Shown here piece by piece: positions 1 through 64,000 of a DNA stretch of 64,000 nt; the stretch's first letter is position 1; every line of letters begins with the position of its first letter. Below the pieces are notes generated by a model. That model was not told the DNA's origin. It saw only the letters and a list, made by a program, of their open reading frames with translations, and did no database searches. The stretch is from Bdellovibrio sp. BCCA (GTDB lineage: Bacteria > Bdellovibrionota > Bdellovibrionia > Bdellovibrionales > Bdellovibrionaceae). The translations under genes were made by a program, and so were the position numbers. The stretch lies in the NCBI RefSeq assembly GCF_037996825.1, contig NZ_JBBNAC010000001.1, positions 3,534,001 through 3,598,000 on the forward strand. The letters run 5' to 3'.

Positions 1-2
1 AG

Positions 3-1481
3 GGAGGAATTTCTGAGATTTCAGGAATCCGTTTGGTGGATGAAAAGCCCCGCTTGGTATTAGCTCTTTCAAAACTTCTTTCACCAGCACGTGAATCGAC
101 AGAGGTTGAAGGAACTCCAAAAAGTTTTCAGGAAAAATTCAACGTCAATCCTTCTTGCACGAAAGCTTTGTGTACCGCTCAAAAGATTTTTGGAAGAGAC
201 GTCGGACCGCAAATGCTTTTCCTAATGGATAAGTTTGATGTCAACACTTCACCCTATTCTTTTATCAATGCTGACGCTTTCAATGGTCTTGAAATCATTG
301 ACGTAATCCGTGCTTTTGAACTTGTGAATCCGGATCAAATGCCTTTTGGCTTTAACAAACAACTCATCCGATTTAAACGCGGATTTACGCGGGCTTCTTA
401 CAAAGACAACGCAGGCACGGTCATAGCCAATGCCTCGATTGAACTCTTTGACAGCTGGTCCGAACAAAATTCTCTTATGCGCCAGTACACACTTTTCCAC
501 GAGATTGCGCACAATCAATCGGACAATCAATTTTCGGACTATGATCGTTCCGCTTCCTGGTTAGCTCTTGGAAACTGGAAAGAAACTAAACCCGGAGAAT
601 TTGCCAAAGAAAAACAGAAGGCGATGCAAGGTCATCCCTTTGTATCGAAGTACGGCGAAACAAATCCCTTCGAGGATTTTGCAGAAAGTGTGACGTCCTA
701 CCGCTTGAATCCGGATCTTTTAAAAAGTAAGTCTATGGATAAGTACAACCTAATCAGGCTGTACGTTTTTGACGGACTTGAATTCACTTCGGAAGCCAGC
801 TGCCACAAAACGCCGTTAAACGTGCAATATCAAAAACAGGTCAATCAAGACGGCGGTGCTTTCACTAACGCCGATAAAGAAGCCATTCAAAATGCTTGTC
901 GCCAAAGTTTTTATCAGACGGTCTTAGGCAATATTCCGGTGAGCTTCTTTGGCTCTTGCGTAGATTATGAAGCGGCTCAACGTTGGCAGAAACAAAATGC
1001 CTCCCGCTTTGCTGATTTAACTTCGCAAGCGCTGTTTGATCCAAAATTGCGTATCAGTGTTTTAAAGTTTAAAGCTTTAACAAATGAGCTTCGAAAAAAT
1101 CTGGCTCCGGAACTCACCGATTGGATTCTTGAATCCATGAACGTTAATTCATATCGAATGACTTCGCAGATGAGCAATCAAGAGTACTGCGATATTTGGG
1201 CGGAGCTTAAAAACCGCGTCTATCCAAATATTCACCGTGAGAATCAGTGGTACCGCAATGGCATTTTTGTTTCACGCGATTACTCTCCTCACGAAGGCGC
1301 AGCCCGCGGACTTTGTTTGGATCTAGTAAAAGGTTTTACGCCAACCTCAAAATCTTCGGTCTCAACGATTAAGAACTGGCTGAAGACAACAGCTGCGGTC
1401 AACACCGACTCACAAATCACAGAACGCGGCATCACTCGCGAAAATTTATTAAAATACATTTTAGACAGAACAAATAATTAA
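3..1481 (+). CDS. Zinc metallopeptidase-like protein, 5'-truncated
   Basis: The reading frame is open to the left edge, so the true start lies outside the window; the in-frame TTG at 33 is not a credible start. An HEIAH zinc-binding motif lies at bases 498-512, and an acidic EDFAES segment about 55 residues later (bases 672-689) is placed like the third ligand of a gluzincin. Several cysteines downstream suggest an exported protein. The family is not recognised beyond the HExxH core. The zinc peptidase call is inferred from the motif; the substrate is unknown. The next gene begins 56 bases downstream with its own ribosome site. Confidence 0.7.
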   Translation, partial: GGISEISGIRLVDEKPRLVLALSKLLSPARESTEVEGTPKSFQEKFNVNPSCTKALCTAQKIFGRDVGPQMLFLMDKFDVNTSPYSFINADAFNGLEIIDVIRAFELVNPDQMPFGFNKQLIRFKRGFTRASYKDNAGTVIANASIELFDSWSEQNSLMRQYTLFHEIAHNQSDNQFSDYDRSASWLALGNWKETKPGEFAKEKQKAMQGHPFVSKYGETNPFEDFAESVTSYRLNPDLLKSKSMDKYNLIRLYVFDGLEFTSEASCHKTPLNVQYQKQVNQDGGAFTNADKEAIQNACRQSFYQTVLGNIPVSFFGSCVDYEAAQRWQKQNASRFADLTSQALFDPKLRISVLKFKALTNELRKNLAPELTDWILESMNVNSYRMTSQMSNQEYCDIWAELKNRVYPNIHRENQWYRNGIFVSRDYSPHEGAARGLCLDLVKGFTPTSKSSVSTIKNWLKTTAAVNTDSQITERGITRENLLKYILDRTNN

Positions 1482-1537
1482 TAAGTTGCCACTGCGATAC
1501 TTCCTGTAGTCGGATTAAGACTTCCGGAGGTATCGTT

Positions 1538-2035
1538 ATGAGTTCTATTCCTGCTAATCCTGATGAAAATATGGTTCGTGTTCTTTATCACAACCTTTTA
1601 CAGGCGTGGAACCAACAAAGTGCCCGAGGCATGGCGGAGCTTTTTACGAATGATGGAAATATGGTGGGCTTCGATGGAAGCCTCGCCAACGGACAAAATG
1701 AAATTGGCGAGCACTTAGCCCCTATTTTTTTGAGTCACCCGACAGCAACTTACATCAGCAAAGTCCGCGAAGTTCGCTTCTTAAGCCCCACCGTCGCAAT
1801 GCTACGGGCCGTCGCAGGAATGGTTCCCCGAGGCAAGAATGATATTCTGCCTGCGGTCAACGCCATTCAAACAGTCGTAGCCGTTAAGGACCACGAACAT
1901 TGGCGCATTGCTCTTTTTCAAAATACGCCCGCGGCATTTCATGGACGCCAGCACCTTGCCGATGATCTTACAAAAGAACTGCGCGAAGAATTAAAGCTTT
2001 CCAATATTTCAGAAAAAAGCTCACAGGGATTTTAA
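1538..2035 (+). CDS. SgcJ/EcaC-like NTF2-fold protein
   Basis: This 165-residue protein resembles the SgcJ/EcaC (SnoaL/DUF4440) branch of the NTF2-like superfamily. It has an N-terminal helix with the LLQAWNQQSARGMAELF pattern, then alternating strands ending in a W-R-I-A-L-F strand. Members form small cone-shaped barrels that bind or isomerise small molecules, but many have no assigned reaction. ATG at 1538 follows a GGAGGT site. No signal peptide is visible, so it should be cytoplasmic. The fold assignment is from pattern only; function is unknown. Confidence 0.7.
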   Translation: MSSIPANPDENMVRVLYHNLLQAWNQQSARGMAELFTNDGNMVGFDGSLANGQNEIGEHLAPIFLSHPTATYISKVREVRFLSPTVAMLRAVAGMVPRGKNDILPAVNAIQTVVAVKDHEHWRIALFQNTPAAFHGRQHLADDLTKELREELKLSNISEKSSQGF

Positions 2036-2116
2036 GGTTACTGAGGTCCGTCAAAAATAATTGGCGCTGGACAATTTGGTAGCACCTTTTCATAGTTGTA
2101 TCTCTGGAGGCTTTCT

Positions 2117-2623
2117 ATGCTTTATGAAACAACTAATCCCCCTTTTGTAAAAATGCTTCGCAACCTTTTAGAGATTCTTGATAAAGGTGCTCAGTTTGCG
2201 GATTCCAAAAAAATTGATATGGAAGTTTTGCTGCACTCTCGCTTGGCTCCAGATCAGTTTCCTTTAACTCGCCAAATTCAAATCGCATGTGATACAGCGA
2301 AACTGTGTGCACATCGTTTGACTGGAAAAGAAGTTCCGTCTCACGCAGACAACGAAAAAACTTTCGGCGATTTCAAAGCCCGTATTGAAAGCACGATTTC
2401 GATTCTAGAAAAATTCTCTGCCGCTGATTACAAAGGTGCTGAGGCGAAGCACATCACGCAACCACGTTGGGAAGGGCAATATCTCACAGGAGAAGAATAC
2501 GTTCTTCACCACGCTATTCCTAATTTCTATTTCCACATCACAACAGCGTACTCGATCTTGAGACACAACGGTGTGGATATCGGCAAAAAAGACTACTTAG
2601 GAAAATTGCCGTTAAAAAAATAA
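2117..2623 (+). CDS. DUF1993 family protein
   Basis: This protein of about 168 residues matches the DUF1993 pattern: an N-terminal helix ending in a leucine-rich stretch, a central RLAPDQFPLTRQIQ motif, and a C-terminal helix with FYFHITTAYSILRHNGVDIGKKDYLG, the usual end of the family. ATG at 2117 is chosen because GGAGG lies at 2106-2110; upstream in-frame codons lack a site. DUF1993 proteins are probably DinB-like helical bundles of unknown function. A strong hairpin terminator follows at 2651. Confidence 0.85.
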   Translation: MLYETTNPPFVKMLRNLLEILDKGAQFADSKKIDMEVLLHSRLAPDQFPLTRQIQIACDTAKLCAHRLTGKEVPSHADNEKTFGDFKARIESTISILEKFSAADYKGAEAKHITQPRWEGQYLTGEEYVLHHAIPNFYFHITTAYSILRHNGVDIGKKDYLGKLPLKK

Positions 2624-2650
2624 TTTTTCTGTAAAGTGCTATTTCTCGAA

Positions 2651-2680
2651 GACGGGGCTCCTTGCCCCGTCTTTTGTTTT
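2651..2680 (+). terminator. Intrinsic terminator after the DUF1993 gene
   Basis: An 8-bp perfect stem (GACGGGGC with GCCCCGTC, loop TCCTT) is followed by TTTTGTTTT. It sits 28 bases after the upstream stop codon and points along the plus strand. Confidence 0.85.
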
Positions 2681-2839
2681 GTCAAAATCCGCCCGACCTC
2701 CGTGTCCGACCGTTTCAGCTTCTTCATTAAAAAATAAAATTCTTGTGTCAGCCGTCGTGAATTGCGCAGAAAAATCTAAAATTTTGACCGCAAGCAGTAG
2801 AATGGAAACAGAAAGGAGATTTAACAATGGAGGTGTGAC

Positions 2840-3490
2840 ATGAAATTGATACATCAAATAACATCTCTCGCTATCACTCTGTTTTTTTTAACAGCCCAAC
2901 CTGTCCACGCGGAACCAATGAAAGTCATGCAAAATGACAAGATTCCAAACATGATTGAGGACCTCAACCCCTTCGATCCCAATATCGAAGAAGTGCTCCG
3001 CCACTACGACGAAATTTATGAAGAGGAAACAGGTCAACCTTCGCATTTACCTGATGAATCGTTTATTAATGATATTATCGGGTTTGCAAGCTGTTACCGC
3101 AGTGAATGTGCTGTGTGGGCTCAGGTTGTGAAGTCATCACAAAGATTATATTTGTACGTTCATGGAAGACTTGCGGACTCATGGCCTGTTTCAACAGGAA
3201 AAGCGGGATATACGACTCCTAATTTTGATAGACACCCTAACGGACGTATTTACGACAGATACACATCTACGAAATATCCAGAGGGAGATTACAATGGCTT
3301 AGGCAATATGCCGTACGCCGTTTTTATTGCGGGAGGATTTGCGCTTCACGGAACTCCGCGGGGCAACTGGCCTAACTTAGGTCGTCCCGCTTCGCATGGC
3401 TGTATTCGCATGCATCCAGATAATGCATATCGATTTAATCGCTTAGTTCGTAGTAACGGAATCCAGAACGTTTGGATTACAGTTCAATGA
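2840..3490 (+). CDS. L,D-transpeptidase (YkuD domain), exported
   Basis: The 216-residue protein has a signal peptide at about residues 1-24 and a C-terminal YkuD catalytic domain at about residues 95-215. The signature is present: His170 in an HGTPRGNW segment and Cys188 in SHGCIRM. Such enzymes form or exchange L,D-crosslinks in peptidoglycan, or attach proteins to it, in the periplasm. Bdellovibrio uses several to remodel its own wall and that of prey. The start is ATG at 2840 after GGAGGT. A second, divergent copy lies at 50845-51576. It appears monocistronic, with terminators on both sides. Confidence 0.9.
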   Translation: MKLIHQITSLAITLFFLTAQPVHAEPMKVMQNDKIPNMIEDLNPFDPNIEEVLRHYDEIYEEETGQPSHLPDESFINDIIGFASCYRSECAVWAQVVKSSQRLYLYVHGRLADSWPVSTGKAGYTTPNFDRHPNGRIYDRYTSTKYPEGDYNGLGNMPYAVFIAGGFALHGTPRGNWPNLGRPASHGCIRMHPDNAYRFNRLVRSNGIQNVWITVQ

Positions 3491-3513
3491 GTGCGTTGTG
3501 AGCGAGAGCAAAG

Positions 3514-3549
3514 CGGCGACTTTTGCTGATCACAAAGGTCGCCGTTTTC
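3514..3549 (+). terminator. Intrinsic terminator after the L,D-transpeptidase gene
   Basis: The stem CGGCGAC (3514-3520) pairs with GTCGCCG (3538-3544) and is followed by TTTTCT. It lies between convergent genes. Confidence 0.65.
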
Positions 3550-4688
3550 TATTTCCCAAGTTGAAATTTTTCAAAACGATGAAGCTCTTCTTCGATAAGT
3601 TTTTTATTCGATGCTGATTTCATCTTCGGAAGCCAATTCCATTTTTGAATCAGCAACTCGTTCTTATCTCGGTCCGCTTTTAAATCTATCGCAGCGACAA
3701 CCTGATCGCCGACTAGCACGGGCAAAGCAAAATATCCGTAAACGCGCTTTTCTTTCGGCAGATAGGCTTCAAAACGATGTTCATAATCAAACAAAGCCTG
3801 AAGACGTTTTCTTTGAATTACCAAAGGATCAAACGGAGAAAGGATATGCACAAGGTCCTTATCAAGCTCTATTTTCTTTTCAAGTATTTCAGGCTTAATC
3901 CAAAATTCTGTTTTTTCAACACCCGCAACGTGAACAGGAACAAGGTCTTTCTTTCGTGCTTTCCCCTCGATAAGCTTCTTAATTCCCGGTTTTTTCTTAG
4001 CATCCAAGTAACAAATAGAATCAACACTGGCTAAAGCTTGAGAACGTAATGCGCGCTCAAGAAGATATTCTAAAATCTCTTTTTCGGTTGCCGCCTCGGG
4101 TTTCTTTTCCCAGTCAAAATGTCGATCCAGCAATTCATACTTCTTCAACATCCCTTGACGTTCGCAGATCACGAGTTGTCCAGTGTAGAATCCCAACTGC
4201 AACGCTTTCTTCGATGGTTTACGGCTGGCCCACGGATGACTTTTCTCCACAAGGACGTCATCTTCAATATCGCGGATAGAAAGAGGACCTTCATTCTTGA
4301 TAAGCTTTAGGACTTTCTGCATTTCCTCTTTTTTTACGGTTTGAAACCACTTGCTTGGGGAAAGTCGTGTGCGTTTCATCTCGTCCATATAAAAACGAAA
4401 GTCTTTCGTAGGGACATAGGAAAGAGCATGAGTCCAATACTCAAACACCGTTTTATCTTGAGATTGTGCTTGATGCAGATGCTGGCGTTTATAGTCGGGA
4501 ATCCGCGTGAAAAGAATATGATGATGACAGCGTTCAATCACATTGATGGTATCAATCTGCACGTAACCCAAGTGCTCAACGGCAGCTTGTGTGGCTTTTG
4601 CGCCTTTTCCAAAAGGAACGCGCTCATGCAATCCTTGCGCTTGAATCCATAATCCCTTTGCCTGTTCTTTTGAAATAACTTTTTTCAT
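3549..4688 (-). CDS. YcaQ-type winged-helix DNA glycosylase (AlkZ family)
   Basis: The 379-residue protein belongs to the HTH_42 / AlkZ-YcaQ family, tandem winged-helix glycosylases that unhook interstrand crosslinks and remove bulky alkyl purines. A Q44-I45-D46 triplet follows the GYV strand and matches the QxD catalytic motif of E. coli YcaQ rather than the QxQ of AlkZ. Length is close to the usual 380-410. Its ATG overlaps the stop of the upstream ATL gene as ATGA, which indicates translational coupling. Both genes point to handling of alkylated DNA. The lesion preference is not readable from sequence. Confidence 0.85.
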   Translation of the reverse strand: MKKVISKEQAKGLWIQAQGLHERVPFGKGAKATQAAVEHLGYVQIDTINVIERCHHHILFTRIPDYKRQHLHQAQSQDKTVFEYWTHALSYVPTKDFRFYMDEMKRTRLSPSKWFQTVKKEEMQKVLKLIKNEGPLSIRDIEDDVLVEKSHPWASRKPSKKALQLGFYTGQLVICERQGMLKKYELLDRHFDWEKKPEAATEKEILEYLLERALRSQALASVDSICYLDAKKKPGIKKLIEGKARKKDLVPVHVAGVEKTEFWIKPEILEKKIELDKDLVHILSPFDPLVIQRKRLQALFDYEHRFEAYLPKEKRVYGYFALPVLVGDQVVAAIDLKADRDKNELLIQKWNWLPKMKSASNKKLIEEELHRFEKFQLGK

Positions 4689-5047
4689 GAAAACATCTTT
4701 GGTGAGCGGGTGTTGGTTTTCTTTGCTTCAACCTTTTTTCTCCACTGAAATTTCTTTAGATCGATCTGATCTTGCTCACCAAACTCAATGCCTTCTTTAA
4801 CAAGAAGACGCTTTTGTTTCACGTAAGACGAAGTCGATGGCGGAAACGAAATCTTTCCCTTGGAATTTAAAACGCGCTGCCAAGGAAGGTCATGACTTTC
4901 AGAGCAAGAGTGTAAAATCCACGCGACTCCCCGCGAACCTTGCGGCTTTCCGGCAAGTTTTGCGATTTGACCGTAAGTCGCCACTTTCCCTTTGGGAATC
5001 TTTTTAATGAAACTAATAACTTTCTTTGAAAAATCGGTTTGTTCCAT
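4685..5047 (-). CDS. Alkyltransferase-like (ATL) DNA-lesion binding protein
   Basis: The 120-residue protein is the DNA-binding domain of O6-alkylguanine alkyltransferases: a KVATYGQIAKLAG helix, then the SRGVAW recognition helix. The active-site PCHR motif is replaced by PWQRV, with Trp56 where the acceptor cysteine should be. This is the hallmark of ATL proteins, which bind O6-alkylguanine without repairing it and flag it for excision repair. ATG at 5047 follows GAGGT. It is the first gene of a two-gene operon with the YcaQ-type glycosylase. Confidence 0.9.
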   Translation of the reverse strand: MEQTDFSKKVISFIKKIPKGKVATYGQIAKLAGKPQGSRGVAWILHSCSESHDLPWQRVLNSKGKISFPPSTSSYVKQKRLLVKEGIEFGEQDQIDLKKFQWRKKVEAKKTNTRSPKMFS

Positions 5048-5063
5048 CGCGGACCTCAGTCAA

Positions 5064-5090
5064 AAAAAGGGAGCTTGAGCTCCCTTTTTA
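5064..5090 (-). terminator. Intrinsic terminator after the OPT transporter gene
   Basis: GGGAGC (5069-5074) pairs with GCTCCC (5079-5084) and is flanked by A and T tracts on both sides, so it can work in either direction. It lies between the OPT stop codon and the start of the ATL gene. Confidence 0.8.
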
Positions 5091-5092
5091 GT

Positions 5093-6961
5093 TTAACCAA
5101 CTGCATTTTCCAAGAGAATTAAAATAATCCCTATAATTGATCCGCCCGCAATCACACCGGCCGCAAGAGTTTCCTGGTTATCAACGAACGCGCGATAACC
5201 AAAGCTTGCAGGGTCTTTAAAACGTTTGCGCGCAAGCCAGAATAGCAAAGTTCCCAAAGCCATAGACCATGCATCGGCAAAGCGAAGAACAAATCCCAAG
5301 CCTAGACCGACTCCAGAAAGAGGAAAACGGCCTTTCGTTTTTTTATTTAGAACTTCAATCACAATTCCAAGAATAGCCCCGACAAAAGCCGCCACTTGCG
5401 CTGTCGGATGAAGATTGCTAATTCCTTTTGTTAAAACTTCCGAAACACCTTTCCAAATAGACGCACTTGGAAGCGGCAGACTTTCAGATGTGAACATGGA
5501 AACGTCGCCATGGAAGAGCGAATAGAAAACGGGAACAGCCACTAAGCCACCTGCAAAAATTCCTAAGACATGACCGACCGCTTGATGACGAGGTTTTCCA
5601 CCCAACATGTAAGCAGGCTTAATATCCATGAGCAGATTACTCGCATTCAAAGAAACTTCGGATGTGATTCCTGCCGTCATTAAGTTCGTCGTCACATTTC
5701 CAGGAGCAACCACACCATAAGTGATTTGTGTGAGCTTGCCAAGAGCTCCGCCCGGAGTGATCGCTGTTAATCCCGTCGATGTGACAGCAATGAGCGTGAA
5801 GATGAACACCAAAGGAATCGCAAGAAGTCCTAGCCAATAGTGAATACCGAACCACACGTGACCCAAGTAAACTGTGATAGCACCAAGAACAGGAATACCT
5901 ACAGCAAAAATCCACATTGGAAGTTCAATTTTATCCAAAGCATCTGACTTCTTTTCTTTTTTTGAAAACATCTTTGCAAAACTTTGTACAATGATTTGTG
6001 GTTTTGAAAAGAAACCGTACAAAGAAGATGTCGTCATCACTGCGGCACCTCCCCATAGCGCCCACATTGTGATCGCTTTAAACTTCGCTTCAGGAATAAT
6101 TCCGGCATCAATAAGAATTGGCGCACAAATGAAATAATTAATGAATCCACCAAGCAAGATCGACATCGCCGTCTTCATGCTCATCAAACCACCCGTTCCC
6201 ATCATGACGATGGACGTATCAAACTGAATGGTGAGATCTTTCAAAGGACTTCCTATGATCTTAGGAGTCGCGAATTTATAAATGAAATCGTCCCAATAAT
6301 GTGGAAGTGCTAAGAACTTTAATTTTAAAGAATCCAAAACGGCGTCAGCTCTTAAAATTTCAATTAATGCAGAAAGACCCGCACCCGCCATCATTAGCTT
6401 CGCTTTAAAGACACCTTCTTTACCTTCATCGGAATGCAGACTTTCAAGCACAACACCGGCAGCGTAACCTTCCGGAAACGGCATTTGTTCATCGTTGATA
6501 AAACGTTTTTTTAAAGGGAATGCGAAGAGAACTCCCAGCAAGGCCAACACAACGATCCACCAAAATGTTTGCCACATTGGAATCACTTGTCCTGTCACCA
6601 TCATGTAAGCAGGAATTGAGGCCATCATCGGTGCTGTCATATATCCGGCACTTGTTGCAATACTTTGCATGGCATTGTTTTCAAGAATCGTCATGTGCGA
6701 GCCGAGTTTCATTTTCGCCATTAATTTAAAAAACGCGAAAGACAAAATCACCGAAGAGATCCCTACTCCCAATGTCCATCCGGTTTTGATTCCAATATAA
6801 AGATTCGTCAGACTTAAAACGCCACCAAGAATCATTCCCGTCAAAGCAGAACGGAGTGTGAGCTGAGGCATATCGCCCTTATAAACATTCTTCAGCCACC
6901 ACTCGTCTTTTTCTTCAAGAGTCATCGAGTGAACTTGTTCTTCAGAGAGTTCCTTAATCAT
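5093..6961 (-). CDS. OPT family oligopeptide transporter
   Basis: The 622-residue inner-membrane protein has about 14-16 hydrophobic segments and the pattern of the bacterial oligopeptide transporter family: an N-terminal LTLRSALTGMILGGVLS segment, NNAMQSIATSAGYM, and a FINDEQMPFPEG motif. OPT proteins import small peptides or metal chelates with protons. Peptide uptake would suit a predator that digests host protein, but the substrate is inference. ATG at 6961 follows an AAGGA site. It is flanked by a terminator downstream and appears monocistronic. Confidence 0.9.
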   Translation of the reverse strand: MIKELSEEQVHSMTLEEKDEWWLKNVYKGDMPQLTLRSALTGMILGGVLSLTNLYIGIKTGWTLGVGISSVILSFAFFKLMAKMKLGSHMTILENNAMQSIATSAGYMTAPMMASIPAYMMVTGQVIPMWQTFWWIVVLALLGVLFAFPLKKRFINDEQMPFPEGYAAGVVLESLHSDEGKEGVFKAKLMMAGAGLSALIEILRADAVLDSLKLKFLALPHYWDDFIYKFATPKIIGSPLKDLTIQFDTSIVMMGTGGLMSMKTAMSILLGGFINYFICAPILIDAGIIPEAKFKAITMWALWGGAAVMTTSSLYGFFSKPQIIVQSFAKMFSKKEKKSDALDKIELPMWIFAVGIPVLGAITVYLGHVWFGIHYWLGLLAIPLVFIFTLIAVTSTGLTAITPGGALGKLTQITYGVVAPGNVTTNLMTAGITSEVSLNASNLLMDIKPAYMLGGKPRHQAVGHVLGIFAGGLVAVPVFYSLFHGDVSMFTSESLPLPSASIWKGVSEVLTKGISNLHPTAQVAAFVGAILGIVIEVLNKKTKGRFPLSGVGLGLGFVLRFADAWSMALGTLLFWLARKRFKDPASFGYRAFVDNQETLAAGVIAGGSIIGIILILLENAVG

Positions 6962-7051
6962 AGCACGTCCTTCGTTTATTCCGAGGACAGTATGCTATAG
7001 ATAATTTCCTTGTGACCAGAAAAAATCCCAGCCACAAGGGATAATTTATTT

Positions 7052-7990
7052 TTATCTATATGAACGGAACCAAATAGCGTTATCAGTTCCTTTTACAAAA
7101 ACCATGACATGATCTTTCGCCGAAGAATTTGCTCCAGGCCCTGAAGAAAGTCCGCCGCCTAACGATTCCCAACCTGACCAGCTACCGCTGAACCATTTGT
7201 GCCAGAGGGCGTTGTCTGTGCCGCGAACAAAAACGTCAAGCCGTCCGTTTCCCCACGAAGCGACATCGGGTGATGATGTCAGCACACCACCTAATGACTC
7301 CCAGCCGGACCATCCTCCACCGCTAAACCATTTATGCCAGAGGGCATTGTCGGTACCACGAACAAAAACATCTATTCGGCCAGTACCCCAAGACGCAGCA
7401 CCAGGATCAGAAGTCAGTACGCCTCCAAGAGACTCCCACGCAGACCATGAGTTACCGCTAAACCATTTGTGCCAAAGAGCGTTGTCTGTACCGCGCACAA
7501 AAACATCAAGTCGATTGCCACCCCATGAAGAGGCTGCGGGACCAGAAGTCAGAACTCCGCCTAAGGATTGCCATGGAAGCCAAGCTCCGCGGAAAGTGCG
7601 TTGCCATAAAGCATTGTCTGTTCCCCGCACGAAAACGTCGATGCGATTTCCCTGACATGTGCATGCAGGAGAAGAAGTAAGAACTCCGCCTAACGAAGTC
7701 CATGCCGACCACTTCATGCCATCCCAGTGCCGGAACCACAGAGCGTTGTCAGTTCCACGCACAAAAACAATCGTGCGAAATCCTGAGCGTGAACATGACG
7801 CCGGGTCTGAAGTGCCTACACCGCCAATGCTTGACCAATCAGACCAACCTGGTGCACGAGGATCTTCGTGTTGTGGTTGATAATCAGATATTACATAAGG
7901 ATCTTCTCTGTCGTCACGAGCGATGGCGCTGGTAGAAACAGATGCTCCCGCCAATAACGTTGCTAATAAGACAATCAAATTAAAACGCAT
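7052..7990 (-). CDS. Secreted six-repeat beta-propeller lectin-like protein
   Basis: This 312-residue protein carries a signal peptide (residues 1-24, cleaved near SAIA) and six tandem repeats of about 44 residues. The repeat core is W-x-x-W-x-SLGGVLTS, then D-V-F-V-R-GTDNALW. This is the DUF346/PLL type of propeller blade known from Photorhabdus lectins, which bind fucosylated or methylated sugars. ATG at 7990 is chosen because it follows GGAGGAT and opens a signal peptide; the longer upstream frame lacks a site. Repeats 3-5 are almost identical, suggesting recent duplication. A role in prey or surface binding is inference. Confidence 0.85.
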   Translation of the reverse strand: MRFNLIVLLATLLAGASVSTSAIARDDREDPYVISDYQPQHEDPRAPGWSDWSSIGGVGTSDPASCSRSGFRTIVFVRGTDNALWFRHWDGMKWSAWTSLGGVLTSSPACTCQGNRIDVFVRGTDNALWQRTFRGAWLPWQSLGGVLTSGPAASSWGGNRLDVFVRGTDNALWHKWFSGNSWSAWESLGGVLTSDPGAASWGTGRIDVFVRGTDNALWHKWFSGGGWSGWESLGGVLTSSPDVASWGNGRLDVFVRGTDNALWHKWFSGSWSGWESLGGGLSSGPGANSSAKDHVMVFVKGTDNAIWFRSYR

Positions 7991-8218
7991 ATCATCCTCC
8001 TGAATCCTTGCGCTTGGATTCTTTGACTCAAACTTAACAGAGGTCTTTTGCGAAGCTAGAGCATTCGAAATTCTTGTTAAAGACCTCAGTAAAATGGTGA
8101 GCCTTGGCAACCGACTCGACGTAAAGAAAGCCCGACTTTATTTTTTCACATTTTGTGACTTTGCAAACTTGAGCGTCTCTTTTGTGTTGTAGAATAAAGG
8201 CACTCATGGAGGCAAAAC

Positions 8219-8710
8219 ATGCTTAATAAAACAATCACTTTGACTCGTGTGTTCGATGCTCCGAGGGAACAAGTCTGGCGAACGTGGACTGATCCTGAAC
8301 GCATCAAACTCTGGTGGGGACCGAAAGCTTTCACAGCTCCTTCTATTAAGAATGATCTGCGCATCGGCGGCACTTACCTTTACGCCATGAAAGATGCTGA
8401 AGGAAAATTATTCTGGAGTACGGGCACCTACAAAGATGTGCGCTATCTGGAAAAAATTGTTGCAACAGATTCATTCGCTGATGAAAAAGGGCACATTGTT
8501 TCTCCTGCTGAATACGGAATGCCTAGCATGAAGGATGAACTGGAATTGACGGTGACCTTTGAAGATAAAGGCAACCAAACGAAACTTACTATCGTTCATA
8601 AGGATTTTCCTGCCAACTTTTTTGATCAGTGTGTGCAAGGATGGAATGAATCTCTGGATAAGTTCGATGATGTTCTTCGAAATGAAAGACCTGCGGAACT
8701 TAATCTTTAG
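8219..8710 (+). CDS. SRPBCC/AHSA1 family protein
   Basis: The 163-residue protein has the START-like AHSA1 pattern: the opening strand with TRVFDAPREQVWRTWTDP, a WWGPKAF turn, a middle GGTYLY strand and a final helix starting WNESLDKFDDVL. These helix-grip proteins bind hydrophobic ligands in a central cavity. No reaction is known for most members. The start ATG follows GGAGGC. It converges with the PhnB-like gene downstream across a hairpin. Confidence 0.85.
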   Translation: MLNKTITLTRVFDAPREQVWRTWTDPERIKLWWGPKAFTAPSIKNDLRIGGTYLYAMKDAEGKLFWSTGTYKDVRYLEKIVATDSFADEKGHIVSPAEYGMPSMKDELELTVTFEDKGNQTKLTIVHKDFPANFFDQCVQGWNESLDKFDDVLRNERPAELNL

Positions 8711-8716
8711 AATTAT

Positions 8717-8742
8717 CAGGCCCTTGTAACAACAAGAGCCTG
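8717..8742. terminator. Hairpin between convergent genes
   Basis: An 11-bp stem with one mismatch (CAGGCCCTTGT with ACAAGAGCCTG) lies between two convergent stop codons. T tracts are weak on both sides, so terminator function is only likely. Confidence 0.45.
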
Positions 8743-8753
8743 GTAAGACAAAG

Positions 8754-9623
8754 TCATCTATATGCGTCTTTCAGCTTGGCGATATCAAGCTTTTTCATGG
8801 TGAGCATAGCCTTCATCACATTCTCCGTTTTAACAGGATCGCGGTCGCTCATCATCTCTGCGAGAACTTCAGGCACAACTTGCCATGAAACGCCATATTT
8901 ATCCTTGAGCCATCCACAAGGCTCCGTCGATCCGCCTGCGGAAAGTTTCTGCCAATACTCGTCGACCTCTTCTTGAGTTTTACAATTCACCATCAACGAA
9001 AGAGCATGCGTAATCTCGTTTGTTTGCTCTTTTTGACCTTCCATCAAAACAAACTCTTGTCCACCGAGAGAAAACCTTGCGTGCATCACTGTCTTAGTTT
9101 GAGGATCCTTATGCATTGTTTGCACCATGGAGTTCTTGAAAACTGAAGTATAAAATTCAATGGCTTCCTCGCCTTTTCCAAACATTTTTCCTGTAAATAG
9201 AATAGCAGGAGCGATCTTTTGTTTGCTTTCGGAAAGAATCAACTGCCAAGGAAGACCGAAACGATCCGTACACCAAGCGTATTTTTTTGCCCAAGGATAT
9301 TCCTTAAGCTCAAACAAAATTTTGCCGTCCTTACTCAGCTCCTTCCAAAGATGGTTTATTTCCTCTTCCGTTTCACATGATACGAACAGTGAAACGCCGG
9401 GAGTAAATTTAAAAATAGGTCCACCGTTGAGAGCTACGTAATTTTGCCCTTCGATTTCAAATTCAACAGTCATCACGGAACCTTCTTTTTGCCCAGAGAC
9501 TTCAGCTCCCGCTTTCCCGTAATAAGCTACACTTCCTAACTTCGAGTTTTTGAAAAGAGACGTGTAGAGTTTCGCCGCTTCTTCTGCTTGGTTATCAAAC
9601 CAAAGACAAGGATCGATTTGCAT
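8754..9623 (-). CDS. PhnB-like VOC family protein, two domains
   Basis: The 289-residue protein holds two tandem PhnB/VOC domains (about residues 1-135 and 136-285). Each has the LWFDNQAEEAA or FTGKMFGKGEEA opening, a FxLGGQEFVLMEG-type strand and a final W-L-K-D-K-Y-G-V-S-W-Q-V-V-P or equivalent. Often annotated as 3-demethylubiquinone methyltransferase, this group is better described as vicinal oxygen chelate proteins of unknown reaction. ATG at 9623 follows AAGGAGGC. It is a stand-alone gene. Confidence 0.85.
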   Translation of the reverse strand: MQIDPCLWFDNQAEEAAKLYTSLFKNSKLGSVAYYGKAGAEVSGQKEGSVMTVEFEIEGQNYVALNGGPIFKFTPGVSLFVSCETEEEINHLWKELSKDGKILFELKEYPWAKKYAWCTDRFGLPWQLILSESKQKIAPAILFTGKMFGKGEEAIEFYTSVFKNSMVQTMHKDPQTKTVMHARFSLGGQEFVLMEGQKEQTNEITHALSLMVNCKTQEEVDEYWQKLSAGGSTEPCGWLKDKYGVSWQVVPEVLAEMMSDRDPVKTENVMKAMLTMKKLDIAKLKDAYR

Positions 9624-9693
9624 AAAGCCTCCTTAGAATTCTTTTTCATCGTAGCACTTGGAAAAAGCCTTGCCTATATGTGCAAATAAACAG

Positions 9694-9707
9694 GTCCAAT
9701 ATTGGAC
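9694..9707. promoter_or_regulatory. Perfect 14-bp palindrome, candidate operator
   Basis: GTCCAATATTGGAC is a perfect palindrome in the 225-base gap between the PhnB-like gene and the CBS gene. Its position suits control of either divergent unit. The binding protein is unknown. Confidence 0.35.
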
Positions 9708-9848
9708 ACATTATTTTTTCTGAACATTCAGCAAAATGGAAATCTCTTTGCTGTACTTTATCACGAAGAGTGCTTTTTTCTCTCTTAGCCAGCGAAATTG
9801 GCCGACACTTTTTGTGAAGAGAAAATTACTCTAACCACAAGGAATTTT

Positions 9849-10334
9849 ATGGAAGCAAAAATGACTCATCAAGAAACCGGAACTCGCAAAGCCAACTTGA
9901 AACTGCGCTGGGAAAAAAGCCGCATTGTCTCTATCGGTCCCGACGCCAATCTTACTGAAGCGGCAAAGCTTATGAAAGATCAACAAGTCGGAGATGTTTT
10001 GGTTATGGGAAACAAAGGACCATCCTCGATTCAAGGAATCGTCACGGATCGCGACATTGCTCTTTGCCTTGCTTCGAATGACGACGTGTCGTCGATCCGT
10101 GTCGGTGATATTATGTCGCCTTCGGTTGTCACTGGAAATATCGACGACGATATTTTTAAACTTGCGGGTCTTATGAAAAACTCCGGTGTCACCCGTCTGC
10201 CTTTGATGGGACAAGGCAACCAAGTCATTGGTGTTGTGACTGCAAGAAACTTAATTGAAGTTCTTCTGGGTGCTCTTTTTGATTTGGTTCAAATTTCAGA
10301 AACTCAACATCAAAACGAACGGTCTCACCATTAA
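9849..10334 (+). CDS. Twin CBS-domain protein
   Basis: This protein of about 161 residues has two CBS domains (about residues 22-80 and 90-145), each with the GIVTDRDIA or GVVTARNLIE ending. CBS pairs bind adenosine nucleotides and often regulate a partner. ATG at 9849 is chosen because AAGGAA precedes it by five bases; an ATG at 9861 is possible. It heads a three-gene operon with a lysine-rich DUF6496 protein and a BON protein, a mix typical of stress or stationary-phase operons. The ligand is unknown. Confidence 0.85.
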   Translation: MEAKMTHQETGTRKANLKLRWEKSRIVSIGPDANLTEAAKLMKDQQVGDVLVMGNKGPSSIQGIVTDRDIALCLASNDDVSSIRVGDIMSPSVVTGNIDDDIFKLAGLMKNSGVTRLPLMGQGNQVIGVVTARNLIEVLLGALFDLVQISETQHQNERSHH

Positions 10335-10345
10335 TAGAGGTTGTT

Positions 10346-10825
10346 ATGCCAGAAAAAGCAGTCGTTGAGCGGGCACGCAAAAAAGCCCGCGAAGGAAAAT
10401 CTCCCTCCACTCAAGCCGGAGAATTCGTCAAAGCCGAAATCGATAAAGTGCGCAAAGGCGAACATGGCGTGCGCTCTCCGAAACAAGCTATCGCTATCGG
10501 TCTTTCAGAAGCCCGTAAAGCCGGAGTCAAACTTCCCCCGAATCCAAATAAAAAAGCGAAGACTACAAGAAAGACAAAACGCAAAGCGAGTTCCGAGACT
10601 TCCGCAAAACGAGCACGTGCTTCGTTAAAGGCGTTAAAACGCGAACCAACATCGACAGTTTCGCCTGAATCCATGTCGAAGTTTTCAAAACAAGCCGCTA
10701 AAAAACGGGGTCCTGAAAAACGCCACAAAGCTGCGATGAAAGCCGTAAAAACCAAGGGACCTCAGGAACTCAAAAGAGCTGCAAAAAAAGCTGCTCACAC
10801 TCGAGAAATGCGCGCGCATCATTAG
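10346..10825 (+). CDS. DUF6496 family lysine-rich protein
   Basis: The 159-residue protein is very basic. The N-terminal 60 residues carry the conserved KSPSTQAGEFV segment and the SPKQAIAIGLSEARKAG segment of the DUF6496 family. The C-terminal part is a run of Lys/Arg/Ala-rich stretches like histone tails (KRARASLKALKRE, KKRGPEKRHKAAMKA). DNA or RNA binding is plausible from charge, but it is inference. It lies 11 bases after the CBS gene and 14 before the BON gene, so it sits in the middle of an operon. Confidence 0.8.
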   Translation: MPEKAVVERARKKAREGKSPSTQAGEFVKAEIDKVRKGEHGVRSPKQAIAIGLSEARKAGVKLPPNPNKKAKTTRKTKRKASSETSAKRARASLKALKREPTSTVSPESMSKFSKQAAKKRGPEKRHKAAMKAVKTKGPQELKRAAKKAAHTREMRAHH

Positions 10826-10839
10826 CAAAGGAGTCTATC

Positions 10840-11352
10840 GTGAGACACACCAATCCTCGCTATCGCCACATCACTTCAGAATCTATCGACTATGGATTAA
10901 GATCCGACGCCATTCATACGCCTTCATCGGGTTACAGCTATTCAACAGCAGAGTCCTATGAATGGGATCGAGCTATGAATCCAAATGTGCGTTACGTGCC
11001 AGGTGAAAACAACCGCGACCTTGCGCGCGAATGGAGTCGCGAACCCCGCGAGGAGCGTAATCAAAAGTCATTTTACGGAAGAGGTCCGAAAAATTATCGT
11101 CGCACGGATGAACGCATTTACGAAGACGTGTGCGAAGTCCTTTCTAGACATCCGGATATCGATGCCAGCGAGATCATTGTCGATGTCGATCACGGTATCG
11201 TTTATCTCGATGGAACGGTCGAAACAAGACGAGTTCGTGCCTTGGCTGAAGAAGTTGTTGAGGATCTGTTAGGTGTCCAGCAAGTTGACAACAATCTTGA
11301 GGTTTTGCCGAGAGACCGCGATCTTCGCCGCATCTCACATAGTTTATCGTGA
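10840..11352 (+). CDS. BON-domain protein
   Basis: The start is GTG at 10840 with AAAGGAG upstream. Residues 1-85 are polar, Arg/Tyr/Ser-rich and probably disordered. Residues about 90-160 form a BON domain with DVCEVLSRHPDIDASEI and GIVYLDGTVETRRVRALAEE. BON domains bind phospholipid or polymer and occur in OsmY-type stress proteins; no signal peptide is visible here. Its end overlaps the convergent MBL gene by nine bases. Confidence 0.85.
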   Translation: MRHTNPRYRHITSESIDYGLRSDAIHTPSSGYSYSTAESYEWDRAMNPNVRYVPGENNRDLAREWSREPREERNQKSFYGRGPKNYRRTDERIYEDVCEVLSRHPDIDASEIIVDVDHGIVYLDGTVETRRVRALAEEVVEDLLGVQQVDNNLEVLPRDRDLRRISHSLS

Positions 11353-12693
11353 TTGGTTTTTGATTTTTTTAAGCTGGGCTTTTTGATACGAACCAAAGAC
11401 GCCGTTAAAAAGACTTCTAATAAGAGGATCTTCAACAATATCGGCGTCTTTAATTTCATTTTCTGTTTCTGAATCAAAAACACAGTTATTGATTCTCATA
11501 TACATAGAAGTCAAAGACTCGCCCAACTCAAGGGCCGCGTATAATTTCGCTAGAGGCACTTCTGTTTTCCAAGAGATAAATTCTGTCGATGCAGATAAAA
11601 GTGTGATTTTATTCCCCTGAAGATGGTAATAAAATGACGTCGCAGCTCCGTCGCTATCGTACAAAGAAAGACACCAATTTCTAGATTTTTCGAAATAAGG
11701 ATCTGCCGACGACTCCATAGATTGGAATTTTTTGATTAGGCCGTTCTTACAATATTCTATGACAAAATCCTTCTGATCTTTTGTAAGTGGCTCAAAATGT
11801 TGCGCTACTTCGGCTGTCGATGGTGGCTTCAGATCTTGATTGTATTCGTAGTCTCCATTTTGTTCACCAACGGGCTCTATCCAAGATAAAGAAGAAGAGT
11901 TCTTCAATAAATTTTCTTCGAAAGTTACTGACATTGAAGGATTAAGACGAATTACCTCCGTCTTCGGCAAAATCGTTTTAATTTCCTTTTGAAAATCTTT
12001 ATAAGTGATTGGGAAAAAAGCGCCGTTATACCAAGACCAAGGCTCCATCGTGAACTGACAAGAGCTTGGAACGATATATTTAGGATTAAGCTTTTTGATT
12101 TGCTCTAACCATTCCGGCGGAAGTGTTAAAGACACCTCTGGGAAACGCGACGGAGAAAGCACTTCGAGCTCGCGCATAGTTTGAAACGGCCACAAAACTA
12201 AGTCCCAAGAATTGCCTTTAACCAGAAGGTCCAAAGTTTCGTAATCGATCCATGAATCAACGACGTTTAAAATATTGATTCCCTCAGCCTTAATATGAAA
12301 GATCGAGTCCACATCTTCATCCAAAGCTCTTCGCGGAGTGATTTCGATAGGTCCGATTTTGAGAGTTTCGTTTAATTTCAGTGAATGCACGTTTTGAAAA
12401 CCTAACTCACGAATCAAAGAAAACATTTCTTCAAAAACACAGAACATATAGATCGGCGTCTTGCGATCCAGGTAATTAAGACTTTCTAGGGAACAATGGT
12501 CATCATGGTAGTGAGAAATAAAAACCGCATCAAAATTAAGATTTCTGATCTCATCATGATGGAACTTCACATTAGGAAAAGCGTGGCAGTTCCGGCTAAA
12601 CGGATTTTCAAAAACCGGATCAAAGGCGATTTGAGTTCCACCGCACTCAAAAACGTAACCCGCATGCAAAATACGCGAAATCTTTAAACTCAT
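11344..12693 (-). CDS. MBL-fold metallo-hydrolase
   Basis: The 449-residue protein has an N-terminal metallo-beta-lactamase fold. The metal motif is H61-x-H63-x-D65-H66 (SHYHDDH) after an AFDPV strand, and a later VVDSWID strand probably gives a further ligand. It resembles UlaG-like and N-acyl-phosphatidylethanolamine-type hydrolases. The C-terminal 170 residues do not match a family I recognise. The substrate is unknown. The gene is transcribed away from exonuclease III. Confidence 0.8.
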   Translation of the reverse strand: MSLKISRILHAGYVFECGGTQIAFDPVFENPFSRNCHAFPNVKFHHDEIRNLNFDAVFISHYHDDHCSLESLNYLDRKTPIYMFCVFEEMFSLIRELGFQNVHSLKLNETLKIGPIEITPRRALDEDVDSIFHIKAEGINILNVVDSWIDYETLDLLVKGNSWDLVLWPFQTMRELEVLSPSRFPEVSLTLPPEWLEQIKKLNPKYIVPSSCQFTMEPWSWYNGAFFPITYKDFQKEIKTILPKTEVIRLNPSMSVTFEENLLKNSSSLSWIEPVGEQNGDYEYNQDLKPPSTAEVAQHFEPLTKDQKDFVIEYCKNGLIKKFQSMESSADPYFEKSRNWCLSLYDSDGAATSFYYHLQGNKITLLSASTEFISWKTEVPLAKLYAALELGESLTSMYMRINNCVFDSETENEIKDADIVEDPLIRSLFNGVFGSYQKAQLKKIKNQSR

Positions 12694-12773
12694 AGACTAA
12701 ATACTTAGTACAGTCCTTCAAAGGAAACAAGCCGGTCTTGACCTTCTGAAGCTGCGAGGTCTATTGTAGGGAC

Positions 12774-13547
12774 ATGAAATTGATCTCATGGAATGTTAAT
12801 GGTTTGCGCTCGGTTCAACGTAAGAATTTTCGTGAATGGTTCGAAGAAGAAAAAGCGGACGTCGTGTGCTTGCAGGAAATTAAAATTTCCGAAGAAGCTA
12901 TTCAAGAGGATGAAACTCTTTATCATCCCAGCCGTTACCATTCACAATGGGCTTTTGCTGAAAAAGCCGGGTATTCTGGCTTAGCTCTTTATTCAAAAAA
13001 AGAACCCGACGAGGTTCGTATCGGAATGGGCATTCCTAAATTTGATAGCGAAGGTCGATGGCTGGAAGCGGATTTCGGTCCGATCACAGTTATTAACAGT
13101 TATTGGCCCAACAGTCAGCGCGACCATGCCCGCTTGCCTTTTAAGTTGGAATTCTGCGCGGCTGCTGAAAAACGTTTGGAAGCTCTTAGAAAAAAAGGCC
13201 GTGAGGTTGTTATTTGCGGTGACTTTAACATCGCTCACAAAGAAATCGATTTAAAAAATCCAAAATCAAATATGAAAAACGCAGGCTTTCTTCCTGAAGA
13301 GCGTGCGTGGATGACAAAGTTCCAAGACAAACTTGAGTGGGTCGATGCCTTCCGCAAATTTGAACAAGGTCCTGGCCATTACACATGGTGGAGCTATCGC
13401 CCGGGCGTTCGGGAAAAGAACGTGGGTTGGCGTCTTGATTATTTCCTCGTGAATAAAGAAGCTTCTGATCGCTTGAAAGCAGCAGCTCACTGTCCTGAGG
13501 TGATGGGATCAGATCACTGCCCTGTTCGACTGACTCTGAAAAAATAA
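12774..13547 (+). CDS. xth: Exodeoxyribonuclease III
   Basis: The 257-residue enzyme is a member of the ExoIII/APE1 endonuclease-exonuclease-phosphatase family. N7 in WNVNG, E35 in LQEIK, the NSYWPNSQ and GDFNIAH segments and the C-terminal GSDHCPV give the full metal and catalytic set. It cleaves abasic sites and trims 3' ends in base excision repair. Length is normal. ATG follows AGGGA closely. Its stop is directly next to the stop of the convergent FBP-domain gene. Confidence 0.93.
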   Translation: MKLISWNVNGLRSVQRKNFREWFEEEKADVVCLQEIKISEEAIQEDETLYHPSRYHSQWAFAEKAGYSGLALYSKKEPDEVRIGMGIPKFDSEGRWLEADFGPITVINSYWPNSQRDHARLPFKLEFCAAAEKRLEALRKKGREVVICGDFNIAHKEIDLKNPKSNMKNAGFLPEERAWMTKFQDKLEWVDAFRKFEQGPGHYTWWSYRPGVREKNVGWRLDYFLVNKEASDRLKAAAHCPEVMGSDHCPVRLTLKK

Positions 13548-14045
13548 TTATTCCGGTTTGTAGCCGCTGATGTTTTCAAAGAGCTTTTCCATACGATAGT
13601 AAAGCTCTGCGATATATTTGTCCGGCTCTTTTCCCGACATGGCGGCATTGTCTTCGATTTTTTCAATGCAGCTTAAGTCATGACAAATGAGATAAGAGCT
13701 GCTCACGTTTGAACTCATCGAAACAGAAAGCATTCCAATTTCATCCGACGTTCCGTAAGCGTGGCACCAACTGCACAGTCCACCGACAGGCTCTCCCGTA
13801 GAAGCAGAACGCTTAAACGCTACACCTCTTGGCAAATCCCAGTTTGGCATTTTAAAAATAAGATAAGTATAAACACCCGAAGGCTCTTTCCACGTGAAGT
13901 ACGAGCGCACATTCAGAGGGAATTTAAGCTTTTCAGGAAGAACTAATTTCTTTTGATCTCGAGGACGAAAGGCTTGAATAAGCTCTGCTTCACTTTCGAT
14001 CGCAAATGAGTTCTCTTTTACGAAATTATTTAATTGAGTCTGCAC
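13548..14045 (-). CDS. FBP-domain (EF-G-binding type) zinc-finger protein
   Basis: The 165-residue protein matches the FBP C-terminal treble-clef domain found in FusB-like EF-G binding proteins. Four cysteines are placed as two pairs, C91-x-x-C94 in CSWC and C121 to C126 in CHDLSC. The GTG start at 14045 is supported by AAGGAG eight bases upstream. Members bind EF-G or ribosomes in Gram-positives; a similar role here is inference. It stands alone. Confidence 0.75.
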   Translation of the reverse strand: MQTQLNNFVKENSFAIESEAELIQAFRPRDQKKLVLPEKLKFPLNVRSYFTWKEPSGVYTYLIFKMPNWDLPRGVAFKRSASTGEPVGGLCSWCHAYGTSDEIGMLSVSMSSNVSSSYLICHDLSCIEKIEDNAAMSGKEPDKYIAELYYRMEKLFENISGYKPE

Positions 14046-14104
14046 TGGATTTACTCCTTGGTTTATCTTAGGAGGCTAAAATCCGACTGTCCAGTGATAT
14101 AGCC

Positions 14105-14728
14105 CTACGACCGTATTGTCGCGAAATAACGCTTGAGTGAATCATAGAGAGCATCAAAAGCCTTAGGATCATCGAGAGCTTTCAGCATTCCATAGAAACC
14201 CTCATGTGCCATAACCACAAAGTGCGCGGCCTGACGGGTGTTCACATCTTTTTTAAGATATCCGCCTTCTTTGGCGCGTTTTAATTCTTTTTCCATGCCG
14301 TCGATCCAATAATTCAACGCATTTTCCAGACGTTCTTTAAAGCCTTTGTCGACAGGTGCCATCTCTTGAACCAGATTATTCAAAGGACATCCGTAACGAA
14401 GCTCACTGGGTTTTGCTTTGCCAATAAGATTCTTGAGTTGCGCAAGAATTCCCTCAATAGGATTTTCATACTCTTTAAGAGGATCAATCCAACGACTGTA
14501 AGTCATCGGCTTAATCACTTCATCAACAAGCGCATATCCTAAATCAAGCTTGGTTGGAAACTGATGATAGAACGCTCCTTTCGTCAGGGACGTTTTACCA
14601 ACGATATCGTCAACGCTGACACCTTGAAAACTGCGGGTAAAAATCTCCCAGAAAGCGGCCTCTAAGATCTCTTTTCGGGATTCTTCGAGGTTTCGTGTCT
14701 TTTTGGGGCTTTTTTTTCTATCAACCAT
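14105..14728 (-). CDS. TetR/AcrR family regulator
   Basis: The 207-residue protein has an N-terminal TetR helix-turn-helix (about residues 18-62, with VSVDDIVGKTSLTKGAFYHQF) and a C-terminal ligand domain with the PLNNLVQEM motif of the TetR_C group. It is divergent from the GFA/VOC operon, and a perfect inverted repeat lies between them at 14762-14781. It probably represses that operon and itself, releasing on an unknown electrophile or aldehyde-like ligand. Confidence 0.88.
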   Translation of the reverse strand: MVDRKKSPKKTRNLEESRKEILEAAFWEIFTRSFQGVSVDDIVGKTSLTKGAFYHQFPTKLDLGYALVDEVIKPMTYSRWIDPLKEYENPIEGILAQLKNLIGKAKPSELRYGCPLNNLVQEMAPVDKGFKERLENALNYWIDGMEKELKRAKEGGYLKKDVNTRQAAHFVVMAHEGFYGMLKALDDPKAFDALYDSLKRYFATIRS

Positions 14729-14761
14729 ATAAAGAATCTAGCAAAAAATTCCGATCTTTAC

Positions 14762-14781
14762 AACATACTATTTAGTATGTT
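14762..14781. promoter_or_regulatory. Perfect TetR-type operator palindrome
   Basis: AACATACTA and TAGTATGTT form 9-bp arms around a TT centre. It lies between the divergent TetR and GFA genes, 28 bases before the GFA start codon. Confidence 0.7.
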
Positions 14782-14809
14782 AGCGTATTTCATATAAGGA
14801 GACTTAACT

Positions 14810-15163
14810 ATGAAACATCAAGGAAGCTGTCATTGTGGCGCCGTGAAATTTGAGGTCGACGCAGACCTCAAAGAAGGAATAACTTGCAACTGTTCGATCT
14901 GCAATCGCAAAGGCACCATTCTAGCATTTGTACCAGACAGCGCTTTTCGACTTATCTCTGGCGGTGACTCTTTAACCGACTACCAATTCGGCAAGAAATC
15001 CATTCACCACACTTTCTGTAAAGTCTGCGGAGTCACAGCTTTTGCGTCCGGCAAAATGCCTACGGGTGAACCTATTAAGGCGATCAATTTAAGATGTGTT
15101 GAAGATCTTGCATTAGACGAAATTAAAACGCAGTTTTACGACGGAAAAAGTATTCAAATATAA
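14810..15163 (+). CDS. GFA/CENP-V family protein
   Basis: The 117-residue protein carries the zinc-cysteine set of the glutathione-dependent formaldehyde-activating (GFA) family: C7 and C9 in CHC, C26, C28 and C31 in CNCSIC, and C70 and C73 in CKVC. Members bind zinc and are linked to aldehyde and glutathione-adduct chemistry, though true activity is often unproven. It is first in a two-gene operon controlled across a TetR palindrome, with AAGGAG before the start codon. Confidence 0.88.
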   Translation: MKHQGSCHCGAVKFEVDADLKEGITCNCSICNRKGTILAFVPDSAFRLISGGDSLTDYQFGKKSIHHTFCKVCGVTAFASGKMPTGEPIKAINLRCVEDLALDEIKTQFYDGKSIQI

Positions 15164-15181
15164 AAATCGAAGGAGACATTT

Positions 15182-15598
15182 ATGCAAAACGAATTCTGGG
15201 TGAATCTTCCCTCTAAAGACCTTGAGAGAACAAGAAAGTTTTTTACCGATATTGGCTTTCACATGGACACCGTTCACTCAAATGCACAAATGGTGAGTAT
15301 GGATTTGGGCAACAAAAAGGTTGTCGTGAATGTTTTCCCTGAAAACATGTTTCGTGAATTTATCGGCGGCCAACAGGTCACAGATGGCAAGCAATCCAAT
15401 GAAGTTTTATTTTCTCTAGGTGCGGGCTCTCCACAAGAAGTCGACGCATGGGCTGAAAAAGCAGTCAAAGCTGGCGCAACTCTTTACGCTAAGCCTGGCT
15501 ATAAAGACGGATGGATGTATGGTTGTGGATTTGTTGATCCAGACGGTCACCGTTGGAATTTGCTTTTCATGGACATGAGCAAAATGCCGAAGGGTTAG
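15182..15598 (+). CDS. VOC family glyoxalase/dioxygenase-like protein
   Basis: The 138-residue single-domain VOC protein opens with FWVNLPSKDLERTRKFFTDIGF and ends with GFVDPDGHRWNLLFMDMSKMP, a pattern of the lactoylglutathione lyase-like subgroup. It lies 18 bases after the GFA gene and follows its own AAGGAG. With the TetR regulator and GFA neighbour, a detoxification role is likely but inferred. A strong terminator follows at 15614. Confidence 0.85.
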   Translation: MQNEFWVNLPSKDLERTRKFFTDIGFHMDTVHSNAQMVSMDLGNKKVVVNVFPENMFREFIGGQQVTDGKQSNEVLFSLGAGSPQEVDAWAEKAVKAGATLYAKPGYKDGWMYGCGFVDPDGHRWNLLFMDMSKMPKG

Positions 15599-15613
15599 TA
15601 AATATAGACTCCA

Positions 15614-15647
15614 CACGGGCTGGATTTCTCCAGCCCGTGCTTTATTT
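15614..15647 (+). terminator. Intrinsic terminator after the GFA-VOC operon
   Basis: An 11-bp perfect stem (CACGGGCTGGA with TCCAGCCCGTG, loop TTTC) is followed by CTTTATTT. Confidence 0.85.
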
Positions 15648-15658
15648 ACGTCGTCCTA

Positions 15659-15937
15659 TTAAATTCCAAAATACATTTTCTTAGAAAGCTCTTCCAAATC
15701 TTTGGGCGATTTTTGCGTGTCAGCGCATTTATCGAGAGCGAGTTTAATTTGCTCATCGTTAGAAATGTCAAGGAGTACAGGAGCAACTCTGGGATCGTTG
15801 AATGCGGGAATATTTTCAATCTTTCGTGAGGCTGCATAGACTTTTCTTACACCTTTAGCGAGACAGGCCTCAACAAGGACTTTCCCAATACCCCGATTGG
15901 CTCCAGTAATAAAAACTATTTTTTCTTTGAATTGCAT
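15659..15937 (-). pseudogene. SDR oxidoreductase remnant with in-frame internal deletion
   Basis: This 92-residue product begins as a short-chain dehydrogenase: TGANRGIG nucleotide motif (residues 11-18), VYAASR, and the ALLDIS-type strand at about 53-59. After residue 74 it jumps to an SPKDLEELSK tail, which resembles the final residues of this SDR subgroup. The NNAG, YxxxK and substrate regions, about 150 residues, are absent. The ATG at 15937 keeps a good GGAGGT site. Loss of the catalytic Tyr/Lys means no oxidoreductase activity is expected. Confidence 0.7.
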
Positions 15938-16006
15938 AATGACCTCCGTAGGTACGAAGGTAACCAAATTCAAGTCTCTTTACTGGCAGAAATCGGACCT
16001 TATCCC

Positions 16007-16201
16007 TCAATGCTTTCCATCAGCGTCAGCCATCTTTTTCATCACATTCGCAATCGTCTCGAAATCAATGTGTGCTTCTCTCATTAACGATTTCACCTTA
16101 ACAAAATCATCGGCGTCTATCGCATCATTAAATTCGTCGAGCTTATCAATTTCAGCGAGCTTTTCTAAAACCAAAGTTCCATCAAAATTTGCTTTATCCA
16201 T
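16007..16201 (-). CDS. Small acidic hypothetical protein
   Basis: This frame encodes 64 residues, rich in Asp, Glu, Lys and Met, probably helical. It starts nine bases after the stop of the upstream methyltransferase gene with AGGGA before ATG, so it is plausibly the third gene of that operon. No family is recognised, and the small size makes the call less certain. Confidence 0.55.
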   Translation of the reverse strand: MDKANFDGTLVLEKLAEIDKLDEFNDAIDADDFVKVKSLMREAHIDFETIANVMKKMADADGKH

Positions 16202-16210
16202 TGTTGATCC

Positions 16211-17068
16211 CTATATAGTCGCGATCAAAAGCTCTTCTCCCGTAGAAGGCTTTAAACCATCCGACCTGTTGGCAAAATAGCGAGGCACCATATCTGCCGT
16301 TGAAAGATGCTCCACTTTTTGAAACCCTATACTGCGCGCAAGTTTAAGCATCTCTTCAGGAGAGAAAAAGCTAATAAACGGAGTTCCCGACATCTGAGCG
16401 CCCTTCATGGATCTTTCATAACCAAAACGATCTTCAGATGCGACAAGATCTAAAGGCAACATGAACGTCATGATAAATTTCGAACCGGGAGCGAGCTTCA
16501 TCATTTGACGTAAAGTATCTTTGATCGCATCCATCGTCAGATACATGCTCACACCAATAGAAGTCACAATCGCAGGTTTTTTGGGATCAAAACCAGCGGC
16601 AATTAGACGATCCCACCACGAATCACCTAATTCAAAGTCCACGGGGACAAAGCGAAGCCATTCTGGAATTGGATAACCAGTTTCAATCAAACGCTGGCGT
16701 TTCCAAGCCTGTGTATCCGGTTTATCAATTTCAAAAACTTTAATCTTTGAAGCAACCTCAGGACGACGCTGAGCAAATGTATCAAGCCCCGCTCCAAGAA
16801 TAACATATTGAGTGACGCCGTGATTTACTTGCTCAGCAACTAAGTCTTCAATGAAACGAGCACGCGCCACAATCGAAGCACGAAACGGAGCTGTTCCTTG
16901 TGGATGCATATCAGGACGTTCACGCCAACCTTCTGGCGGAGAAACCAGTTTAAGGCCGATCTCATCATCAAGCACATGAGGAGCCGCATCGATCTGAACA
17001 TGCATGGCTCTCCAAAGAGCAACTCGAACGGCCGTACTATCTGGTATCTCTGAGGACTTTGCTGTCAT
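16211..17068 (-). CDS. SAM-dependent methyltransferase, LCMT family
   Basis: The 285-residue protein matches the leucine carboxyl methyltransferase-like family (PF04072): QYVILGAGLDTFAQRRP motif for SAM binding, then KVFEIDKPDTQAWKRQRL, and FVPVDFELGDSWWDRL. In bacteria the substrates are mostly unknown small molecules. It starts four bases after the AHSA1 gene with GAAGGATAG upstream, so the two are one transcript. Confidence 0.88.
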   Translation of the reverse strand: MTAKSSEIPDSTAVRVALWRAMHVQIDAAPHVLDDEIGLKLVSPPEGWRERPDMHPQGTAPFRASIVARARFIEDLVAEQVNHGVTQYVILGAGLDTFAQRRPEVASKIKVFEIDKPDTQAWKRQRLIETGYPIPEWLRFVPVDFELGDSWWDRLIAAGFDPKKPAIVTSIGVSMYLTMDAIKDTLRQMMKLAPGSKFIMTFMLPLDLVASEDRFGYERSMKGAQMSGTPFISFFSPEEMLKLARSIGFQKVEHLSTADMVPRYFANRSDGLKPSTGEELLIATI

Positions 17069-17071
17069 TGT

Positions 17072-17518
17072 CTATCCTTCTTTAATTTCTGGCTCAACAA
17101 GTTGGGTAAGAAGCATTAACGACTGCTGCCAACCGAGATAACACATGTCTACTGGAATGACGTCGGGAATGCCGTCTTGTGTGATTTTTAATTCCGTTCC
17201 GCCGACACTCTTACGAAATGAAATCGTCACGTGCATTTCGCCAGGAAGATTGGGATCATCGAATTTGTCGGTGTACTTTAATAATTCATTAGTTTTAATT
17301 TCAGTGTATTTCCCGCCAAATGACTGACTGTTCTGCGTCGTTAAATTCGTGAATGACATTTTGTAGCCGCCACCGACACGAAAATCCATCTCGTGAACTT
17401 TTCCAACAAACCCATGCGGAGGAAGCCATTTCGCCATAGCATCCGGATTGGTAAATGCTCTGAACACTCTCTCTGGCGGAGCCGCCAATACTCTGTGAAG
17501 TTGAACTGTACCCGGCAT
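17072..17518 (-). CDS. SRPBCC/AHSA1 family protein
   Basis: The 148-residue START-like protein shows the AHSA1 pattern: LHRVLAAPPERVFRAFTNPDAMAKWLPP, a FRVGGGYKMSF strand and the C-terminal helix beginning YLGWQQSLMLLTQLVEPE. ATG at 17518 follows a strong AGGAGG. It is the first gene of an operon with the LCMT-type methyltransferase. A second AHSA1 protein lies at 8219. No ligand is known. Confidence 0.88.
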   Translation of the reverse strand: MPGTVQLHRVLAAPPERVFRAFTNPDAMAKWLPPHGFVGKVHEMDFRVGGGYKMSFTNLTTQNSQSFGGKYTEIKTNELLKYTDKFDDPNLPGEMHVTISFRKSVGGTELKITQDGIPDVIPVDMCYLGWQQSLMLLTQLVEPEIKEG

Positions 17519-17655
17519 AATTTCCTCCTAGGTTTTTACGTTTAATTTTCAGCCTTATCTATTCTAGATAAACCCGAAAAAGAAACAACTGAATCCATTG
17601 GGGACTATTTTGCTGGACTTAGTTTGACACTAGACAGATCACTTTGATTCTTACC

Positions 17656-18657
17656 TTAAGTGAAATACTTTTCGGCGACTGAATCAATATTCAAGGAGAT
17701 TTTTCCTGTGGACACAGCTTTTCCTTCGTGATCGAGAATCGGAAAAATAGTCGAAAGATATTTTTCCTGGACTCCCCGATTTACTAAAACTTCATCAAAC
17801 GTAAATGGACGCTGCGATCTAAGAACAACTGGCTCTTTTTCCAAGAAAGAAGAAATGAACTCGGAGTTCGGAAAATGTTTTACATTTTTTCCGATTATTG
17901 ATTCGCGCGAAAAGCCAATGACACGAGCGAAAGCAGCATTGCAGTTTGTAATTACTCCCTCGCTGTCTTTCACCACCAACAAAAATGGGGCCGAACCTAG
18001 TATTTGCTGTACATGACTTTTAAAATTGCGTTCGTCGGTCACGTCGCGAGCCGAAGCAAATCGCACACCTAGGTCCGCGTCCGCAGCCGCACTCCAGCTC
18101 AGTGTTCTATAACTGCCATCAGCAGTGCGGTAACGATTTTCAAAACCCACAGAGCGCAATCCCATGTTCAGCGCTTCAATATTTTTACGTGTCATTTCAC
18201 GATCATCGGGATGAATAAATTCAAAAAACGGCGTCGTCAGCAATGTTTCTTCGCTGTATCCCAAAGTATCAACAAGTGACTTACTGACCTTCTTTAAAAA
18301 ACCATCTTTGCCAGCTACGGCCATCAAATCGCTAGAGATCGAAAAAAAGCGATCCAACGAAATCTGAAAACTTTCCGCTTCCAGCATGCGCGATACCAGT
18401 TTTTTATATTCGTTTTGCGCTTTTGCAGATTCAAGGTTTGAAGAATGACAAGTCGCAATTCCTAAACATGCCAGAGCCGGAATCAAAACGATAAAAGCAA
18501 TAAATTCAGTTGTCCCAATAGATGGAAGCAAGATGCTCGCCGCCGCAAAGAGCGCCGATAAAACCAAAATCGCCACCAAAGAAAACAGTGTGATTTTGTT
18601 TTGCAGTCTCCAGACACTGAAATATGCTAACGTTCTATTCTTTTCGCTCGGACTCAA
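17656..18657 (-). CDS. Membrane PAS-domain protein without output domain
   Basis: The 333-residue protein has two hydrophobic segments at about residues 20-70, a short coiled segment, and two PAS domains (about residues 105-210 and 215-325). The first has the KVSKSLVDTLGYSEETLLTTPFFEFIHPDD motif in outline and the second has NAAFARVIGFSRESIIGKN. It ends without a histidine kinase, GGDEF or EAL domain. TTG at 18657 is chosen with GAGAGG upstream. It is divergent from the GH1-like gene. A sensor or scaffold role is inference. Confidence 0.75.
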   Translation of the reverse strand: MSPSEKNRTLAYFSVWRLQNKITLFSLVAILVLSALFAAASILLPSIGTTEFIAFIVLIPALACLGIATCHSSNLESAKAQNEYKKLVSRMLEAESFQISLDRFFSISSDLMAVAGKDGFLKKVSKSLVDTLGYSEETLLTTPFFEFIHPDDREMTRKNIEALNMGLRSVGFENRYRTADGSYRTLSWSAAADADLGVRFASARDVTDERNFKSHVQQILGSAPFLLVVKDSEGVITNCNAAFARVIGFSRESIIGKNVKHFPNSEFISSFLEKEPVVLRSQRPFTFDEVLVNRGVQEKYLSTIFPILDHEGKAVSTGKISLNIDSVAEKYFT

Positions 18658-18827
18658 TAGTGCCTCTCAACCAGTTCATTTGTTAATATATAACATGTGT
18701 ATCTATCAATTTGGCAGACTACAAGCGAGAACTTCACAAGGGCCGCATAACAAGTCGTAGACAATGTAACTTATCAGAGCGGACTCTTTTCATTGAAGCG
18801 CCCCCTAGGCCATTCGAAAATAACGGC

Positions 18828-20135
18828 ATGTCTGTCGGTTCATTTATGTTCGCAACAGGTATTGAAAACAGTTATCCCACCATCAATGGCGGACGCACCC
18901 GCATTGACCAGATGGAAAAGTGTTTCCATTACAAATACTGGTCCAAAGATTTTGATCTTCTACAAGAACTTGAGATTGATTACCTGAGATATGGCCCGCC
19001 CATTCATCTAACTTGGCTTGGCGACGGAAAATACAATTGGGATTTTGCGGACCTCACATTTCACGATCTGCAAAGACGAAACCTATTTCCCATCGTTGAC
19101 CTTTGTCACTTCGGCGTTCCTGATTGGGTTGGAAACTTTCAAAACCCTGAATTCCCGAATCTTTTTACAAAATACTGCCGCGACTTTGCTCGCCGCTTTC
19201 CATGGGTGCAGCTTTATACTCCCATTAATGAAATGTTTATTTGTGCTTTGTTTTCTGCCGCTTACGGCTGGTGGAACGAGCAGGAAAAAAGTGATCGCAG
19301 TTTTGTCAATGCACTTAAGAATATTGCAAAGGCCAACGTCCTTGCCATGAACGCCATCCTTGAGGTCCGTCCTGACGCCATCTTTATTCAGAGTGAATCC
19401 TCGGAATATTTTCACGCCGAAGATCCGCAGGCCATCAAACCTGCCGAAATCCTCAATGCGAAGCGGTTTCTGTCTTTAGATCTCAATTACGGGCGACGCG
19501 TGGACTCGCAGATGTATGAATATCTGATGGATAATGGAATGACTCGCGAGGAATATCATTTCTTTTTTGGTTGGGGCCTTAAGCACAACTGCATCATGGG
19601 GAACGATTATTACGTCACGAACGAACACAGAGTTTCCTCTGATGGAGCAACTCGCGCCGCCGGAGAGGTTTTCGGTTACGATGAAATCACAAGCCAATAT
19701 TACCAACGCTATTTAATTCCGGTCATGCATACAGAAACGAATATCGCCCAAGGTGCGCAAGGCGACGAAGGTGTGAACTGGCTTTGGAAACAATGGGCAA
19801 ATGTTCTAAGAGTCAGAAACAAAGGAATTCCCGTCGTCGGATTTACTTGGTACTCGCTGACCGATCAAATTGATTGGGATATTGCTCTTCGCGAAGAAAG
19901 AAACAGAGTCCATCCCGTAGGGCTCTTTGATCTTGATCGAAAAATCCGTCCCGTTGGTGAAGCTTATAAAAAATTAATTAAAAGCTGGCGGCAAGTTTTA
20001 CCAACACAAAGTATTTGCCTGCGAGTTCCGGTTGTTTCTCCTCATGGATACTCTAAAGGTGAAGCAGAAACACAAAAAGAAGAAGCGCAAAGACGCAAGG
20101 GATCTGGCACTTCAGCTCCCTCCATCAATCAGTGA
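18828..20135 (+). CDS. GH1-like family glycoside hydrolase
   Basis: The protein of about 435 residues has a TIM-barrel pattern of glycoside hydrolase family 1-like proteins: FMFATGIENSYPTI at the N-terminus, Glu135 in a TPINEM acid/base motif and Glu303 in a HTETN nucleophile motif. The start is uncertain; ATG at 18828 is the only in-frame ATG before the conserved core, but no clear ribosome site is visible and a TTG at 18711 is possible. A polar C-terminal tail ends at the SDR start. Both hydrolase and SDR may act on one glycoside, which is inference. Confidence 0.75.
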   Translation: MSVGSFMFATGIENSYPTINGGRTRIDQMEKCFHYKYWSKDFDLLQELEIDYLRYGPPIHLTWLGDGKYNWDFADLTFHDLQRRNLFPIVDLCHFGVPDWVGNFQNPEFPNLFTKYCRDFARRFPWVQLYTPINEMFICALFSAAYGWWNEQEKSDRSFVNALKNIAKANVLAMNAILEVRPDAIFIQSESSEYFHAEDPQAIKPAEILNAKRFLSLDLNYGRRVDSQMYEYLMDNGMTREEYHFFFGWGLKHNCIMGNDYYVTNEHRVSSDGATRAAGEVFGYDEITSQYYQRYLIPVMHTETNIAQGAQGDEGVNWLWKQWANVLRVRNKGIPVVGFTWYSLTDQIDWDIALREERNRVHPVGLFDLDRKIRPVGEAYKKLIKSWRQVLPTQSICLRVPVVSPHGYSKGEAETQKEEAQRRKGSGTSAPSINQ

Positions 20136-20146
20136 GGAAAAAAAAG

Positions 20147-20884
20147 ATGAGCCGATTTCAAAACAAAGTCGCCATCGTGACCGGAGCCGGCAGCGGTATC
20201 GGACTTGCCACCGCTCTTCACTTAGCAAAAGAAGGTGCGCAAACGGTTCTTGTTGATATTAAAGAGGACCGTTTGAAAAAAGCTTCGGAAGAAATCGAAG
20301 ACTTCGGATTAAAACCGCTGCTAAGTGTTTGCGATGTTAGTCGCTCACAAAATGTAGAACAGTCAGCTAAAATCGTTATGGATAAATTCGGAAGCATCGA
20401 CATTATTATCAACAATGCAGGACTGATGGTTTTTAAACCCCTAGAACAACAATCCGTGGACGATTGGATGAAAGTTCTTGGCGTGGACCTTTTAGGAACT
20501 CTCTTTTTCATGCAACAAGGTTTCTTGCATATGAAAAACGGCGGCTCCATCGTAAACGTCTCAAGCATTCACGCCGTAGAGACAACACCGCTTGTATCAT
20601 CTTACGCCGCAGCGAAATCCGCTGTTCTTTCATTAACTCGTTCAGGTTCCATCGAAGGCAAAGAAAAGAAAATCCGCGTAAACGCTATTCTGCCAGGAGC
20701 CGTCGACACACCCATGCTTTGGGAAAATCCGAATGTGAAATCAGGATTAGAAGTCATCAACCAAAGCGACATCGGAAAACCAGAAGACATCGCTTCAGCC
20801 ATCGCGTTTCTCGCTTCAGATGATTCGAGTTTCGTAACTGGCGCAACCCTTCGAGTCGACGGAGGGCGGTTAGCGAAGATTTAA
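20147..20884 (+). CDS. SDR family oxidoreductase
   Basis: The 245-residue protein is a classical short-chain dehydrogenase: TGAGSGIG cofactor motif (residues 11-18), NNAG at about 85, Ser in NVSSIH, YAAAK catalytic Tyr/Lys and the final GxxxRVDGG segment. It uses NAD(P)H; the substrate is unknown. ATG at 20147 follows GAGG and lies 11 bases after the GH1 stop, so the pair is an operon. Length is normal, in contrast with the SDR remnant at 15659. Confidence 0.9.
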   Translation: MSRFQNKVAIVTGAGSGIGLATALHLAKEGAQTVLVDIKEDRLKKASEEIEDFGLKPLLSVCDVSRSQNVEQSAKIVMDKFGSIDIIINNAGLMVFKPLEQQSVDDWMKVLGVDLLGTLFFMQQGFLHMKNGGSIVNVSSIHAVETTPLVSSYAAAKSAVLSLTRSGSIEGKEKKIRVNAILPGAVDTPMLWENPNVKSGLEVINQSDIGKPEDIASAIAFLASDDSSFVTGATLRVDGGRLAKI

Positions 20885-20887
20885 AAT

Positions 20888-21540
20888 CTATGCCCGTCTA
20901 AATCCTTTATCAACCGCGTCTTGTACCGTCTTAACGAAATATTCACCTTTATGAAGATTAATTTTGATTTTGTCATAATCCTGATCAAACGGCAGATAAT
21001 AAAATTTTTCTCCTTTCGCAGTGATACTACACTTTATCATTGGATAGGACCGATTGAGTTCTTCAGTTCTAAGTTCAACCCTCAACACTCTGGCGACATC
21101 TCTTGCGACGTCGGTATATCTCGCCGTGGTATAAAAACCGCTCTCGTTGGACCGCCTGTCTTGCCAGACGCAAGCTTGAAGTGAGTCATCGTACCAAAAA
21201 TTTGAAAAATGTGTTTTTCCTGAATTAGTTTGATTTTCGACCAACACTTCGCCTGAATAACTAGTGTTTCGTCTCTGCGTCTTACTATAAGGTCGCGGCC
21301 CATATCGTTGTAACCACTAAGCGCGCCGTGATAGTTAACGTCGTGACCTTTTGATTCATACAAGTATCCGATATACCGCTCGTAAAATTTTCCAATTTCC
21401 TCAGCAGAAAGGTAGCGGCGCAAATATCTATCAAGTGCTCTTTGTGCCCTTGCATCTTTATTAAAGGATTTTTTGATAACAAAGATTACATAAGCAATTT
21501 GGATAAGAATGACCAACGCACCAACCACAAAATTTAACAC
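20888..21540 (-). pseudogene. Mrr-like restriction endonuclease, single frameshift
   Basis: Two overlapping frames join into one Mrr-type protein of about 217 residues. The 5' part (from ATG at 21540) has one N-terminal membrane segment, then the endonuclease core with a GxD-L-I-V and V-I-Q-A-K-C-W catalytic signature. The 3' part continues FYTTARYTDVARDVARVL, a normal second half. Adding one T to the T5 run at 21133-21137 (A5 on the plus strand) rejoins the frames as A-V-F-Y-T-T. The gene overlaps the preceding four-helix gene. It may be inactive, phase variable or carry a sequencing error. Confidence 0.75.
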
Positions 21541-21887
21541 TTCATTGCACCGGCATTGTCGACATGTCTTTGTTGTTCAATCTTCTTTTTTAAAGCTTGT
21601 ATTAACTTGTAGAGGTTTGCGCCCAGCTCATCACCAGTAACCAAAAGCTCTTTATTGTCGATTGCCGCAATCTCAAGAATTGTTTGTGACTCACGGAACG
21701 ACCCGTAAGCGATTTCAAAAATACGCAAACGATCGCGCAAAGATGTTTTTGCATTACCTTCAACCAGATTGAGAGATATGGAAGAAGATGAACGAAGAAA
21801 CTGATCTCTTAGATGAGAAGGCAAACTATGACGACTTCCTAAAGAATAATATATCTTTGCCAAAGTTAGGGTGCGAAATTCAGCCAT
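21534..21887 (-). CDS. Four-helix bundle protein (IVS-type)
   Basis: The protein of about 117 residues matches the four-helix bundle family (23S rRNA intervening-sequence protein type): LPSHLRDQFLRSSSSISLNLVEG is the classic helix pair, followed by a helix with FRESQTILEIA and a KLIQALKKKIE end. Members are mostly of unknown function. ATG at 21887 follows GGAGG; the upstream extension is a hydrophobic shadow. The stop overlaps the Mrr-like gene by seven bases, so the two are coupled. Confidence 0.8.
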   Translation of the reverse strand: MAEFRTLTLAKIYYSLGSRHSLPSHLRDQFLRSSSSISLNLVEGNAKTSLRDRLRIFEIAYGSFRESQTILEIAAIDNKELLVTGDELGANLYKLIQALKKKIEQQRHVDNAGAMKC

Positions 21888-22008
21888 GCAACCTCCAGAA
21901 CTCAGAGGCGATGCAAAAGAAATAACAACGTAAAAATAAAAACAGACTAACCAGAGTAAACCGAAGATCCGCACTTCGGTCACATCCTCTGATAGAACCG
22001 TAGAACCC

Positions 22009-22044
22009 GATATCAGATGTCAGATATCAGATATCAGATATCTG
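22009..22044. repeat. Short tandem ATATCAG repeats downstream of tmRNA
   Basis: Four to five imperfect copies of a 7-8 base ATATCAGA unit run from 22009 to 22044, ending in the palindrome CAGATATCTG. They lie eight bases beyond the tmRNA 3' end. They could form slipped hairpins. Confidence 0.7.
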
Positions 22045-22051
22045 TATAAAT

Positions 22052-22397
22052 TGGTGGAGGCGGCGGGAATTGAACCCGCGTCCGCAAGTGATCCGCGATA
22101 AGGCGCTACATACTTAGTCAGTGTTTTAGTTTGTTCAGCCAGCTTCCACTAACAAAATCAGACTGAACACTCCCCCAGTAAATTTAAGCGAGTCTGCTGG
22201 AGAAAACCCAACTCACCGAGGTCCCTAAATGACGATCAATCCAAGTGCGGAACCACCACAAGGTTGATCGTGCTGCTTAATTAAGCTGCAAGTGCGTAAT
22301 CGTTGCCAATTACAAAATGGACGTTTTTAACGAGGTCCTCATCCGCCCCGGTATGCTCCTTATGTTTCAGCACCCACGTCGAAGCCAGTACGCCCCC
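22052..22397 (-). ncRNA. ssrA: Transfer-messenger RNA (tmRNA)
   Basis: The 346-base gene is read on the minus strand from GGGGGCG at 22397 to the encoded CCA at 22052-22054. The acceptor stem pairs GGGGGCG with CGCCTCC, and a T-loop (GGTTCAATTCC) lies near the 3' end. The tag frame occupies about 22281-22307 and ends N-D-Y-A-L-A-A before TAA; the resume codon is probably GGC, giving the tag GNDYALAA. tmRNA with SmpB rescues stalled ribosomes and tags products for proteolysis. Confidence 0.95.
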
Positions 22398-22800
22398 ATG
22401 TGTGAAAACATCAAATCATCTTACCACAAGATTTGCGGCAAAATGAAAATCGTTTATCCTTCCGATTTTGACCCTCACATTCAACGATTAAATTTTTAAT
22501 GACGCAGGACTTTTGTCTTGCAGAGGTGGTGTCATCCTAACGAGATCTTAACGTTAGCACGAGACAATTTACGCCAAAAGGTCGAGATATCCACCATTTA
22601 TAGGCCTATTCCACAGAGTTATCCACAGTTGTGCACAAAAAATGGGGCAATAATGACACTAAAATTTAAGAATCTTAAATTTTTATGAATGTGTTTCGCG
22701 TTTAAAACGAGCCCTCTTTTTAGGCAAATTATCTAAGTTTAACGAAATCAACGGCGAATGCGTCCGCTTTTATGGCGAGCGGACTCACATTTTTAGATAC
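22398..22800. other. Gene-free region with DnaA-box-like site and AT dyad
   Basis: About 400 bases without a supportable gene lie between tmRNA and the TIGR02147 gene terminator. They hold a TTATCCACA site at 22619-22627, a TTGTGCACAA palindrome at 22629-22638 and a 23-base AT-rich perfect dyad at 22661-22683 (11-base arms, one-base centre). The tmRNA promoter must lie in the left part; TAAGAT about 22 bases upstream of the tmRNA 5' end is a possible -10 box. Confidence 0.5.
22619..22627 (+). promoter_or_regulatory. Exact DnaA-box consensus TTATCCACA
   Basis: The sequence equals the strict DnaA box. A second exact copy lies at 30214-30222, in both cases 52-59 bases before an AATCTTAAATTT element. 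DnaA binding is inferred from the consensus only. Confidence 0.4.
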
Positions 22801-22804
22801 AAAA

Positions 22805-22829
22805 AAAGCAGCGATTAAGCTGCTTTTTT
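22805..22829 (-). terminator. Intrinsic terminator after the TIGR02147 gene
   Basis: AGCAGC pairs with GCTGCT around GATTAA, with A and T tracts on both sides. A second hairpin, GCGGTTC with GAACCGC, lies at 22851-22874, directly after the stop codon. Confidence 0.75.
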
Positions 22830-22883
22830 CATCAAAATTGAAAATTAAAAGCGGTTCCGCAAAAACAGAACCGCTCACAAGAA

Positions 22884-24023
22884 TTAACGGAAAAGATCTG
22901 CAGCAGAAGCTGCTGTCGCTGCCAGTGAACTTACATTCGAACGATCTTTGTTCGCAGATGCATTCGCAGTTTCCGTCGCCACAGCTTGTGCAGAAGCAGG
23001 AACTGGTTGAGCTTGCGGAGCTGGAGCCGGTGCTGCCACTGGAGTTTCAACAATCGCTGTCTCTGCTTTCAAATCAAGAGCAGGCTTAATCACCGGAGCT
23101 TTTTCAACACCTTCAACTGCATTCGTCACAGGGAAAAGTTGGATATTAAGTTGATAAACTCTCTCCCCTTTTTCCTTCATGCGCGCGATTGAATTGTCTT
23201 TGTGAAAAGCTTTTCTCATCTGACGAAGTTTGAACTTAATTTCTTCAAACTCAGATTTCGTCAATGACATCGTCAATGTGCCGAACTCTCTGTCAGTCGG
23301 TTGATCTTGATACAAAGACTCAAGACCCAAGTACATCAATTGAGATTGAAGCTTACGAACAAGAGCCACAGGAATTTCTTCCGGAGACTCAATCAAACTT
23401 CTGTTCTTCTTCAACTCCCCAGTCACTTCATCACGACGAAGTTCGCCAGAAGTAATAAGAGTATTCAACGCCGTTTCGATTTCATCTTCAGAAGCTTTAC
23501 CACGAAGAAGCGTCTTCAACGCCGCTGTGTCGAAAGAAACTCCCTCTTGATCCACCATCGCGTAAATGATCCACGCAACCCAGTTAGGAACTTTCTCCCA
23601 CGTTTTGCGATCGATCTCGCCGGATTTAAGTTTTCCAGCAACACGATGCTCGCTTAGTTTTTTAAGATACATGTTACGCTCAGCAGGATCAGTGGCTTGC
23701 GTGAATTGCACAAGCAAACGGAACTCGTCCGTCTGATCTTTCATAAAGCCCAAAGCTTTACCGAACTTGCCAATCATATCTTCCGAGAGATTTCTTTTTC
23801 CCTCGATAATCATTTTTAGATAATTGGGAGATTTAATATTCGCCGCTGCTGAAAACACAGCATAGTTATAAGCTCTCAACGATCCCTTCGAAGACTTACG
23901 TTTGAACTGATAAAAATCCGCCAAGAACTGACGGTAGTTCATGTAATCAGAAAGAACTGGAGGATTCGCGGAACCCATTGAAATTTCTTTGCCTTTGCTA
24001 AACTCAAGATGACTGTTTTGCAT
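22884..24023 (-). CDS. TIGR02147 family protein with Ala/Pro-rich tail
   Basis: This protein of about 379 residues matches TIGR02147, a family abundant in Bdellovibrio and Fibrobacter: YRQFLADFYQFKRKSSKGSL, NIKSPNYLKMIIEGKRNLS, then a wHTH-like middle and a SLTKSEFEEIKFKLRQM C-terminal domain. The family resembles DNA-binding regulators but has no proven role. The last 65 residues are an unusual low-complexity Ala, Pro, Gln, Val-rich tail. ATG at 24023 follows AAGGAG. A second member lies at 35347. Confidence 0.85.
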   Translation of the reverse strand: MQNSHLEFSKGKEISMGSANPPVLSDYMNYRQFLADFYQFKRKSSKGSLRAYNYAVFSAAANIKSPNYLKMIIEGKRNLSEDMIGKFGKALGFMKDQTDEFRLLVQFTQATDPAERNMYLKKLSEHRVAGKLKSGEIDRKTWEKVPNWVAWIIYAMVDQEGVSFDTAALKTLLRGKASEDEIETALNTLITSGELRRDEVTGELKKNRSLIESPEEIPVALVRKLQSQLMYLGLESLYQDQPTDREFGTLTMSLTKSEFEEIKFKLRQMRKAFHKDNSIARMKEKGERVYQLNIQLFPVTNAVEGVEKAPVIKPALDLKAETAIVETPVAAPAPAPQAQPVPASAQAVATETANASANKDRSNVSSLAATAASAADLFR

Positions 24024-24122
24024 AGAAATCAGATCTCCTTTTGCACCCAAATAGTTCACCCGATTTAAATCTTCAAAACAAGCTGATTTGTGCACAAAGG
24101 GCCTTACGTTATCGCAAAGCAT

Positions 24123-24153
24123 AAAAAAGGGACTCCGATATGGAGTCCCTTTC
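24123..24153 (-). terminator. Intrinsic terminator after the duplicated-domain secreted protein
   Basis: AGGGACTCC pairs with GGAGTCCCT around GATAT, flanked by A and T runs. It serves the minus-strand gene at 24185. Confidence 0.8.
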
Positions 24154-24184
24154 TAGTCGTCGAGTTTTAAAAAGCTTCTATTTA

Positions 24185-25084
24185 TTAACGAGATAGACGC
24201 AAAGTCACTTGGCGCACGTCAAGATCACCGCGAGTGTAAAGGACGATGCTATCAGCCCCTTGGCCAAGCACGGCATTTTGTGGGCGCACAGTTTGACGAG
24301 AGTTGTAGCGATCCACTTGCAAAGTTTGACCTTGGTTGAAACCGTTGATCACAAGATCAATCAAAGCTGTGTTGTAAACCGGAGTCGCCTCAATCACGAT
24401 CTCTTGGATTCTGTAACCACGGTAACGGTACATATCGATGTACTGAGTTAGATCCAAACGATCATTTCCGTACATGCGACGAGACACAAACAATGGAACA
24501 TCAACGCCACGGCCAGGACGACCTGGGCGCTCAACGCGATCGTTATCTAACAAATTGATTGTGATCGAAGCGATCTCTGCATTTCCACGCACAGACAATT
24601 GAAGTGAACGAACATCTTCACCGATCACAGCTCTGTAACGAGGAACAAGTTGAACCGCACCTTGTGGAGAGTAAGAAGTATCTTCTTCGCGACCATCAGC
24701 AAGCAAAGAAACTTGCGCTTGAGGGCCGCTGCGACGAACATCGACGATCACAGATTGAATTGTGTAACCGCGATAGTTTTCACCGATTCCAGCCAATTGG
24801 CGAAGAGCCAAAGTTTCATTGGAAAGTCGGCGATTCAAATAAATAACTTTTTGCTCTTGGCGACCATTTTGAAAACCGCCGTTACCGATTCCACCGTTGC
24901 CAATGCCTCCGTTACCGAAGTCATCTTGTCCTGGGAATGGATTGCCTGGAGGAAAACCGCCCTCATCTGGAAAAGGAGCTGGCTCCGCAGGACGAGGTCC
25001 GCCTGGAACAATGTAAGCACCCGCAGAAATTGAAGTAAGAGTGATAGCTGCAAAAGCGATTAATAAAGAGTTTTTTAGAGTCAT
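24185..25084 (-). CDS. Secreted protein with Gly/Asn-rich linker and duplicated domain
   Basis: This protein of about 299 residues starts with a signal peptide (residues 1-22) followed by a Pro/Gly/Asn linker with three NGGIG-like repeats at about residues 55-75. The rest is two similar beta-rich units (about 95-190 and 200-299); both have RGYxIQxxxx near the start and an RGxxxxxxxTxxL ending. No known family is recognised. It is probably an exported adhesin or envelope protein, which is inference. ATG at 25084 follows GGGGGAC. Confidence 0.7.
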   Translation of the reverse strand: MTLKNSLLIAFAAITLTSISAGAYIVPGGPRPAEPAPFPDEGGFPPGNPFPGQDDFGNGGIGNGGIGNGGFQNGRQEQKVIYLNRRLSNETLALRQLAGIGENYRGYTIQSVIVDVRRSGPQAQVSLLADGREEDTSYSPQGAVQLVPRYRAVIGEDVRSLQLSVRGNAEIASITINLLDNDRVERPGRPGRGVDVPLFVSRRMYGNDRLDLTQYIDMYRYRGYRIQEIVIEATPVYNTALIDLVINGFNQGQTLQVDRYNSRQTVRPQNAVLGQGADSIVLYTRGDLDVRQVTLRLSR

Positions 25085-25189
25085 TCTGTCCCCCAAAGGT
25101 TTTGGTAGTTCCCCACCTCTCCCTTAAGCAACTCGTATACCAACCATTTTCGGGACAATTCGACACCACATATGTGCTTTAAAACAAAT

Positions 25190-25294
25190 AAAAAAGGGCC
25201 ACAGCTTGGAGGTCTGTGGCCCTAAACAAAAAAATGCCAGGCTGGCATTTTTTCGCGACAGCCCCGAAGGGGTTTTGGGCAGGAAGCCCAAAAC
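25190..25294 (-). terminator. Cluster of three hairpins, terminator of the lipoprotein gene
   Basis: Reading from the right, GTTTTGGGC pairs with GCCCAAAAC (25272-25294), ATGCCA with TGGCAT (25234-25248) and GGGCCACAG with CTGTGGCCC (25196-25222). The last two have flanking A/T runs on the minus-strand 3' side. Three stacked hairpins are more than needed for one gene. Confidence 0.75.
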
Positions 25295-25322
25295 ATAGGA
25301 ACGCTATGGAACAAATTGGGAA

Positions 25323-26675
25323 CTATTTCAAATTATCGTCAGTAAGGTCGATGAGAGGTTTTACTTTTCTCATGAACGTTACTAGGAACTGGTCTTGAGC
25401 ATAAGAGCCGCGTTTTCTCATTTTCAAAGCCAAACGCACTTGACCCAAACCGTTGTTAGCAACCATGCGAGCTTCACCGATCGTGTTCGCAAGGTTCAAT
25501 TTCGTATTATCCAAAGAGATCAAATCCAAAGTGTCTTCTTGATCTTTTGCGATACGAGAAAGATTGATGTTCACACCCGTACCTGCTTCAGGAGCCAGCA
25601 ATGGACCTGCGAATGCAAGAAGTTCGTTGTTTGCTGTCTTCATAGAAAGCGCAACACCTGAACGACCATTCACAACTTCAAATGAACTCATACGAACAGT
25701 TTTGATTCTTTCAGGAACATTCAAACCTTGGATCGTTGCACGGATGATGTCTCTCAAACCAAGATACTCTGGATTGCTAGAGTATTCGCCTGGAAGTTGG
25801 AAGTATAAATCAGCCGCTGAATTTCTGAACACCACGTTGATGATCGCGCTTGATGGAGATGTTCCGATTTTAAGTCTTACGAAAGTAGTTTCACAACCAC
25901 CGTCAAGATCCACGCACTTCAAAGTACCTTCAAGAGCGCGAGAACCTGTCGACTTCTCACCGTTACCTGCACGCACAGATCTTAATGGAGATGCATAACC
26001 GCCATTAGAACTTGCACCAGCAACGTTATAAACTTTAACGTCGTTACCTTCTTGAACTTTCAAAGTAACAATCGCATCACCTGACATTCCATCGATTGTC
26101 ATTTTCGCAGACAATACAGAAGAAGCAGCTTCTAAATTTGCACGACGAGTTTCATAACCGACTTTTTCGTTACGTGCTCTTAAATAATTTAAAAGATCGT
26201 CGGTTGAAGAAGAAGTATAAACAAGACCGTCTGACGTCACGCCACCCGTCATGCGCTTAGATAAATTATCACGAGTCGCATTGCCTGGATCATTCGTGCG
26301 ATAGTCAGGAGGCAATTGATTAGAACCCGGAGCCGGAGCTGGACGAGTGTCTACCACTGGAGGAGTTGTTGGCTTCGGCGGCTGAGCTGGAGCCGTCGGA
26401 GGAGGAGGCAGTGGATTTGGTTGTTGAGTTGAACCACCTGGCGTTGGTTTTCTAGGCTCAGGAATTGGTTCAGGGAGTGGTGGATTATAATCATCTGGTT
26501 TATTCGGATCAGGAAGACCACCACCGATTTGACCATTTGTATTCGCCTCACCTGTTTTTTTAGAATTTTCAGGCGGAGCTGAAATAACATCTTTTTTCTT
26601 ACCGCACGCACTTAACGTCAAAGTCGCTAACAAAGCGGCCGTAATCAATGTGTGCTTTTGAAGCATTGGTAACAT
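25323..26675 (-). CDS. Predicted lipoprotein with Pro-rich linker
   Basis: The protein of about 450 residues begins with a signal peptide ending at lipobox LSAC (Cys about residue 24). Residues 40-125 form a Pro-rich linker (PPLPEPIPEPRKP-type). The C-terminal 320 residues are beta-rich and have no recognised family. It should be anchored in an envelope membrane by its lipid. ATG at 26675 is chosen because GGAGGT precedes it by five bases; ATG at 26666 is possible. The gene is divergent from a PAP2 gene. Confidence 0.75.
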   Translation of the reverse strand: MLPMLQKHTLITAALLATLTLSACGKKKDVISAPPENSKKTGEANTNGQIGGGLPDPNKPDDYNPPLPEPIPEPRKPTPGGSTQQPNPLPPPPTAPAQPPKPTTPPVVDTRPAPAPGSNQLPPDYRTNDPGNATRDNLSKRMTGGVTSDGLVYTSSSTDDLLNYLRARNEKVGYETRRANLEAASSVLSAKMTIDGMSGDAIVTLKVQEGNDVKVYNVAGASSNGGYASPLRSVRAGNGEKSTGSRALEGTLKCVDLDGGCETTFVRLKIGTSPSSAIINVVFRNSAADLYFQLPGEYSSNPEYLGLRDIIRATIQGLNVPERIKTVRMSSFEVVNGRSGVALSMKTANNELLAFAGPLLAPEAGTGVNINLSRIAKDQEDTLDLISLDNTKLNLANTIGEARMVANNGLGQVRLALKMRKRGSYAQDQFLVTFMRKVKPLIDLTDDNLK

Positions 26676-26799
26676 TAGAAACCTCCAAGTATTCTGTCGC
26701 TGGACCATTAAGCAAGCCTCGGGCCAATATTCGTCACCCCTCATCAGGGCTTGTATTGCAATACGGTTACGTTTTAGACTCTGCTTTGGAAGGAATTAC

Positions 26800-27492
26800 A
26801 TGCCTGTACAACAATTCGGCGAGCTCATCAGCGACCCACAGAAACTGACAAGACATATTATTAAGGTGATTCTTACGTCGCTCTCGTTAGCGGTTGTTGC
26901 TGGATATTTCTTTGATCAAAAGTTCTCTGCTTTTTTTGCAGAGCCTTCTATTAAAGCAACCTTCCGTGGACCTGCGCGCATTCTCACGGACATCGGTCTT
27001 TCAGAATATTATTTTATTTTGGCTTTAGCGACTTGGGCTTTTGCGAAGTGGGTGGCTCCGCGTATTTCTGCGCTTAAAAAACATTCTAACAGAGTCGATT
27101 TCTACCGTCGTTGGGGCTTGAACTTTTTCGTGGCGCTGATTGTGTCAGGCGTAATCACTCACATCATTAAATTCACAGCTGGACGCCAAAGACCTCATAA
27201 AACACCGAACTTTGATCCGTTTGTTTTTAATCCTTTTACGACTCACTGGCACTGGCATTCGTTTTCGTCGGGTCACTCGCAAGTGATCTTTACGGCAGCA
27301 ACAATGATGAGTGTCGCGTTTCCAAGATTTCGTTGGTTCTGGATTCCTTTTGCGATGCTGATTTGCGTGACTCGCATCGTAGTCCACGATCACTTCTTAA
27401 GCGATATTATCTTCGGTGCTTGTGTGGGTTACGTAGGAACTTTGCTGGCATTGAGTCTTATGCGCACGAAAACGCAAAACGGTCTTTACTAG
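26800..27492 (+). CDS. PAP2 family membrane phosphatase
   Basis: The 230-residue protein has about five membrane segments and the three PAP2 motifs: K-x6-R-P in KFTAGRQRP, SSGHS in FSSGHSQ, and T-R-x5-H-x3-D in TRIVVHDHFLSD. Such enzymes remove phosphate from lipid phosphates such as undecaprenyl pyrophosphate or phosphatidic acid. The stop codon overlaps the stop of the convergent YgjP-type gene by three bases. Confidence 0.88.
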   Translation: MPVQQFGELISDPQKLTRHIIKVILTSLSLAVVAGYFFDQKFSAFFAEPSIKATFRGPARILTDIGLSEYYFILALATWAFAKWVAPRISALKKHSNRVDFYRRWGLNFFVALIVSGVITHIIKFTAGRQRPHKTPNFDPFVFNPFTTHWHWHSFSSGHSQVIFTAATMMSVAFPRFRWFWIPFAMLICVTRIVVHDHFLSDIIFGACVGYVGTLLALSLMRTKTQNGLY

Positions 27493-28241
27493 TTTTCTGA
27501 TAAAAATTCGACGAGATATTGGGATTCTTTTAAAGACTTCATAATGGCTTTATAGTTCTCAATATATCTTTCAACGAGCGACCAAAATCGGTTTGAGTGA
27601 TCCATGTGTTGAAGATGCGCAAGCTCATGCACGATCACGTAGTCGATAATTTCTTGAGGAAAAACGATCAGACGCCAGTTTAAGTTGATAATTCCTTTTG
27701 AAGAACAACTTCCCCACCGCGTTCTTTGTTCGCGGTATTTTACTTGCGAAGGTCTAAGATTCATTTGCTCAGACCAAAACGTGAGTCGCTCATTAAGAAA
27801 ATTCACGGCTTCTCTTTTATAGAAATGGCGGATTTCTTTCAGAGCTGTTGGATGTTCTTCAATAAGAGAGTTTGCGCTCCATTCATTGCGTGGAATATGC
27901 AAAAGCAAATGGTCATCTGTCACAGAGACAAAAGGTTTTTTGTGAAGCGTGATCACGACTTTGAGTTTTCTATCTTTCCCCAAGAACGGAAAGTTTTCGT
28001 AAGCTTTGATTTTCTTTTCAGGAAATTTTTCTGCGATTTCAGAAAACTTATTAAAGGTCTTTTCGATCCAGTCTTTTTTGACCATCAAAAAGTCCACGAT
28101 CATTTTTTGTGACGTACTTCTGGCCGCCATCACTTTGATCGGCTTATTCGGATAAAGATAAATAGAAACCGAACGACGAAAAGGTCGTCGATGCACTTCT
28201 ACAGGCCATTTTGCGAAGAGAAAGGTTTCTTTGCCGCTCAT
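27489..28241 (-). CDS. YgjP-type zinc metallopeptidase (SprT-like, DUF45)
   Basis: The protein of about 250 residues has the DUF45 / YgjP zinc motif VIVHELAHLQHMDHSNRFW near the C-terminus, with the preceding TRWGSCSSKGIINLNW signature. Similar proteins include UTP-pyrophosphatase-like YgjP and WLM-domain peptidases. The start is uncertain; ATG at 28241 matches the usual family length, while 28307 would run into the promoter of the divergent SrkA gene. Confidence 0.8.
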   Translation of the reverse strand: MSGKETFLFAKWPVEVHRRPFRRSVSIYLYPNKPIKVMAARSTSQKMIVDFLMVKKDWIEKTFNKFSEIAEKFPEKKIKAYENFPFLGKDRKLKVVITLHKKPFVSVTDDHLLLHIPRNEWSANSLIEEHPTALKEIRHFYKREAVNFLNERLTFWSEQMNLRPSQVKYREQRTRWGSCSSKGIINLNWRLIVFPQEIIDYVIVHELAHLQHMDHSNRFWSLVERYIENYKAIMKSLKESQYLVEFLSEN

Positions 28242-28325
28242 CAAGTCAGAGAATGACTTAACCACCAAAAACTGGCAAGTTTGGAGGTACGCCGTACCTT
28301 TTTGCATCGCACGGCAGTAGGTAAA

Positions 28326-29303
28326 ATGGATAAAAGCTCTTCTTTTTATAGTTTAGACCCAGAAAAAGTTCTGCAAGCAGCGGAAAATGCGGGCTTTTAT
28401 CCAACGGGCGAGTTCACACAACTGAATTCCTACGAAAATCGCGTTTTTGATATCAAGCTAGAACAGCCCATTGACTCGACATCTTTAAATAAAAACGTGA
28501 TTGCAAAATTCTATCGCCCGCACCGCTGGAGCAAAGAAGCGATTTTAGAAGAACATGAGTTTCTTCTATCTTTGAAAAACGAAGGCATTCCCGCTGTAGC
28601 TCCCCTTTTTCAAGGACACGACAGTACGATTTCTGAAACCGATGGAATGTTCGTTGCGTTTTTCCCAAAAGTTTTAGGACGAATGCCGCAAGAGTTTTTA
28701 ACTGGCGAACTTCACAAAGTCGGTCGCTTGATGGCCCAAGTTCATAATGTCGGAGCAAAGAAATTAGCTCCGCACCGTCCGGTTTTAGATACAAGTTATT
28801 ACGGCGGATGGAACACGCTTGATTTCTTGCAAGACTGGGTGACGCCGGAACTGCGCGAGCGCTACACGATTGCCGCAGAAGATATTTTATTTGCGATTGA
28901 TGATCTTTTTGATCCGTCTGAATTTATTCGTATTCATGGCGACTGTCATAAAGGAAATCTTTTAAACAACGGCAAAGAATTTTTCTTGGTCGATTTTGAT
29001 GATTTTGTGAATGGCCCCGTCATTCAGGATTTCTGGATGTTGCTTTCTGGTGACGCTGACATGCTGGATGAAGAAAAATCTCAAATCATTGAAGGCTATG
29101 AAGAGCTTCGTGAATTTCCCGACCATCAGTGGTCGTGGATTCCGCTTTTGCGCGGCTTAAGAATTATTTCTTACGCGGGATGGATTGCAAAACGCTGGGA
29201 AGACCCAAGCTTCCCCCGTCTTTTCCCTGAGTTTAATACTTTCAGGTATTGGGCGGAAGAGGTGGAAGCTCTTGAAAAAATCGCGTGGCAGATTCAAGGG
29301 TGA
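28326..29303 (+). CDS. srkA: Stress response kinase A (YihE/RdoA-type)
   Basis: The protein of about 325 residues matches SrkA: N-terminal FTQLNSYENRVFDI, NVIAKFYRPHRW, catalytic HGDCHKGNLL and metal-binding VDFDD in FFLVDFDDFVNGP. SrkA is a Ser/Thr kinase-like protein that protects against cell death after stress in E. coli. ATG at 28326 follows AGGT. The stop overlaps the convergent PHA depolymerase gene by ten bases. Confidence 0.9.
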   Translation: MDKSSSFYSLDPEKVLQAAENAGFYPTGEFTQLNSYENRVFDIKLEQPIDSTSLNKNVIAKFYRPHRWSKEAILEEHEFLLSLKNEGIPAVAPLFQGHDSTISETDGMFVAFFPKVLGRMPQEFLTGELHKVGRLMAQVHNVGAKKLAPHRPVLDTSYYGGWNTLDFLQDWVTPELRERYTIAAEDILFAIDDLFDPSEFIRIHGDCHKGNLLNNGKEFFLVDFDDFVNGPVIQDFWMLLSGDADMLDEEKSQIIEGYEELREFPDHQWSWIPLLRGLRIISYAGWIAKRWEDPSFPRLFPEFNTFRYWAEEVEALEKIAWQIQG

Positions 29304-30103
29304 GCCAAGAACCAATTCGTAATTAATTCTGGCGCTTCGTTAATCCATTGATGTCTTGCCGTTACGTCGACAAAAGCTTCTGTTTCAATTCCTGCGACTT
29401 TCAGTCTTTTATAATATTCCAGCATCGTGCCGACAGGAACGACCGTATCAAGTTCACCGTGCAAAAATAAAGTCGGCGGATGGTTTTCAGGAATTTGCTC
29501 TGGCACAAAACACAAAGGGCCTTTGCAGTTGGCGTAGGAGGCAGATTCCACAGCCAACGCTTTAAAGGTTCCTGGAAAAGTCACAGCCATGCGACTTGAA
29601 TGATAACCGCCACTAGAAATACCTGTAGCGTAAAGGCGTTTCATGTTGAGTTTCCCGAAAGTTCCCGCCTTCATTTGTTTTAGAAGTTCTTCGACGAAAT
29701 AAAAATCTTCGGAAGTTTCATAAGTCACGCCGATGATGTTGGTCATCCACGCAACTCCGCTGATGGCTGGTGGAGCAATCACAGCAAATCCATGATCCAG
29801 CAGAGATTGAATCAAGCGGATTTCATTGTAACCACCAAATGGCATCAGACGCTGACGAGAAAATTCCACTTCAAAGAAACTTCCTTGGTAGATAATGACA
29901 GTCGGCCAACCACCGCGCGGGGTTGTTCCCTCTGGCACAGAGTATTTCACAGCGCGAGTAAGGTGAGGCCCCGCTACATCAACAGATTTCGAAGGGCACG
30001 TAATACGATCAAGCACTCCCGTTGTGGTGCACATAGATTCTTTTGCTTGTGCATTTACGGTGACAAATAAAACGCCCAAAATTCCTAGAATCCAATTTCT
30101 CAT
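29294..30103 (-). CDS. phaZ: Extracellular medium-chain PHA depolymerase
   Basis: The 269-residue protein has a signal peptide (1-20) and an alpha/beta hydrolase domain. The lipase box is G161-I-S163-S-G165. Predicted triad residues are Ser163, Asp219 in HGELD and His251 in ARHQW, spaced 56 and 32 residues. The same spacing holds for the Ser172/Asp228/His260 triad known for mcl-PHA depolymerase of Pseudomonas fluorescens GK13. Bdellovibrio is known to secrete such an enzyme against prey storage polymer. ATG at 30103 follows AGGAGAG. It is divergent from a LysR gene. Confidence 0.85.
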   Translation of the reverse strand: MRNWILGILGVLFVTVNAQAKESMCTTTGVLDRITCPSKSVDVAGPHLTRAVKYSVPEGTTPRGGWPTVIIYQGSFFEVEFSRQRLMPFGGYNEIRLIQSLLDHGFAVIAPPAISGVAWMTNIIGVTYETSEDFYFVEELLKQMKAGTFGKLNMKRLYATGISSGGYHSSRMAVTFPGTFKALAVESASYANCKGPLCFVPEQIPENHPPTLFLHGELDTVVPVGTMLEYYKRLKVAGIETEAFVDVTARHQWINEAPELITNWFLAHP

Positions 30104-30213
30104 AAGTCTCTCCTACGAAGCAGTTGATGGACTTCTCCAAGCTTTGTCAAAAGCACTTCTGAAGATTCAACCTTCTCCTGGTAATTACCGACTTCACACT
30201 GCGCGCACGCACT

Positions 30214-30222
30214 TTATCCACA
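30214..30222 (+). promoter_or_regulatory. Exact DnaA-box consensus between phaZ and lysR
   Basis: TTATCCACA is followed by ATATCCACA at 30222-30230, so two boxes lie side by side. AATCTTAAATTT follows at 30273-30284, as at 22671-22682. DnaA binding is only inferred. Confidence 0.35.
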
Positions 30223-30327
30223 TATCCACATTTTCATTCACTGAGAAAATTCGCGCAGAAAAAATCTTTCATAATCTTAAATTTAGTATTTGTATAATTC
30301 ATATATTTTCATTTATTATCATTTTTA

Positions 30328-31194
30328 ATGAGTTTACTCAGCCCTTCCCTTGAAGCTTTCTGGGCCGTCGTCCAAAAGGGCACGGTCCTGGAAGCGGCTA
30401 AAATGGTGGATCTCACCCAGACTGGGGTGACACAAAGAATCCGGAGCTTGGAAAAGCAACTGGGCGTGACACTATTTACCCGCTCCAGAAAAGGAATGCG
30501 TTTAACAAGTGAAGGAGAATCGCTGCTTCGCTACGTTCAAGCGGCGCGCGATTTAGAAGGGGAAACTCTTTCGACTCTTGGAGGAAAGAAAATCACCGTG
30601 CAGGAAATCTGCATCAGTGGTTCTTCAGCACTCATGCGCTCAAGGATTATTCCGAAAGCGAGTGTCGTGATGAAAAAGTATTCGCAACTTCGGGTGCGCT
30701 TTGATCTTTCAGACTCTGAAAGTGTGATAGGAAAATTAAAATCAGGCTTTGCTCAAATTGGCGCCCTTCCCGTAAACCAAGTGGGCAAAGAGCTTGATTC
30801 CAAAACCCTGTCGCCAGAGCGCTACTATCTTTTCGCTTCTACGGCGTGGAAGAAAAGAAAGCTTGAAGATATCTTTGCGAAAGAATCCGTTGTTGATTTT
30901 GATCCGAACGACAACGTCACCTTGGATCTATTGAAGAAATATAAAATCACAAAAATTTCTAAGCACCGTCACTATGCTAACAATATCGATGCGCTGGCTT
31001 CACTCGTTGCAGAGGGTGTTGGATTTTCCGCTCTGACAGAAGAATTCGCGCGACCCTTTGTGAAGAACGGATCTCTTTTTTGCTTAAGCTCTGAGATGCA
31101 TCTGGATTCTGCTGTGGCACTGGCGTGGTATCCGCGCTCTGAAATGCCGCCATACTTTAAAAGTCTGCTCGAAGCGCTGACAAAAAAATCTTAG
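30328..31194 (+). CDS. LysR family transcriptional regulator
   Basis: The 288-residue protein has the LysR helix-turn-helix (residues 3-62: FWAVVQKGTVLEAAKMVDLTQ, then VTQRIRSLEKQLGVTLFTR) and a co-inducer domain with the typical two-lobe length. It is divergent from phaZ, so control of that gene is likely by position. The start ATG at 30328 lacks a strong ribosome site and follows an AT-rich stretch; the upstream 220 bases hold DnaA-box-like sites. Confidence 0.85.
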   Translation: MSLLSPSLEAFWAVVQKGTVLEAAKMVDLTQTGVTQRIRSLEKQLGVTLFTRSRKGMRLTSEGESLLRYVQAARDLEGETLSTLGGKKITVQEICISGSSALMRSRIIPKASVVMKKYSQLRVRFDLSDSESVIGKLKSGFAQIGALPVNQVGKELDSKTLSPERYYLFASTAWKKRKLEDIFAKESVVDFDPNDNVTLDLLKKYKITKISKHRHYANNIDALASLVAEGVGFSALTEEFARPFVKNGSLFCLSSEMHLDSAVALAWYPRSEMPPYFKSLLEALTKKS

Positions 31195-31339
31195 AAACAA
31201 ATTTAAATCGTTATGGAGCGTTTTGTGCGCCCGCAGTTCCAACGTGGAACTGGCTCTCACAAAGAATTTCAAAAATATTAGTTTACTTTTTATGCAACTT
31301 CTCTGATATTAGAAATAACTCTAATGAAAGGAGGCCATC

Positions 31340-31426
31340 ATGACTATGATGCATATTCAAAATCTAAATCAATCCGAACTATCCCTAGTGAACGGACAAG
31401 GCGTGGCCTCCATCGGTCAATTCTAG
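31340..31426 (+). CDS. 28-residue peptide with double-glycine-like leader motif
   Basis: ATG at 31340 follows a strong AAAGGAGG and opens a 28-residue frame that ends in TAG. The peptide starts MTMMHIQNLNQSEL and continues SLVNGQG. L-x-x-x-E-L-S-L-V-N-G-x-G resembles the leader of class II bacteriocins and peptide pheromones, which are cut after a GG or GA pair by C39 peptidase exporters. The second glycine is Gln here (NGQG). The residue after would be VASIGQF. The product is not a known family. The next small gene, at 31616, has an equally strong site. Confidence 0.55.
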   Translation: MTMMHIQNLNQSELSLVNGQGVASIGQF

Positions 31427-31615
31427 CTACGTACAAAGTTTCAATTCACTACATTAGTTAACTATTAGTCCCAAGTTTTTAAAGACTTGCTCTACGCTTG
31501 TTTTTTCATTCTTGGTCTTAACCCAAAAAAACTTAAAACAGTTCTCGCATGAGTTCTATTCAGCGGCCTTTTGAATAGCGCTTTTGCGAGCATTATCAAT
31601 CCTGAGGAGGAAGCT

Positions 31616-31915
31616 ATGAACGCATTATTGCGTAAGAAAAAAGAATGGGAATTCCAAAACGAGCGATATTTATTAAAACTCGTTGAAACCTCAGCTGATA
31701 TGTCTGTCGAAAGCGTAAAAAGGGCCGGTCTTGTAACAAGCTTCCTCGCGTACCTAGTGTACAAATTCTTAGGAGGAATGCTTGCAATAGCGTCTGCTAT
31801 TTTTAGAGGACCGCAACTTGTGCGCTACACATGTCCACAACGTGTCTTTGAGACCGTGGATGTGTCGACTCATCGGCTTGAATCCCAAATAAAGAATCCT
31901 TATTCCTGGAGGTAA
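31616..31915 (+). CDS. Small membrane-associated hypothetical protein
   Basis: The 99-residue protein has a basic amphipathic N-terminus (NALLRKKKEWEFQNERYLL), a hydrophobic segment at about residues 45-65 (FLAYLVYKFLGGMLAIASAIF) and a soluble tail with one Cys. ATG at 31616 follows GAGGAGG. No family is recognised. It lies 190 bases after the 28-residue peptide gene on the same strand. A terminator follows at 31925. Confidence 0.65.
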   Translation: MNALLRKKKEWEFQNERYLLKLVETSADMSVESVKRAGLVTSFLAYLVYKFLGGMLAIASAIFRGPQLVRYTCPQRVFETVDVSTHRLESQIKNPYSWR

Positions 31916-31924
31916 TTCTTTTGG

Positions 31925-31952
31925 GGGGACCCCTCGGGTCCCCTGTTTTAAA
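31925..31952 (+). terminator. Intrinsic terminator after the small membrane protein
   Basis: GGGGACCC pairs with GGGTCCCC around CTC, followed by TGTTTTAAA. Confidence 0.75.
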
Positions 31953-32529
31953 GAGCCTTTTGACCTAACTCAAAAACCTTTTGGAGATATTTTTTAATAT
32001 CTTCAGGCTTTCTATTTTTTATCGAATCAAATTGTGTGACGCTGACAGGTTTAATTCCGCAGAACTCAAGCACACCCTTTTTCATTGTGCGAATGGCGGG
32101 GTCCCAATTCATCACAAGATTCCACAACCAAGGTGCATCAGTGGTAAGAATAATTCTTCCCGTGCGACCCGTTAACAACTTATCCCAAAAGGGATCTGTT
32201 TTATGATATTTGAAAGCAAAGCCCGGCAGAAAGACGCGATCTAAAAATCCTTTTAGCAATGCGGGAGTAGAACTCCACCAAATTGGATACACAAAAACCA
32301 AATGTTCCGCCCACAAAATATCTTTCTGTGCCTGAACTAGATCTGGCTCCAAATCTTGAATTTTTAGATAGCCTTTGTGCAAAATCGGATCAAAGGAAAG
32401 CTGCGATAAGTGCACGAGCTTTATTTCATGTCCCGCTTGTTCAGCTCCTTTTGCATAGTTAGCAGCAAGTGAAGCGCAAAGACTTTCCGCGTTCGGATGT
32501 CCATTGATAACTAAAATCTTTTTCTTCAC
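31948..32529 (-). CDS. NAD(P)H quinone oxidoreductase (flavodoxin-like)
   Basis: The 193-residue protein is a flavodoxin-like NAD(P)H dehydrogenase (quinone) of the MdaB/YwrO type. It shows VINGHPNAESLCASLA near residue 6, a VYPIWWSSTPALLKGFLDRVF FMN-loop segment, and GFAFKYHK after it. It probably reduces quinones by two electrons to avoid radicals. The start overlaps the DoxX stop by four bases, so the pair is one operon under the divergent TetR regulator. Confidence 0.9.
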   Translation of the reverse strand: MKKKILVINGHPNAESLCASLAANYAKGAEQAGHEIKLVHLSQLSFDPILHKGYLKIQDLEPDLVQAQKDILWAEHLVFVYPIWWSSTPALLKGFLDRVFLPGFAFKYHKTDPFWDKLLTGRTGRIILTTDAPWLWNLVMNWDPAIRTMKKGVLEFCGIKPVSVTQFDSIKNRKPEDIKKYLQKVFELGQKAL

Positions 32530-32972
32530 AGGATACCTCCGACATAAAGAGCTGTTATGAAAAGAATCTGCACCAATCCCCTTTGCAACGCCGGTTGCGG
32601 TTTTGTTCCGCGGAACGAAATATTATTTTTTGCCGCGTAATAATTTGCTGGGAACATGACAACCAAAAGACCGATTAAAGCCCACGCGGCATAATGTCGT
32701 GTTCTCGGATCCATTAGATCAATCGCACCTAGAATCTCAACGACGCCGGTAAAATACACCCAAAACATTTTACCTGGAACCATCGGCGGGATCATTTTAA
32801 CAAACTCATGGCGAAGCGGTGTGAAATGACTGACGCCTGTAAAAAGAAACACCTGGATCATGATCCATAAAGGAACTTCATTCCATGTTGTTAAGAGCCC
32901 AAAGCCTTTGGCCAGGAGAGCCAATACGGAAAACAAGATCAACATACGGTAGAAGGCATTTAACTTTCTCAT
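32526..32972 (-). CDS. DoxX family membrane protein
   Basis: The protein of about 148 residues has four predicted membrane helices and matches DoxX-like small membrane proteins: FTGVSHFTPLRHEFVKMIPP and MFWVYFTGVVEILGAIDLM. DoxX proteins pair with oxidoreductases. ATG at 32972 is chosen because the longer frame begins inside the TetR promoter; its start codon lies in the operator palindrome. The stop overlaps the quinone reductase start. Confidence 0.82.
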   Translation of the reverse strand: MRKLNAFYRMLILFSVLALLAKGFGLLTTWNEVPLWIMIQVFLFTGVSHFTPLRHEFVKMIPPMVPGKMFWVYFTGVVEILGAIDLMDPRTRHYAAWALIGLLVVMFPANYYAAKNNISFRGTKPQPALQRGLVQILFITALYVGGIL

Positions 32973-33010
32973 GTAACCAATGTTAACATTAATGTGACCA
33001 TTGTAAACAT
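32971..33010. promoter_or_regulatory. 40-bp imperfect palindrome, candidate TetR operator
   Basis: The 20-base arms pair at 15 of 20 positions around the perfect core ACATTAATGT (32986-32995). It spans the DoxX start codon and lies 27 bases before the TetR start, so binding would block both directions. Confidence 0.6.
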
Positions 33011-33036
33011 AGAAAAAGTCTGTTAGGCTTTTTTTC

Positions 33037-33639
33037 ATGGTTAAGTCGTATCATCATGGCGATCTGAAAAGTGCCGCCATTAAAAAGACAGTTGAAATCA
33101 TTCAGAAAAAGGGCGAAGTCGATTTTACGTTACGTGAAATCGCTAAAAGCCTCAAAGTGAGCCACACGGCTGTTTACCGACATTTTAAATCCAAACAAGA
33201 TTTGCTTTCTTATATTGCAGAAGACGGCTTCTTAGCGTTGATTCAGTCATTTGAAAGAGAACTTCCCTACGCACGCACTCCCCGACAAAAACTCCAAGCG
33301 TCCGGTCGCGCTTATATTGAATTTGCTCTGCAGAATCCCGGACACTATCGGAGCATGTTCCATCAAGAGCTTCGTTGCTCAAAGGTACAACGAAAGGAAC
33401 TTGATGAAATCGGCACAAAAGCTTTTGGATCTTTACTCAACATTCTGCAAGACGGAATGAAAGCGCAGGTCTTTAAAAAAGAAGATCCGCTTTCGGTAGC
33501 CCGCTCTATTTGGTCGGGCATTCACGGGTTTTCGATTCTGCTTTTAGATGGACAGTTTCAAAGCGTTAAATCTAAAAATGAAATTAAGAATGCCATTGAT
33601 CAGCATTTGGAATTTTTAGAACGAGCGGTTCTAAAGTAA
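33037..33639 (+). CDS. TetR/AcrR regulator with WHG-type C-terminal domain
   Basis: The 200-residue protein begins SYHHGDLKSAAIKKTVEI and has a helix-turn-helix with FTLREIAKSLKVSHTAVYRHFKSKQDLLSYIAE in outline. The C-terminal domain contains WSGIHGFSILLLDG, the WxGIHG motif of the WHG group of TetR proteins. It is divergent from the DoxX-quinone reductase operon, with a 40-base palindrome between them, and probably represses it until an electrophile or quinone-like inducer binds. Confidence 0.88.
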   Translation: MVKSYHHGDLKSAAIKKTVEIIQKKGEVDFTLREIAKSLKVSHTAVYRHFKSKQDLLSYIAEDGFLALIQSFERELPYARTPRQKLQASGRAYIEFALQNPGHYRSMFHQELRCSKVQRKELDEIGTKAFGSLLNILQDGMKAQVFKKEDPLSVARSIWSGIHGFSILLLDGQFQSVKSKNEIKNAIDQHLEFLERAVLK

Positions 33640-33668
33640 GCGGCCTGCACGGCAAGCCGCTATGAAAA

Positions 33669-34457
33669 CTATTTCGATTGTTGATACAAAGGCATAACTT
33701 TTGGGATCAAAGAAGAAATATTTTTGATACGTGTTTCATCCGCTGGATGCGTACTTAAAAACTCGGGTGGCTTTCCGCCACCTGCAGAGGCCATCTTCTT
33801 CCACAATGTAACCGCTTCTTGTGGATTGTAACCAGCGCGAGCCATCAACTCAAGACCAATATCATCGGCTTCAGACTCTTGTCCACGACTGTGTGGCAAG
33901 GAAACAGTCAATGTTGTGATTTGATCGGCAAGGCCGACATACTTTGGATCAACTTTTCCAGAAAGCAACACCGCCTGTGCGATGCCGCCCTTGATCAGCT
34001 CCTCCGACATTCTTTCGCGACCATGCTCACGCAAAGCATGGGCAATTTCATGCCCCATGATCGCCGCGATCTCTGCGTCTGTGAGTTTTAACTGATCAAT
34101 GATGCCAGAATAGAACATGATTTTTCCACCGGGCATGCAGTAAGCGTTCAACTCTTTTGATGTAATCACATGAACTTCCCAAGCCCATGATGGAGCATCA
34201 CTGCGGAAGGTCGCTGTTTGCGGAATAATTTTACGGGCTATAGCTTGGACTCTTTGAACTTGTTGCGGATTTTTATCTAACAGACCTTTTTTCTGTGCTT
34301 CCTCTTTTGTTTGCACGTACGCTTGCGCGGACATAGAAACAATTTGTTCACTTGGAACAAGGAGGAGCTGGCGGCGCTCTACGCCGATCGCTCCTTGTTC
34401 AGTGGAGGTCACGCATGAAACCAAAAATGCTGATATGACAAAAATAAACTTTTTCAT
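33669..34457 (-). CDS. M48 family metallopeptidase, lipoprotein
   Basis: The 262-residue protein has a signal peptide with lipobox VSC (Cys15) and an M48 zinc peptidase domain with [17 protein letters not shown] (HExxH) and a second [19 protein letters not shown] motif. It resembles LoiP/YggG-type lipoprotein peptidases that check outer-membrane proteins. It is therefore expected at the periplasmic face of an envelope membrane. A weak hairpin follows the neighbouring TetR stop. It stands alone. Confidence 0.88.
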
Positions 34458-34501
34458 AAACCAAATCTAACGAGATTTAGCATAAAGATCAACGGACGAG
34501 T

Positions 34502-35341
34502 TTATTTAACAGAGTCATCTCCACTAAGTTCATCGTCCCCATTGTCATCGCGACCAAGGTTAGATTCTGATTTTAGGCCCTTAGTAAAACACGTATATAA
34601 ATCTGTGGCCGACGAGTCAATGGAAGGGCATGGATTTGCGGTCGGGAATCGGTTGTTCTCATCAATGTCAGTTGTCGAGGTAATTCCAGAGAAATTCATT
34701 TTCTTAAACAGATTTGCAATCTGAATACTCATCAAGACATTGGAGTTATCTGACAAAGTCACTCCGTTCGGGCCCGCCAACTCAAATTCGTAACCTTCAC
34801 GACTTGAAATCGTAAAATCATGACCGCTTATGGAACCTTTCCAGTAAATACTTTTATTCAACAATGCCGGAGGAGCTGTGTTAGGTAACGAATCCGCATT
34901 GTGAAGCTTCATTTTAATTCTGCGAAGAGTTGATGTTGGAACACGGACCTGACCCAAAGATTCTGGTGTCGCCGTTAACAGATTCACGACATAAGGACCT
35001 TCATAGCTGACACTATCTCCATCAACTTCACCAGCATCTGGAGTTTCCGAAGGTTTAAATTCCACCGATCTCACGACCATCCATGCTTCCGACAGATTGA
35101 TTGTGACTCCATTTGAATCCACCAATGAAGGTGGCGGCAATGCCATGGCAGGTTTTAATATTTCATACAGCCACGGCGATACAAAATTCGGACGATGAAA
35201 CGCCACCGTCGCAGCAGACGAAGAACCCGTGATCTTAAAGTTGATCAATGGATTGCCTGTGGTCGTACCACCTTCGCTGGTCTTTTGACATCCACCCAGC
35301 CCCACCATCAACGGTAATAAAACAAGCAAGATTCTTTTCAT
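34502..35341 (-). CDS. DUF4382-like lipoprotein, acidic C-terminus
   Basis: The 279-residue protein has a lipobox ending GLGGC (Cys18) and a domain with AWMVVRSVEFKPSETP, YVVNLLTATPESLGQVRVPTSTLRRIKMKL. That pattern (strand, E-F-K-P, Y-V-V-D-L-L, G-x-x-x-R-I-K-M) resembles DUF4382. The C-terminus holds LGRDDNGDDELSGDD, a Ca-loop-like acidic stretch. It is a paralogue of the protein at 36219 and follows the TIGR02147 gene in the same operon by five bases. Confidence 0.75.
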   Translation of the reverse strand: MKRILLVLLPLMVGLGGCQKTSEGGTTTGNPLINFKITGSSSAATVAFHRPNFVSPWLYEILKPAMALPPPSLVDSNGVTINLSEAWMVVRSVEFKPSETPDAGEVDGDSVSYEGPYVVNLLTATPESLGQVRVPTSTLRRIKMKLHNADSLPNTAPPALLNKSIYWKGSISGHDFTISSREGYEFELAGPNGVTLSDNSNVLMSIQIANLFKKMNFSGITSTTDIDENNRFPTANPCPSIDSSATDLYTCFTKGLKSESNLGRDDNGDDELSGDDSVK

Positions 35342-35346
35342 ACAAA

Positions 35347-36198
35347 CTATTCTCCCACATCTTCGCTCAAGAAAGATTTCTTTTTTGTGAGCGGAAATGC
35401 TGTTAACTCAATATGATATACTTCCATATCCTCAGAGTGTGATTTATTGTCCACAATCTCAACCTCTCCAATTGTTTCTCTTAGGAGAGACTGAATTTGT
35501 TCAAACTGCTTCGCCGTCAGAGTCGCGGTATGCCCCAAAAGAAGTCGCTCTGCTCGCGGCGTCTCCTCGATTGAAAGTTTGGCCCAATCCAACATCTGGC
35601 GATGAAATTCTCCGAGGGAAAGTTTAAATACGCCCTCTTCACAATTCAGCTGTTTGTCGACCACGGAGTATTTTCCTTGATCGTTTTTTTCGATGAATCC
35701 AAAGTTCACTAAAAACTGCAATGCCTCTTCAATTTCTTTTTGCGAAACACGACCACGCAATCTTTCCTGAATCCACTCAGCTTTTCCATTGAACTCTGGC
35801 ATATTCACCATTTCTCGGATTACGACGTAATACCATCGACTCAAGTATTGATGCACTTCCAGCTCTGAACGATTCGACTCTTTATAATCTTTGAGTTTCT
35901 GCAAATCTGTAAGCGCCTGTACGCGCATCTTGGGTTCTTCTGATTCCGCAATCACTCTTAAAAGATCCAGATACTTTTCTTCTTTTGCAGATAATTTTAA
36001 TAACGGTTTTATTTTTTCATACGTCCTTAACGAAAGAACGCGCTTGCGACTGAAACACATGGGAAGATAGCCAGAGGCAATCCCTGCCTCTTTCGCTATC
36101 TTCCTTAAACTGAATCCTTTTTCTCTTTCCTTAAGAAACTCTATCCAGTCTTTTAGAAACTCGAGGTAGTCATGATATTCTTGAATATTAGGTTTCAT
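35347..36198 (-). CDS. TIGR02147 family protein between paired lipoproteins
   Basis: The 283-residue protein matches TIGR02147: YHDYLEFLKDWIEFLKEREK, FSLRKIAKEAGIASGYLPM, and SLGEFHRQMLDWAKLSIEETP, with a winged-helix-like middle. It lies 20 bases after one lipoprotein gene and five before its paralogue, so all three are one operon. Regulation of envelope proteins by these proteins is inference; the family's role is unproven. It lacks the Ala/Pro tail seen in the copy at 22884. Confidence 0.82.
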   Translation of the reverse strand: MKPNIQEYHDYLEFLKDWIEFLKEREKGFSLRKIAKEAGIASGYLPMCFSRKRVLSLRTYEKIKPLLKLSAKEEKYLDLLRVIAESEEPKMRVQALTDLQKLKDYKESNRSELEVHQYLSRWYYVVIREMVNMPEFNGKAEWIQERLRGRVSQKEIEEALQFLVNFGFIEKNDQGKYSVVDKQLNCEEGVFKLSLGEFHRQMLDWAKLSIEETPRAERLLLGHTATLTAKQFEQIQSLLRETIGEVEIVDNKSHSEDMEVYHIELTAFPLTKKKSFLSEDVGE

Positions 36199-36218
36199 AA
36201 CTACCTCTTGTCATACCG

Positions 36219-37046
36219 TTAGTCTTCAACTTCGTCTTCACCGGCTTCAATTTCATGGTCTCCGTCATCATCTTTTCCGAATTTTCCGGCCTTCTCAAGT
36301 CCCTTGCGAATACATGTATATAAATCTGCAGCGGAACTATCGATCAAAGGGCATAAATTAGCGCCTGGCTGACGTGATGACGAAGTGATCGTGATATTTG
36401 AATTTACTCCTGATAGATCAATCATCTTAAATAAATCAGCCAAACGAATTGTTACTAAAAGATTGGCATTATCATTAAGATTGATTCCACCAGCCCCACT
36501 GATTTTAAATTCAGTACCGTCATCCGCGGAATAAGTGATTTGATTCCCTGCGACCGTCGCTTCGAAGTAGATACTGTTACCGCTAAGCCCCACAGGTGCT
36601 TCCGCTGGCAACGTCGCATCTTTTTCAAGCTTCATTTTAATTCGGCGATATACTCCCGTCGGCAGTTCCGCCGTTCCGAATGATGGTGGAGTTAATGAAA
36701 GTAAGTCCACAACATAAGGTCCACGGAATTTAATTTCATCACCATCAACTTCCGCCGCATCCGAAGTTTCGTTTGGTTTGAATTCAATTTCTTTAATCAC
36801 AACCCACGCTTTATTCAAAGTTACATTGCGACCTGAAGAATCCGTCATTGCTGGTGGAGTTAATGCCACCGCACTAGGCATAAATAAACTCAGCCAAGGA
36901 TGTTGTATTTTATATTTTGCCACCGTCGCTGCTTGTGATGATCCTGTCATTGATAACGATGTGCTTACACTTTCTGTTGGTGATTGTGAGCAACCTACAA
37001 TGTTAAGCGCCACAAGACCCGCAATTACTGATTTCACATTTCTCAT
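36219..37046 (-). CDS. DUF4382-like lipoprotein, paralogue of the 34502 gene
   Basis: The protein of about 275 residues has lipobox NIVGC (Cys about 19) and a domain with AWVVIKEIEFKPNETS, GPYVVDLLSLTPPSF and GVYRRIKMKL, then NSNITITSSSRQPGANLCPLIDSSAADLYTCIRKGL in outline. It shares domain layout and the same C-terminal SSAxDLYTC-KGL segment with the 34502 gene. Its acidic end has GKDDDGDHEIEAGED. ATG at 37046 follows GGGAGGG. It is the first gene of the operon. Confidence 0.75.
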   Translation of the reverse strand: MRNVKSVIAGLVALNIVGCSQSPTESVSTSLSMTGSSQAATVAKYKIQHPWLSLFMPSAVALTPPAMTDSSGRNVTLNKAWVVIKEIEFKPNETSDAAEVDGDEIKFRGPYVVDLLSLTPPSFGTAELPTGVYRRIKMKLEKDATLPAEAPVGLSGNSIYFEATVAGNQITYSADDGTEFKISGAGGINLNDNANLLVTIRLADLFKMIDLSGVNSNITITSSSRQPGANLCPLIDSSAADLYTCIRKGLEKAGKFGKDDDGDHEIEAGEDEVED

Positions 37047-37448
37047 GATATCCCTCCCTGTTTTATCCGACGTCCTGTCTTGGTGTCTGTCAGGCTGTTG
37101 GGTCATCGAACTGTTCTGAAATCAGGATATGTTACTGTTCGGCATTTTTAAACTTTTTGTTCACTTTTGTGATCAATATAATTTATATTTTATAAATAAA
37201 TACTGTAATTTCAAATAATTAAGATTGAAAATTTATTATTCTATTTTGAGAATTAACAAATTTTGTGATCAATAAGAATGTCTCAGGATGAGATGAAAAA
37301 CACTGAACATCTTTTATATCATAAGTTTTGATCATCAATATTTAGTTACTCATCTCCACTTTTTCGTATCACTTATTTAATTTGAAGCACTTACCTTCAA
37401 AGTCCACGATCTGGGCTCATGCAATCAAATTAAAGGCAGGAGAATAAC
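37047..37448. promoter_or_regulatory. AT-rich divergent control region with FNR/CRP-like sites
   Basis: No gene is supportable here. TTGTTCAC-TTTT-GTGATCAA forms a near-perfect dyad at 37157-37176. The 14-base TTTTGTGATCAATA occurs twice exactly, at 37165-37178 and 37261-37274. TTGATCATCAA lies at 37328-37338. These resemble FNR/CRP half-sites and lie upstream of a di-haem peroxidase gene. The protein that binds is not known. Confidence 0.5.
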
Positions 37449-38771
37449 ATGAGCAAAAAGAAGATTTACTTCGCTTCCACTATTTTTGTGATGACCACCG
37501 CCTTAACGGCATTCGCGATTGGCAGAACGGGTCTCACGGAAATATTTGATAACGTCATTAGTAGCAACTCCTCACGAATGCTGACCGAGGGCCGTAAGAT
37601 TTTTCGCTTCGACACTTTTGGCAGTGAAAAATTTTGGGGCGACACTCTTAAACTTCATCAAGCCATTAAGGGAGAAAAGAATGGCGGTGTCGGTCCCGGT
37701 GTCAGCCCGAAAACGGCGTTGGCTGTGGGCCTTAAAGTCGATGTGGATGCTCTTTCTCCTGATGTTCTTAAAGCTATCAAAGAAGGAAAAGTGGATTTGA
37801 ATGATCCAAACGTCAGCTTAGCTCTTTTAAAAGAAGATGCGATTGTTGGTGTAAAGGGCATCTTTAATAAATCCGGACAAATGACTTCCATTGGTATTCA
37901 GTGTTCACTCTGCCACTCCACTGTTGATAATTCTTTTGCTCCAAGCATTGGACATCGACTTGATGGTTGGCCCAATCGTGATCTGAATGTCGGAGCGATC
38001 ATCAATCTTTCTCCTGACCTAAGTGTCGTGAATAAACTTTTAGGAGTCAGTGATGCCACAACTCGCAAAGTGATTATGGCATGGGGACCCGGAAAGTTTG
38101 ACGCTGAACTTTTCTTAGATGGAAAAGGCTTCCGTCCTGATGGAAAGACAGCGGCGACTCTTATTCCAGCAGCTTTCGGACTTGCGGGTGTAAATCTTCA
38201 TACTTACACAGGCTGGGGTTCTGTCACTTATTGGAACGCGTTTGTAGCTAATCTTGAAATGCACGGACAAGGAACTTTTTATGATCCTCGCTTAGATGAT
38301 CCTGTGAAATTTCCAGTCGCAGCTCGTGCGCGCATGGGTCACACGAAAGCTCCTGTTGATATGATCACAAGCAAACTCGCAGCTTTGCATTACTATCAAT
38401 TGTCTTTGCCAGCTCCGAAGGCTCCAGCGACTTCTTATGATAAAATCATGGCGGCTCGTGGAGAAAAAATCTTTAACGAAAAAGCGAAGTGTGCAACTTG
38501 CCACGTTCCTCCCCTTTATACTGAGCCCGGTTGGAATATGCATAAGGCCTCTGCCATTGGCATTGATGATTTCCAAGCCAAGAGATCTCCGGATGAGCGC
38601 TACAGAACGACTCCTTTGAAGGGAGCTTGGGCGCACGCAAAAGGTGGGTTCTATCACGACGGACGTTTTGCGAATTTCAAAGAGGTTGTTGATCACTATG
38701 ATTCTCACTTCAGCCTTAATCTCGCTGAATCAGAAAAAGGTGATCTCGTAGAATTCCTCAAATCTTTATAG
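37449..38771 (+). CDS. Di-haem cytochrome c peroxidase-like protein
   Basis: The 440-residue protein has an N-terminal signal segment (residues 1-25), a first haem motif CSLCH at 152-156 and a second CATCH at 348-352. It ends with FYHDGRFANFKEVVDHY, as in MauG/cytochrome c peroxidase-like proteins. It probably reduces peroxide or serves as a periplasmic electron carrier. Its 5' region has FNR/CRP-like repeats, which suits oxygen-linked control. A terminator follows at 38780. Confidence 0.85.
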   Translation: MSKKKIYFASTIFVMTTALTAFAIGRTGLTEIFDNVISSNSSRMLTEGRKIFRFDTFGSEKFWGDTLKLHQAIKGEKNGGVGPGVSPKTALAVGLKVDVDALSPDVLKAIKEGKVDLNDPNVSLALLKEDAIVGVKGIFNKSGQMTSIGIQCSLCHSTVDNSFAPSIGHRLDGWPNRDLNVGAIINLSPDLSVVNKLLGVSDATTRKVIMAWGPGKFDAELFLDGKGFRPDGKTAATLIPAAFGLAGVNLHTYTGWGSVTYWNAFVANLEMHGQGTFYDPRLDDPVKFPVAARARMGHTKAPVDMITSKLAALHYYQLSLPAPKAPATSYDKIMAARGEKIFNEKAKCATCHVPPLYTEPGWNMHKASAIGIDDFQAKRSPDERYRTTPLKGAWAHAKGGFYHDGRFANFKEVVDHYDSHFSLNLAESEKGDLVEFLKSL

Positions 38772-38779
38772 ACCTTAAT

Positions 38780-38806
38780 GGCCCCCTAAATCGGGGGCCT
38801 TTTTAT
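38780..38806 (+). terminator. Intrinsic terminator after the peroxidase gene
   Basis: GGCCCCC pairs with GGGGGCC around TAAATC, followed by TTTTTATTTC. Confidence 0.85.
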
Positions 38807-38878
38807 TTCTTTGGTCGTGACCTACCTCGTCATTAGGCCTTTTCGCCGAAATGATGCCTTAAGAAATCCCGTTTTTCT

Positions 38879-38907
38879 TTGAAAGAGTTCAAAGTTCATT
38901 CTATATT
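38879..38907 (+). promoter_or_regulatory. Sigma-70-type promoter of icd
   Basis: TTGAAA at 38879-38884 and TATATT at 38902-38907 are 17 bases apart. The start codon of icd is 40 bases further on, with AAAGGA upstream of it. Confidence 0.65.
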
Positions 38908-38946
38908 TTCAAGGCTTTAGCAATCCAAAGACAAAAGGACCGACTT

Positions 38947-40173
38947 ATGAACAAAATCAAAGTTGCAAATCCCGTCGTTGAACTCGACGGCGATGAAATG
39001 ACAAGAATCATCTGGAAATTCATCAAAGAAAAATTGATTCTTCCTTACCTAGAAATCGACATTAAGTACTACGACTTGGGCATGGAACATCGTGATGCTA
39101 CAAACGACCAAGTGACTGTTGATGCTGCTGAAGCCATCAAAAAGTACAATGTTGGTATCAAGTGCGCGACGATCACTCCTGACGAAGCTCGCGTTAAAGA
39201 ATTCAACTTGAAACAAATGTGGAAATCACCAAACGGAACTATCCGTAATATCTTGGACGGTACTGTTTTCCGTGAACCCATCATCTGCAAAAACGTTCCT
39301 CGCCTTGTTCCTAACTGGACAGCGCCAATTTGTATCGGCCGTCACGCATTCGGTGACCAATACCGTGCAACTGATTTCGTGACTAAAGGTAAAGGCAAAT
39401 TGACGATCACTTTCGAAGGTGAAAACGGCGAAAAGATTCAACATGAAGTTTACAACTTCAAAGGTGATGGCGTTGCGATGGCAATGTACAACACGGATGA
39501 GTCTATCTCTGGTTTCGCACGTTCTTGCTTCAACCAAGCTCTTTCTAAAAAATGGCCTTTGTACCTTTCTACTAAGAACACAATCTTGAAAAAGTACGAT
39601 GGTCGTTTCAAAGACATCTTTGAAGACATCTACCAAAAAGAATTCAAAGCGAAGTTCGATGCTGCTGGCATCACTTACGAACATCGTTTGATCGACGACA
39701 TGGTTGCATCAGCACTTAAGTGGAACGGTAACTTCGTATGGGCTTGTAAGAACTACGACGGTGACGTTCAATCTGATACGGTTGCTCAAGGTTTCGGTTC
39801 TCTTGGTTTGATGACTTCAGTTCTTGTAACTCCAGATGGAAAAATAATGGAATCTGAAGCGGCTCACGGAACAGTGACTCGTCACTACCGTCAGCACCAA
39901 CAAGGTAAACCGACTTCAACAAATCCAATCGCTTCTATCTTTGCTTGGACTCGTGGCCTTGAGCATCGTGGAAACTTGGATGGAAATAAAGATCTTGTAA
40001 AGTTCGCTCAAACTTTGGAAAAAGTTTGCGTTGAAACAGTGGAAGCTGGATTCATGACAAAAGATCTTGCAGTTTGCATCTATGGCGACAAAGTTCCTGC
40101 TGATAAATACATGAACACAGAGCCATTCCTTGCAAAACTGGACGAGAACTTGAAAAAAGCTCTTGCGATGTAA
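38947..40173 (+). CDS. icd: NADP-dependent isocitrate dehydrogenase, eukaryote type
   Basis: The 408-residue enzyme is the homodimeric eukaryote-like NADP-IDH (type II) rather than the E. coli type. Marks are [17 protein letters not shown] at the start, [35 protein letters not shown], and the [12 protein letters not shown] cofactor segment near the end. It converts isocitrate to 2-oxoglutarate and NADPH in the citric acid cycle. Codon choice looks biased to one pyrimidine-ending set, as in strongly expressed genes. A good promoter precedes it and a terminator follows. Confidence 0.95.
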
Positions 40174-40197
40174 TTTAGAATTTAACTTCTGATTTGC

Positions 40198-40230
40198 AAA
40201 AAGCCTCGGCGTAAAACCCGGGGCTTTTTT
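40198..40230. terminator. Intrinsic terminator between icd and the ankyrin gene
   Basis: AAAAAGCCTCGG pairs with CCGGGGCTTTTT with one wobble pair. It has T tracts in both directions, and its right edge touches the stop of the ankyrin gene. Confidence 0.85.
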
Positions 40231-40834
40231 ATTTCGCGCCGGCGGCTTCAAGAATCTTCACCATCTCTGTAAACTTGCGACGTTTTGCGTGAGCAAGCGG
40301 TGAGATTCCATCATTGTCGGGAATGTTCACGTCAGCTTTGGAACTTATCAGAAGCCGAACGATTTCTTGCTGACGGGGACCACCGTCACCTAAAACGATC
40401 GCCTCTAGTAATGCCGTCCAACCCAGATTGTTTTTGTGATTGATATCGATCTTCGTTTTCAAAAGTTCTTTGACGATATCAACGTGTCCACGCTCGGCCG
40501 CCGGAAGAAGAGCCGTGCCTCCGTAGCGATTGTAGATTTTAAAATTAGGTTTTGATTTCAATATTAAACGCAGAATTTGCAAACGCCCCTCGGCCGCCGC
40601 ATACAAAAGAGGACTGTCTTGTTTCTGATCTTGCGCATTCACGTCAGCACCGGCTTCAATGAGAAGCCAGGCAATCTCTACATCATTGTTTTGCGTGGCA
40701 ATGAGCAAGGGCGTGCGCTTTTGTGAATCCGTCACCTCTAGGTTCGTTTTCTTTTTTAGAACGGATTTTACCAATTCTACGTCGTGATTTTTCACAGCTT
40801 CCAACAAAGACGGAGTTAGAGGATAGGCTTCCAC
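40229..40834 (-). CDS. Ankyrin-repeat protein
   Basis: The 201-residue protein consists of about five ankyrin repeats (units of 33 residues, such as TPLLIATQNNDVEIAWLLIEAGADVNAQDQ and DSPLLYAAAEGRLQILRLIL in outline). No signal peptide is visible, so it is probably cytoplasmic and binds a protein partner. The GTG start at 40834 follows GGAG six bases upstream; an ATG two bases earlier is out of frame. It is convergent with icd across a terminator. Confidence 0.88.
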   Translation of the reverse strand: MEAYPLTPSLLEAVKNHDVELVKSVLKKKTNLEVTDSQKRTPLLIATQNNDVEIAWLLIEAGADVNAQDQKQDSPLLYAAAEGRLQILRLILKSKPNFKIYNRYGGTALLPAAERGHVDIVKELLKTKIDINHKNNLGWTALLEAIVLGDGGPRQQEIVRLLISSKADVNIPDNDGISPLAHAKRRKFTEMVKILEAAGAK

Positions 40835-41004
40835 ATCGTTCTCCTTTGATAAGCCCCCGAAGTGTCGTTTTGACTTTATTGTAAGGGCAAGTGCCGAAGA
40901 TGCGTGACCTGATTAATGACAGAAGCGCGAAGGTGAATTTCCCAAACACCTGAATTCAATCAGGCATTTGGAAAATAAAAAAAAAAATTTGATTAGATTA
41001 AAGC

Positions 41005-41907
41005 TTAATGGACCTTATTAAGCTCAGCGATGAGTTGTGCATTGGCATTTTGCACATCAGGAGTTGCGTCTTGGTCCAAATTGGTTTTGGCAACTCGCAA
41101 AATAGCACGCACGATAGCATCGGCAATGTGTCCTGCTTGTTCAGCGTTTTCTGGCCAAAGTTCTTTTCCAACATAAGCGCGTGTGTAAGCGAGCTTCGAA
41201 TGTTCTTCATACATCAAATTTTCCCAACGAGGATCGGGATCGCCTTCGAAATCTCTCATGCGAATGTAGTTGTATTGAAAGGTGTCCATCTCGCTATAGT
41301 AAAGAGCCGAAAGCATCGCACTCTTATCGTTGGCATTAAACACCGCAAGCACGTCAGCATAGAACTCTGAATAAGGAGAAAGAGAAGTGAAGCGTTGATA
41401 TTCTGGAGAAGTCAGCAGCTTCTTCATGTCATCAGAGAATGTTTCGTCTGCAGCGCCTTTTAAAATTCTCTCTTTGCGAATCGAAATGTCTTCCATCTCT
41501 TTTAACAAAGAACCAAATTCTTGCCGCAAAGATTGTTTTAAATACTCATGAAAGATGGCGTGTCCGTATTCGTGCGCGGCACTCGTGATAAGACTTAATA
41601 GTGAGACTGGATATTCTTGACCATAACGACCGAAGAAAGCCATGCGATAAGGGACTTCGATGATGTGCCCGTTATCAAAACTTGCATTGTCCATCGGACC
41701 ACCGACGACAAGAGTGATTTCGGGAGCAACTCCGAAAGTTTTGGCCATGGTGTTAAACGTGTTAGCCAGATCTGCTGCGAGTTTACAGTCATCTTCTTTC
41801 AGGAAAATAACTTCTTTCACAACACCTGAAACCTCAGGACAGTTGGGAGTGGCGTGGGCTGACGGCGATAAAAATAAGGCAAAAATAAAGCTCAACATGC
41901 CCGGCAT
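41005..41907 (-). CDS. Secreted zinc metallopeptidase-like protein
   Basis: The protein of about 300 residues has a short signal peptide ending at SAHA and an AHEYGHAIFHEYLK motif (HExxH) with a downstream FYADVLAVF that could supply the third ligand. The rest has no known family. Two paired Cys at the N-terminus suggest a periplasmic or external location. The start is uncertain: ATG at 41907 is used, with an upstream in-frame TTG and a later ATG also possible. Confidence 0.7.
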   Translation of the reverse strand: MPGMLSFIFALFLSPSAHATPNCPEVSGVVKEVIFLKEDDCKLAADLANTFNTMAKTFGVAPEITLVVGGPMDNASFDNGHIIEVPYRMAFFGRYGQEYPVSLLSLITSAAHEYGHAIFHEYLKQSLRQEFGSLLKEMEDISIRKERILKGAADETFSDDMKKLLTSPEYQRFTSLSPYSEFYADVLAVFNANDKSAMLSALYYSEMDTFQYNYIRMRDFEGDPDPRWENLMYEEHSKLAYTRAYVGKELWPENAEQAGHIADAIVRAILRVAKTNLDQDATPDVQNANAQLIAELNKVH

Positions 41908-41954
41908 CCTAGTCAAGTTGAGCTCAAATCAAAATACACTCGGAAAATTTTTCG

Positions 41955-42323
41955 CTATTTTACGCGGACTTTTAACTTATATTTGGCCTTAGACTGGCAA
42001 GTCGACTCCATAGAAACAGTCGAGCATTCCATTTTCCCGCAATTCAAAGAAAGAACCTGATTTTCTTTATTAAGTTCTTTCACATCTTTCTTCCAATCAG
42101 CACAGGCCTTTTTCCAGTTAGCACGAGCCTCTTTCAAAAGCGGAGCCGCCTCCCCTTCGATGTCTTCTTCCTCAGTAACAACTTCAAACTCACGATCCGA
42201 AATTTTCGACCCTTTTTTAATTTCAATAGTCGTATCTTCCCCAGCAGGAATATCCTTAACACCAACAGATTGCGCCTGAGCAAAAAAAGGAAGCACCAAA
42301 AGCAAAACCAAAACTTTTCTCAT
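41955..42323 (-). CDS. Small secreted protein, Cys-rich end
   Basis: The 122-residue protein has a signal peptide ending near AQA (residues 1-18) and an acidic middle with Lys/Glu-rich helical character. The C-terminus has four Cys in SLNCGKMECSTVSMESTC. No family is recognised. ATG at 42323 follows AAGGAG. It lies immediately downstream of nothing in operon sense: the next gene rightward is on the other strand. Confidence 0.7.
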   Translation of the reverse strand: MRKVLVLLLVLPFFAQAQSVGVKDIPAGEDTTIEIKKGSKISDREFEVVTEEEDIEGEAAPLLKEARANWKKACADWKKDVKELNKENQVLSLNCGKMECSTVSMESTCQSKAKYKLKVRVK

Positions 42324-42507
42324 AGAAAAACTCCTTATGACCGCTCTATGGTAGCACCTCTCCCCAACAAGAAAAGCCCAAGCCCCATTTACTGTTTCTA
42401 ACTAATGCACCGTAGACGTAAAAAATCCCCTGGCACCTTCCCTAACGCACCATCGCCAGAAAAAAGAAGCAGGCACCTTTTTAGGTTTGGGAATCCGAGA
42501 GCTTCTT
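42324..42507. other. Non-coding stretch with repeated GGCACCTT motifs
   Basis: This 184-base part of the gene-free region to the SRP RNA holds two GGCACCTT copies (about 42434 and 42472) and no supportable gene. It leads into the inverted-repeat element at 42508. Confidence 0.4.
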
Positions 42508-42645
42508 CCATAGAGGTGATTTCAAGTATTTACCTCGGATGAGCGGCCTCTGCGGGGCCTGGATGGCCCTCGCCGAAGGCGAAGCAGCGAGGGCTGGAGG
42601 CCCGTGCCGATCAGCAGAGGTAAATACTTGAAATTACCTCTATGG
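42508..42645. repeat. 138-bp inverted-repeat element, candidate structured RNA
   Basis: The outer arms (42508-42536 and 42617-42645) are 29 bases and pair at 28 positions with one G-T wobble. The inner 80 bases are GC-rich with nested hairpins: GGGCCT (42555-42560) with AGGCCC (42598-42603), and GCCCTCGC (42566-42573) with GCGAGGGC (42587-42594). CCTCTGC (42547-42553) can also pair with GCAGAGG (42614-42620). AT-rich outer arms around a GC-rich core differ from neighbouring DNA. No ORF in it is convincing. Confidence 0.75.
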
Positions 42646-42693
42646 CACGATGAGTTATCGAATGAAATCCCAGACCCCATGAGATACACCTGC

Positions 42694-42797
42694 GCCTGGC
42701 CGGGTCCCATACAATAGCACCCTTGACGAACTCCGCTAGGTCCGGAAGGAAGCAACGGTACTCGAGAGTCTATGTGATATGGGGTGCTCGGCCGCTT
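42694..42797 (+). ncRNA. ffs: Signal recognition particle RNA (4.5S)
   Basis: The RNA contains the conserved GGTCCGGAAGGAAGCA apical loop (42739-42754). The ends GGCCGGGTCCCAT and ATGGGGTGCTCGGCC pair to a long stem, and TTTTTTT follows at about 42796. SRP RNA binds Ffh and targets inner-membrane proteins. Its exact 5' end is not certain. Confidence 0.88.
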
Positions 42798-42839
42798 TTT
42801 TTGCGCTAGAATGGCGTGAATAAGTTCGAGGGGTGTATT

Positions 42840-44657
42840 TTGTCTTATCAGGTGATTGCACGCAAATGGCGTCCACAATCTTTCACTGACGTTGTCGGGC
42901 AAAATCATATTACCCAAACTCTTTCCAATGCCCTTAATAATCAACGTCTTCCACATGCTTTGCTTTTCACAGGTCCTCGCGGAACTGGAAAAACTTCGTC
43001 GGCGCGTATCTTAGCGAAAGCTTTGCGTTGCCCGAATGCGAAGGATTTCATTCCTTGCAACGAGTGTTCTTCGTGCCAGGAAATTGCAGCAGGTTCCAGC
43101 GTTGATGTGATCGAGATCGATGGTGCTTCGAACAACGGTGTCGATGCCATTCGTGAACTTCGCGACACTGTGGCTTTCATGCCTTCCAGTGGAAAATACA
43201 AAATCTATATCATCGACGAAGTTCACATGCTTTCTACAAGTGCCTTCAATGCTTTGTTGAAAACTTTGGAAGAGCCACCTCCCCATGTGATTTTCATTAT
43301 GGCGACGACAGAAGTTCACAAGATTCCTCAAACGATCTTGTCTCGCTGTCAGCGTTTTGATTTTAGAAGAATTCCCACTCGTCAAATCACAGAGAGATTA
43401 AAACTCATCTGTGATCGTGAGGGCGTGCAAGCTGAAGAGGAAGCTCTTTGGGTGATCGCTCGTCAGGGTGATGGTTCTATGCGCGACTCACAAAGTTTGC
43501 TGGATCAAGTGATCACATTTGCAAACGGACCTTTGAGTCGCAGCAATGTTGTAGAAATTCTGGGGCTCACGGATCGGGCTCTTCTTTTTGAAACTTTGAA
43601 TGGCCTCATTGATCGCAACTCTCAAGCCATCATGAAAGTGATTGAGAAAATTGCGTCCGCTGGTTTTGAGCCACATTTGTTCTCTCAAGATTTGCTTGAG
43701 ATGATCCGTAACTTGCTCTTGGTAAAAGTTTCTGAAGCGCAGGCCGTGCAGATTTTAGAAATGCCGGATTCTGAACTTCAGGCTTTGACTGACATGTCTC
43801 AACGTCTTTCTGAAGAAGACATTCATTTGCTCTTCGACATGGCTCTTAAGGGCGGTGCTGATATTCCTCGTGCTCAAGATCCGCGTATTGTTTTAGAGGT
43901 CACACTTCTCCGAATGGCTTCTGCGCCGAAGTTGGTGGACCTTAAAACTCTATTGCAAAATGGAGCTTCCACCTCTCACAGCGCAGGTGGGGCCCGGCCC
44001 TACACACCGCCGGTAGCTCCCGCCGTTCCGGGACATGATCGACTGCACGAATCGCAAAAAGTGATGGATGGTCCGAAAGGACTTGAGGCCATGAAGGCCG
44101 CTTTGGAAAAAGCGAAGCCCTCTTTGAATTCAGTAAACTCAAAATCTGCGAGTCCTGCTCCTGCGACGGCGAAAACGGCGTCTGCACCAGCAGCGGCACC
44201 AGCTCCGAGTGCACCAGTGACTCCGAAAGTGGCTACAGGCGCAACTCCGACGGAAAAGTGGGTTCATTTCGTGGAACTTCTTCGCCAAGATGACGCTCTT
44301 TTCGCGGCGAAGGTCGAAAATTTACTTTTTGTAAAAGAAGAGGGAAAGCTTGTCAGCCTTGGCGTTCCGGCTAAATTGGCCTTCTTAAAAGAGCAAATGG
44401 CTGATGCTCAAGTGCGAAAAAAACTGCAAGGATTTATTGATTCGTACTGGGGTGCTGGGTATTCTTTTGAGGTATTAATGAGCCGCGATCAGGTTGGAGA
44501 ATCGGCCCAAGCCATGCAGCAGAAAAAAGTGCAAATGGCCGAGGAAGAAATCCGCAATAAGATCGCCGAAAACCCTATGGTGAAAGCGGCCCAAGATGTT
44601 TTCAAAGGGCATATCAAATCCATAGTGGAAACTAAGCGCGACAGCGCAGGGAGATAG
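42840..44657 (+). CDS. dnaX: DNA polymerase III gamma/tau subunit
   Basis: This protein of about 605 residues is the clamp-loader gamma/tau subunit. It has SYQVIARKWRPQSFTDVVGQ at the start, Walker A GPRGTGKTS, the zinc-finger Cys set (CP-x8-C-x2-C-x2-C), DEVHML and an SRC motif. Residues about 370-470 are an Ala/Pro-rich linker, followed by a tau-like C-terminal domain. The start TTG at 42840 is preferred, since GAGGGG precedes it by six bases and it matches the family N-terminus; GTG at 42816 is unlikely. It heads the ybaB-recR-mglA run. Confidence 0.95.
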   Translation: MSYQVIARKWRPQSFTDVVGQNHITQTLSNALNNQRLPHALLFTGPRGTGKTSSARILAKALRCPNAKDFIPCNECSSCQEIAAGSSVDVIEIDGASNNGVDAIRELRDTVAFMPSSGKYKIYIIDEVHMLSTSAFNALLKTLEEPPPHVIFIMATTEVHKIPQTILSRCQRFDFRRIPTRQITERLKLICDREGVQAEEEALWVIARQGDGSMRDSQSLLDQVITFANGPLSRSNVVEILGLTDRALLFETLNGLIDRNSQAIMKVIEKIASAGFEPHLFSQDLLEMIRNLLLVKVSEAQAVQILEMPDSELQALTDMSQRLSEEDIHLLFDMALKGGADIPRAQDPRIVLEVTLLRMASAPKLVDLKTLLQNGASTSHSAGGARPYTPPVAPAVPGHDRLHESQKVMDGPKGLEAMKAALEKAKPSLNSVNSKSASPAPATAKTASAPAAAPAPSAPVTPKVATGATPTEKWVHFVELLRQDDALFAAKVENLLFVKEEGKLVSLGVPAKLAFLKEQMADAQVRKKLQGFIDSYWGAGYSFEVLMSRDQVGESAQAMQQKKVQMAEEEIRNKIAENPMVKAAQDVFKGHIKSIVETKRDSAGR

Positions 44658-44659
44658 TT

Positions 44660-44983
44660 ATGAAAGGCATGCAAGGCGGAATGGCGCAACTGATGAAGCA
44701 AGCTAATCAGATGCAAATGAAAATGAAAAAAGCCCAAGAAGAGCTTGCGAAAAAAGAATACGAAGCAACTTCTGGCGGTGGCGCTGTAAAAGTAAAAGTG
44801 AACGGCGATCACATGATCACTGCTTTGACTATCGATCCTGAAGTTTTGAAAGCGGGCGACGTAGAAATGCTTCAAGACATGGTTATGTCTGCAACAAACG
44901 AAGCTGTTAAAGTTGCTAAAGAAACATCCGCAAAAGAGATGGAAAAAATCACTGGCGGATTAAATATCCCTGGAATGTTTTAG
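44660..44983 (+). CDS. ybaB: YbaB/EbfC family nucleoid-associated protein
   Basis: The 107-residue protein matches YbaB/EbfC: MKGMQGGMAQLMKQANQMQMKMKKAQEELAKK in outline, GGGAVKVKVNGDHMITALTIDPEVLKAGD and an LNIPGMF end. It binds DNA as a dimer. The start lies two bases after the dnaX stop, with AGGGAG just upstream, and recR follows, the classical arrangement of this locus. Confidence 0.95.
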   Translation: MKGMQGGMAQLMKQANQMQMKMKKAQEELAKKEYEATSGGGAVKVKVNGDHMITALTIDPEVLKAGDVEMLQDMVMSATNEAVKVAKETSAKEMEKITGGLNIPGMF

Positions 44984-45019
44984 GCCGCGAGGCCACAGTG
45001 CCGTAGCGCCGGATGGCGC
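44983..45019 (+). other. Two small GC hairpins between ybaB and recR
   Basis: GGCC-GCGA-GGCC (44983-44994) and GCGCC-GGAT-GGCGC (45006-45019) are tandem stem-loops. No T tract follows, so they are not terminators; they may stabilise or separate the two coding regions. Confidence 0.5.
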
Positions 45020-45036
45020 GTAGGCTGGAGTAAATT

Positions 45037-45651
45037 TTGTTACATATTTCTGCATTAGAAAAATTAACGCACGAGCTGAGTCGTCTTCCCGGAATCGGGC
45101 CTAAGACAGCTCAGCGCTTGGCGTATTTTATTCTGAAGTCGCAGAATGAGTATCCAGAACGTTTGAGTGAAGCTCTTCTGCGTGTGAAGGCCGAGGTCCA
45201 TGAGTGTCCTCGTTGTTTTAACTATACAGACACGGATCTTTGCCGTTATTGCGAAGACTCTCACCGTTCTGATGATTCTTTGTGTATCGTGGAAGAGCCC
45301 TCGGATATCATGCGCATCGAATCTTCCGGTGCTTTCCGCGGTCGTTACCATGTTTTGCATGGAGCGATCTCTCCGCTGGAAGGCATTGGTCCTCAAGAAT
45401 TAAAAATCAAAGAACTGATTGAACGTATCGACGCCGGAATTGAAGGCGACGGACCTGTGATTAAAGAGGTCATCCTTGCTTTGGATGCCGATTTAGAAGG
45501 TGATACGACAATTTTGTACCTTGCTAAGCAACTCCAAGGGAAAGGTTTGAAACTTTCTCGCATTGCCCATGGAGTTCCTATTGGCAGCGACATCGATTTC
45601 ATAGATGATAGAACTATGGGTCGTGCCCTGCAAAATAGAGTGGAGCTGTAA
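45037..45651 (+). CDS. recR: Recombination protein RecR
   Basis: The 204-residue protein matches RecR: ALEKLTHELSRLPGIGPKTAQRLA, a zinc motif CPRCFNYTDTDLCRYCED, and a Toprim domain with LCIVEEPSDIMRIE and LALDADLEGDTT. It acts with RecFO in recombinational repair of gaps. The start is TTG at 45037, preceded by CTGGAG, and two small hairpins lie upstream. Its stop overlaps the mglA start as TAATG. Confidence 0.95.
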   Translation: MLHISALEKLTHELSRLPGIGPKTAQRLAYFILKSQNEYPERLSEALLRVKAEVHECPRCFNYTDTDLCRYCEDSHRSDDSLCIVEEPSDIMRIESSGAFRGRYHVLHGAISPLEGIGPQELKIKELIERIDAGIEGDGPVIKEVILALDADLEGDTTILYLAKQLQGKGLKLSRIAHGVPIGSDIDFIDDRTMGRALQNRVEL

Positions 45652-46244
45652 TGTCCTTTATTAACTACAATGCCAAAGAGATTCACTGCAAAGTCGTGTA
45701 TTACGGTCCTTCCTTGGGCGGTAAAACAACGAACATCCAGTGGGTTTATCAAAAAACGGCGGAGGATCAAAAATCCAAGCTGGTGGCATTGAACACGGAC
45801 ATTGAGCGCACTCTGTTCTTCGACTTCTTGCCTCTGAACGTAGGTGACATCCGTGGATTTAAAACACGTTTCCACCTTTACACAGTTCCGGGCCAAGTCG
45901 TTTACGATGCTTCTCGTAAGTTGATCTTAAAGGGTCTTGATGGAGTTATCTTTGTTGCGGACTCTCAAATTGAGCGTATGGATGAAAACTTAGAATCCCT
46001 TCGCAATTTAGAGAGAAACTTGGAACAACAAGGCTACGACATCCGCGAGATCCCTCTTATTATGCAATACAACAAACGTGATTTGCCGAATGTGGCTTCT
46101 TTGGCTGAGCTAAGAAGCGCATTAAACCCTTACAACGCACCTGAAATTGAAGGCTGCGCTTCTGAAGGCAAAGGCGTTTTTGAATCTTTAAAGACCGTTT
46201 CTAAATCGATTATTAACGTATTAAAGGGTGGAACCACTCTTTAA
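45651..46244 (+). CDS. mglA: MglA family small GTPase (polarity regulator)
   Basis: The 197-residue protein is MglA: P-loop GPSLGGKTT (19-27), TVPGQ at 78-82 where the usual Asp of DxxG is Thr78 as in myxobacterial MglA, and NKRD at 141-144. MglA sets cell polarity; in B. bacteriovorus it is needed for prey invasion (reported work on Bd3734). No mglB lies in this window. It overlaps recR by one base, hence is in the dnaX transcript. Confidence 0.93.
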   Translation: MSFINYNAKEIHCKVVYYGPSLGGKTTNIQWVYQKTAEDQKSKLVALNTDIERTLFFDFLPLNVGDIRGFKTRFHLYTVPGQVVYDASRKLILKGLDGVIFVADSQIERMDENLESLRNLERNLEQQGYDIREIPLIMQYNKRDLPNVASLAELRSALNPYNAPEIEGCASEGKGVFESLKTVSKSIINVLKGGTTL

Positions 46245-46286
46245 TTTCCCTCGGAAAATTCATTTTAAGCCATGCCTTGGGCTGGC

Positions 46287-46314
46287 TTGCATTTGCCTGT
46301 AGCCATGTTATATG
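46287..46314 (+). promoter_or_regulatory. Possible promoter of nadA
   Basis: TTGCAT (46287-46292) and TATATG (46309-46314) are 16 bases apart, about 45 bases before the nadA start. The boxes are imperfect. Confidence 0.35.
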
Positions 46315-46358
46315 AGGCCACTCGTATTCGTTTGGGTTACAATAAGCCCGAGGTTGAT

Positions 46359-47324
46359 ATGTCATATGATATTGTTGCTGATATTCAGCGCCTGAAAAAA
46401 GAAAAGAATGCTGTGATCTTGGCTCACTATTATGAAGATGGTGATATTCAAGATGTGGCCGATTATGTCGGTGATAGTTTTTATCTTGCGAAAATGGGCC
46501 AGCAAGTAAAACAAGATGTGATCCTTCTTGCAGGTGTGGTCTTCATGGCTGAAAGCGTGAAGATTCTTAATCCTTCAAAAACGGTTTTGGTTCCTGACAT
46601 GGAAGCAAGCTGCTCGCTTGTTAAGGGTGCACCCTACGAAAAATACTTGGCTTGGCGCCGTCAGCATCCCGACGGAATTGCTGTGACTTACATTAATTCG
46701 AGTGCGGAAGTAAAATCGATCTCTGATGTGATTATCACTTCATCCAATGCGCAACAGATCGTGGAATCCATTCCTAAAGATCGTAAGATTCTTTTCGGGC
46801 CGGACCAACACTTGGGTCGTTGGCTTTCTAAAAAGCTAAATCGTGAATTTGTGTTGTGGCCGGGAGCTTGTGAAGTCCATGTACTTTTCAACGCTAAGAA
46901 ATTGCATGAACTGATTGCCCAACATCCCGACGCAGTGGTGATTGCGCATCCAGAGTGCGATGAGTCTGTTTTGCAATATGCTTCTGTGATTGGTTCAACT
47001 TCTCGTTTGCTTGAAGAAGTTGAAAAAAATCCTGCGAAGAAATTTATCGTGGCAACAGAAACAGGGATCTTCCATCAAATGCAGAAGAAACGTCCTGATG
47101 TGACGTTGATTCAAGCGCCTGTTTTGGATTCGGGTTGCTCTTGCAACAACTGTCCTTACATGAAGATGAACTCCATGGAAAAGATCAAATACGCTCTTGA
47201 GTCTTTCAAACCTCAAGTGGGCTTAAACGAAGACCTTCGCTTAAAAGCCAAAGTGTCTTTGGATCGCATGATGGATATCACAAGCGGCAAGGCTGTGACT
47301 TGGCCTGCTGAATTTACCGTTTAA
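46359..47324 (+). CDS. nadA: Quinolinate synthase
   Basis: The protein of about 321 residues matches NadA of the short type: AVILAHYYEDGDIQDVADYVGDSF, then three iron-sulphur cysteines in MEASCSLV, PGACEVH and DSGCSCNNCP. It condenses iminoaspartate and dihydroxyacetone phosphate to quinolinate for NAD synthesis. ATG at 46359 follows GAGG; the longer frame from 46272 has no site. A PPTase gene follows after 22 bases. Confidence 0.95.
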   Translation: MSYDIVADIQRLKKEKNAVILAHYYEDGDIQDVADYVGDSFYLAKMGQQVKQDVILLAGVVFMAESVKILNPSKTVLVPDMEASCSLVKGAPYEKYLAWRRQHPDGIAVTYINSSAEVKSISDVIITSSNAQQIVESIPKDRKILFGPDQHLGRWLSKKLNREFVLWPGACEVHVLFNAKKLHELIAQHPDAVVIAHPECDESVLQYASVIGSTSRLLEEVEKNPAKKFIVATETGIFHQMQKKRPDVTLIQAPVLDSGCSCNNCPYMKMNSMEKIKYALESFKPQVGLNEDLRLKAKVSLDRMMDITSGKAVTWPAEFTV

Positions 47325-47346
47325 TTTTCTTAAAGGAACTCGATTC

Positions 47347-47874
47347 ATGGCTCTTTCTCAAAGCACAATCGAGTTCCTGCAAAAGTCCTTAGTATCTGAT
47401 TTACAAGTTTTTGCAAAACCTGAATGGGGAAGTCAGAATCCCTCTCACCGTGAATTGATACGTACCGAGTTGGCAGAGGTTTTTTCTAATACGGATTTAA
47501 AAACTTCCGTTTCTCACTGTGAGGGTATGGGTGTTGTTGTCGTTTCTCGCTCGCCTCTTGGTGTGGATGTGGAAGTTCGTGCCCATGTTGAAGAAAAAAT
47601 CGTCGCTCGTGTATCTTCAAATGAAGAAGTTTTAGCAGCACCAAGTCCCGCTTCTTTGTGGAGTGCAAAAGAAGCGATCTTCAAAGCACTTCGCTCGTAT
47701 AATCAGCCCTCGGTGGTTTCAAAAATTTCTGTAGGGGCCTGGAAAAATATTGATTCTCAGACTGAGACATACCGTCTTTTACACCCGGAAATTCATGGTT
47801 CTCCCTCTGAAAACAGAGGTGTTGTGATGCATTTCGGGGAACACACTTACAGCTTTTTTGTTTTTCCCTCTTAA
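47347..47874 (+). CDS. 4'-phosphopantetheinyl transferase family protein
   Basis: The 175-residue protein has GVDVEVR and, about 45 residues later, WSAKEAIFKAL, the two motifs of the PPTase superfamily that hold the metal and CoA. It probably activates carrier proteins. It is shorter and more divergent than Sfp or AcpS, so substrate is uncertain. ATG follows AAAGGAAC. It lies 22 bases after nadA and may share its transcript. Confidence 0.8.
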   Translation: MALSQSTIEFLQKSLVSDLQVFAKPEWGSQNPSHRELIRTELAEVFSNTDLKTSVSHCEGMGVVVVSRSPLGVDVEVRAHVEEKIVARVSSNEEVLAAPSPASLWSAKEAIFKALRSYNQPSVVSKISVGAWKNIDSQTETYRLLHPEIHGSPSENRGVVMHFGEHTYSFFVFPS

Positions 47875-47941
47875 CTTTGGTCGGGTCCTGCCGAAGAGTT
47901 TATTAACCAGAGTTAATGATACTGATTAAGGCAGGTGACTA

Positions 47942-48334
47942 ATGGGAAGTACAAAATACAACCGCAGAGTGGCTCCAAGGAAAGAAGTCTCTCCCATTCA
48001 TATTTCATATCTCACTTCACTCGATGACTTTGCAAAGATCGCAAAGAACTGTGAGATCGTAGAAGCTTCGTCAACAGGACTTTTACTTTTGATCAAACGT
48101 GATGATCTAATTCCTACGGCGCTTCGTAAAACTTTGACCCTGGATGTGTTAATAGGCGATCGAGTCTTTATGCATCTTGAAGAAATGAATCTGGAAGTTT
48201 CCGGTGTAATCACTCGCACACAGCTTCTAGGCAAAAAGGGTTTCTATGTGGCTGTCGATTACAGCGATGAAGCTCCTGAATACTGGAGAGAATGCTTGAT
48301 GGATCTTCTACCAAAACCAGGAGAGTTGGACTAA
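47942..48334 (+). CDS. PilZ-domain protein
   Basis: The 130-residue protein has an R-x3-R motif (R9 to R13 in RRVAPR) and an E-x-S-x-x-G at 40-45 (EASSTG, with Glu in place of Asp/Asn), as in PilZ c-di-GMP receptors. PilZ proteins link c-di-GMP to motility and surface processes, relevant near mglA. The Glu substitution could weaken binding. AGGTGACTA lies before the ATG. A terminator follows at 48358. Confidence 0.82.
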   Translation: MGSTKYNRRVAPRKEVSPIHISYLTSLDDFAKIAKNCEIVEASSTGLLLLIKRDDLIPTALRKTLTLDVLIGDRVFMHLEEMNLEVSGVITRTQLLGKKGFYVAVDYSDEAPEYWRECLMDLLPKPGELD

Positions 48335-48357
48335 GTTTGAAAACTTAAGTCTGTAAG

Positions 48358-48389
48358 AAAAAGCCTAGGGTTCGCCTTAGGCTTTTTTA
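48358..48389. terminator. Intrinsic terminator between the PilZ and phosphatase genes
   Basis: AAAAAGCCTA pairs with TAGGCTTTTT; T tracts on both sides serve the convergent genes. Confidence 0.85.
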
Positions 48390-48390
48390 T

Positions 48391-48960
48391 TTAAATATAT
48401 GTTCTTTGCTCTAAAGGCACATGGCCGATATCGGCAAATCCTAAGAGGATGGCATTCCCCTCTTTATCAACACGAACTGTGGTGAGAGATCCTTGGTGCA
48501 TATCCATCTTCACCCACTTCTTATGATCTATTCCCAAAGCTTTGCACACCCAATATCTGATCACATTGCCATGAGCGACGACGACATGAGTGCTCGTTCC
48601 ACTTCTGGGAGCTTTAAAAAGAAAATCAAAAGCTTTGTCAGCGTGTATTTGGTTTTTCTTCATCGTTTCGCGCGCGGCTTTATCGATTTTAGTGACGGCC
48701 TCTAACCCGGGCAAAATACCTTCGCGAAACATATCGCGTTTAACTGATTTCATCTGACATTGCTTTTCAATGTAAGAAGCCGTTTCGATCGCCCGTGGCA
48801 TTGTGCTTGAGTAAATTCGATGAGGCTTAAGATCACGCACCACTTGCGAGGCCAAATGCGCTTGTGCTTTTCCTAAAGAAGTTAAGCGTTCAGGATCTTT
48901 TTCATACTGACCGTGACGGACAAAGACGATGGTTTTATAAATCTTTGGATCAAATGTCAT
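48391..48960 (-). CDS. Histidine phosphatase (SixA/GPM-like)
   Basis: The protein of about 189 residues has the RHG phosphatase motif FVRHGQYEKD, then SSTMPRAIETASYI and VVAHGNVIRYWVCKALG for the second His. It resembles the SixA and phosphoglycerate mutase-like small phosphatases; substrate unknown. The start is taken at 48960 because it directly precedes the conserved core; upstream ATGs at 49002 and 49005 are possible. The gene is divergent from the Cys-repeat secreted protein. Confidence 0.82.
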   Translation of the reverse strand: MTFDPKIYKTIVFVRHGQYEKDPERLTSLGKAQAHLASQVVRDLKPHRIYSSTMPRAIETASYIEKQCQMKSVKRDMFREGILPGLEAVTKIDKAARETMKKNQIHADKAFDFLFKAPRSGTSTHVVVAHGNVIRYWVCKALGIDHKKWVKMDMHQGSLTTVRVDKEGNAILLGFADIGHVPLEQRTYI

Positions 48961-49086
48961 AATGTTTATATTCGCAGAAGTTTTTCTTAGTTGCAACGTC
49001 ATCATATGGTTACCAATAGAAGACGGTGCATTTTGCTTGGCATAAGCTCTGCACTCCTCCACTTCGGAATATAAAACGGGGGAAAA

Positions 49087-49662
49087 ATGAAACCACTTTT
49101 CACATTGATGATTCTTGTTGTAGCGATGGCGAACACAGCTCACGCTGATTCTTTTACTACTATTCGTGATGGCAAGGAGTACATATGTACGGCTACCGAG
49201 CCAAGAAATCCCGGAGACGCCGTGGATTGTGTGGATACAGCTTACCGCGGTCCTTTTTCCAAAGAAGAATCAATGCGCATTTGTAGTGGCGCTACCTCGA
49301 AAGCTCCCGCTGAATGTGCGACGGCCGCTTATCGTGGACCTTTCTCAAAGGAAGAATCTATTTCTCTTTGCGTGAGAGCGACTTCAGCAACAGGACCTGT
49401 TGACTGCGCCACGACGGCTTACCGCGGACCCTTTTCAAAAGAAGAATCTTTGCAACTTTGCACGCGAGGCGGAACTCTTGCCAATGCGGAGTGCGCGATC
49501 AAAGCTTATCGCGGTCCTTACAGCAAAGAGGAAGCTCTTCGCCTTTGCAAAGCAGAGCCAACTTTGTTGATCCGTTCATTCAAACTGATGGAAAGTTCTC
49601 CTGAAGTTCAATCGAAGATTCAACTTTTCAAAGCGAAAGTATTGGGACTTTTTGATCGATAA
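49087..49662 (+). CDS. Secreted protein with four Cys-flanked YRGPFSKEE repeats
   Basis: The 191-residue protein has a signal peptide (1-20) and four tandem repeats of about 29-30 residues. Each repeat is C, three residues, A-Y-R-G-P-F/Y-S-K-E-E, four residues and C, so a pair of Cys is spaced 17-18 apart. Each pair could form a disulphide loop. I do not recognise a family. ATG follows a GGGGGAAAA site. A 25-residue tail ends the protein. A good terminator follows at 49720. Confidence 0.75.
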   Translation: MKPLFTLMILVVAMANTAHADSFTTIRDGKEYICTATEPRNPGDAVDCVDTAYRGPFSKEESMRICSGATSKAPAECATAAYRGPFSKEESISLCVRATSATGPVDCATTAYRGPFSKEESLQLCTRGGTLANAECAIKAYRGPYSKEEALRLCKAEPTLLIRSFKLMESSPEVQSKIQLFKAKVLGLFDR

Positions 49663-49719
49663 CGGATCTCACAAAAGAGAGCTGTTTAAAGAGTTCTCAC
49701 TGTCAAAAATACATTAGTC

Positions 49720-49756
49720 AGTTGGGGTTTCACGGAACCTCAACTCTTTTTTATTT
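49720..49756 (+). terminator. Intrinsic terminator after the Cys-repeat gene
   Basis: AGTTGGGGTT pairs with AACCTCAACT (one G-T wobble), followed by CTTTTTTATTT. Confidence 0.85.
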
Positions 49757-49804
49757 GCAGCCGTACGATCTTTTGGTGGCACCGATATTGATTGTCTTAA
49801 GGTC

Positions 49805-50101
49805 ATGGTTAAGACAAAAAGTATCGGATTCTTTATCGCTTTGTTCATCACACCTCTCGTGTCTCAGGGTAAGGCAGTAAGAATGTCCTCTTCTGAAACA
49901 GCGAAGCTTTGCGATTCTCTGCGCCCGAATCCGACAACAAAACTTAAATCAGATCTTAAAAATATCTCGGCAGCCGCTTCAAAAGCATTGGGTGGAGACG
50001 ATCTCACTCATGTCGAAGTTGAATGTATTTTGAAACCTACAGACGGGCAAAATCGTTGCGACGATAAAGTCGCAACTCAGATTTCGCAAAACGATCTTTA
50101 A
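49805..50101 (+). CDS. Small secreted hypothetical protein
   Basis: The 98-residue protein has a signal peptide (1-23) and three Cys in the mature part. No family is recognised. ATG at 49805 is preceded by AAGG. It ends one base before the stop of the convergent gene at 50102. Confidence 0.65.
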   Translation: MVKTKSIGFFIALFITPLVSQGKAVRMSSSETAKLCDSLRPNPTTKLKSDLKNISAAASKALGGDDLTHVEVECILKPTDGQNRCDDKVATQISQNDL

Positions 50102-50740
50102 TTAAGCCAAATCCACAAACTGTGGAAGACCAATTTCAGATACCAACACAACAGAATAATGCGGAGGCAAGAACCAGCTAATAGCTTCCGCAATACCTTG
50201 ATGTTCTTTTGTCGGTGGATTTCCCAAAGACTCTAAAGAGAACGCAAGATCATAGTGTTTGCGATCCGCACTCATCACAAGAATGCGCGGACGGTGCACA
50301 CCTTGATCAAAGAAAAACTGTTTTAAGATATTGCGCACGTACTGTGGCAAGTAGTGAGGTGCCGGAGGACCCGCGTGAAGCTGTTGGCCCTTTTCCATCT
50401 CCACAGTTCCTACTGGAGACTCTTCAGCCGTTTTATAAAACAAGCCCGTTTCTTTGAAGTGCCAAAGCATACCGTAAGTGAAAACATAATCCGGATAAGA
50501 CTTCATTGGATTTACAACCAGGCCCACGCCTTTCATTGCCAACCACTGCATGATTTTATTTGCCGGTTCCGTGGCTTCAGCAGAAGTCTCTGCCAAAAGA
50601 TACGGCCAACCATCGGGACCTTTTTGTGGAGCTTCGTGAAGAAGTTTAAGATTGCTCTGAGTGATCGCCATAAAGAAGTCGATTTCCCATTGATGATCGC
50701 GTTTTTCATCAGGGACGTTTACTAATTCTAGAAGATTCAT
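50102..50740 (-). CDS. Hypothetical cytoplasmic protein
   Basis: This 212-residue protein has no signal peptide or membrane segment. Segments include YPDYVFTYGMLWHFKETGLF, LPQYVRNILKQFFFDQGV and YDLAFSLESLGNPP. I cannot place it in a family. ATG at 50740 follows AGGAGTC. It lies after the L,D-transpeptidase gene but is separated from it by a terminator. Confidence 0.7.
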   Translation of the reverse strand: MNLLELVNVPDEKRDHQWEIDFFMAITQSNLKLLHEAPQKGPDGWPYLLAETSAEATEPANKIMQWLAMKGVGLVVNPMKSYPDYVFTYGMLWHFKETGLFYKTAEESPVGTVEMEKGQQLHAGPPAPHYLPQYVRNILKQFFFDQGVHRPRILVMSADRKHYDLAFSLESLGNPPTKEHQGIAEAISWFLPPHYSVVLVSEIGLPQFVDLA

Positions 50741-50764
50741 GGGGACTCCTATGGCTCAAAAAAA

Positions 50765-50796
50765 CAAAAAGGCCGGGTAATTAACCCAGCCTTTTT
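50765..50796 (-). terminator. Intrinsic terminator after the second L,D-transpeptidase
   Basis: AAAAAGGC-C-GGGT pairs with ACCC-A-GCCTTTTT around AATTA. It lies between the transpeptidase stop and the start of the next minus-strand gene. Confidence 0.75.
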
Positions 50797-50844
50797 ATGT
50801 CCCTTTCAGAGGGAGGTCAAGACGAAGCCCGTCGGGCCTAAATC

Positions 50845-51576
50845 TTAGTATTCTTCAACGATGACGATTGTTTTGTAACCACGCTCATAACGAACACGGC
50901 CGTATTCATCAAGCTGAGGTTGACCTGTTTTAGTGCTAAGAACAGGAACTTGGCCTTTATCCGCAGCAAGAACTGCAGAGTGGATTTGCTGGATGTAGTT
51001 TTTATGAACGCGCACGCAACCAGAAGAAGCTCTAGAACCCAAAGCTGCCTCACCTGCCGCTTCACCGCTAGAAAGATCCGGTGGAACTTGGTGCACTGCT
51101 AGACCGCGAAGATCGTTAAAGAACATCGCATAAGGCATGTGGAATTTGTTTTCGCCAGAACGGTAGTTCGCACCTTCAACACGTTTGATTGTATAGAAAC
51201 CACGAGTTGTGTGTCTCCAGTGAGATTGTGTCGCGCCTTTAAAGATTTTATTGAAAACGCCACGAACCGCGCCAACGTATTCGATGTCTTCAGCACCGCT
51301 AGAAATTTTCGTCGTAAGCATCAACTGACGGTTTGTATAAAGGCGCAAAGTTTGTTTGTTTGCGGCTTTGTTGATCACGATCACGTTTGTGTATTGGTTA
51401 AGGTAAGTCTCACCTTGGAAGTAAGCCACTTCGTCGAAAAGGCGGCCATAAGCAGCCTCGTAAGAATCTTCGACCATCAAGCGTTTTTCAGCTTCAGCGC
51501 GAGAATCCGCGAAAGATTGAACAGAGAAAACAGTTGCAAGCAAAAGCAAAGAAAACACAGTTAAAAGCTGTCTCAT
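50845..51576 (-). CDS. L,D-transpeptidase (YkuD domain), exported
   Basis: The 243-residue protein has a signal peptide (1-23) and a YkuD domain at about 65-220. The catalytic motif is S-S-G-C-V-R-V, with VHQVPP carrying the His about 30 residues before it. It acts in the periplasm on peptidoglycan. It differs from the copy at 2840, which has SHGCIRM. ATG at 51576 follows AGGAGT. Terminator downstream, so it is monocistronic. Confidence 0.9.
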   Translation of the reverse strand: MRQLLTVFSLLLLATVFSVQSFADSRAEAEKRLMVEDSYEAAYGRLFDEVAYFQGETYLNQYTNVIVINKAANKQTLRLYTNRQLMLTTKISSGAEDIEYVGAVRGVFNKIFKGATQSHWRHTTRGFYTIKRVEGANYRSGENKFHMPYAMFFNDLRGLAVHQVPPDLSSGEAAGEAALGSRASSGCVRVHKNYIQQIHSAVLAADKGQVPVLSTKTGQPQLDEYGRVRYERGYKTIVIVEEY

Positions 51577-51754
51577 GAATACTCCTAAAAATGATGCCGG
51601 ATGTTTAGCAGAAATTTTTCACTGCACGTACAATTTTTGGGCACTGTGTAACAATTGTTTAATCTAGAAATTTCTACGCGGAATGCGACTCAAAACTCAT
51701 ATAACAGCGGCTTTCCCCTCTTTGGAAAAAAGTTCACGCCATAGAGATCTAATC

Positions 51755-52576
51755 CTACTTTCCAGAGAGGAGGTAGTTCTTCAAAGAGTAGATAAAAAGA
51801 GAGCCTTTATTTAATTCGGGAGCCACTTTTTCAATGAGTTCCCTTTCATGAAACTCAGGATACTTCGACCAGTGCATAGCGGGTTTTAGATGGTGAGCCG
51901 TATGGTAACCGTTATTGCAAAAAAACCAGTTCTCAAAGCGTGAAAGAAAATTGCGAGAGTGATTGAACTCGGATTGCAGATCGCAGTGATCGTGGTTCAC
52001 GAGATTTGCCAGCAGCAAAAGAAACAATCCGATCAGGCAAGAAGGTACGAGCCAAAACAGTGTCATAAGAGGATTTACGTAAAGCAATGCTATGACATAG
52101 AGAAGAATGAGAATTCTTTCTACCTTCTGATTTTTCCGGAGATCTTCCGGCAGATTTAATGTCGGACGATTTTTTGTCATTTCTTGAGAACTCTTTTTTA
52201 AATACTCAAGACTGCGCAATAAACCTGAAGAATGTTTTGTCGCCAACTTATAGCTTGCCCAATCTTTTTCACCCGATCGGTAGTGAGTGTGATGGTTGAA
52301 CATGTGAACAGCGTGAAGACGTGTCGATGGTGAAAACAAAATAAGTGAGATCAAACGATCTACGAATCTATTTAAAAATGCGTAAGTAAAAATTCCGCAA
52401 TGACGATGATTGTGATTAATCAAAGAAGCTTGAAGAACCAAAACGATGTTGAGCAAGAATAAACCTGCTAACTCGCCAATGCTGAAAGTGCTTTTCGGAG
52501 ACAGCATTACAAATAGCTGAAAAGCCCAAGTGACACTCAGAAAAATCAAACTGCGGATATCAGAGAGATGTTTCAT
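51755..52576 (-). CDS. Fatty acid desaturase
   Basis: The protein of about 273 residues has three histidine boxes of the membrane desaturase family: HNHRHC, HMFNHHTH and HTAHHLKP, and about four membrane segments. It differs from its two neighbours in boxes and is closer to the DesA/CrtW-like type. ATG at 52576 is used; an upstream ATG at 52597 is possible. It overlaps the preceding desaturase gene by at least 17 bases, so it is in the same operon. Confidence 0.82.
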   Translation of the reverse strand: MKHLSDIRSLIFLSVTWAFQLFVMLSPKSTFSIGELAGLFLLNIVLVLQASLINHNHRHCGIFTYAFLNRFVDRLISLILFSPSTRLHAVHMFNHHTHYRSGEKDWASYKLATKHSSGLLRSLEYLKKSSQEMTKNRPTLNLPEDLRKNQKVERILILLYVIALLYVNPLMTLFWLVPSCLIGLFLLLLANLVNHDHCDLQSEFNHSRNFLSRFENWFFCNNGYHTAHHLKPAMHWSKYPEFHERELIEKVAPELNKGSLFIYSLKNYLLSGK

Positions 52577-53420
52577 CCAAAGTTCTCTCTTTCGCATATG
52601 ATCTGTCGTACACGTCCCACACCAATCCGAGCTTTGCTAAAAGCTGAATGCCCCAGTAGATAGGATCTAGCTCCCACCATTTAAGACCTGAAGCTGCTAG
52701 CTTCGGATAAGCGTGATGATTGTTGTGCCAGTTTTCCCCGATAGAAAACGGCATGAGCCACCAGATGTTGTAACTTTCGTCTCTGGTTTCATATCTTCTC
52801 GTTCCGAAAAGATGGCAGAAAGTATTAATCACCATTGCGATATGAGCATTGGCTAAAGTTGAAACTAAAAATCCCCAGACGATGATTTGCATTTGGGTTG
52901 TTTGCAAAGACGGAAAATTATTTTCAATAAAATATCCCACCGCTGCCGTGAAGCCTAGAAATGTGAGTGGCCCCAGAAAATGATATTTGTTGATCCAAAT
53001 AATTTCGGGATAAGAGGAAAAGTCCTTCATCAAAGTCATATCAGTCGGTAAGGCGTCCTCTTGCAAAAGCCATCCGATATAGGCTCTGCCAAATCCCAAC
53101 ACTTTAGGTGAATGAGGATCTCCTGGTTTTTCCGCGTACTTGTGATGAATGCGGTGACTGGTCGCCCATGAAAGAGGTCCCTTGTGCCCTGATGTTGTTC
53201 CCCAAAACGCCATCACGAATTGAAATGGACGTGATGTTTTAAAACTGCGATGAGAAAAATAGCGATGATAGAATCCACCGACGGCAAAGTGACGGAAATA
53301 AAAAGTGAATAGCGCAAACCCTACCGCCGTCCACGACCAACCGTAGATGAGAACTCCGGCAAGAGCTATAAGATGCATCGTAAGAATTCGTAAGCAATGC
53401 TTTAGAGAATAATTCTTCAA
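52560..53420 (-). CDS. Acyl-CoA desaturase (delta-9 type)
   Basis: The 286-residue protein has the stearoyl-CoA desaturase set: HRYFSHRSF, HRIHHKYAE and HNNHHAYPK, with four membrane segments. It introduces a double bond into an acyl-CoA or acyl-lipid. The TTG start at 53420 follows AAGGGAATTGTC. It lies 12 bases after the neighbouring desaturase gene and overlaps the next, forming a three-desaturase operon. Confidence 0.9.
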   Translation of the reverse strand: MKNYSLKHCLRILTMHLIALAGVLIYGWSWTAVGFALFTFYFRHFAVGGFYHRYFSHRSFKTSRPFQFVMAFWGTTSGHKGPLSWATSHRIHHKYAEKPGDPHSPKVLGFGRAYIGWLLQEDALPTDMTLMKDFSSYPEIIWINKYHFLGPLTFLGFTAAVGYFIENNFPSLQTTQMQIIVWGFLVSTLANAHIAMVINTFCHLFGTRRYETRDESYNIWWLMPFSIGENWHNNHHAYPKLAASGLKWWELDPIYWGIQLLAKLGLVWDVYDRSYAKERTLDETSL

Positions 53421-53432
53421 GACAATTCCCTT

Positions 53433-54317
53433 TTAAGCGTGAGTCCGTAAGTCCGACACCCAGCCGATTTTTTCAAAAGCTTTGAGCATCCAATAGTGCG
53501 GATCTAGTTCGTACCAGTGATGACTTGTGGTTGCGCTGGCTTGATGAGCGTGATGATTGTTGTGCCACGCTTCCCCTAAGATGAAAGGGAAAAGCCAAGC
53601 ATTGTTTGTGCTCTTATCCGTGGTTTCGTGGGCGCGACGACCCCAACCATAATGGCAGCCCCAGGAATTCACCAAGAAAATCGCATTATGAAGAAGCATC
53701 ACTCGGAAGAAGCCTCCCCAGAAAACACCGCGAATAAATCCGTCCCATGATCCTAGCATCGCCGCTTCGATAAATCCGGGAATAATGACGCCGACAATTC
53801 CCACAAGAACATGATAGCGCTGCCATTTTACGAGTCGGGAGTTTTGATAAAGATCCGGCGTGTATTTTTTGATAAGTGCCAAGATCTTAAGATCAAAAAT
53901 CCAGTATACGTGTGAATGCCAGAAGCCTTGCCAAAAACTTAGTTCACGCCCGTTTTTAAACCATGGTGAGTGAGGATCTTCTTCCCTATCGCTGTATTGA
54001 TGGTGTTTTCTGTGAACTGCGGCCCACGTCAAAGCAGGCGTTTGAAAAGCGATAGCTGAAGTTAAAAATAAAATGAATTCAAAAAATGGAGTTGCTTTAA
54101 ATGCCTTGTGGGAAAAATAGCGATGATTGGCGACAGAGATTCCAAACAAAGCTATTTGATAAAAAACGACCAGAACAAAAAGATCCTGCCACACCACCGG
54201 TCTTTGCAAAACAAAAACACCAAGACCTACGCACAAAAGTGCCGGCACAAGAAGAGCTTTTGCAAAGGTTGGTTTGATATCAAGAATCTGATCTTTGTTC
54301 TGTTGACTTAATTCCAT
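53433..54317 (-). CDS. Acyl-CoA desaturase (delta-9 type)
   Basis: The 294-residue protein has HRYFSHKAF, HRKHHQYSD and HNNHHAHQA boxes, so it is a paralogue of the gene at 52560 with different spacing. It opens the desaturase operon. ATG at 54317 has only a distant AGGA, and 29 bases separate it from the divergent gene at 54347. Confidence 0.9.
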   Translation of the reverse strand: MELSQQNKDQILDIKPTFAKALLVPALLCVGLGVFVLQRPVVWQDLFVLVVFYQIALFGISVANHRYFSHKAFKATPFFEFILFLTSAIAFQTPALTWAAVHRKHHQYSDREEDPHSPWFKNGRELSFWQGFWHSHVYWIFDLKILALIKKYTPDLYQNSRLVKWQRYHVLVGIVGVIIPGFIEAAMLGSWDGFIRGVFWGGFFRVMLLHNAIFLVNSWGCHYGWGRRAHETTDKSTNNAWLFPFILGEAWHNNHHAHQASATTSHHWYELDPHYWMLKAFEKIGWVSDLRTHA

Positions 54318-54346
54318 CGCTTATAGAATCCTAACAGAGGATTATT

Positions 54347-55456
54347 ATGAAAGCTCAAAAAAAATCAGTCACATCGTGGGACGATTCCTTTTTTAAAGAT
54401 TTTGTTGCACTGAGAAATCGTCTTTACGCTTCTCATCCTGATTTTATTTCTGAAGATTTGAGCGACTTGGAATTATTTCTCGGAAAAAATTCTTACTTCG
54501 CAAATAAAATGGATTGGACAGCGGTACTTCTTGGAAATTCAGGACGCTATTTGCTGTCGATGAGTCCTGTCGCTGATTCACTTTATTTGGGATACTTTGA
54601 ATGCGACGGCGAAGAAGAGGCTTTACACCAAAGTCTTCTTCAAGACATCACAGCTTATAAACAGAGATATCCACAGTTAAAAACCGTGATCGGTCCTATT
54701 CAAGGAAGTCTTTTTGCAGGATACCGTTTCCGCGAGCAAACGGATGCTCCCAGGTTTTTAGGAGAAACTCTTCATCGCGATTCCTATCCTGAGCTTTGGA
54801 AAAAATGGGGCTTTCAAATCGGAGAGTATTGGGACTCCTACAGCTTTGAACCTTATTATGGTTACAGTTTCTACAAAACAATCGAACAGAAATTTGAGAA
54901 GTTTTGGAAAGATCCAAAAATCGTGAGTCGTCCGCTGGATTTAAATAACTGGGATCGAGAAATCCAAGACGTCTATGACATCACGATGGAAGCTTACAAT
55001 CTTACAAATACTAACGACGAAATTGATTTTAAGATCTTCAAAGACATCTCAGAAAAAATGAAACCGCTTTTAAAGCCTCGTCACGTAAAAATGTTAGAAT
55101 ACGACGGAAAAACAGTGGCATTTACGATTTGTTATTCTGATATCCAAGAAGAAATCCGTCGTTTTAATAAACGCAAATCCTTCATGCCAACATGGCTGAA
55201 CAAATTAGTTTTGTTCGTGGGCATTCAATTTAAAAAAAATCCTTTGCTTTTAGTCTATGTCGCAAAAAGAAAAGAGTGTCCGATTAAATGGGCCATGGCG
55301 AAGTTGGGAACATCCATGATCACAGGAGTAAACCCTGACGACTATCCATTGGTGATTTCAGCACTCAATGCAGAATCGTCAGGAAGTCGCGCTTCACTCC
55401 CCGACCGGAAGTCCCTGCACTCCCGCCACTTTTTGATGACGTTGAGTCTTTCTTAA
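54347..55456 (+). CDS. Hypothetical protein, GNAT-like
   Basis: The 369-residue protein begins FVALRNRLYASHPDFISEDLSDLELFL and has GPIQGSLFAGYRF, EYWDSYSFEPYYGYSFY and ITGVNPDDYPLVISALNAE segments. The layout resembles GNAT or N-acetyltransferase-like proteins of about 370 residues, but I am not certain. ATG follows AGAGG. Its last 63 bases overlap the convergent MFS gene. Confidence 0.6.
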   Translation: MKAQKKSVTSWDDSFFKDFVALRNRLYASHPDFISEDLSDLELFLGKNSYFANKMDWTAVLLGNSGRYLLSMSPVADSLYLGYFECDGEEEALHQSLLQDITAYKQRYPQLKTVIGPIQGSLFAGYRFREQTDAPRFLGETLHRDSYPELWKKWGFQIGEYWDSYSFEPYYGYSFYKTIEQKFEKFWKDPKIVSRPLDLNNWDREIQDVYDITMEAYNLTNTNDEIDFKIFKDISEKMKPLLKPRHVKMLEYDGKTVAFTICYSDIQEEIRRFNKRKSFMPTWLNKLVLFVGIQFKKNPLLLVYVAKRKECPIKWAMAKLGTSMITGVNPDDYPLVISALNAESSGSRASLPDRKSLHSRHFLMTLSLS

Positions 55457-56617
55457 AGGCAAGTACCACAAGAACGCTCCAAGAAGAATCACCGGAGCTG
55501 ACGTAAGAACGCCTAAACGCAGATCACCGCTAACATCAGAAATTTTTCCAATCATAGGCGCACTTAAAGCGTCCCCTAAAATATGACTTAAGAAAATTTG
55601 AAACGCCATTGCAAAACTTGCCTGTGAAGCTGTCACAGAATGGAGTGTTGCAATCGTTGCGGGACTGTTTGAAATAAAAAAGAAAAACTGTGTTAAAGAA
55701 ATCCATAGAACTAACTCTGGAATAGAGCGCGAGTAAAACGCCATCACGAAAGGCACAAATGCAATCGCCAAGGAGATCGCGCTCACTTCAAGATAAGATC
55801 CGCCTTTGTCCCTTTTCCAGCGGTCGGCAATAATTCCACCCACCCATGTTCCTAAAAGACCAAAACCAATCGCAGCTCCACCAAAAATCATATTGGCCAT
55901 CGCAAGACTCACACTGTGCTGCTTTTCAATATAAGTCGGCATCCAGTGAGTCACGCCACCCGCTACAAATGTGTAAGCTGCATATCCCAAAGCTAAAAGC
56001 ATGTACTGAGAATTTGACAGTAGTGACATGAATTCATCTTTGATACTGATTTTTTGGACAGGGATACGATCTTCAGAAGCGGTCGTAAAAAAGAAAATCA
56101 GACTTAATAAAACTGCCGGAACTCCCATTACGAGATAAGCCGAACGCCATCCGTAACTGTCCGTTAAAAATCCACCGCCAACAAAACCTAGCGCCATTCC
56201 CAAAGGAAGTGCTGAAGTAAATAAGGCCATCAAACGTCCACGGGAGTTAACGGGACAGAGATGATGAACAACCGCAGGAGCTACTGCTGCAAAAGCCGCT
56301 TCGCCAACACCCAGTAAAGAACGACATGCCAAAAGTTGATAATAGTTCTGACAAAGAGCCGTTAGAACCGCCGCAGAACTCCAAAGCAGTGTTCCCATTT
56401 TTAGAATATGAATGCGGTTTGTGCGGTCAGCACGATAAGCAAGGATCAAAGAAAAAATAACGTAGGGAATAACAAAGGAAGAAAAAAGAATTCCACCTTG
56501 GAAGTCACTTAAAACAAAATCCGCCTTCACCTTGCTCAGTGAGGCGGACATCAAAAAACGGTCCACGTAATTAAACAAATTCAGGACCGTTAGAATAAGA
56601 ACAAATCGAAACGTCAT
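55394..56617 (-). CDS. MFS transporter
   Basis: The 407-residue protein has about 12 membrane segments with the MFS A-motif-like stretch RADRTNRI after helix 2 and a GADxxxR-type repeat (GGIIADRWKRDKGG) in the second half. Such carriers export or import small solutes with protons. The substrate is unknown. It starts at ATG 56617, overlapping the upstream gene stop by one base. Confidence 0.88.
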   Translation of the reverse strand: MTFRFVLILTVLNLFNYVDRFLMSASLSKVKADFVLSDFQGGILFSSFVIPYVIFSLILAYRADRTNRIHILKMGTLLWSSAAVLTALCQNYYQLLACRSLLGVGEAAFAAVAPAVVHHLCPVNSRGRLMALFTSALPLGMALGFVGGGFLTDSYGWRSAYLVMGVPAVLLSLIFFFTTASEDRIPVQKISIKDEFMSLLSNSQYMLLALGYAAYTFVAGGVTHWMPTYIEKQHSVSLAMANMIFGGAAIGFGLLGTWVGGIIADRWKRDKGGSYLEVSAISLAIAFVPFVMAFYSRSIPELVLWISLTQFFFFISNSPATIATLHSVTASQASFAMAFQIFLSHILGDALSAPMIGKISDVSGDLRLGVLTSAPVILLGAFLWYLPLRKTQRHQKVAGVQGLPVGE

Positions 56618-58107
56618 TATTTAGTGATGTTTAACCAGTTACCGCCAGAGTGCGAAAGAACTCTGACCGATTTAAATACGTCGTCGTCTTTTTTAACACT
56701 TGGGAAATACGGCGAGTATGCAGCCACATTCCACTTTTCTGGGCTTCCTTCAGCGTAGTTTCTGTAAGTAAGAGCTTTCTTGCTGCCTTTGGCATCGATG
56801 ACAGCTTCGCGAGTCACTTTGCTGCGGGTATCGAAAGCTGTTGGCAAGAAGGCTTTTAAGTCTTTTGGTGGTTTGTTAAAGAAATCAGCGTAACGGATTT
56901 CAATCACTTCACCTGTCACAGAACTTCTCATTTTTTCAGAAGAGTCTGAAGCCACGACACGGTAAAGAAGCTCAAGGTTTTGCTCGACATCGTGTCTGTT
57001 CACTCTCCAGTAACCAGAGTCAATCGCATAAAGATTTTCATTTTTACGCGATTCAGAACTTGCTTGCCATGCAGACCACGCGTGAGCCACCGCCCAACGA
57101 GAAGCATTCAACGAAGACTTCATCCACGCTTCACCATCAGGAAGAAGTGTTCCGATTTGTGGATACTTATTAATTGTGTTCGTGATTTTTCTAGCAGAAA
57201 CACCATCTACTTGGCTTAAGAAACCATCGACACCGTAAAGGCGACCCAAGTCGCGAGAAAGATCGATAGAGCCGCGGATGTTGTACGCTCTGAGGAAGCA
57301 CAAGCTTGCAACAGAAGTCATCATCGCAGAACGAACCATTGATTTTTCAAGTTCACCGATCAAACGGAAACGATTCACGCCGTCTTTGAAAGAATCCGGA
57401 CCGAAGCTGAAACGTTGATCCCAAACAACAGGCTCAGAAAGATTCAATTTTCCAAGACGGTCATCCGCCTTCAAGATCTGCTCACGGAAAGGACCTGCAA
57501 GCCATCCTTGAATATCCGCTTCATCGTTGAATGTAGAAACAAGTTTACCGTTTTCATAGTAAGGAGACATAAAGTACTCCTCAACAACAGCCATATTATC
57601 TTGAGGAAGATAAATGCGGAAGTTTGTCGCTGTATTTTTCGCCACTGTCAAAACAGCAGAGTGAACACCTGGAGAACGTTTTTCAAAAACACTTTTTGCA
57701 CGGAAAACAAAACCGCGAAGTGCTTGTGCTGGAAGAATTTGCGCTGCAAAGAATTTCGCGTCACTTGGAAGTTTGTCGTAATTAGCATCCAAATCAGAAA
57801 GCATTTGAGCCAATTCATCCGACGTTTTTACTTTGAAAAAACGATCGCGAATCTCGCGCAGTTCAGGACTCATCTGCGCTTCACTGATATTTCCTGCTTG
57901 TGCTGGAGAACGACGACTTTCAGACTTTTCAATGATTTGTTTCAAAGTCGGAACCGTCACATCCGGTGCCGCAACTACAGGTGCCGTTGGGGCCGCTGTA
58001 TTGAGTTTTTTATAGTAAGATAGATCTTGGCCCTTCGGAGCAGCTGCTTGAACGGCGATCCCTGCCGACAAAGCCGCCGCAAAAACTGCAACAGATAACG
58101 TTCTCAT
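56617..58107 (-). CDS. Secreted hypothetical protein
   Basis: The 496-residue protein has a signal peptide (1-22, ending AVQAA) and is otherwise polar with many Lys/Asp/Ser. No family is recognised. ATG follows GGAGG. It overlaps the MFS gene as TAATG, so the two are one operon. It may be a periplasmic partner of the transporter, which is inference. Confidence 0.7.
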   Translation of the reverse strand: MRTLSVAVFAAALSAGIAVQAAAPKGQDLSYYKKLNTAAPTAPVVAAPDVTVPTLKQIIEKSESRRSPAQAGNISEAQMSPELREIRDRFFKVKTSDELAQMLSDLDANYDKLPSDAKFFAAQILPAQALRGFVFRAKSVFEKRSPGVHSAVLTVAKNTATNFRIYLPQDNMAVVEEYFMSPYYENGKLVSTFNDEADIQGWLAGPFREQILKADDRLGKLNLSEPVVWDQRFSFGPDSFKDGVNRFRLIGELEKSMVRSAMMTSVASLCFLRAYNIRGSIDLSRDLGRLYGVDGFLSQVDGVSARKITNTINKYPQIGTLLPDGEAWMKSSLNASRWAVAHAWSAWQASSESRKNENLYAIDSGYWRVNRHDVEQNLELLYRVVASDSSEKMRSSVTGEVIEIRYADFFNKPPKDLKAFLPTAFDTRSKVTREAVIDAKGSKKALTYRNYAEGSPEKWNVAAYSPYFPSVKKDDDVFKSVRVLSHSGGNWLNITK

Positions 58108-58194
58108 TTATATCCTCCAAGTTGTTTACCAAATTAGGATAAGCGAGTCGGAAAGTATTTGTCGATTGAGAAAATCAAAACCTTCGTGGATTAT

Positions 58195-60441
58195 ATGGGA
58201 ATGAAATTTATCTGCAGAAAATCTCTCCGTCTTTTTCATTATGGGCTTTTACAAAGCCAGAGAGCTCTTCTGCGTCATCCACGAAAAATCTTCATCCTCG
58301 CCCTGGTGCTTTTTGCCACCTGCTTGGTTTCCGCGACGAAACTGCAAATTGGAATTCGCGCGGAGGATTGGCTAGACCAAAGCCTTGCAAGTACAAAACT
58401 GTATCTTGAGATGAAAGAGACGTTTGGCTCCGAGGACAAACTGTCGTGGATTGTTTCGTCCCCGTGGAATTATAAAAACTTTTGTGAGCAGCAACGTCGT
58501 CACTTCAATTGGGCCAATGAAGAAAACCGTCTGCAAAAAATTTCTTCGATCTTCGAACTGCGTCGCCCTCTATATAATAGCGAAAACGAAACCCTGATTT
58601 ATCCGCGCGAACTCGAAGAGAACTGCCAGTTTTCAGAAGCCGCTATTCAGAATTTACAGCATCATCCCCTCACCGATTCATTCAGCATTCAGCCTGGCAA
58701 AGATCTTCTTTTTAAATTTACGTTTGAAGAGTTGGAAACGCCAACAAAGTGGGGAAAAACAGATTTTCAAGAAGTTGAAAAATGGATCGCCCATTTAAAA
58801 CAATTGGAGCCCACAAGTCTTTTTGGTGGAAGTCTGTTCTTTCAAGAAAGCACGAAAGAAGGAATTCTATGGGCCAGCAAACTCAATATCCTCACGGCCC
58901 TTGTTATTGCCATCTGCTGTCGTCTGTTCTTAGGGACATGGCTGAGTGGAGCTATTCTTGTTTGCTTGATTGTCTTTACGACGTCTGTTTTGCAAACGGG
59001 GATGACGCTTAAGGGTAATATCGCCGACCCTCTTTCTTCCAGTATTTTCGTCATTATGACGATTGCTATCGTCGAAGATTTCTTTTTCTCCTTCTTTTTT
59101 TCCCGAGCACAAAAAGTTCGTTTAAGGACTGCTTTAAGACGCATGAGTCTTCCAAGTTTTTTTACAAGTCTGACGACGGCTATTGGCTTGGGCTCACTTG
59201 TAACCTCGACAAACATGAGCGTTCAGAACCTTGGATTTTGGACAGGTGTCGGCGCGATGGTGGAATGGGCCTTGGTGTATTTGCTTCTACCTTCCGTTTG
59301 CAAAGTTTTTCCTCGTCTTGATGAACTCGCGTGGAAGGGAAATATCTTTTTACCGAATTGGTTTCGCTCCATCGGAAGTTTTAGTCCCTCGCGAAAACTG
59401 GTGATTGCCCTCACGCTGCCTCTGGTTTTGATCTTTTTTACTTATGACAAGGTCAATATCAACTACACGCCTTTTGATATGTTCCCGTCCTCACATCCGC
59501 TTTTGCAATTCCGCGATTATGTGAAAGGTCAAAGAGGTTTCGAAGGTGACGTCAGTCTTATTTTTAATCACGAGAATCTGACAGAAGAAGATTCAAAGCT
59601 TATCGCTGAGGTCGCAAAGCACGCTCTAGTAGTTTCTTATAAAGATCCACGCAAGATGACAGAAGAACTCATGCCCGCAGAAGCAGATCCTGCCTTAAAG
59701 CGCATGATTGAAAGTGAAATCAAAGAAACAACGAGTCTTAAAGATTTCCAACAAAACGGCAAAAGCCGCGCGATACTTTTTATCAAAGAATACGACATGC
59801 AGTCTCTAGATGCGCTCACTCAATATGCAGATAAAGTTTGTGCCGGACGCTGCTATCTTTCGGGAGAGATTGTGGCCTTTAAAGACTATGCTCTTTCGAT
59901 GCTCAAGACATTGTATTCGAGTTTTATTTTATCTTTAGCCACGGTCTCTTTGCTTTTGGCTTTGCTCTCCATTGCTGTAAGTGGTCGCGTGTTTTGGCCG
60001 TTGATTTTATCTTCAGTGTGGGCGCCGCTTATGCTGATGATTTTCGTTAGCGTTTTCCAAATTAAGATCAATGTCGTCACATGTCTTGCTTTGGATTTGA
60101 TGATCGGACTTTCCGGCGACAATGCCGTTCAGTTTTTACTTTTTGATCGCAAGGGCCGATGGAAAAAAGGCCACACAGAGTTATTGCCTGTGGGCCTTAT
60201 GATTGTCTCAACGATTGCTTTAATCAGTTTGATTTTGTTGCTTTCTTACTTCCGCACCGCACGTATTTTAAGTGGGCTCATGGAGTTCGGAGCTTTGTTG
60301 ATGTTGATCGGCGACCTGTGGATTCTCAACTATTTCACGGAGGTAAAAGAATCGGATTCCGAGAGCCGCGAGCACGAAGCCTCCCACAATATCAGCAATG
60401 TGGTGCTGGCGGGTGAACACGACGGAAGCAGCAATTCCTAG
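58195..60441 (+). CDS. MMPL/RND family lipid-type transporter
   Basis: The protein of about 748 residues has an RND/MMPL layout: one N-terminal helix, a large periplasmic loop, five helices (about 230-370), a second helix and loop, and five more helices. It contains the DLMIGLSGDNAVQ stretch of the second helix set. Such proteins export lipids or hydrophobic molecules. Its acidic C-terminal tail is read from DNA that also encodes the active site of the convergent PAP2 enzyme. The start is uncertain. Confidence 0.85.
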   Translation: MGMKFICRKSLRLFHYGLLQSQRALLRHPRKIFILALVLFATCLVSATKLQIGIRAEDWLDQSLASTKLYLEMKETFGSEDKLSWIVSSPWNYKNFCEQQRRHFNWANEENRLQKISSIFELRRPLYNSENETLIYPRELEENCQFSEAAIQNLQHHPLTDSFSIQPGKDLLFKFTFEELETPTKWGKTDFQEVEKWIAHLKQLEPTSLFGGSLFFQESTKEGILWASKLNILTALVIAICCRLFLGTWLSGAILVCLIVFTTSVLQTGMTLKGNIADPLSSSIFVIMTIAIVEDFFFSFFFSRAQKVRLRTALRRMSLPSFFTSLTTAIGLGSLVTSTNMSVQNLGFWTGVGAMVEWALVYLLLPSVCKVFPRLDELAWKGNIFLPNWFRSIGSFSPSRKLVIALTLPLVLIFFTYDKVNINYTPFDMFPSSHPLLQFRDYVKGQRGFEGDVSLIFNHENLTEEDSKLIAEVAKHALVVSYKDPRKMTEELMPAEADPALKRMIESEIKETTSLKDFQQNGKSRAILFIKEYDMQSLDALTQYADKVCAGRCYLSGEIVAFKDYALSMLKTLYSSFILSLATVSLLLALLSIAVSGRVFWPLILSSVWAPLMLMIFVSVFQIKINVVTCLALDLMIGLSGDNAVQFLLFDRKGRWKKGHTELLPVGLMIVSTIALISLILLLSYFRTARILSGLMEFGALLMLIGDLWILNYFTEVKESDSESREHEASHNISNVVLAGEHDGSSNS

Positions 60442-60975
60442 CATCCAAATAGAAAACACGACCGTCAGCCATTTTTTATTTCGATGCATTTCTGCCGCCG
60501 CGAAAAGAGCCAAGGCTGAAAAAGTCACATGCAATGACGGCACAAGATTGTGCGGTTTATCCAGCGTATGAATGTTCTGAAAGATCTCGCGAAACGGCGA
60601 TTCCGCCGGAATGACTCTTTCAAATCCTAATTGAGTTGGGAAAACAATAAACACTACTGCCGCCGCGAAAAGCGTGATCAGATTTGTCTGACAGTATTTT
60701 TTAAGGCGATCCGCATCGCACATAAACAGCGGCAAAAAAATCACGATATTCAAACTCAAATAAAGCCATACAAACTCAGGGATAAACGGCGCTTGAGTCT
60801 CCCAACCGAAATACCATGAGTAGTGTTGAGTGCTTTGCGCGGCCAAATAGTTTGTGAACCCATAAACTAAAGGAAATCCCAAGAGGGCTGCAGTGCCCCA
60901 TGTAAGGAAGACCCACAGTCTTTTTTGATCAGGTAGAGAAAACAGAGGAAATGGTTTTTCTTTTGGATGTGTCAT
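60268..60975 (-). CDS. PAP2 superfamily phosphatase, PAP2_3 type
   Basis: The 235-residue protein has five or six membrane segments and the PAP2_3-like motifs LVPSLHVTFSAL and TRQHHIADIVGG. It resembles inositol phosphorylceramide synthase and lipid phosphatase proteins, so it may act on lipid phosphates or head-group exchange. Its C-terminal 58 residues, including the second motif, overlap the MMPL gene on the opposite strand. The start is 15 bases from the divergent desaturase start. Confidence 0.82.
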   Translation of the reverse strand: MTHPKEKPFPLFSLPDQKRLWVFLTWGTAALLGFPLVYGFTNYLAAQSTQHYSWYFGWETQAPFIPEFVWLYLSLNIVIFLPLFMCDADRLKKYCQTNLITLFAAAVVFIVFPTQLGFERVIPAESPFREIFQNIHTLDKPHNLVPSLHVTFSALALFAAAEMHRNKKWLTVVFSIWMLGIAASVVFTRQHHIADIVGGFVLAALGIRFFYLREIVENPQVADQHQQSSELHEPT

Positions 60976-60990
60976 GCTTAAATATTATTC

Positions 60991-61995
60991 ATGAAAGAAA
61001 TCGTGCAAATCAACCGTAAAGATTTTCCTATTCCCGGTACACTGAATATCGTCATTACGATTGTCACTGTCGCTACTTGCTTGGGAATTCTTTATTGGAC
61101 TCAGCAGCAAACGTCTTGGTTGTTGTTTATTCTTGGTGCTATCGCGTTTTCTTTTGCGAACAACACGGCATTTTCACTTTTGCATGAAGCCACTCACGGC
61201 ATTCTTCATAAAAATCGTAGAATCAATAACAACCTAGGCCGTGTCGTTGCTGCTCTTTTTCCGACGTCGTTTACGATGCAACAGCTTTATCATCTGGGAC
61301 ATCATCGTCGCAACCGCACCGATGCAGAGATGTTTGATCTTTATTATCCGGGCGACAATATCGCGATGAAAAGATTCGTGATTTATGGAACTGTCTTTGG
61401 AATTTATTGGTCTTCGCCTTTTATCTCATGCCTCTTTTTTCTTGTGAATCCCAAACTTGTTTTGAGTTCGGAGTTTAAAGACTCAAAAATGATGCAGGCT
61501 TTAAGTGCGGATCACATGTTGGGTGGCCTCGATAAGGCTCTGGTAAAAACAGGAATCGTTCGAGCAGAAATCATCTTTACGATTCTTTTCCAAGCAGCGA
61601 TTATTTATTTTTTAGGCCTTTCATGGGGCACGTGGCTTGCGTGTTATTGGGCATTTAGTATCAACTGGGGTTCTTTGCAGTATGCTGACCACGTCGGTGC
61701 GAAACGTGACATTCGCGAAGGTGCCTGGAACCTAAAAGTAAATCCGATCATGCAGAAAGTATTTTTGAATTATCACCTGCATTTGGTGCATCACCGTTAT
61801 CCGAATCTTCCGTGGATCCATTTGCCTAAAAAATTAGATTTGAATGATCCCATGCCTAGTTTTACTTCAAAGCTATGGGAATTTTTGACAGGTCCACGCT
61901 TAGCAACGGAGCCATCTCCCACTTTGGACAAATCTTTTGAAGCCGTTATTTTTGACGGCACCATGCTTGAAAAGAAAACGGCTCAAGAAACTTAA
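60991..61995 (+). CDS. Fatty acid desaturase
   Basis: The 334-residue protein has boxes HEATHG, HLGHHRRN and HLVHHRYP, as in the fatty acid desaturase / beta-carotene hydroxylase-like group, plus four membrane segments. It is the fourth desaturase in the window. It lacks a visible ribosome site and lies 15 bases from the divergent PAP2 start. A perfect 13-base stem, with the stop codon in its loop, ends the gene. Confidence 0.85.
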   Translation: MKEIVQINRKDFPIPGTLNIVITIVTVATCLGILYWTQQQTSWLLFILGAIAFSFANNTAFSLLHEATHGILHKNRRINNNLGRVVAALFPTSFTMQQLYHLGHHRRNRTDAEMFDLYYPGDNIAMKRFVIYGTVFGIYWSSPFISCLFFLVNPKLVLSSEFKDSKMMQALSADHMLGGLDKALVKTGIVRAEIIFTILFQAAIIYFLGLSWGTWLACYWAFSINWGSLQYADHVGAKRDIREGAWNLKVNPIMQKVFLNYHLHLVHHRYPNLPWIHLPKKLDLNDPMPSFTSKLWEFLTGPRLATEPSPTLDKSFEAVIFDGTMLEKKTAQET

Positions 61996-62012
61996 TTCAT
62001 TCTTGAGCCGTT
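61977..62012 (-). terminator. 13-bp hairpin spanning the desaturase stop codon
   Basis: AACGGCTCAAGAA (61977-61989) pairs exactly with TTCTTGAGCCGTT (62000-62012). The desaturase stop TAA lies in the 10-base loop. The T tract is on the minus-strand 3' side, so it best fits as terminator of the YceI gene. Confidence 0.75.
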
Positions 62013-62018
62013 ATGAAC

Positions 62019-62552
62019 TTAAACTTTTTTTGCGAATTGCACATCTAAAGAAATCGAAACGTCGTCACCGACAAGTACGCCGCCTGCTTCCAGAGCCGCA
62101 TTCCACGTTAAACCAAAATCTTTGCGTTTGATTTTAGTCGTTGCTGAAATACCAATCTTTGTATTTCCATAAGGGTCTTTCATTTCTGCCGAAGGACCTT
62201 CGACATCAAGAACGACTTCTTTCGTCACTCCGTGAATTGTTAAGTCACCTGTCACTTTAAGATCATCACCATCTCTTTCGATCTTTTTAGATTTGAAACC
62301 GATGGTTGGATATTTTTCGATATCAAAGAAGTCGGCACTTTTTAAGTGACCGTCACGTTGAGCTTCACGAGTGTTGATGCTAGCGGCATCAATTGTCGCC
62401 TCAACGGAAGATTTTGTGATATCGGAAGGATCGTACTGAAGTGTGCCAGAAAGCTTTTCAAAGCCACCGTGAACCTTTGCGATCATCATGTGTTTAACAG
62501 AAAAGTTTGCGCTCGAGTGAGCCGAATCAATTTGCCAGGTAGTCATAGACAT
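62019..62552 (-). CDS. YceI family lipid-binding protein
   Basis: The protein of about 177 residues matches the YceI family: WQIDSAHSSANFSVKHMMIAKVHGGFE at the start, DFFDIEKYPTIGFKSKKI, and a final GVLVGDDVSISLDVQF. It forms a lipocalin-like barrel that binds polyisoprenoid or other lipid. No signal peptide is evident, unlike E. coli YceI, so it is probably cytoplasmic. ATG at 62552 follows GGAGGAAC. Confidence 0.92.
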   Translation of the reverse strand: MSMTTWQIDSAHSSANFSVKHMMIAKVHGGFEKLSGTLQYDPSDITKSSVEATIDAASINTREAQRDGHLKSADFFDIEKYPTIGFKSKKIERDGDDLKVTGDLTIHGVTKEVVLDVEGPSAEMKDPYGNTKIGISATTKIKRKDFGLTWNAALEAGGVLVGDDVSISLDVQFAKKV

Positions 62553-62673
62553 ATGTTCCTCCAAGGAAACGTGTTATCGATGAACCTAGAATCGCACGGT
62601 TTTAATTGTTGCAAAAGGACACAAGAATGCAAAACATTGTTGCAATTTTGTATCCAAGCATAAGAAGCCCTTA

Positions 62674-63426
62674 TTAAGTATTGGAAGCCGCGATACGACT
62701 GCGGACTTTGGCATAAAATGGGACAGTGTATTTGCAGATAATGTGTACAATGTCAGTCCAACGAATATCCGCGATGCAGGCTAGCTCCACGCCTTCGTGG
62801 TAACGAGGATTTTTCTCAAGGAAATAACGAACGTCAGCGCTTGAAAGATCACGTGTCGTTGGCACTGCCATCTGATCCTTGACTCGGCCTAAAGACTTTC
62901 CAAAATCAATCAATGAAGTTTCTGATTTATAATAGCCGCTGAATTTTCCGTTGTAGAACGTATGCTTCACTGACGCGAGATCCGCAGGAATGGCTCCTTC
63001 CAACGATGGATAGGAGCGTGGAAAATTTCGACGCATCAACATGTAGGTCTTAAACCCCTTGCTGATAAGCATCCAATAAAGTGGAGCAAAAGGATGACGT
63101 AAGCGAGTTAGAAAAAGCACGCGAGTGAATGCAGATTGCAAAGTGCGTGAGCCCCAATAGTCGCTATCAACGACAGTATCCCCAGAATAAATTACGCGAC
63201 CGCCCTCAGGAAGTTCACGAATCAAGATCGTGCTAAAACCAAATAAAAATGGTTCAGAAGATTTGCTTCGATCCCAAAGCATAATGACGCTGGTTTTTTC
63301 TGAAAGATCAGAATTAAAACGCTCAAACTCCACGTCGAAATAATACTTACCGAAAAGATCGAACATGCGTCGACGAAGAGTGGAATCAATTTGTGATACA
63401 GGAAGCAACGTATAACTCAAATCCAT
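62674..63426 (-). CDS. Hypothetical protein, possibly GNAT-like
   Basis: The protein of about 250 residues begins SYTLLPVSQIDSTLRRRMFDLFGKYYFDV and carries FLFGFSTILIREL, a GDTVVDSDYWGSRTLQSAF segment and LYWMLISKGFKTYMLM. The pattern with a YWGSRTLQ loop is reminiscent of acetyltransferases but weak. ATG at 63426 follows AGG. It stands alone; function unknown. Confidence 0.6.
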   Translation of the reverse strand: MDLSYTLLPVSQIDSTLRRRMFDLFGKYYFDVEFERFNSDLSEKTSVIMLWDRSKSSEPFLFGFSTILIRELPEGGRVIYSGDTVVDSDYWGSRTLQSAFTRVLFLTRLRHPFAPLYWMLISKGFKTYMLMRRNFPRSYPSLEGAIPADLASVKHTFYNGKFSGYYKSETSLIDFGKSLGRVKDQMAVPTTRDLSSADVRYFLEKNPRYHEGVELACIADIRWTDIVHIICKYTVPFYAKVRSRIAASNT

Positions 63427-63527
63427 AAAATACCTATCTTGGATATAATCACCCTGTAATTCCCTTGTAAAGCGACACTTCACCGTGGGAAGCTAATTTA
63501 TCTTATTTTGACATGAGGAACTATTTT

Positions 63528-64000
63528 ATGAGTTCAGAAAAAGCTCTAGCATTCAATATATTCACTCTGCCAGCGGCGCTTGAAAAAATTTACGCAAAAG
63601 CAGATCCGCGCTGGATTATTGCGATAATCTTGGGCTCCTATAATATTTTGGGCTTTACCGTTCTTGGTTTTAATCGTTCCCCCATGCAAATGGTGGTGAC
63701 TTCCATCATGGCCTGTCTGCTGGAACTTCTTTTGTGTTACTGGGTGCAACGCAAATGGGTTTTTCCGTTAAGCGCGCTCATCACAAGTTTTTCGCTAAGT
63801 CTTTTGCTAAACTATTCGCACAGCTATTGGATTTTAACTGTCCCGGTTTTTTTCGCGATCGGTTCAAAATATTTCTTAAGTCTTAATGGCCGACACTTTT
63901 TTAATCCTGCTTTGACGGGTGTTGTGTTCTGTTTGCTCTTTTCAAGCAAATTCATCACGGCGGCTCCAGCGTACCAGTGGACAGGCATTGAAAATCTTTG
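63528..64000 (+). CDS. RnfD/NqrB family membrane subunit, 3'-truncated
   Basis: The first 157 residues run off the right edge. Five or six hydrophobic helices can be seen, and residues about 120-135 contain GRHFFNPALTGVVFC, the membrane motif of NQR2/RnfD/RnfE proteins (FMN attachment is further on in RnfD). Such proteins couple NADH or ferredoxin electron flow to ion pumping. ATG at 63528 follows GAGGAA. The identity of downstream subunits is out of view. Confidence 0.75.
   Translation, partial: MSSEKALAFNIFTLPAALEKIYAKADPRWIIAIILGSYNILGFTVLGFNRSPMQMVVTSIMACLLELLLCYWVQRKWVFPLSALITSFSLSLLLNYSHSYWILTVPVFFAIGSKYFLSLNGRHFFNPALTGVVFCLLFSSKFITAAPAYQWTGIENL

Follow-up and report, generated by a model that had tools for sequence, protein, structure and literature searches.

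The window considered here is a stretch of 64,000 nucleotides from Bdellovibrio sp. BCCA (contig NZ_JBBNAC010000001.1 of RefSeq assembly GCF_037996825.1, positions 3,534,001 to 3,598,000 of the forward strand), and positions given without a genome name refer to it. It contains the gene ffs of the small SRP RNA on the plus strand (Rfam RF00169, 42698–42796) and, just upstream on the same strand, a 138-base element (42508–42645) whose 3′ end lies 53 bases from the Rfam boundary of ffs. The arms of the element, 42508–42536 and 42617–42645, pair over 29 bp with 28 Watson–Crick pairs and one G·U and enclose a GC-rich core. Both this architecture and the position next to ffs had been recognized correctly in a preliminary description of the locus, which also stated that the element holds no open frame. 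Strictly, a minus-strand ORF of 144 aa (42522–42956) crosses it, but this ORF also spans ffs and is surely spurious. Between the element and ffs lies a block, GAGTTATCGAATGAAA / GAGTTATCGAATGNAA (42651–42666, plus strand), that is kept at the ffs locus in many species of the genus; it is specific to this locus, stands outside the dispersed element described below, and is perhaps part of the transcription control of ffs. The 14-mer GCAGGCACCTTTTT (42469–42482), which occurs once in the window, is located just upstream of the element, and CAGGCAC is also found beside element copies in the distant relative G117. Elsewhere in the window, the tmRNA gene occupies 22052–22397 on the minus strand and encodes the tag peptide GNDYALAA.

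The element consists of a long outer stem, P1, and a core that is formed by stem P2 and two nested three-way junctions, one joining P3 with P4 and P5 and the other joining P2 with P3 and P6. Going from 5′ to 3′, the consensus reads P1 arm, GNA, P2, CU, P3, P4, P5, P3′, YGA, P6, GU, P2′, GNA, and P1 arm. Beside ffs, all parts lie on the plus strand. The 29-nt 5′ arm of P1 (42508–42536), the sequence of which is private to this locus, is followed by GGA (42537–42539), which the copy alignment identifies as the 5′ half of a 3 × 3 internal loop of the consensus GNA/GNA. The 5′ strand of P2, TGAGCGGC (42540–42547), and the 5′ strand of P3, CTGC (42550–42553), lead to the P4 hairpin GGGGCC-UGGAU-GGCCCU (42554–42570; loop 42560–42564) and the P5 hairpin CGCC-GAA-GGCG (42571–42581). 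The 3′ strand of P3, GCAG (42584–42587), then closes the inner junction, and it is followed by the P6 hairpin GGGC-UGGAG-GCCC (42591–42603; loop 42595–42599), the 3′ strand of P2, GCCGATCA (42606–42613), the 3′ half of the internal loop, GCA (42614–42616), and the 3′ arm of P1 (42617–42645). P2, P3, and P5 covary between copies, P4 and P6 are defined by covariation together with a survey of their GGA-containing loops, and in both P1 arms it is the pairing, not the sequence, that is kept. The 3 × 3 internal loop is the usual state; in some copies, these bases pair instead. Nested and alternative pairings had been noted before, and the pairing of CCTCTGC with GCAGAGG (42547–42553 with 42614–42620) does exist. 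However, comparing the copies supports a predicted inner fold that differs from this pairing and also from the minimum-energy fold of the single sequence.

On the ffs strand, the 138 bases fold with −87.6 kcal/mol (z −10.1), whereas shuffled versions reach −46.0 ± 4.1 kcal/mol; for the reverse strand, z is −11.3, and no shuffle is equally stable. When the 156-base region was compared by BLAST with 24 Bdellovibrio genomes, the core was matched in 21 of them, often repeatedly. The arms, for which a search in other Bdellovibrio genomes had been proposed, remained unmatched. Compared side by side, almost all copies have related cores, each enclosed in a long palindrome that is nearly perfect and unrelated in sequence to the others. 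Two covariance models were built from them, R1 and then the broader R2, the latter from a model-fitted alignment, so that its pair counts favor the structure. With these models, 12 copies are found in this genome, 12 in B. bacteriovorus HD100, and between 1 and 35 per species in 23 of 24 Bdellovibrio species; the possibility of a single copy without relatives, raised earlier, does not apply. The site beside ffs carries the element in most of the genus, HD100 included, and is one among many sites. At this site, the copy L015 of genome G010 is a decayed member in which only one side of the palindrome is left.

Across the phylum, the covariance model detects the element in at least 54 of 369 genomes of Bdellovibrionota, which belong to 27 of the 182 genera. 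These counts are lower bounds, since 13 candidates per genome were scored, and the genomes of the phylum in which nothing matched act as an informal negative control. A scan of 84,980 prokaryote species with the core pattern gave 33 matches, only three of which, all from Bdellovibrio, combine arms with a strong model score; the remaining ones were rejected as chance matches. Viral contigs contain no copies, and phage and plasmid collections contain none or two weak fragments. Rfam has no match for the element at the gathering score, and a search at gathering and permissive thresholds returned only ffs, the tmRNA, and chance matches. The literature searched does not mention an element of this kind, subscription papers and preprints lying outside the search. 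The hairpin beside ffs belongs to a family of structured elements, not described before, that is restricted to Bdellovibrio and its relatives. That this family exists and has a strand-specific structure can be stated with high confidence.

The core fold is supported by covariation, as the preliminary description had suggested checking. When 12 type-A cores were aligned independently with MAFFT, 97.5% of the cells were paired and 10 pairs showed double changes, while none of 500 shuffles reached a pairing as high. In the model alignment of 72 copies, double changes are seen in 23 of 23 pairs, a figure that is inflated because this alignment was fitted to the structure; herein the covariation score is 0.50 compared with 0.13 after shuffling and at most 0.05, a tenth of the score or less, when the pairing partners are slid by one to three columns. 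The loops of P4 and P6 are mostly NGGAN, with the variants A(U/C)GGAN, AGGA, ACGAN, and GUGAN. All 72 aligned copies carry GGA in P4 and/or P6, 48 of them in both loops, and the other 24 have a non-GGA variant in one of the two; about a fifth of the P4 loops read ACGAN or GUGAN. Folding of single sequences presents GGA loops in 91 of 105 cores on the strand that reads toward ffs versus 3 of 105 on the other.

P1 measures approximately 25 to 40 bp across the family and is almost perfectly paired, and its sequence is free. Over 104 copies, a 32-nt stretch of the 5′ arm was compared with reverse-complemented 3′ arms; the identity is 85% within a copy and 28% between copies, the latter being equal to the random value of 28%. 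Arms of different copies are 30% identical to each other (random, 28%), and terminal inverted repeats are hence not shared. A role of the arms as guides finds no match either, as a second occurrence of the arms in their own genome is absent at E ≤ 0.1. At the ffs locus, the arms of orthologues have drifted to 40 to 80% identity or beyond alignment, and each remains paired. The orthologues L091 and L145, with about 90% flank identity, have an identical core and compensated arm changes, a block of about ten bases being altered on both sides; in the orthologues L073 and L127, the elements are nearly invariant and the flanks diverge. Isolated mismatches in the arms are asymmetric, with G·A 54 versus U·C 1, G·U 41 versus A·C 11, and G·G 12 versus C·C 2. 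Therefore, what counts is how the strand reading toward ffs folds. The asymmetry fits RNA and would fit single-stranded DNA as well. G·U accounts for about 2% of the arm pairs, which is low for an RNA.

The very high degree of pairing and the scarcity of wobble intermediates would agree with mutational bias alone, that is, the correction of quasi-palindromes in an element without a function for the host. Such correction cannot account for the conserved loops with GA, for the residues at the junctions, for mismatches that depend on the strand, or for a core that covaries at dozens of loci, and as a complete account it is very improbable.

The same arms can also be read as part of a nonautonomous mobile DNA that acts as folded single-stranded DNA, similar to REP/REPIN sequences, the ends of IS200/IS605, or attC sites. 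Herein, the strand would be recognized by a single-strand nuclease or recombinase, copies would multiply inside a genome, and templated copying would keep the arms complementary. Up to 35 dispersed intergenic copies, the almost perfect arms with little G·U, and the joint change of an arm block on both sides in an orthologous pair agree with this, and single-stranded DNA would fit the strand-specific folding, too. Moreover, genes resembling Y1 (HUH) transposases are present in 21 of 24 genomes of the genus, with 1 to 12 per genome. However, these genes lie far from the copies (the nearest at 2.1 kb, typically 12–120 kb), their number does not follow the copy number significantly (rho 0.33, p 0.11), and they are absent from species with 20, 7, and 10 copies. 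The copies show no bias for a replication strand (46:62, p 0.15), the arms are not shared terminal repeats, and loci are common to species at about 90% identity.

Single sites speak on the gain and loss of copies. Five copies of genome G016 that had not been listed for the related genome G014 were inspected individually. At L076 and L084, the missing copies look like deletions that left parts of the outer arms rather than clean empty sites, which stands against mobile DNA. At L085 and L086, the copies are present in G014 after all, in enlarged form, and the site L078 lies within a stretch enlarged by about 3 kb. A sixth site, L080, holds a pair of elements in one species, and one copy was found in the other. 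No target-site duplication was seen in the flanks of copies. Taken together, mobile DNA is a possible but unlikely explanation of the family.

REP/REPIN sequences, which are associated with RAYT (Y1) transposases, are likewise dispersed intergenic palindromes with strand-specific folding, and Y1-type genes exist in the genus. However, they are 20 to 40 bp long with a constant GTAG or CGTC tag, whereas the element has about 140 nt, no such tag, and private arms; an association with RAYT genes is also not supported, as Y1 genes neither neighbor the copies nor track their number. With MITEs, the element shares the short, noncoding format, inverted arms, and several copies per genome, but here the middle is conserved instead of the ends. 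Every locus has arms of its own, which gives no support to a classical MITE. Of the two possibilities raised in the preliminary description, structured RNA and miniature mobile element, the former is the better supported. Integron attC sites, too, differ between strands and keep their structure while the sequence of the stem is free. In attC, the outer boxes are conserved and the inside varies, whereas the element is conserved inside and varies outside, and cassette arrays were not seen, the copies being dispersed between unrelated genes. In the RNase III processing stems of pre-rRNA, a long clamp helix of free sequence likewise surrounds a structured RNA; these stems enclose rRNA, whereas the clamp of the element, which may also be processed, encloses a core of 70 to 80 nt.

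A second module is nested in some copies. It consists of CAAAAATAGC-AGGAT-GCTATTTTTG followed by a GGGC-AGGA-GCCC hairpin and is seated in the P4 or P6 region of four copies, three in G014 (among them the orthologue of L078) and one in G011. It also stands alone elsewhere, including in HD100, G016, and this genome. The form AAAAATAGC-AGGAT-GCTATTTTT is found at L227, L229, L230, and L235 and in the own genome at C1:1176235, C1:672441, and C1:2575595. A 23-mer of the module is identical between several species, and in the nested copy L229 the AT-rich hairpin is inverted and its loop reads ATCCT. Because hairpins with AGGA(U) loops behave as modules, the GGA loop is the likeliest unit to be recognized.

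All copies are intergenic, and their most frequent setting is a convergent junction (34 of 89). Over all copies, the median distance from the 3′ arm to the stop codon of a convergent downstream neighbor is 22 nt, and that from the 5′ side to the end of an upstream gene is 107 nt. These distances are approximate, as gene ends were taken from simple ORF calling. In convergent gene pairs, the upstream side of the element is much roomier than the downstream side, an asymmetry that one would expect of a short, separately transcribed unit that has a promoter of its own. A σ70-like promoter is not enriched upstream of the copies. By eye, in the sequences inspected, no U run follows the 3′ arm on the plus strand or adjoins the 5′ arm for the reverse strand, and the element does not resemble an intrinsic terminator. 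Inverted pairs of elements about 300 to 500 bp apart occur at L119, L120, L121, L080, L124, L125, and L126, several of them at convergent junctions, as in HD100 at 1191864 (minus) and 1192188 (plus). HD100 and a relative suggest that paired copies exchange with each other.

The proximity to convergent stop codons raises a different explanation, namely a cis-acting 3′-end element that abuts the convergent stop codon and shapes the 3′ end, the stability, or the antisense readthrough of the neighboring or upstream messenger. The prevalence of convergent junctions and the short distance to the downstream gene end fit this, and it would explain simply why the structure is maintained in individual copies. 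APsRNA6 of HD100 (1338787–1339441, plus strand; PMC3627812) can be counted in its favor as well. It runs antisense through the copy at 1339159–1339236 (minus strand) and contains a 92-aa open frame with a membrane-like sequence and then the element (L224:1155–1433). Because of this open frame, APsRNA6 may not be an sRNA but a messenger, probably with the element in its 3′ part. It shows antisense, not sense, transcription of one copy, and it continues about 160 nt beyond the element, which therefore does not end it. Against a cis-acting role, the strand whose fold is conserved is not that of the convergent neighbor's messenger but the opposite one, the other contexts (−−, ++, and −+) account for 54 of 89, the ffs site has no convergent gene, and the neighboring genes belong to no common family. 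A cis-acting 3′-end element is a possible but rather unlikely explanation. Sense transcripts of the 12 HD100 copies are absent (0 of 12) from the published list of HD100 attack-phase sRNAs, which covers attack-phase-specific RNAs only (PMC3627812); this counts against an action as RNA. A c-di-GMP riboswitch is located in HD100 at 1073868–1073951 (minus strand), within the published merRNA (PMC3627812).

Judged by the features tested, the element is not a MITE, a REP/REPIN sequence, an attC site, or an intrinsic terminator; it is partly like the Csr RNAs. The family element is probably RNA, and we hold it reasonably likely that the family acts as such. CsrA is a dimeric protein that recognizes GGA in hairpin loops, and csrA is present once per genome in all 25 genomes searched. 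The repeat of CsrB is CAGGA(U/A/C)G (PMC7652899), and the form CAGGA(U/A)G of many P6 loops is letter-for-letter equal to it. The single gene in every genome, the dimeric state, the recognition of GGA, and the match of P6 loops to the CsrB repeat make CsrA the best candidate for a partner. We give a probability of roughly 45% to the overall reading that the family is a multicopy structured noncoding RNA that presents paired GGA hairpins to an RNA-binding protein, with CsrA as the best candidate. The fold and the exposed GGA loops are observed; the steps that follow are proposed. Transcription would proceed from the strand reading toward ffs, and the RNA would fold on the P1 clamp helix; RNase III or another nuclease of double-stranded RNA could shorten this helix whatever its sequence. 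The P4 and P6 hairpins would together offer two binding sites to a dimeric protein that recognizes GGA in RNA, and the 12 to 35 copies in many genomes could constitute a CsrA-binding pool, similar to Csr/Rsm sponges, that is distributed over many loci.

The Csr/Rsm sponge RNAs (CsrB, CsrC, and RsmX/Y/Z) are alike in their GGA hairpin loops, in the repeat shared by CsrB and P6, and in the presence of CsrA in the genome. They carry many sites on one RNA, whereas the element exists as 1 to 35 small dispersed copies with usually two GGA loops each, more being found only where the second module is nested. The element also differs from them by mostly having pentaloops on strong stems, by its long perfect clamp helix, and by having no match in Rfam. 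The SELEX consensus of CsrA, RUACARGGAUGU, places A-N-GGA-N in a hexaloop on a weak stem, and stable stems are reported to be disadvantageous for binding (PMC7652899). Compared with this, some P6 loops are A(U/C)GGAN, but most loops are NGGAN pentaloops without the consensus A, and their stems are GC-rich. In this genome, csrA adjoins fliW downstream of flgK/flgL-like genes (L243:2316–3270), so that a protein antagonist of CsrA is already present; FliW antagonizes CsrA in other bacteria without sRNAs (PMC7829508). In one species, G022, CsrA is present and the element was not detected. Because most loops are pentaloops on strong stems, 24 of 72 copies have a non-GGA variant in one of the two loops, and fliW is located beside csrA, CsrA as the partner of the family is tentative and less likely than not. 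It is doubtful, but conceivable, that private palindromes kept complementary by templated copying and a conserved GGA tip in a genome-wide pool that binds a global regulator together represent a new class of dispersed element in predatory bacteria.

The element beside ffs leads to a large, undescribed structured family in nearly every Bdellovibrio species. Since the model strain HD100 is among its carriers, transcription and binding are directly testable. Whatever its function, near-perfect stems of free sequence at dozens of loci provide a case for separating structural selection from templated correction. If the family indeed works as an RNA of the Csr type spread over many loci, Bdellovibrio, whose life cycle switches sharply between two expression programs, would have a further, new level of post-transcriptional control.
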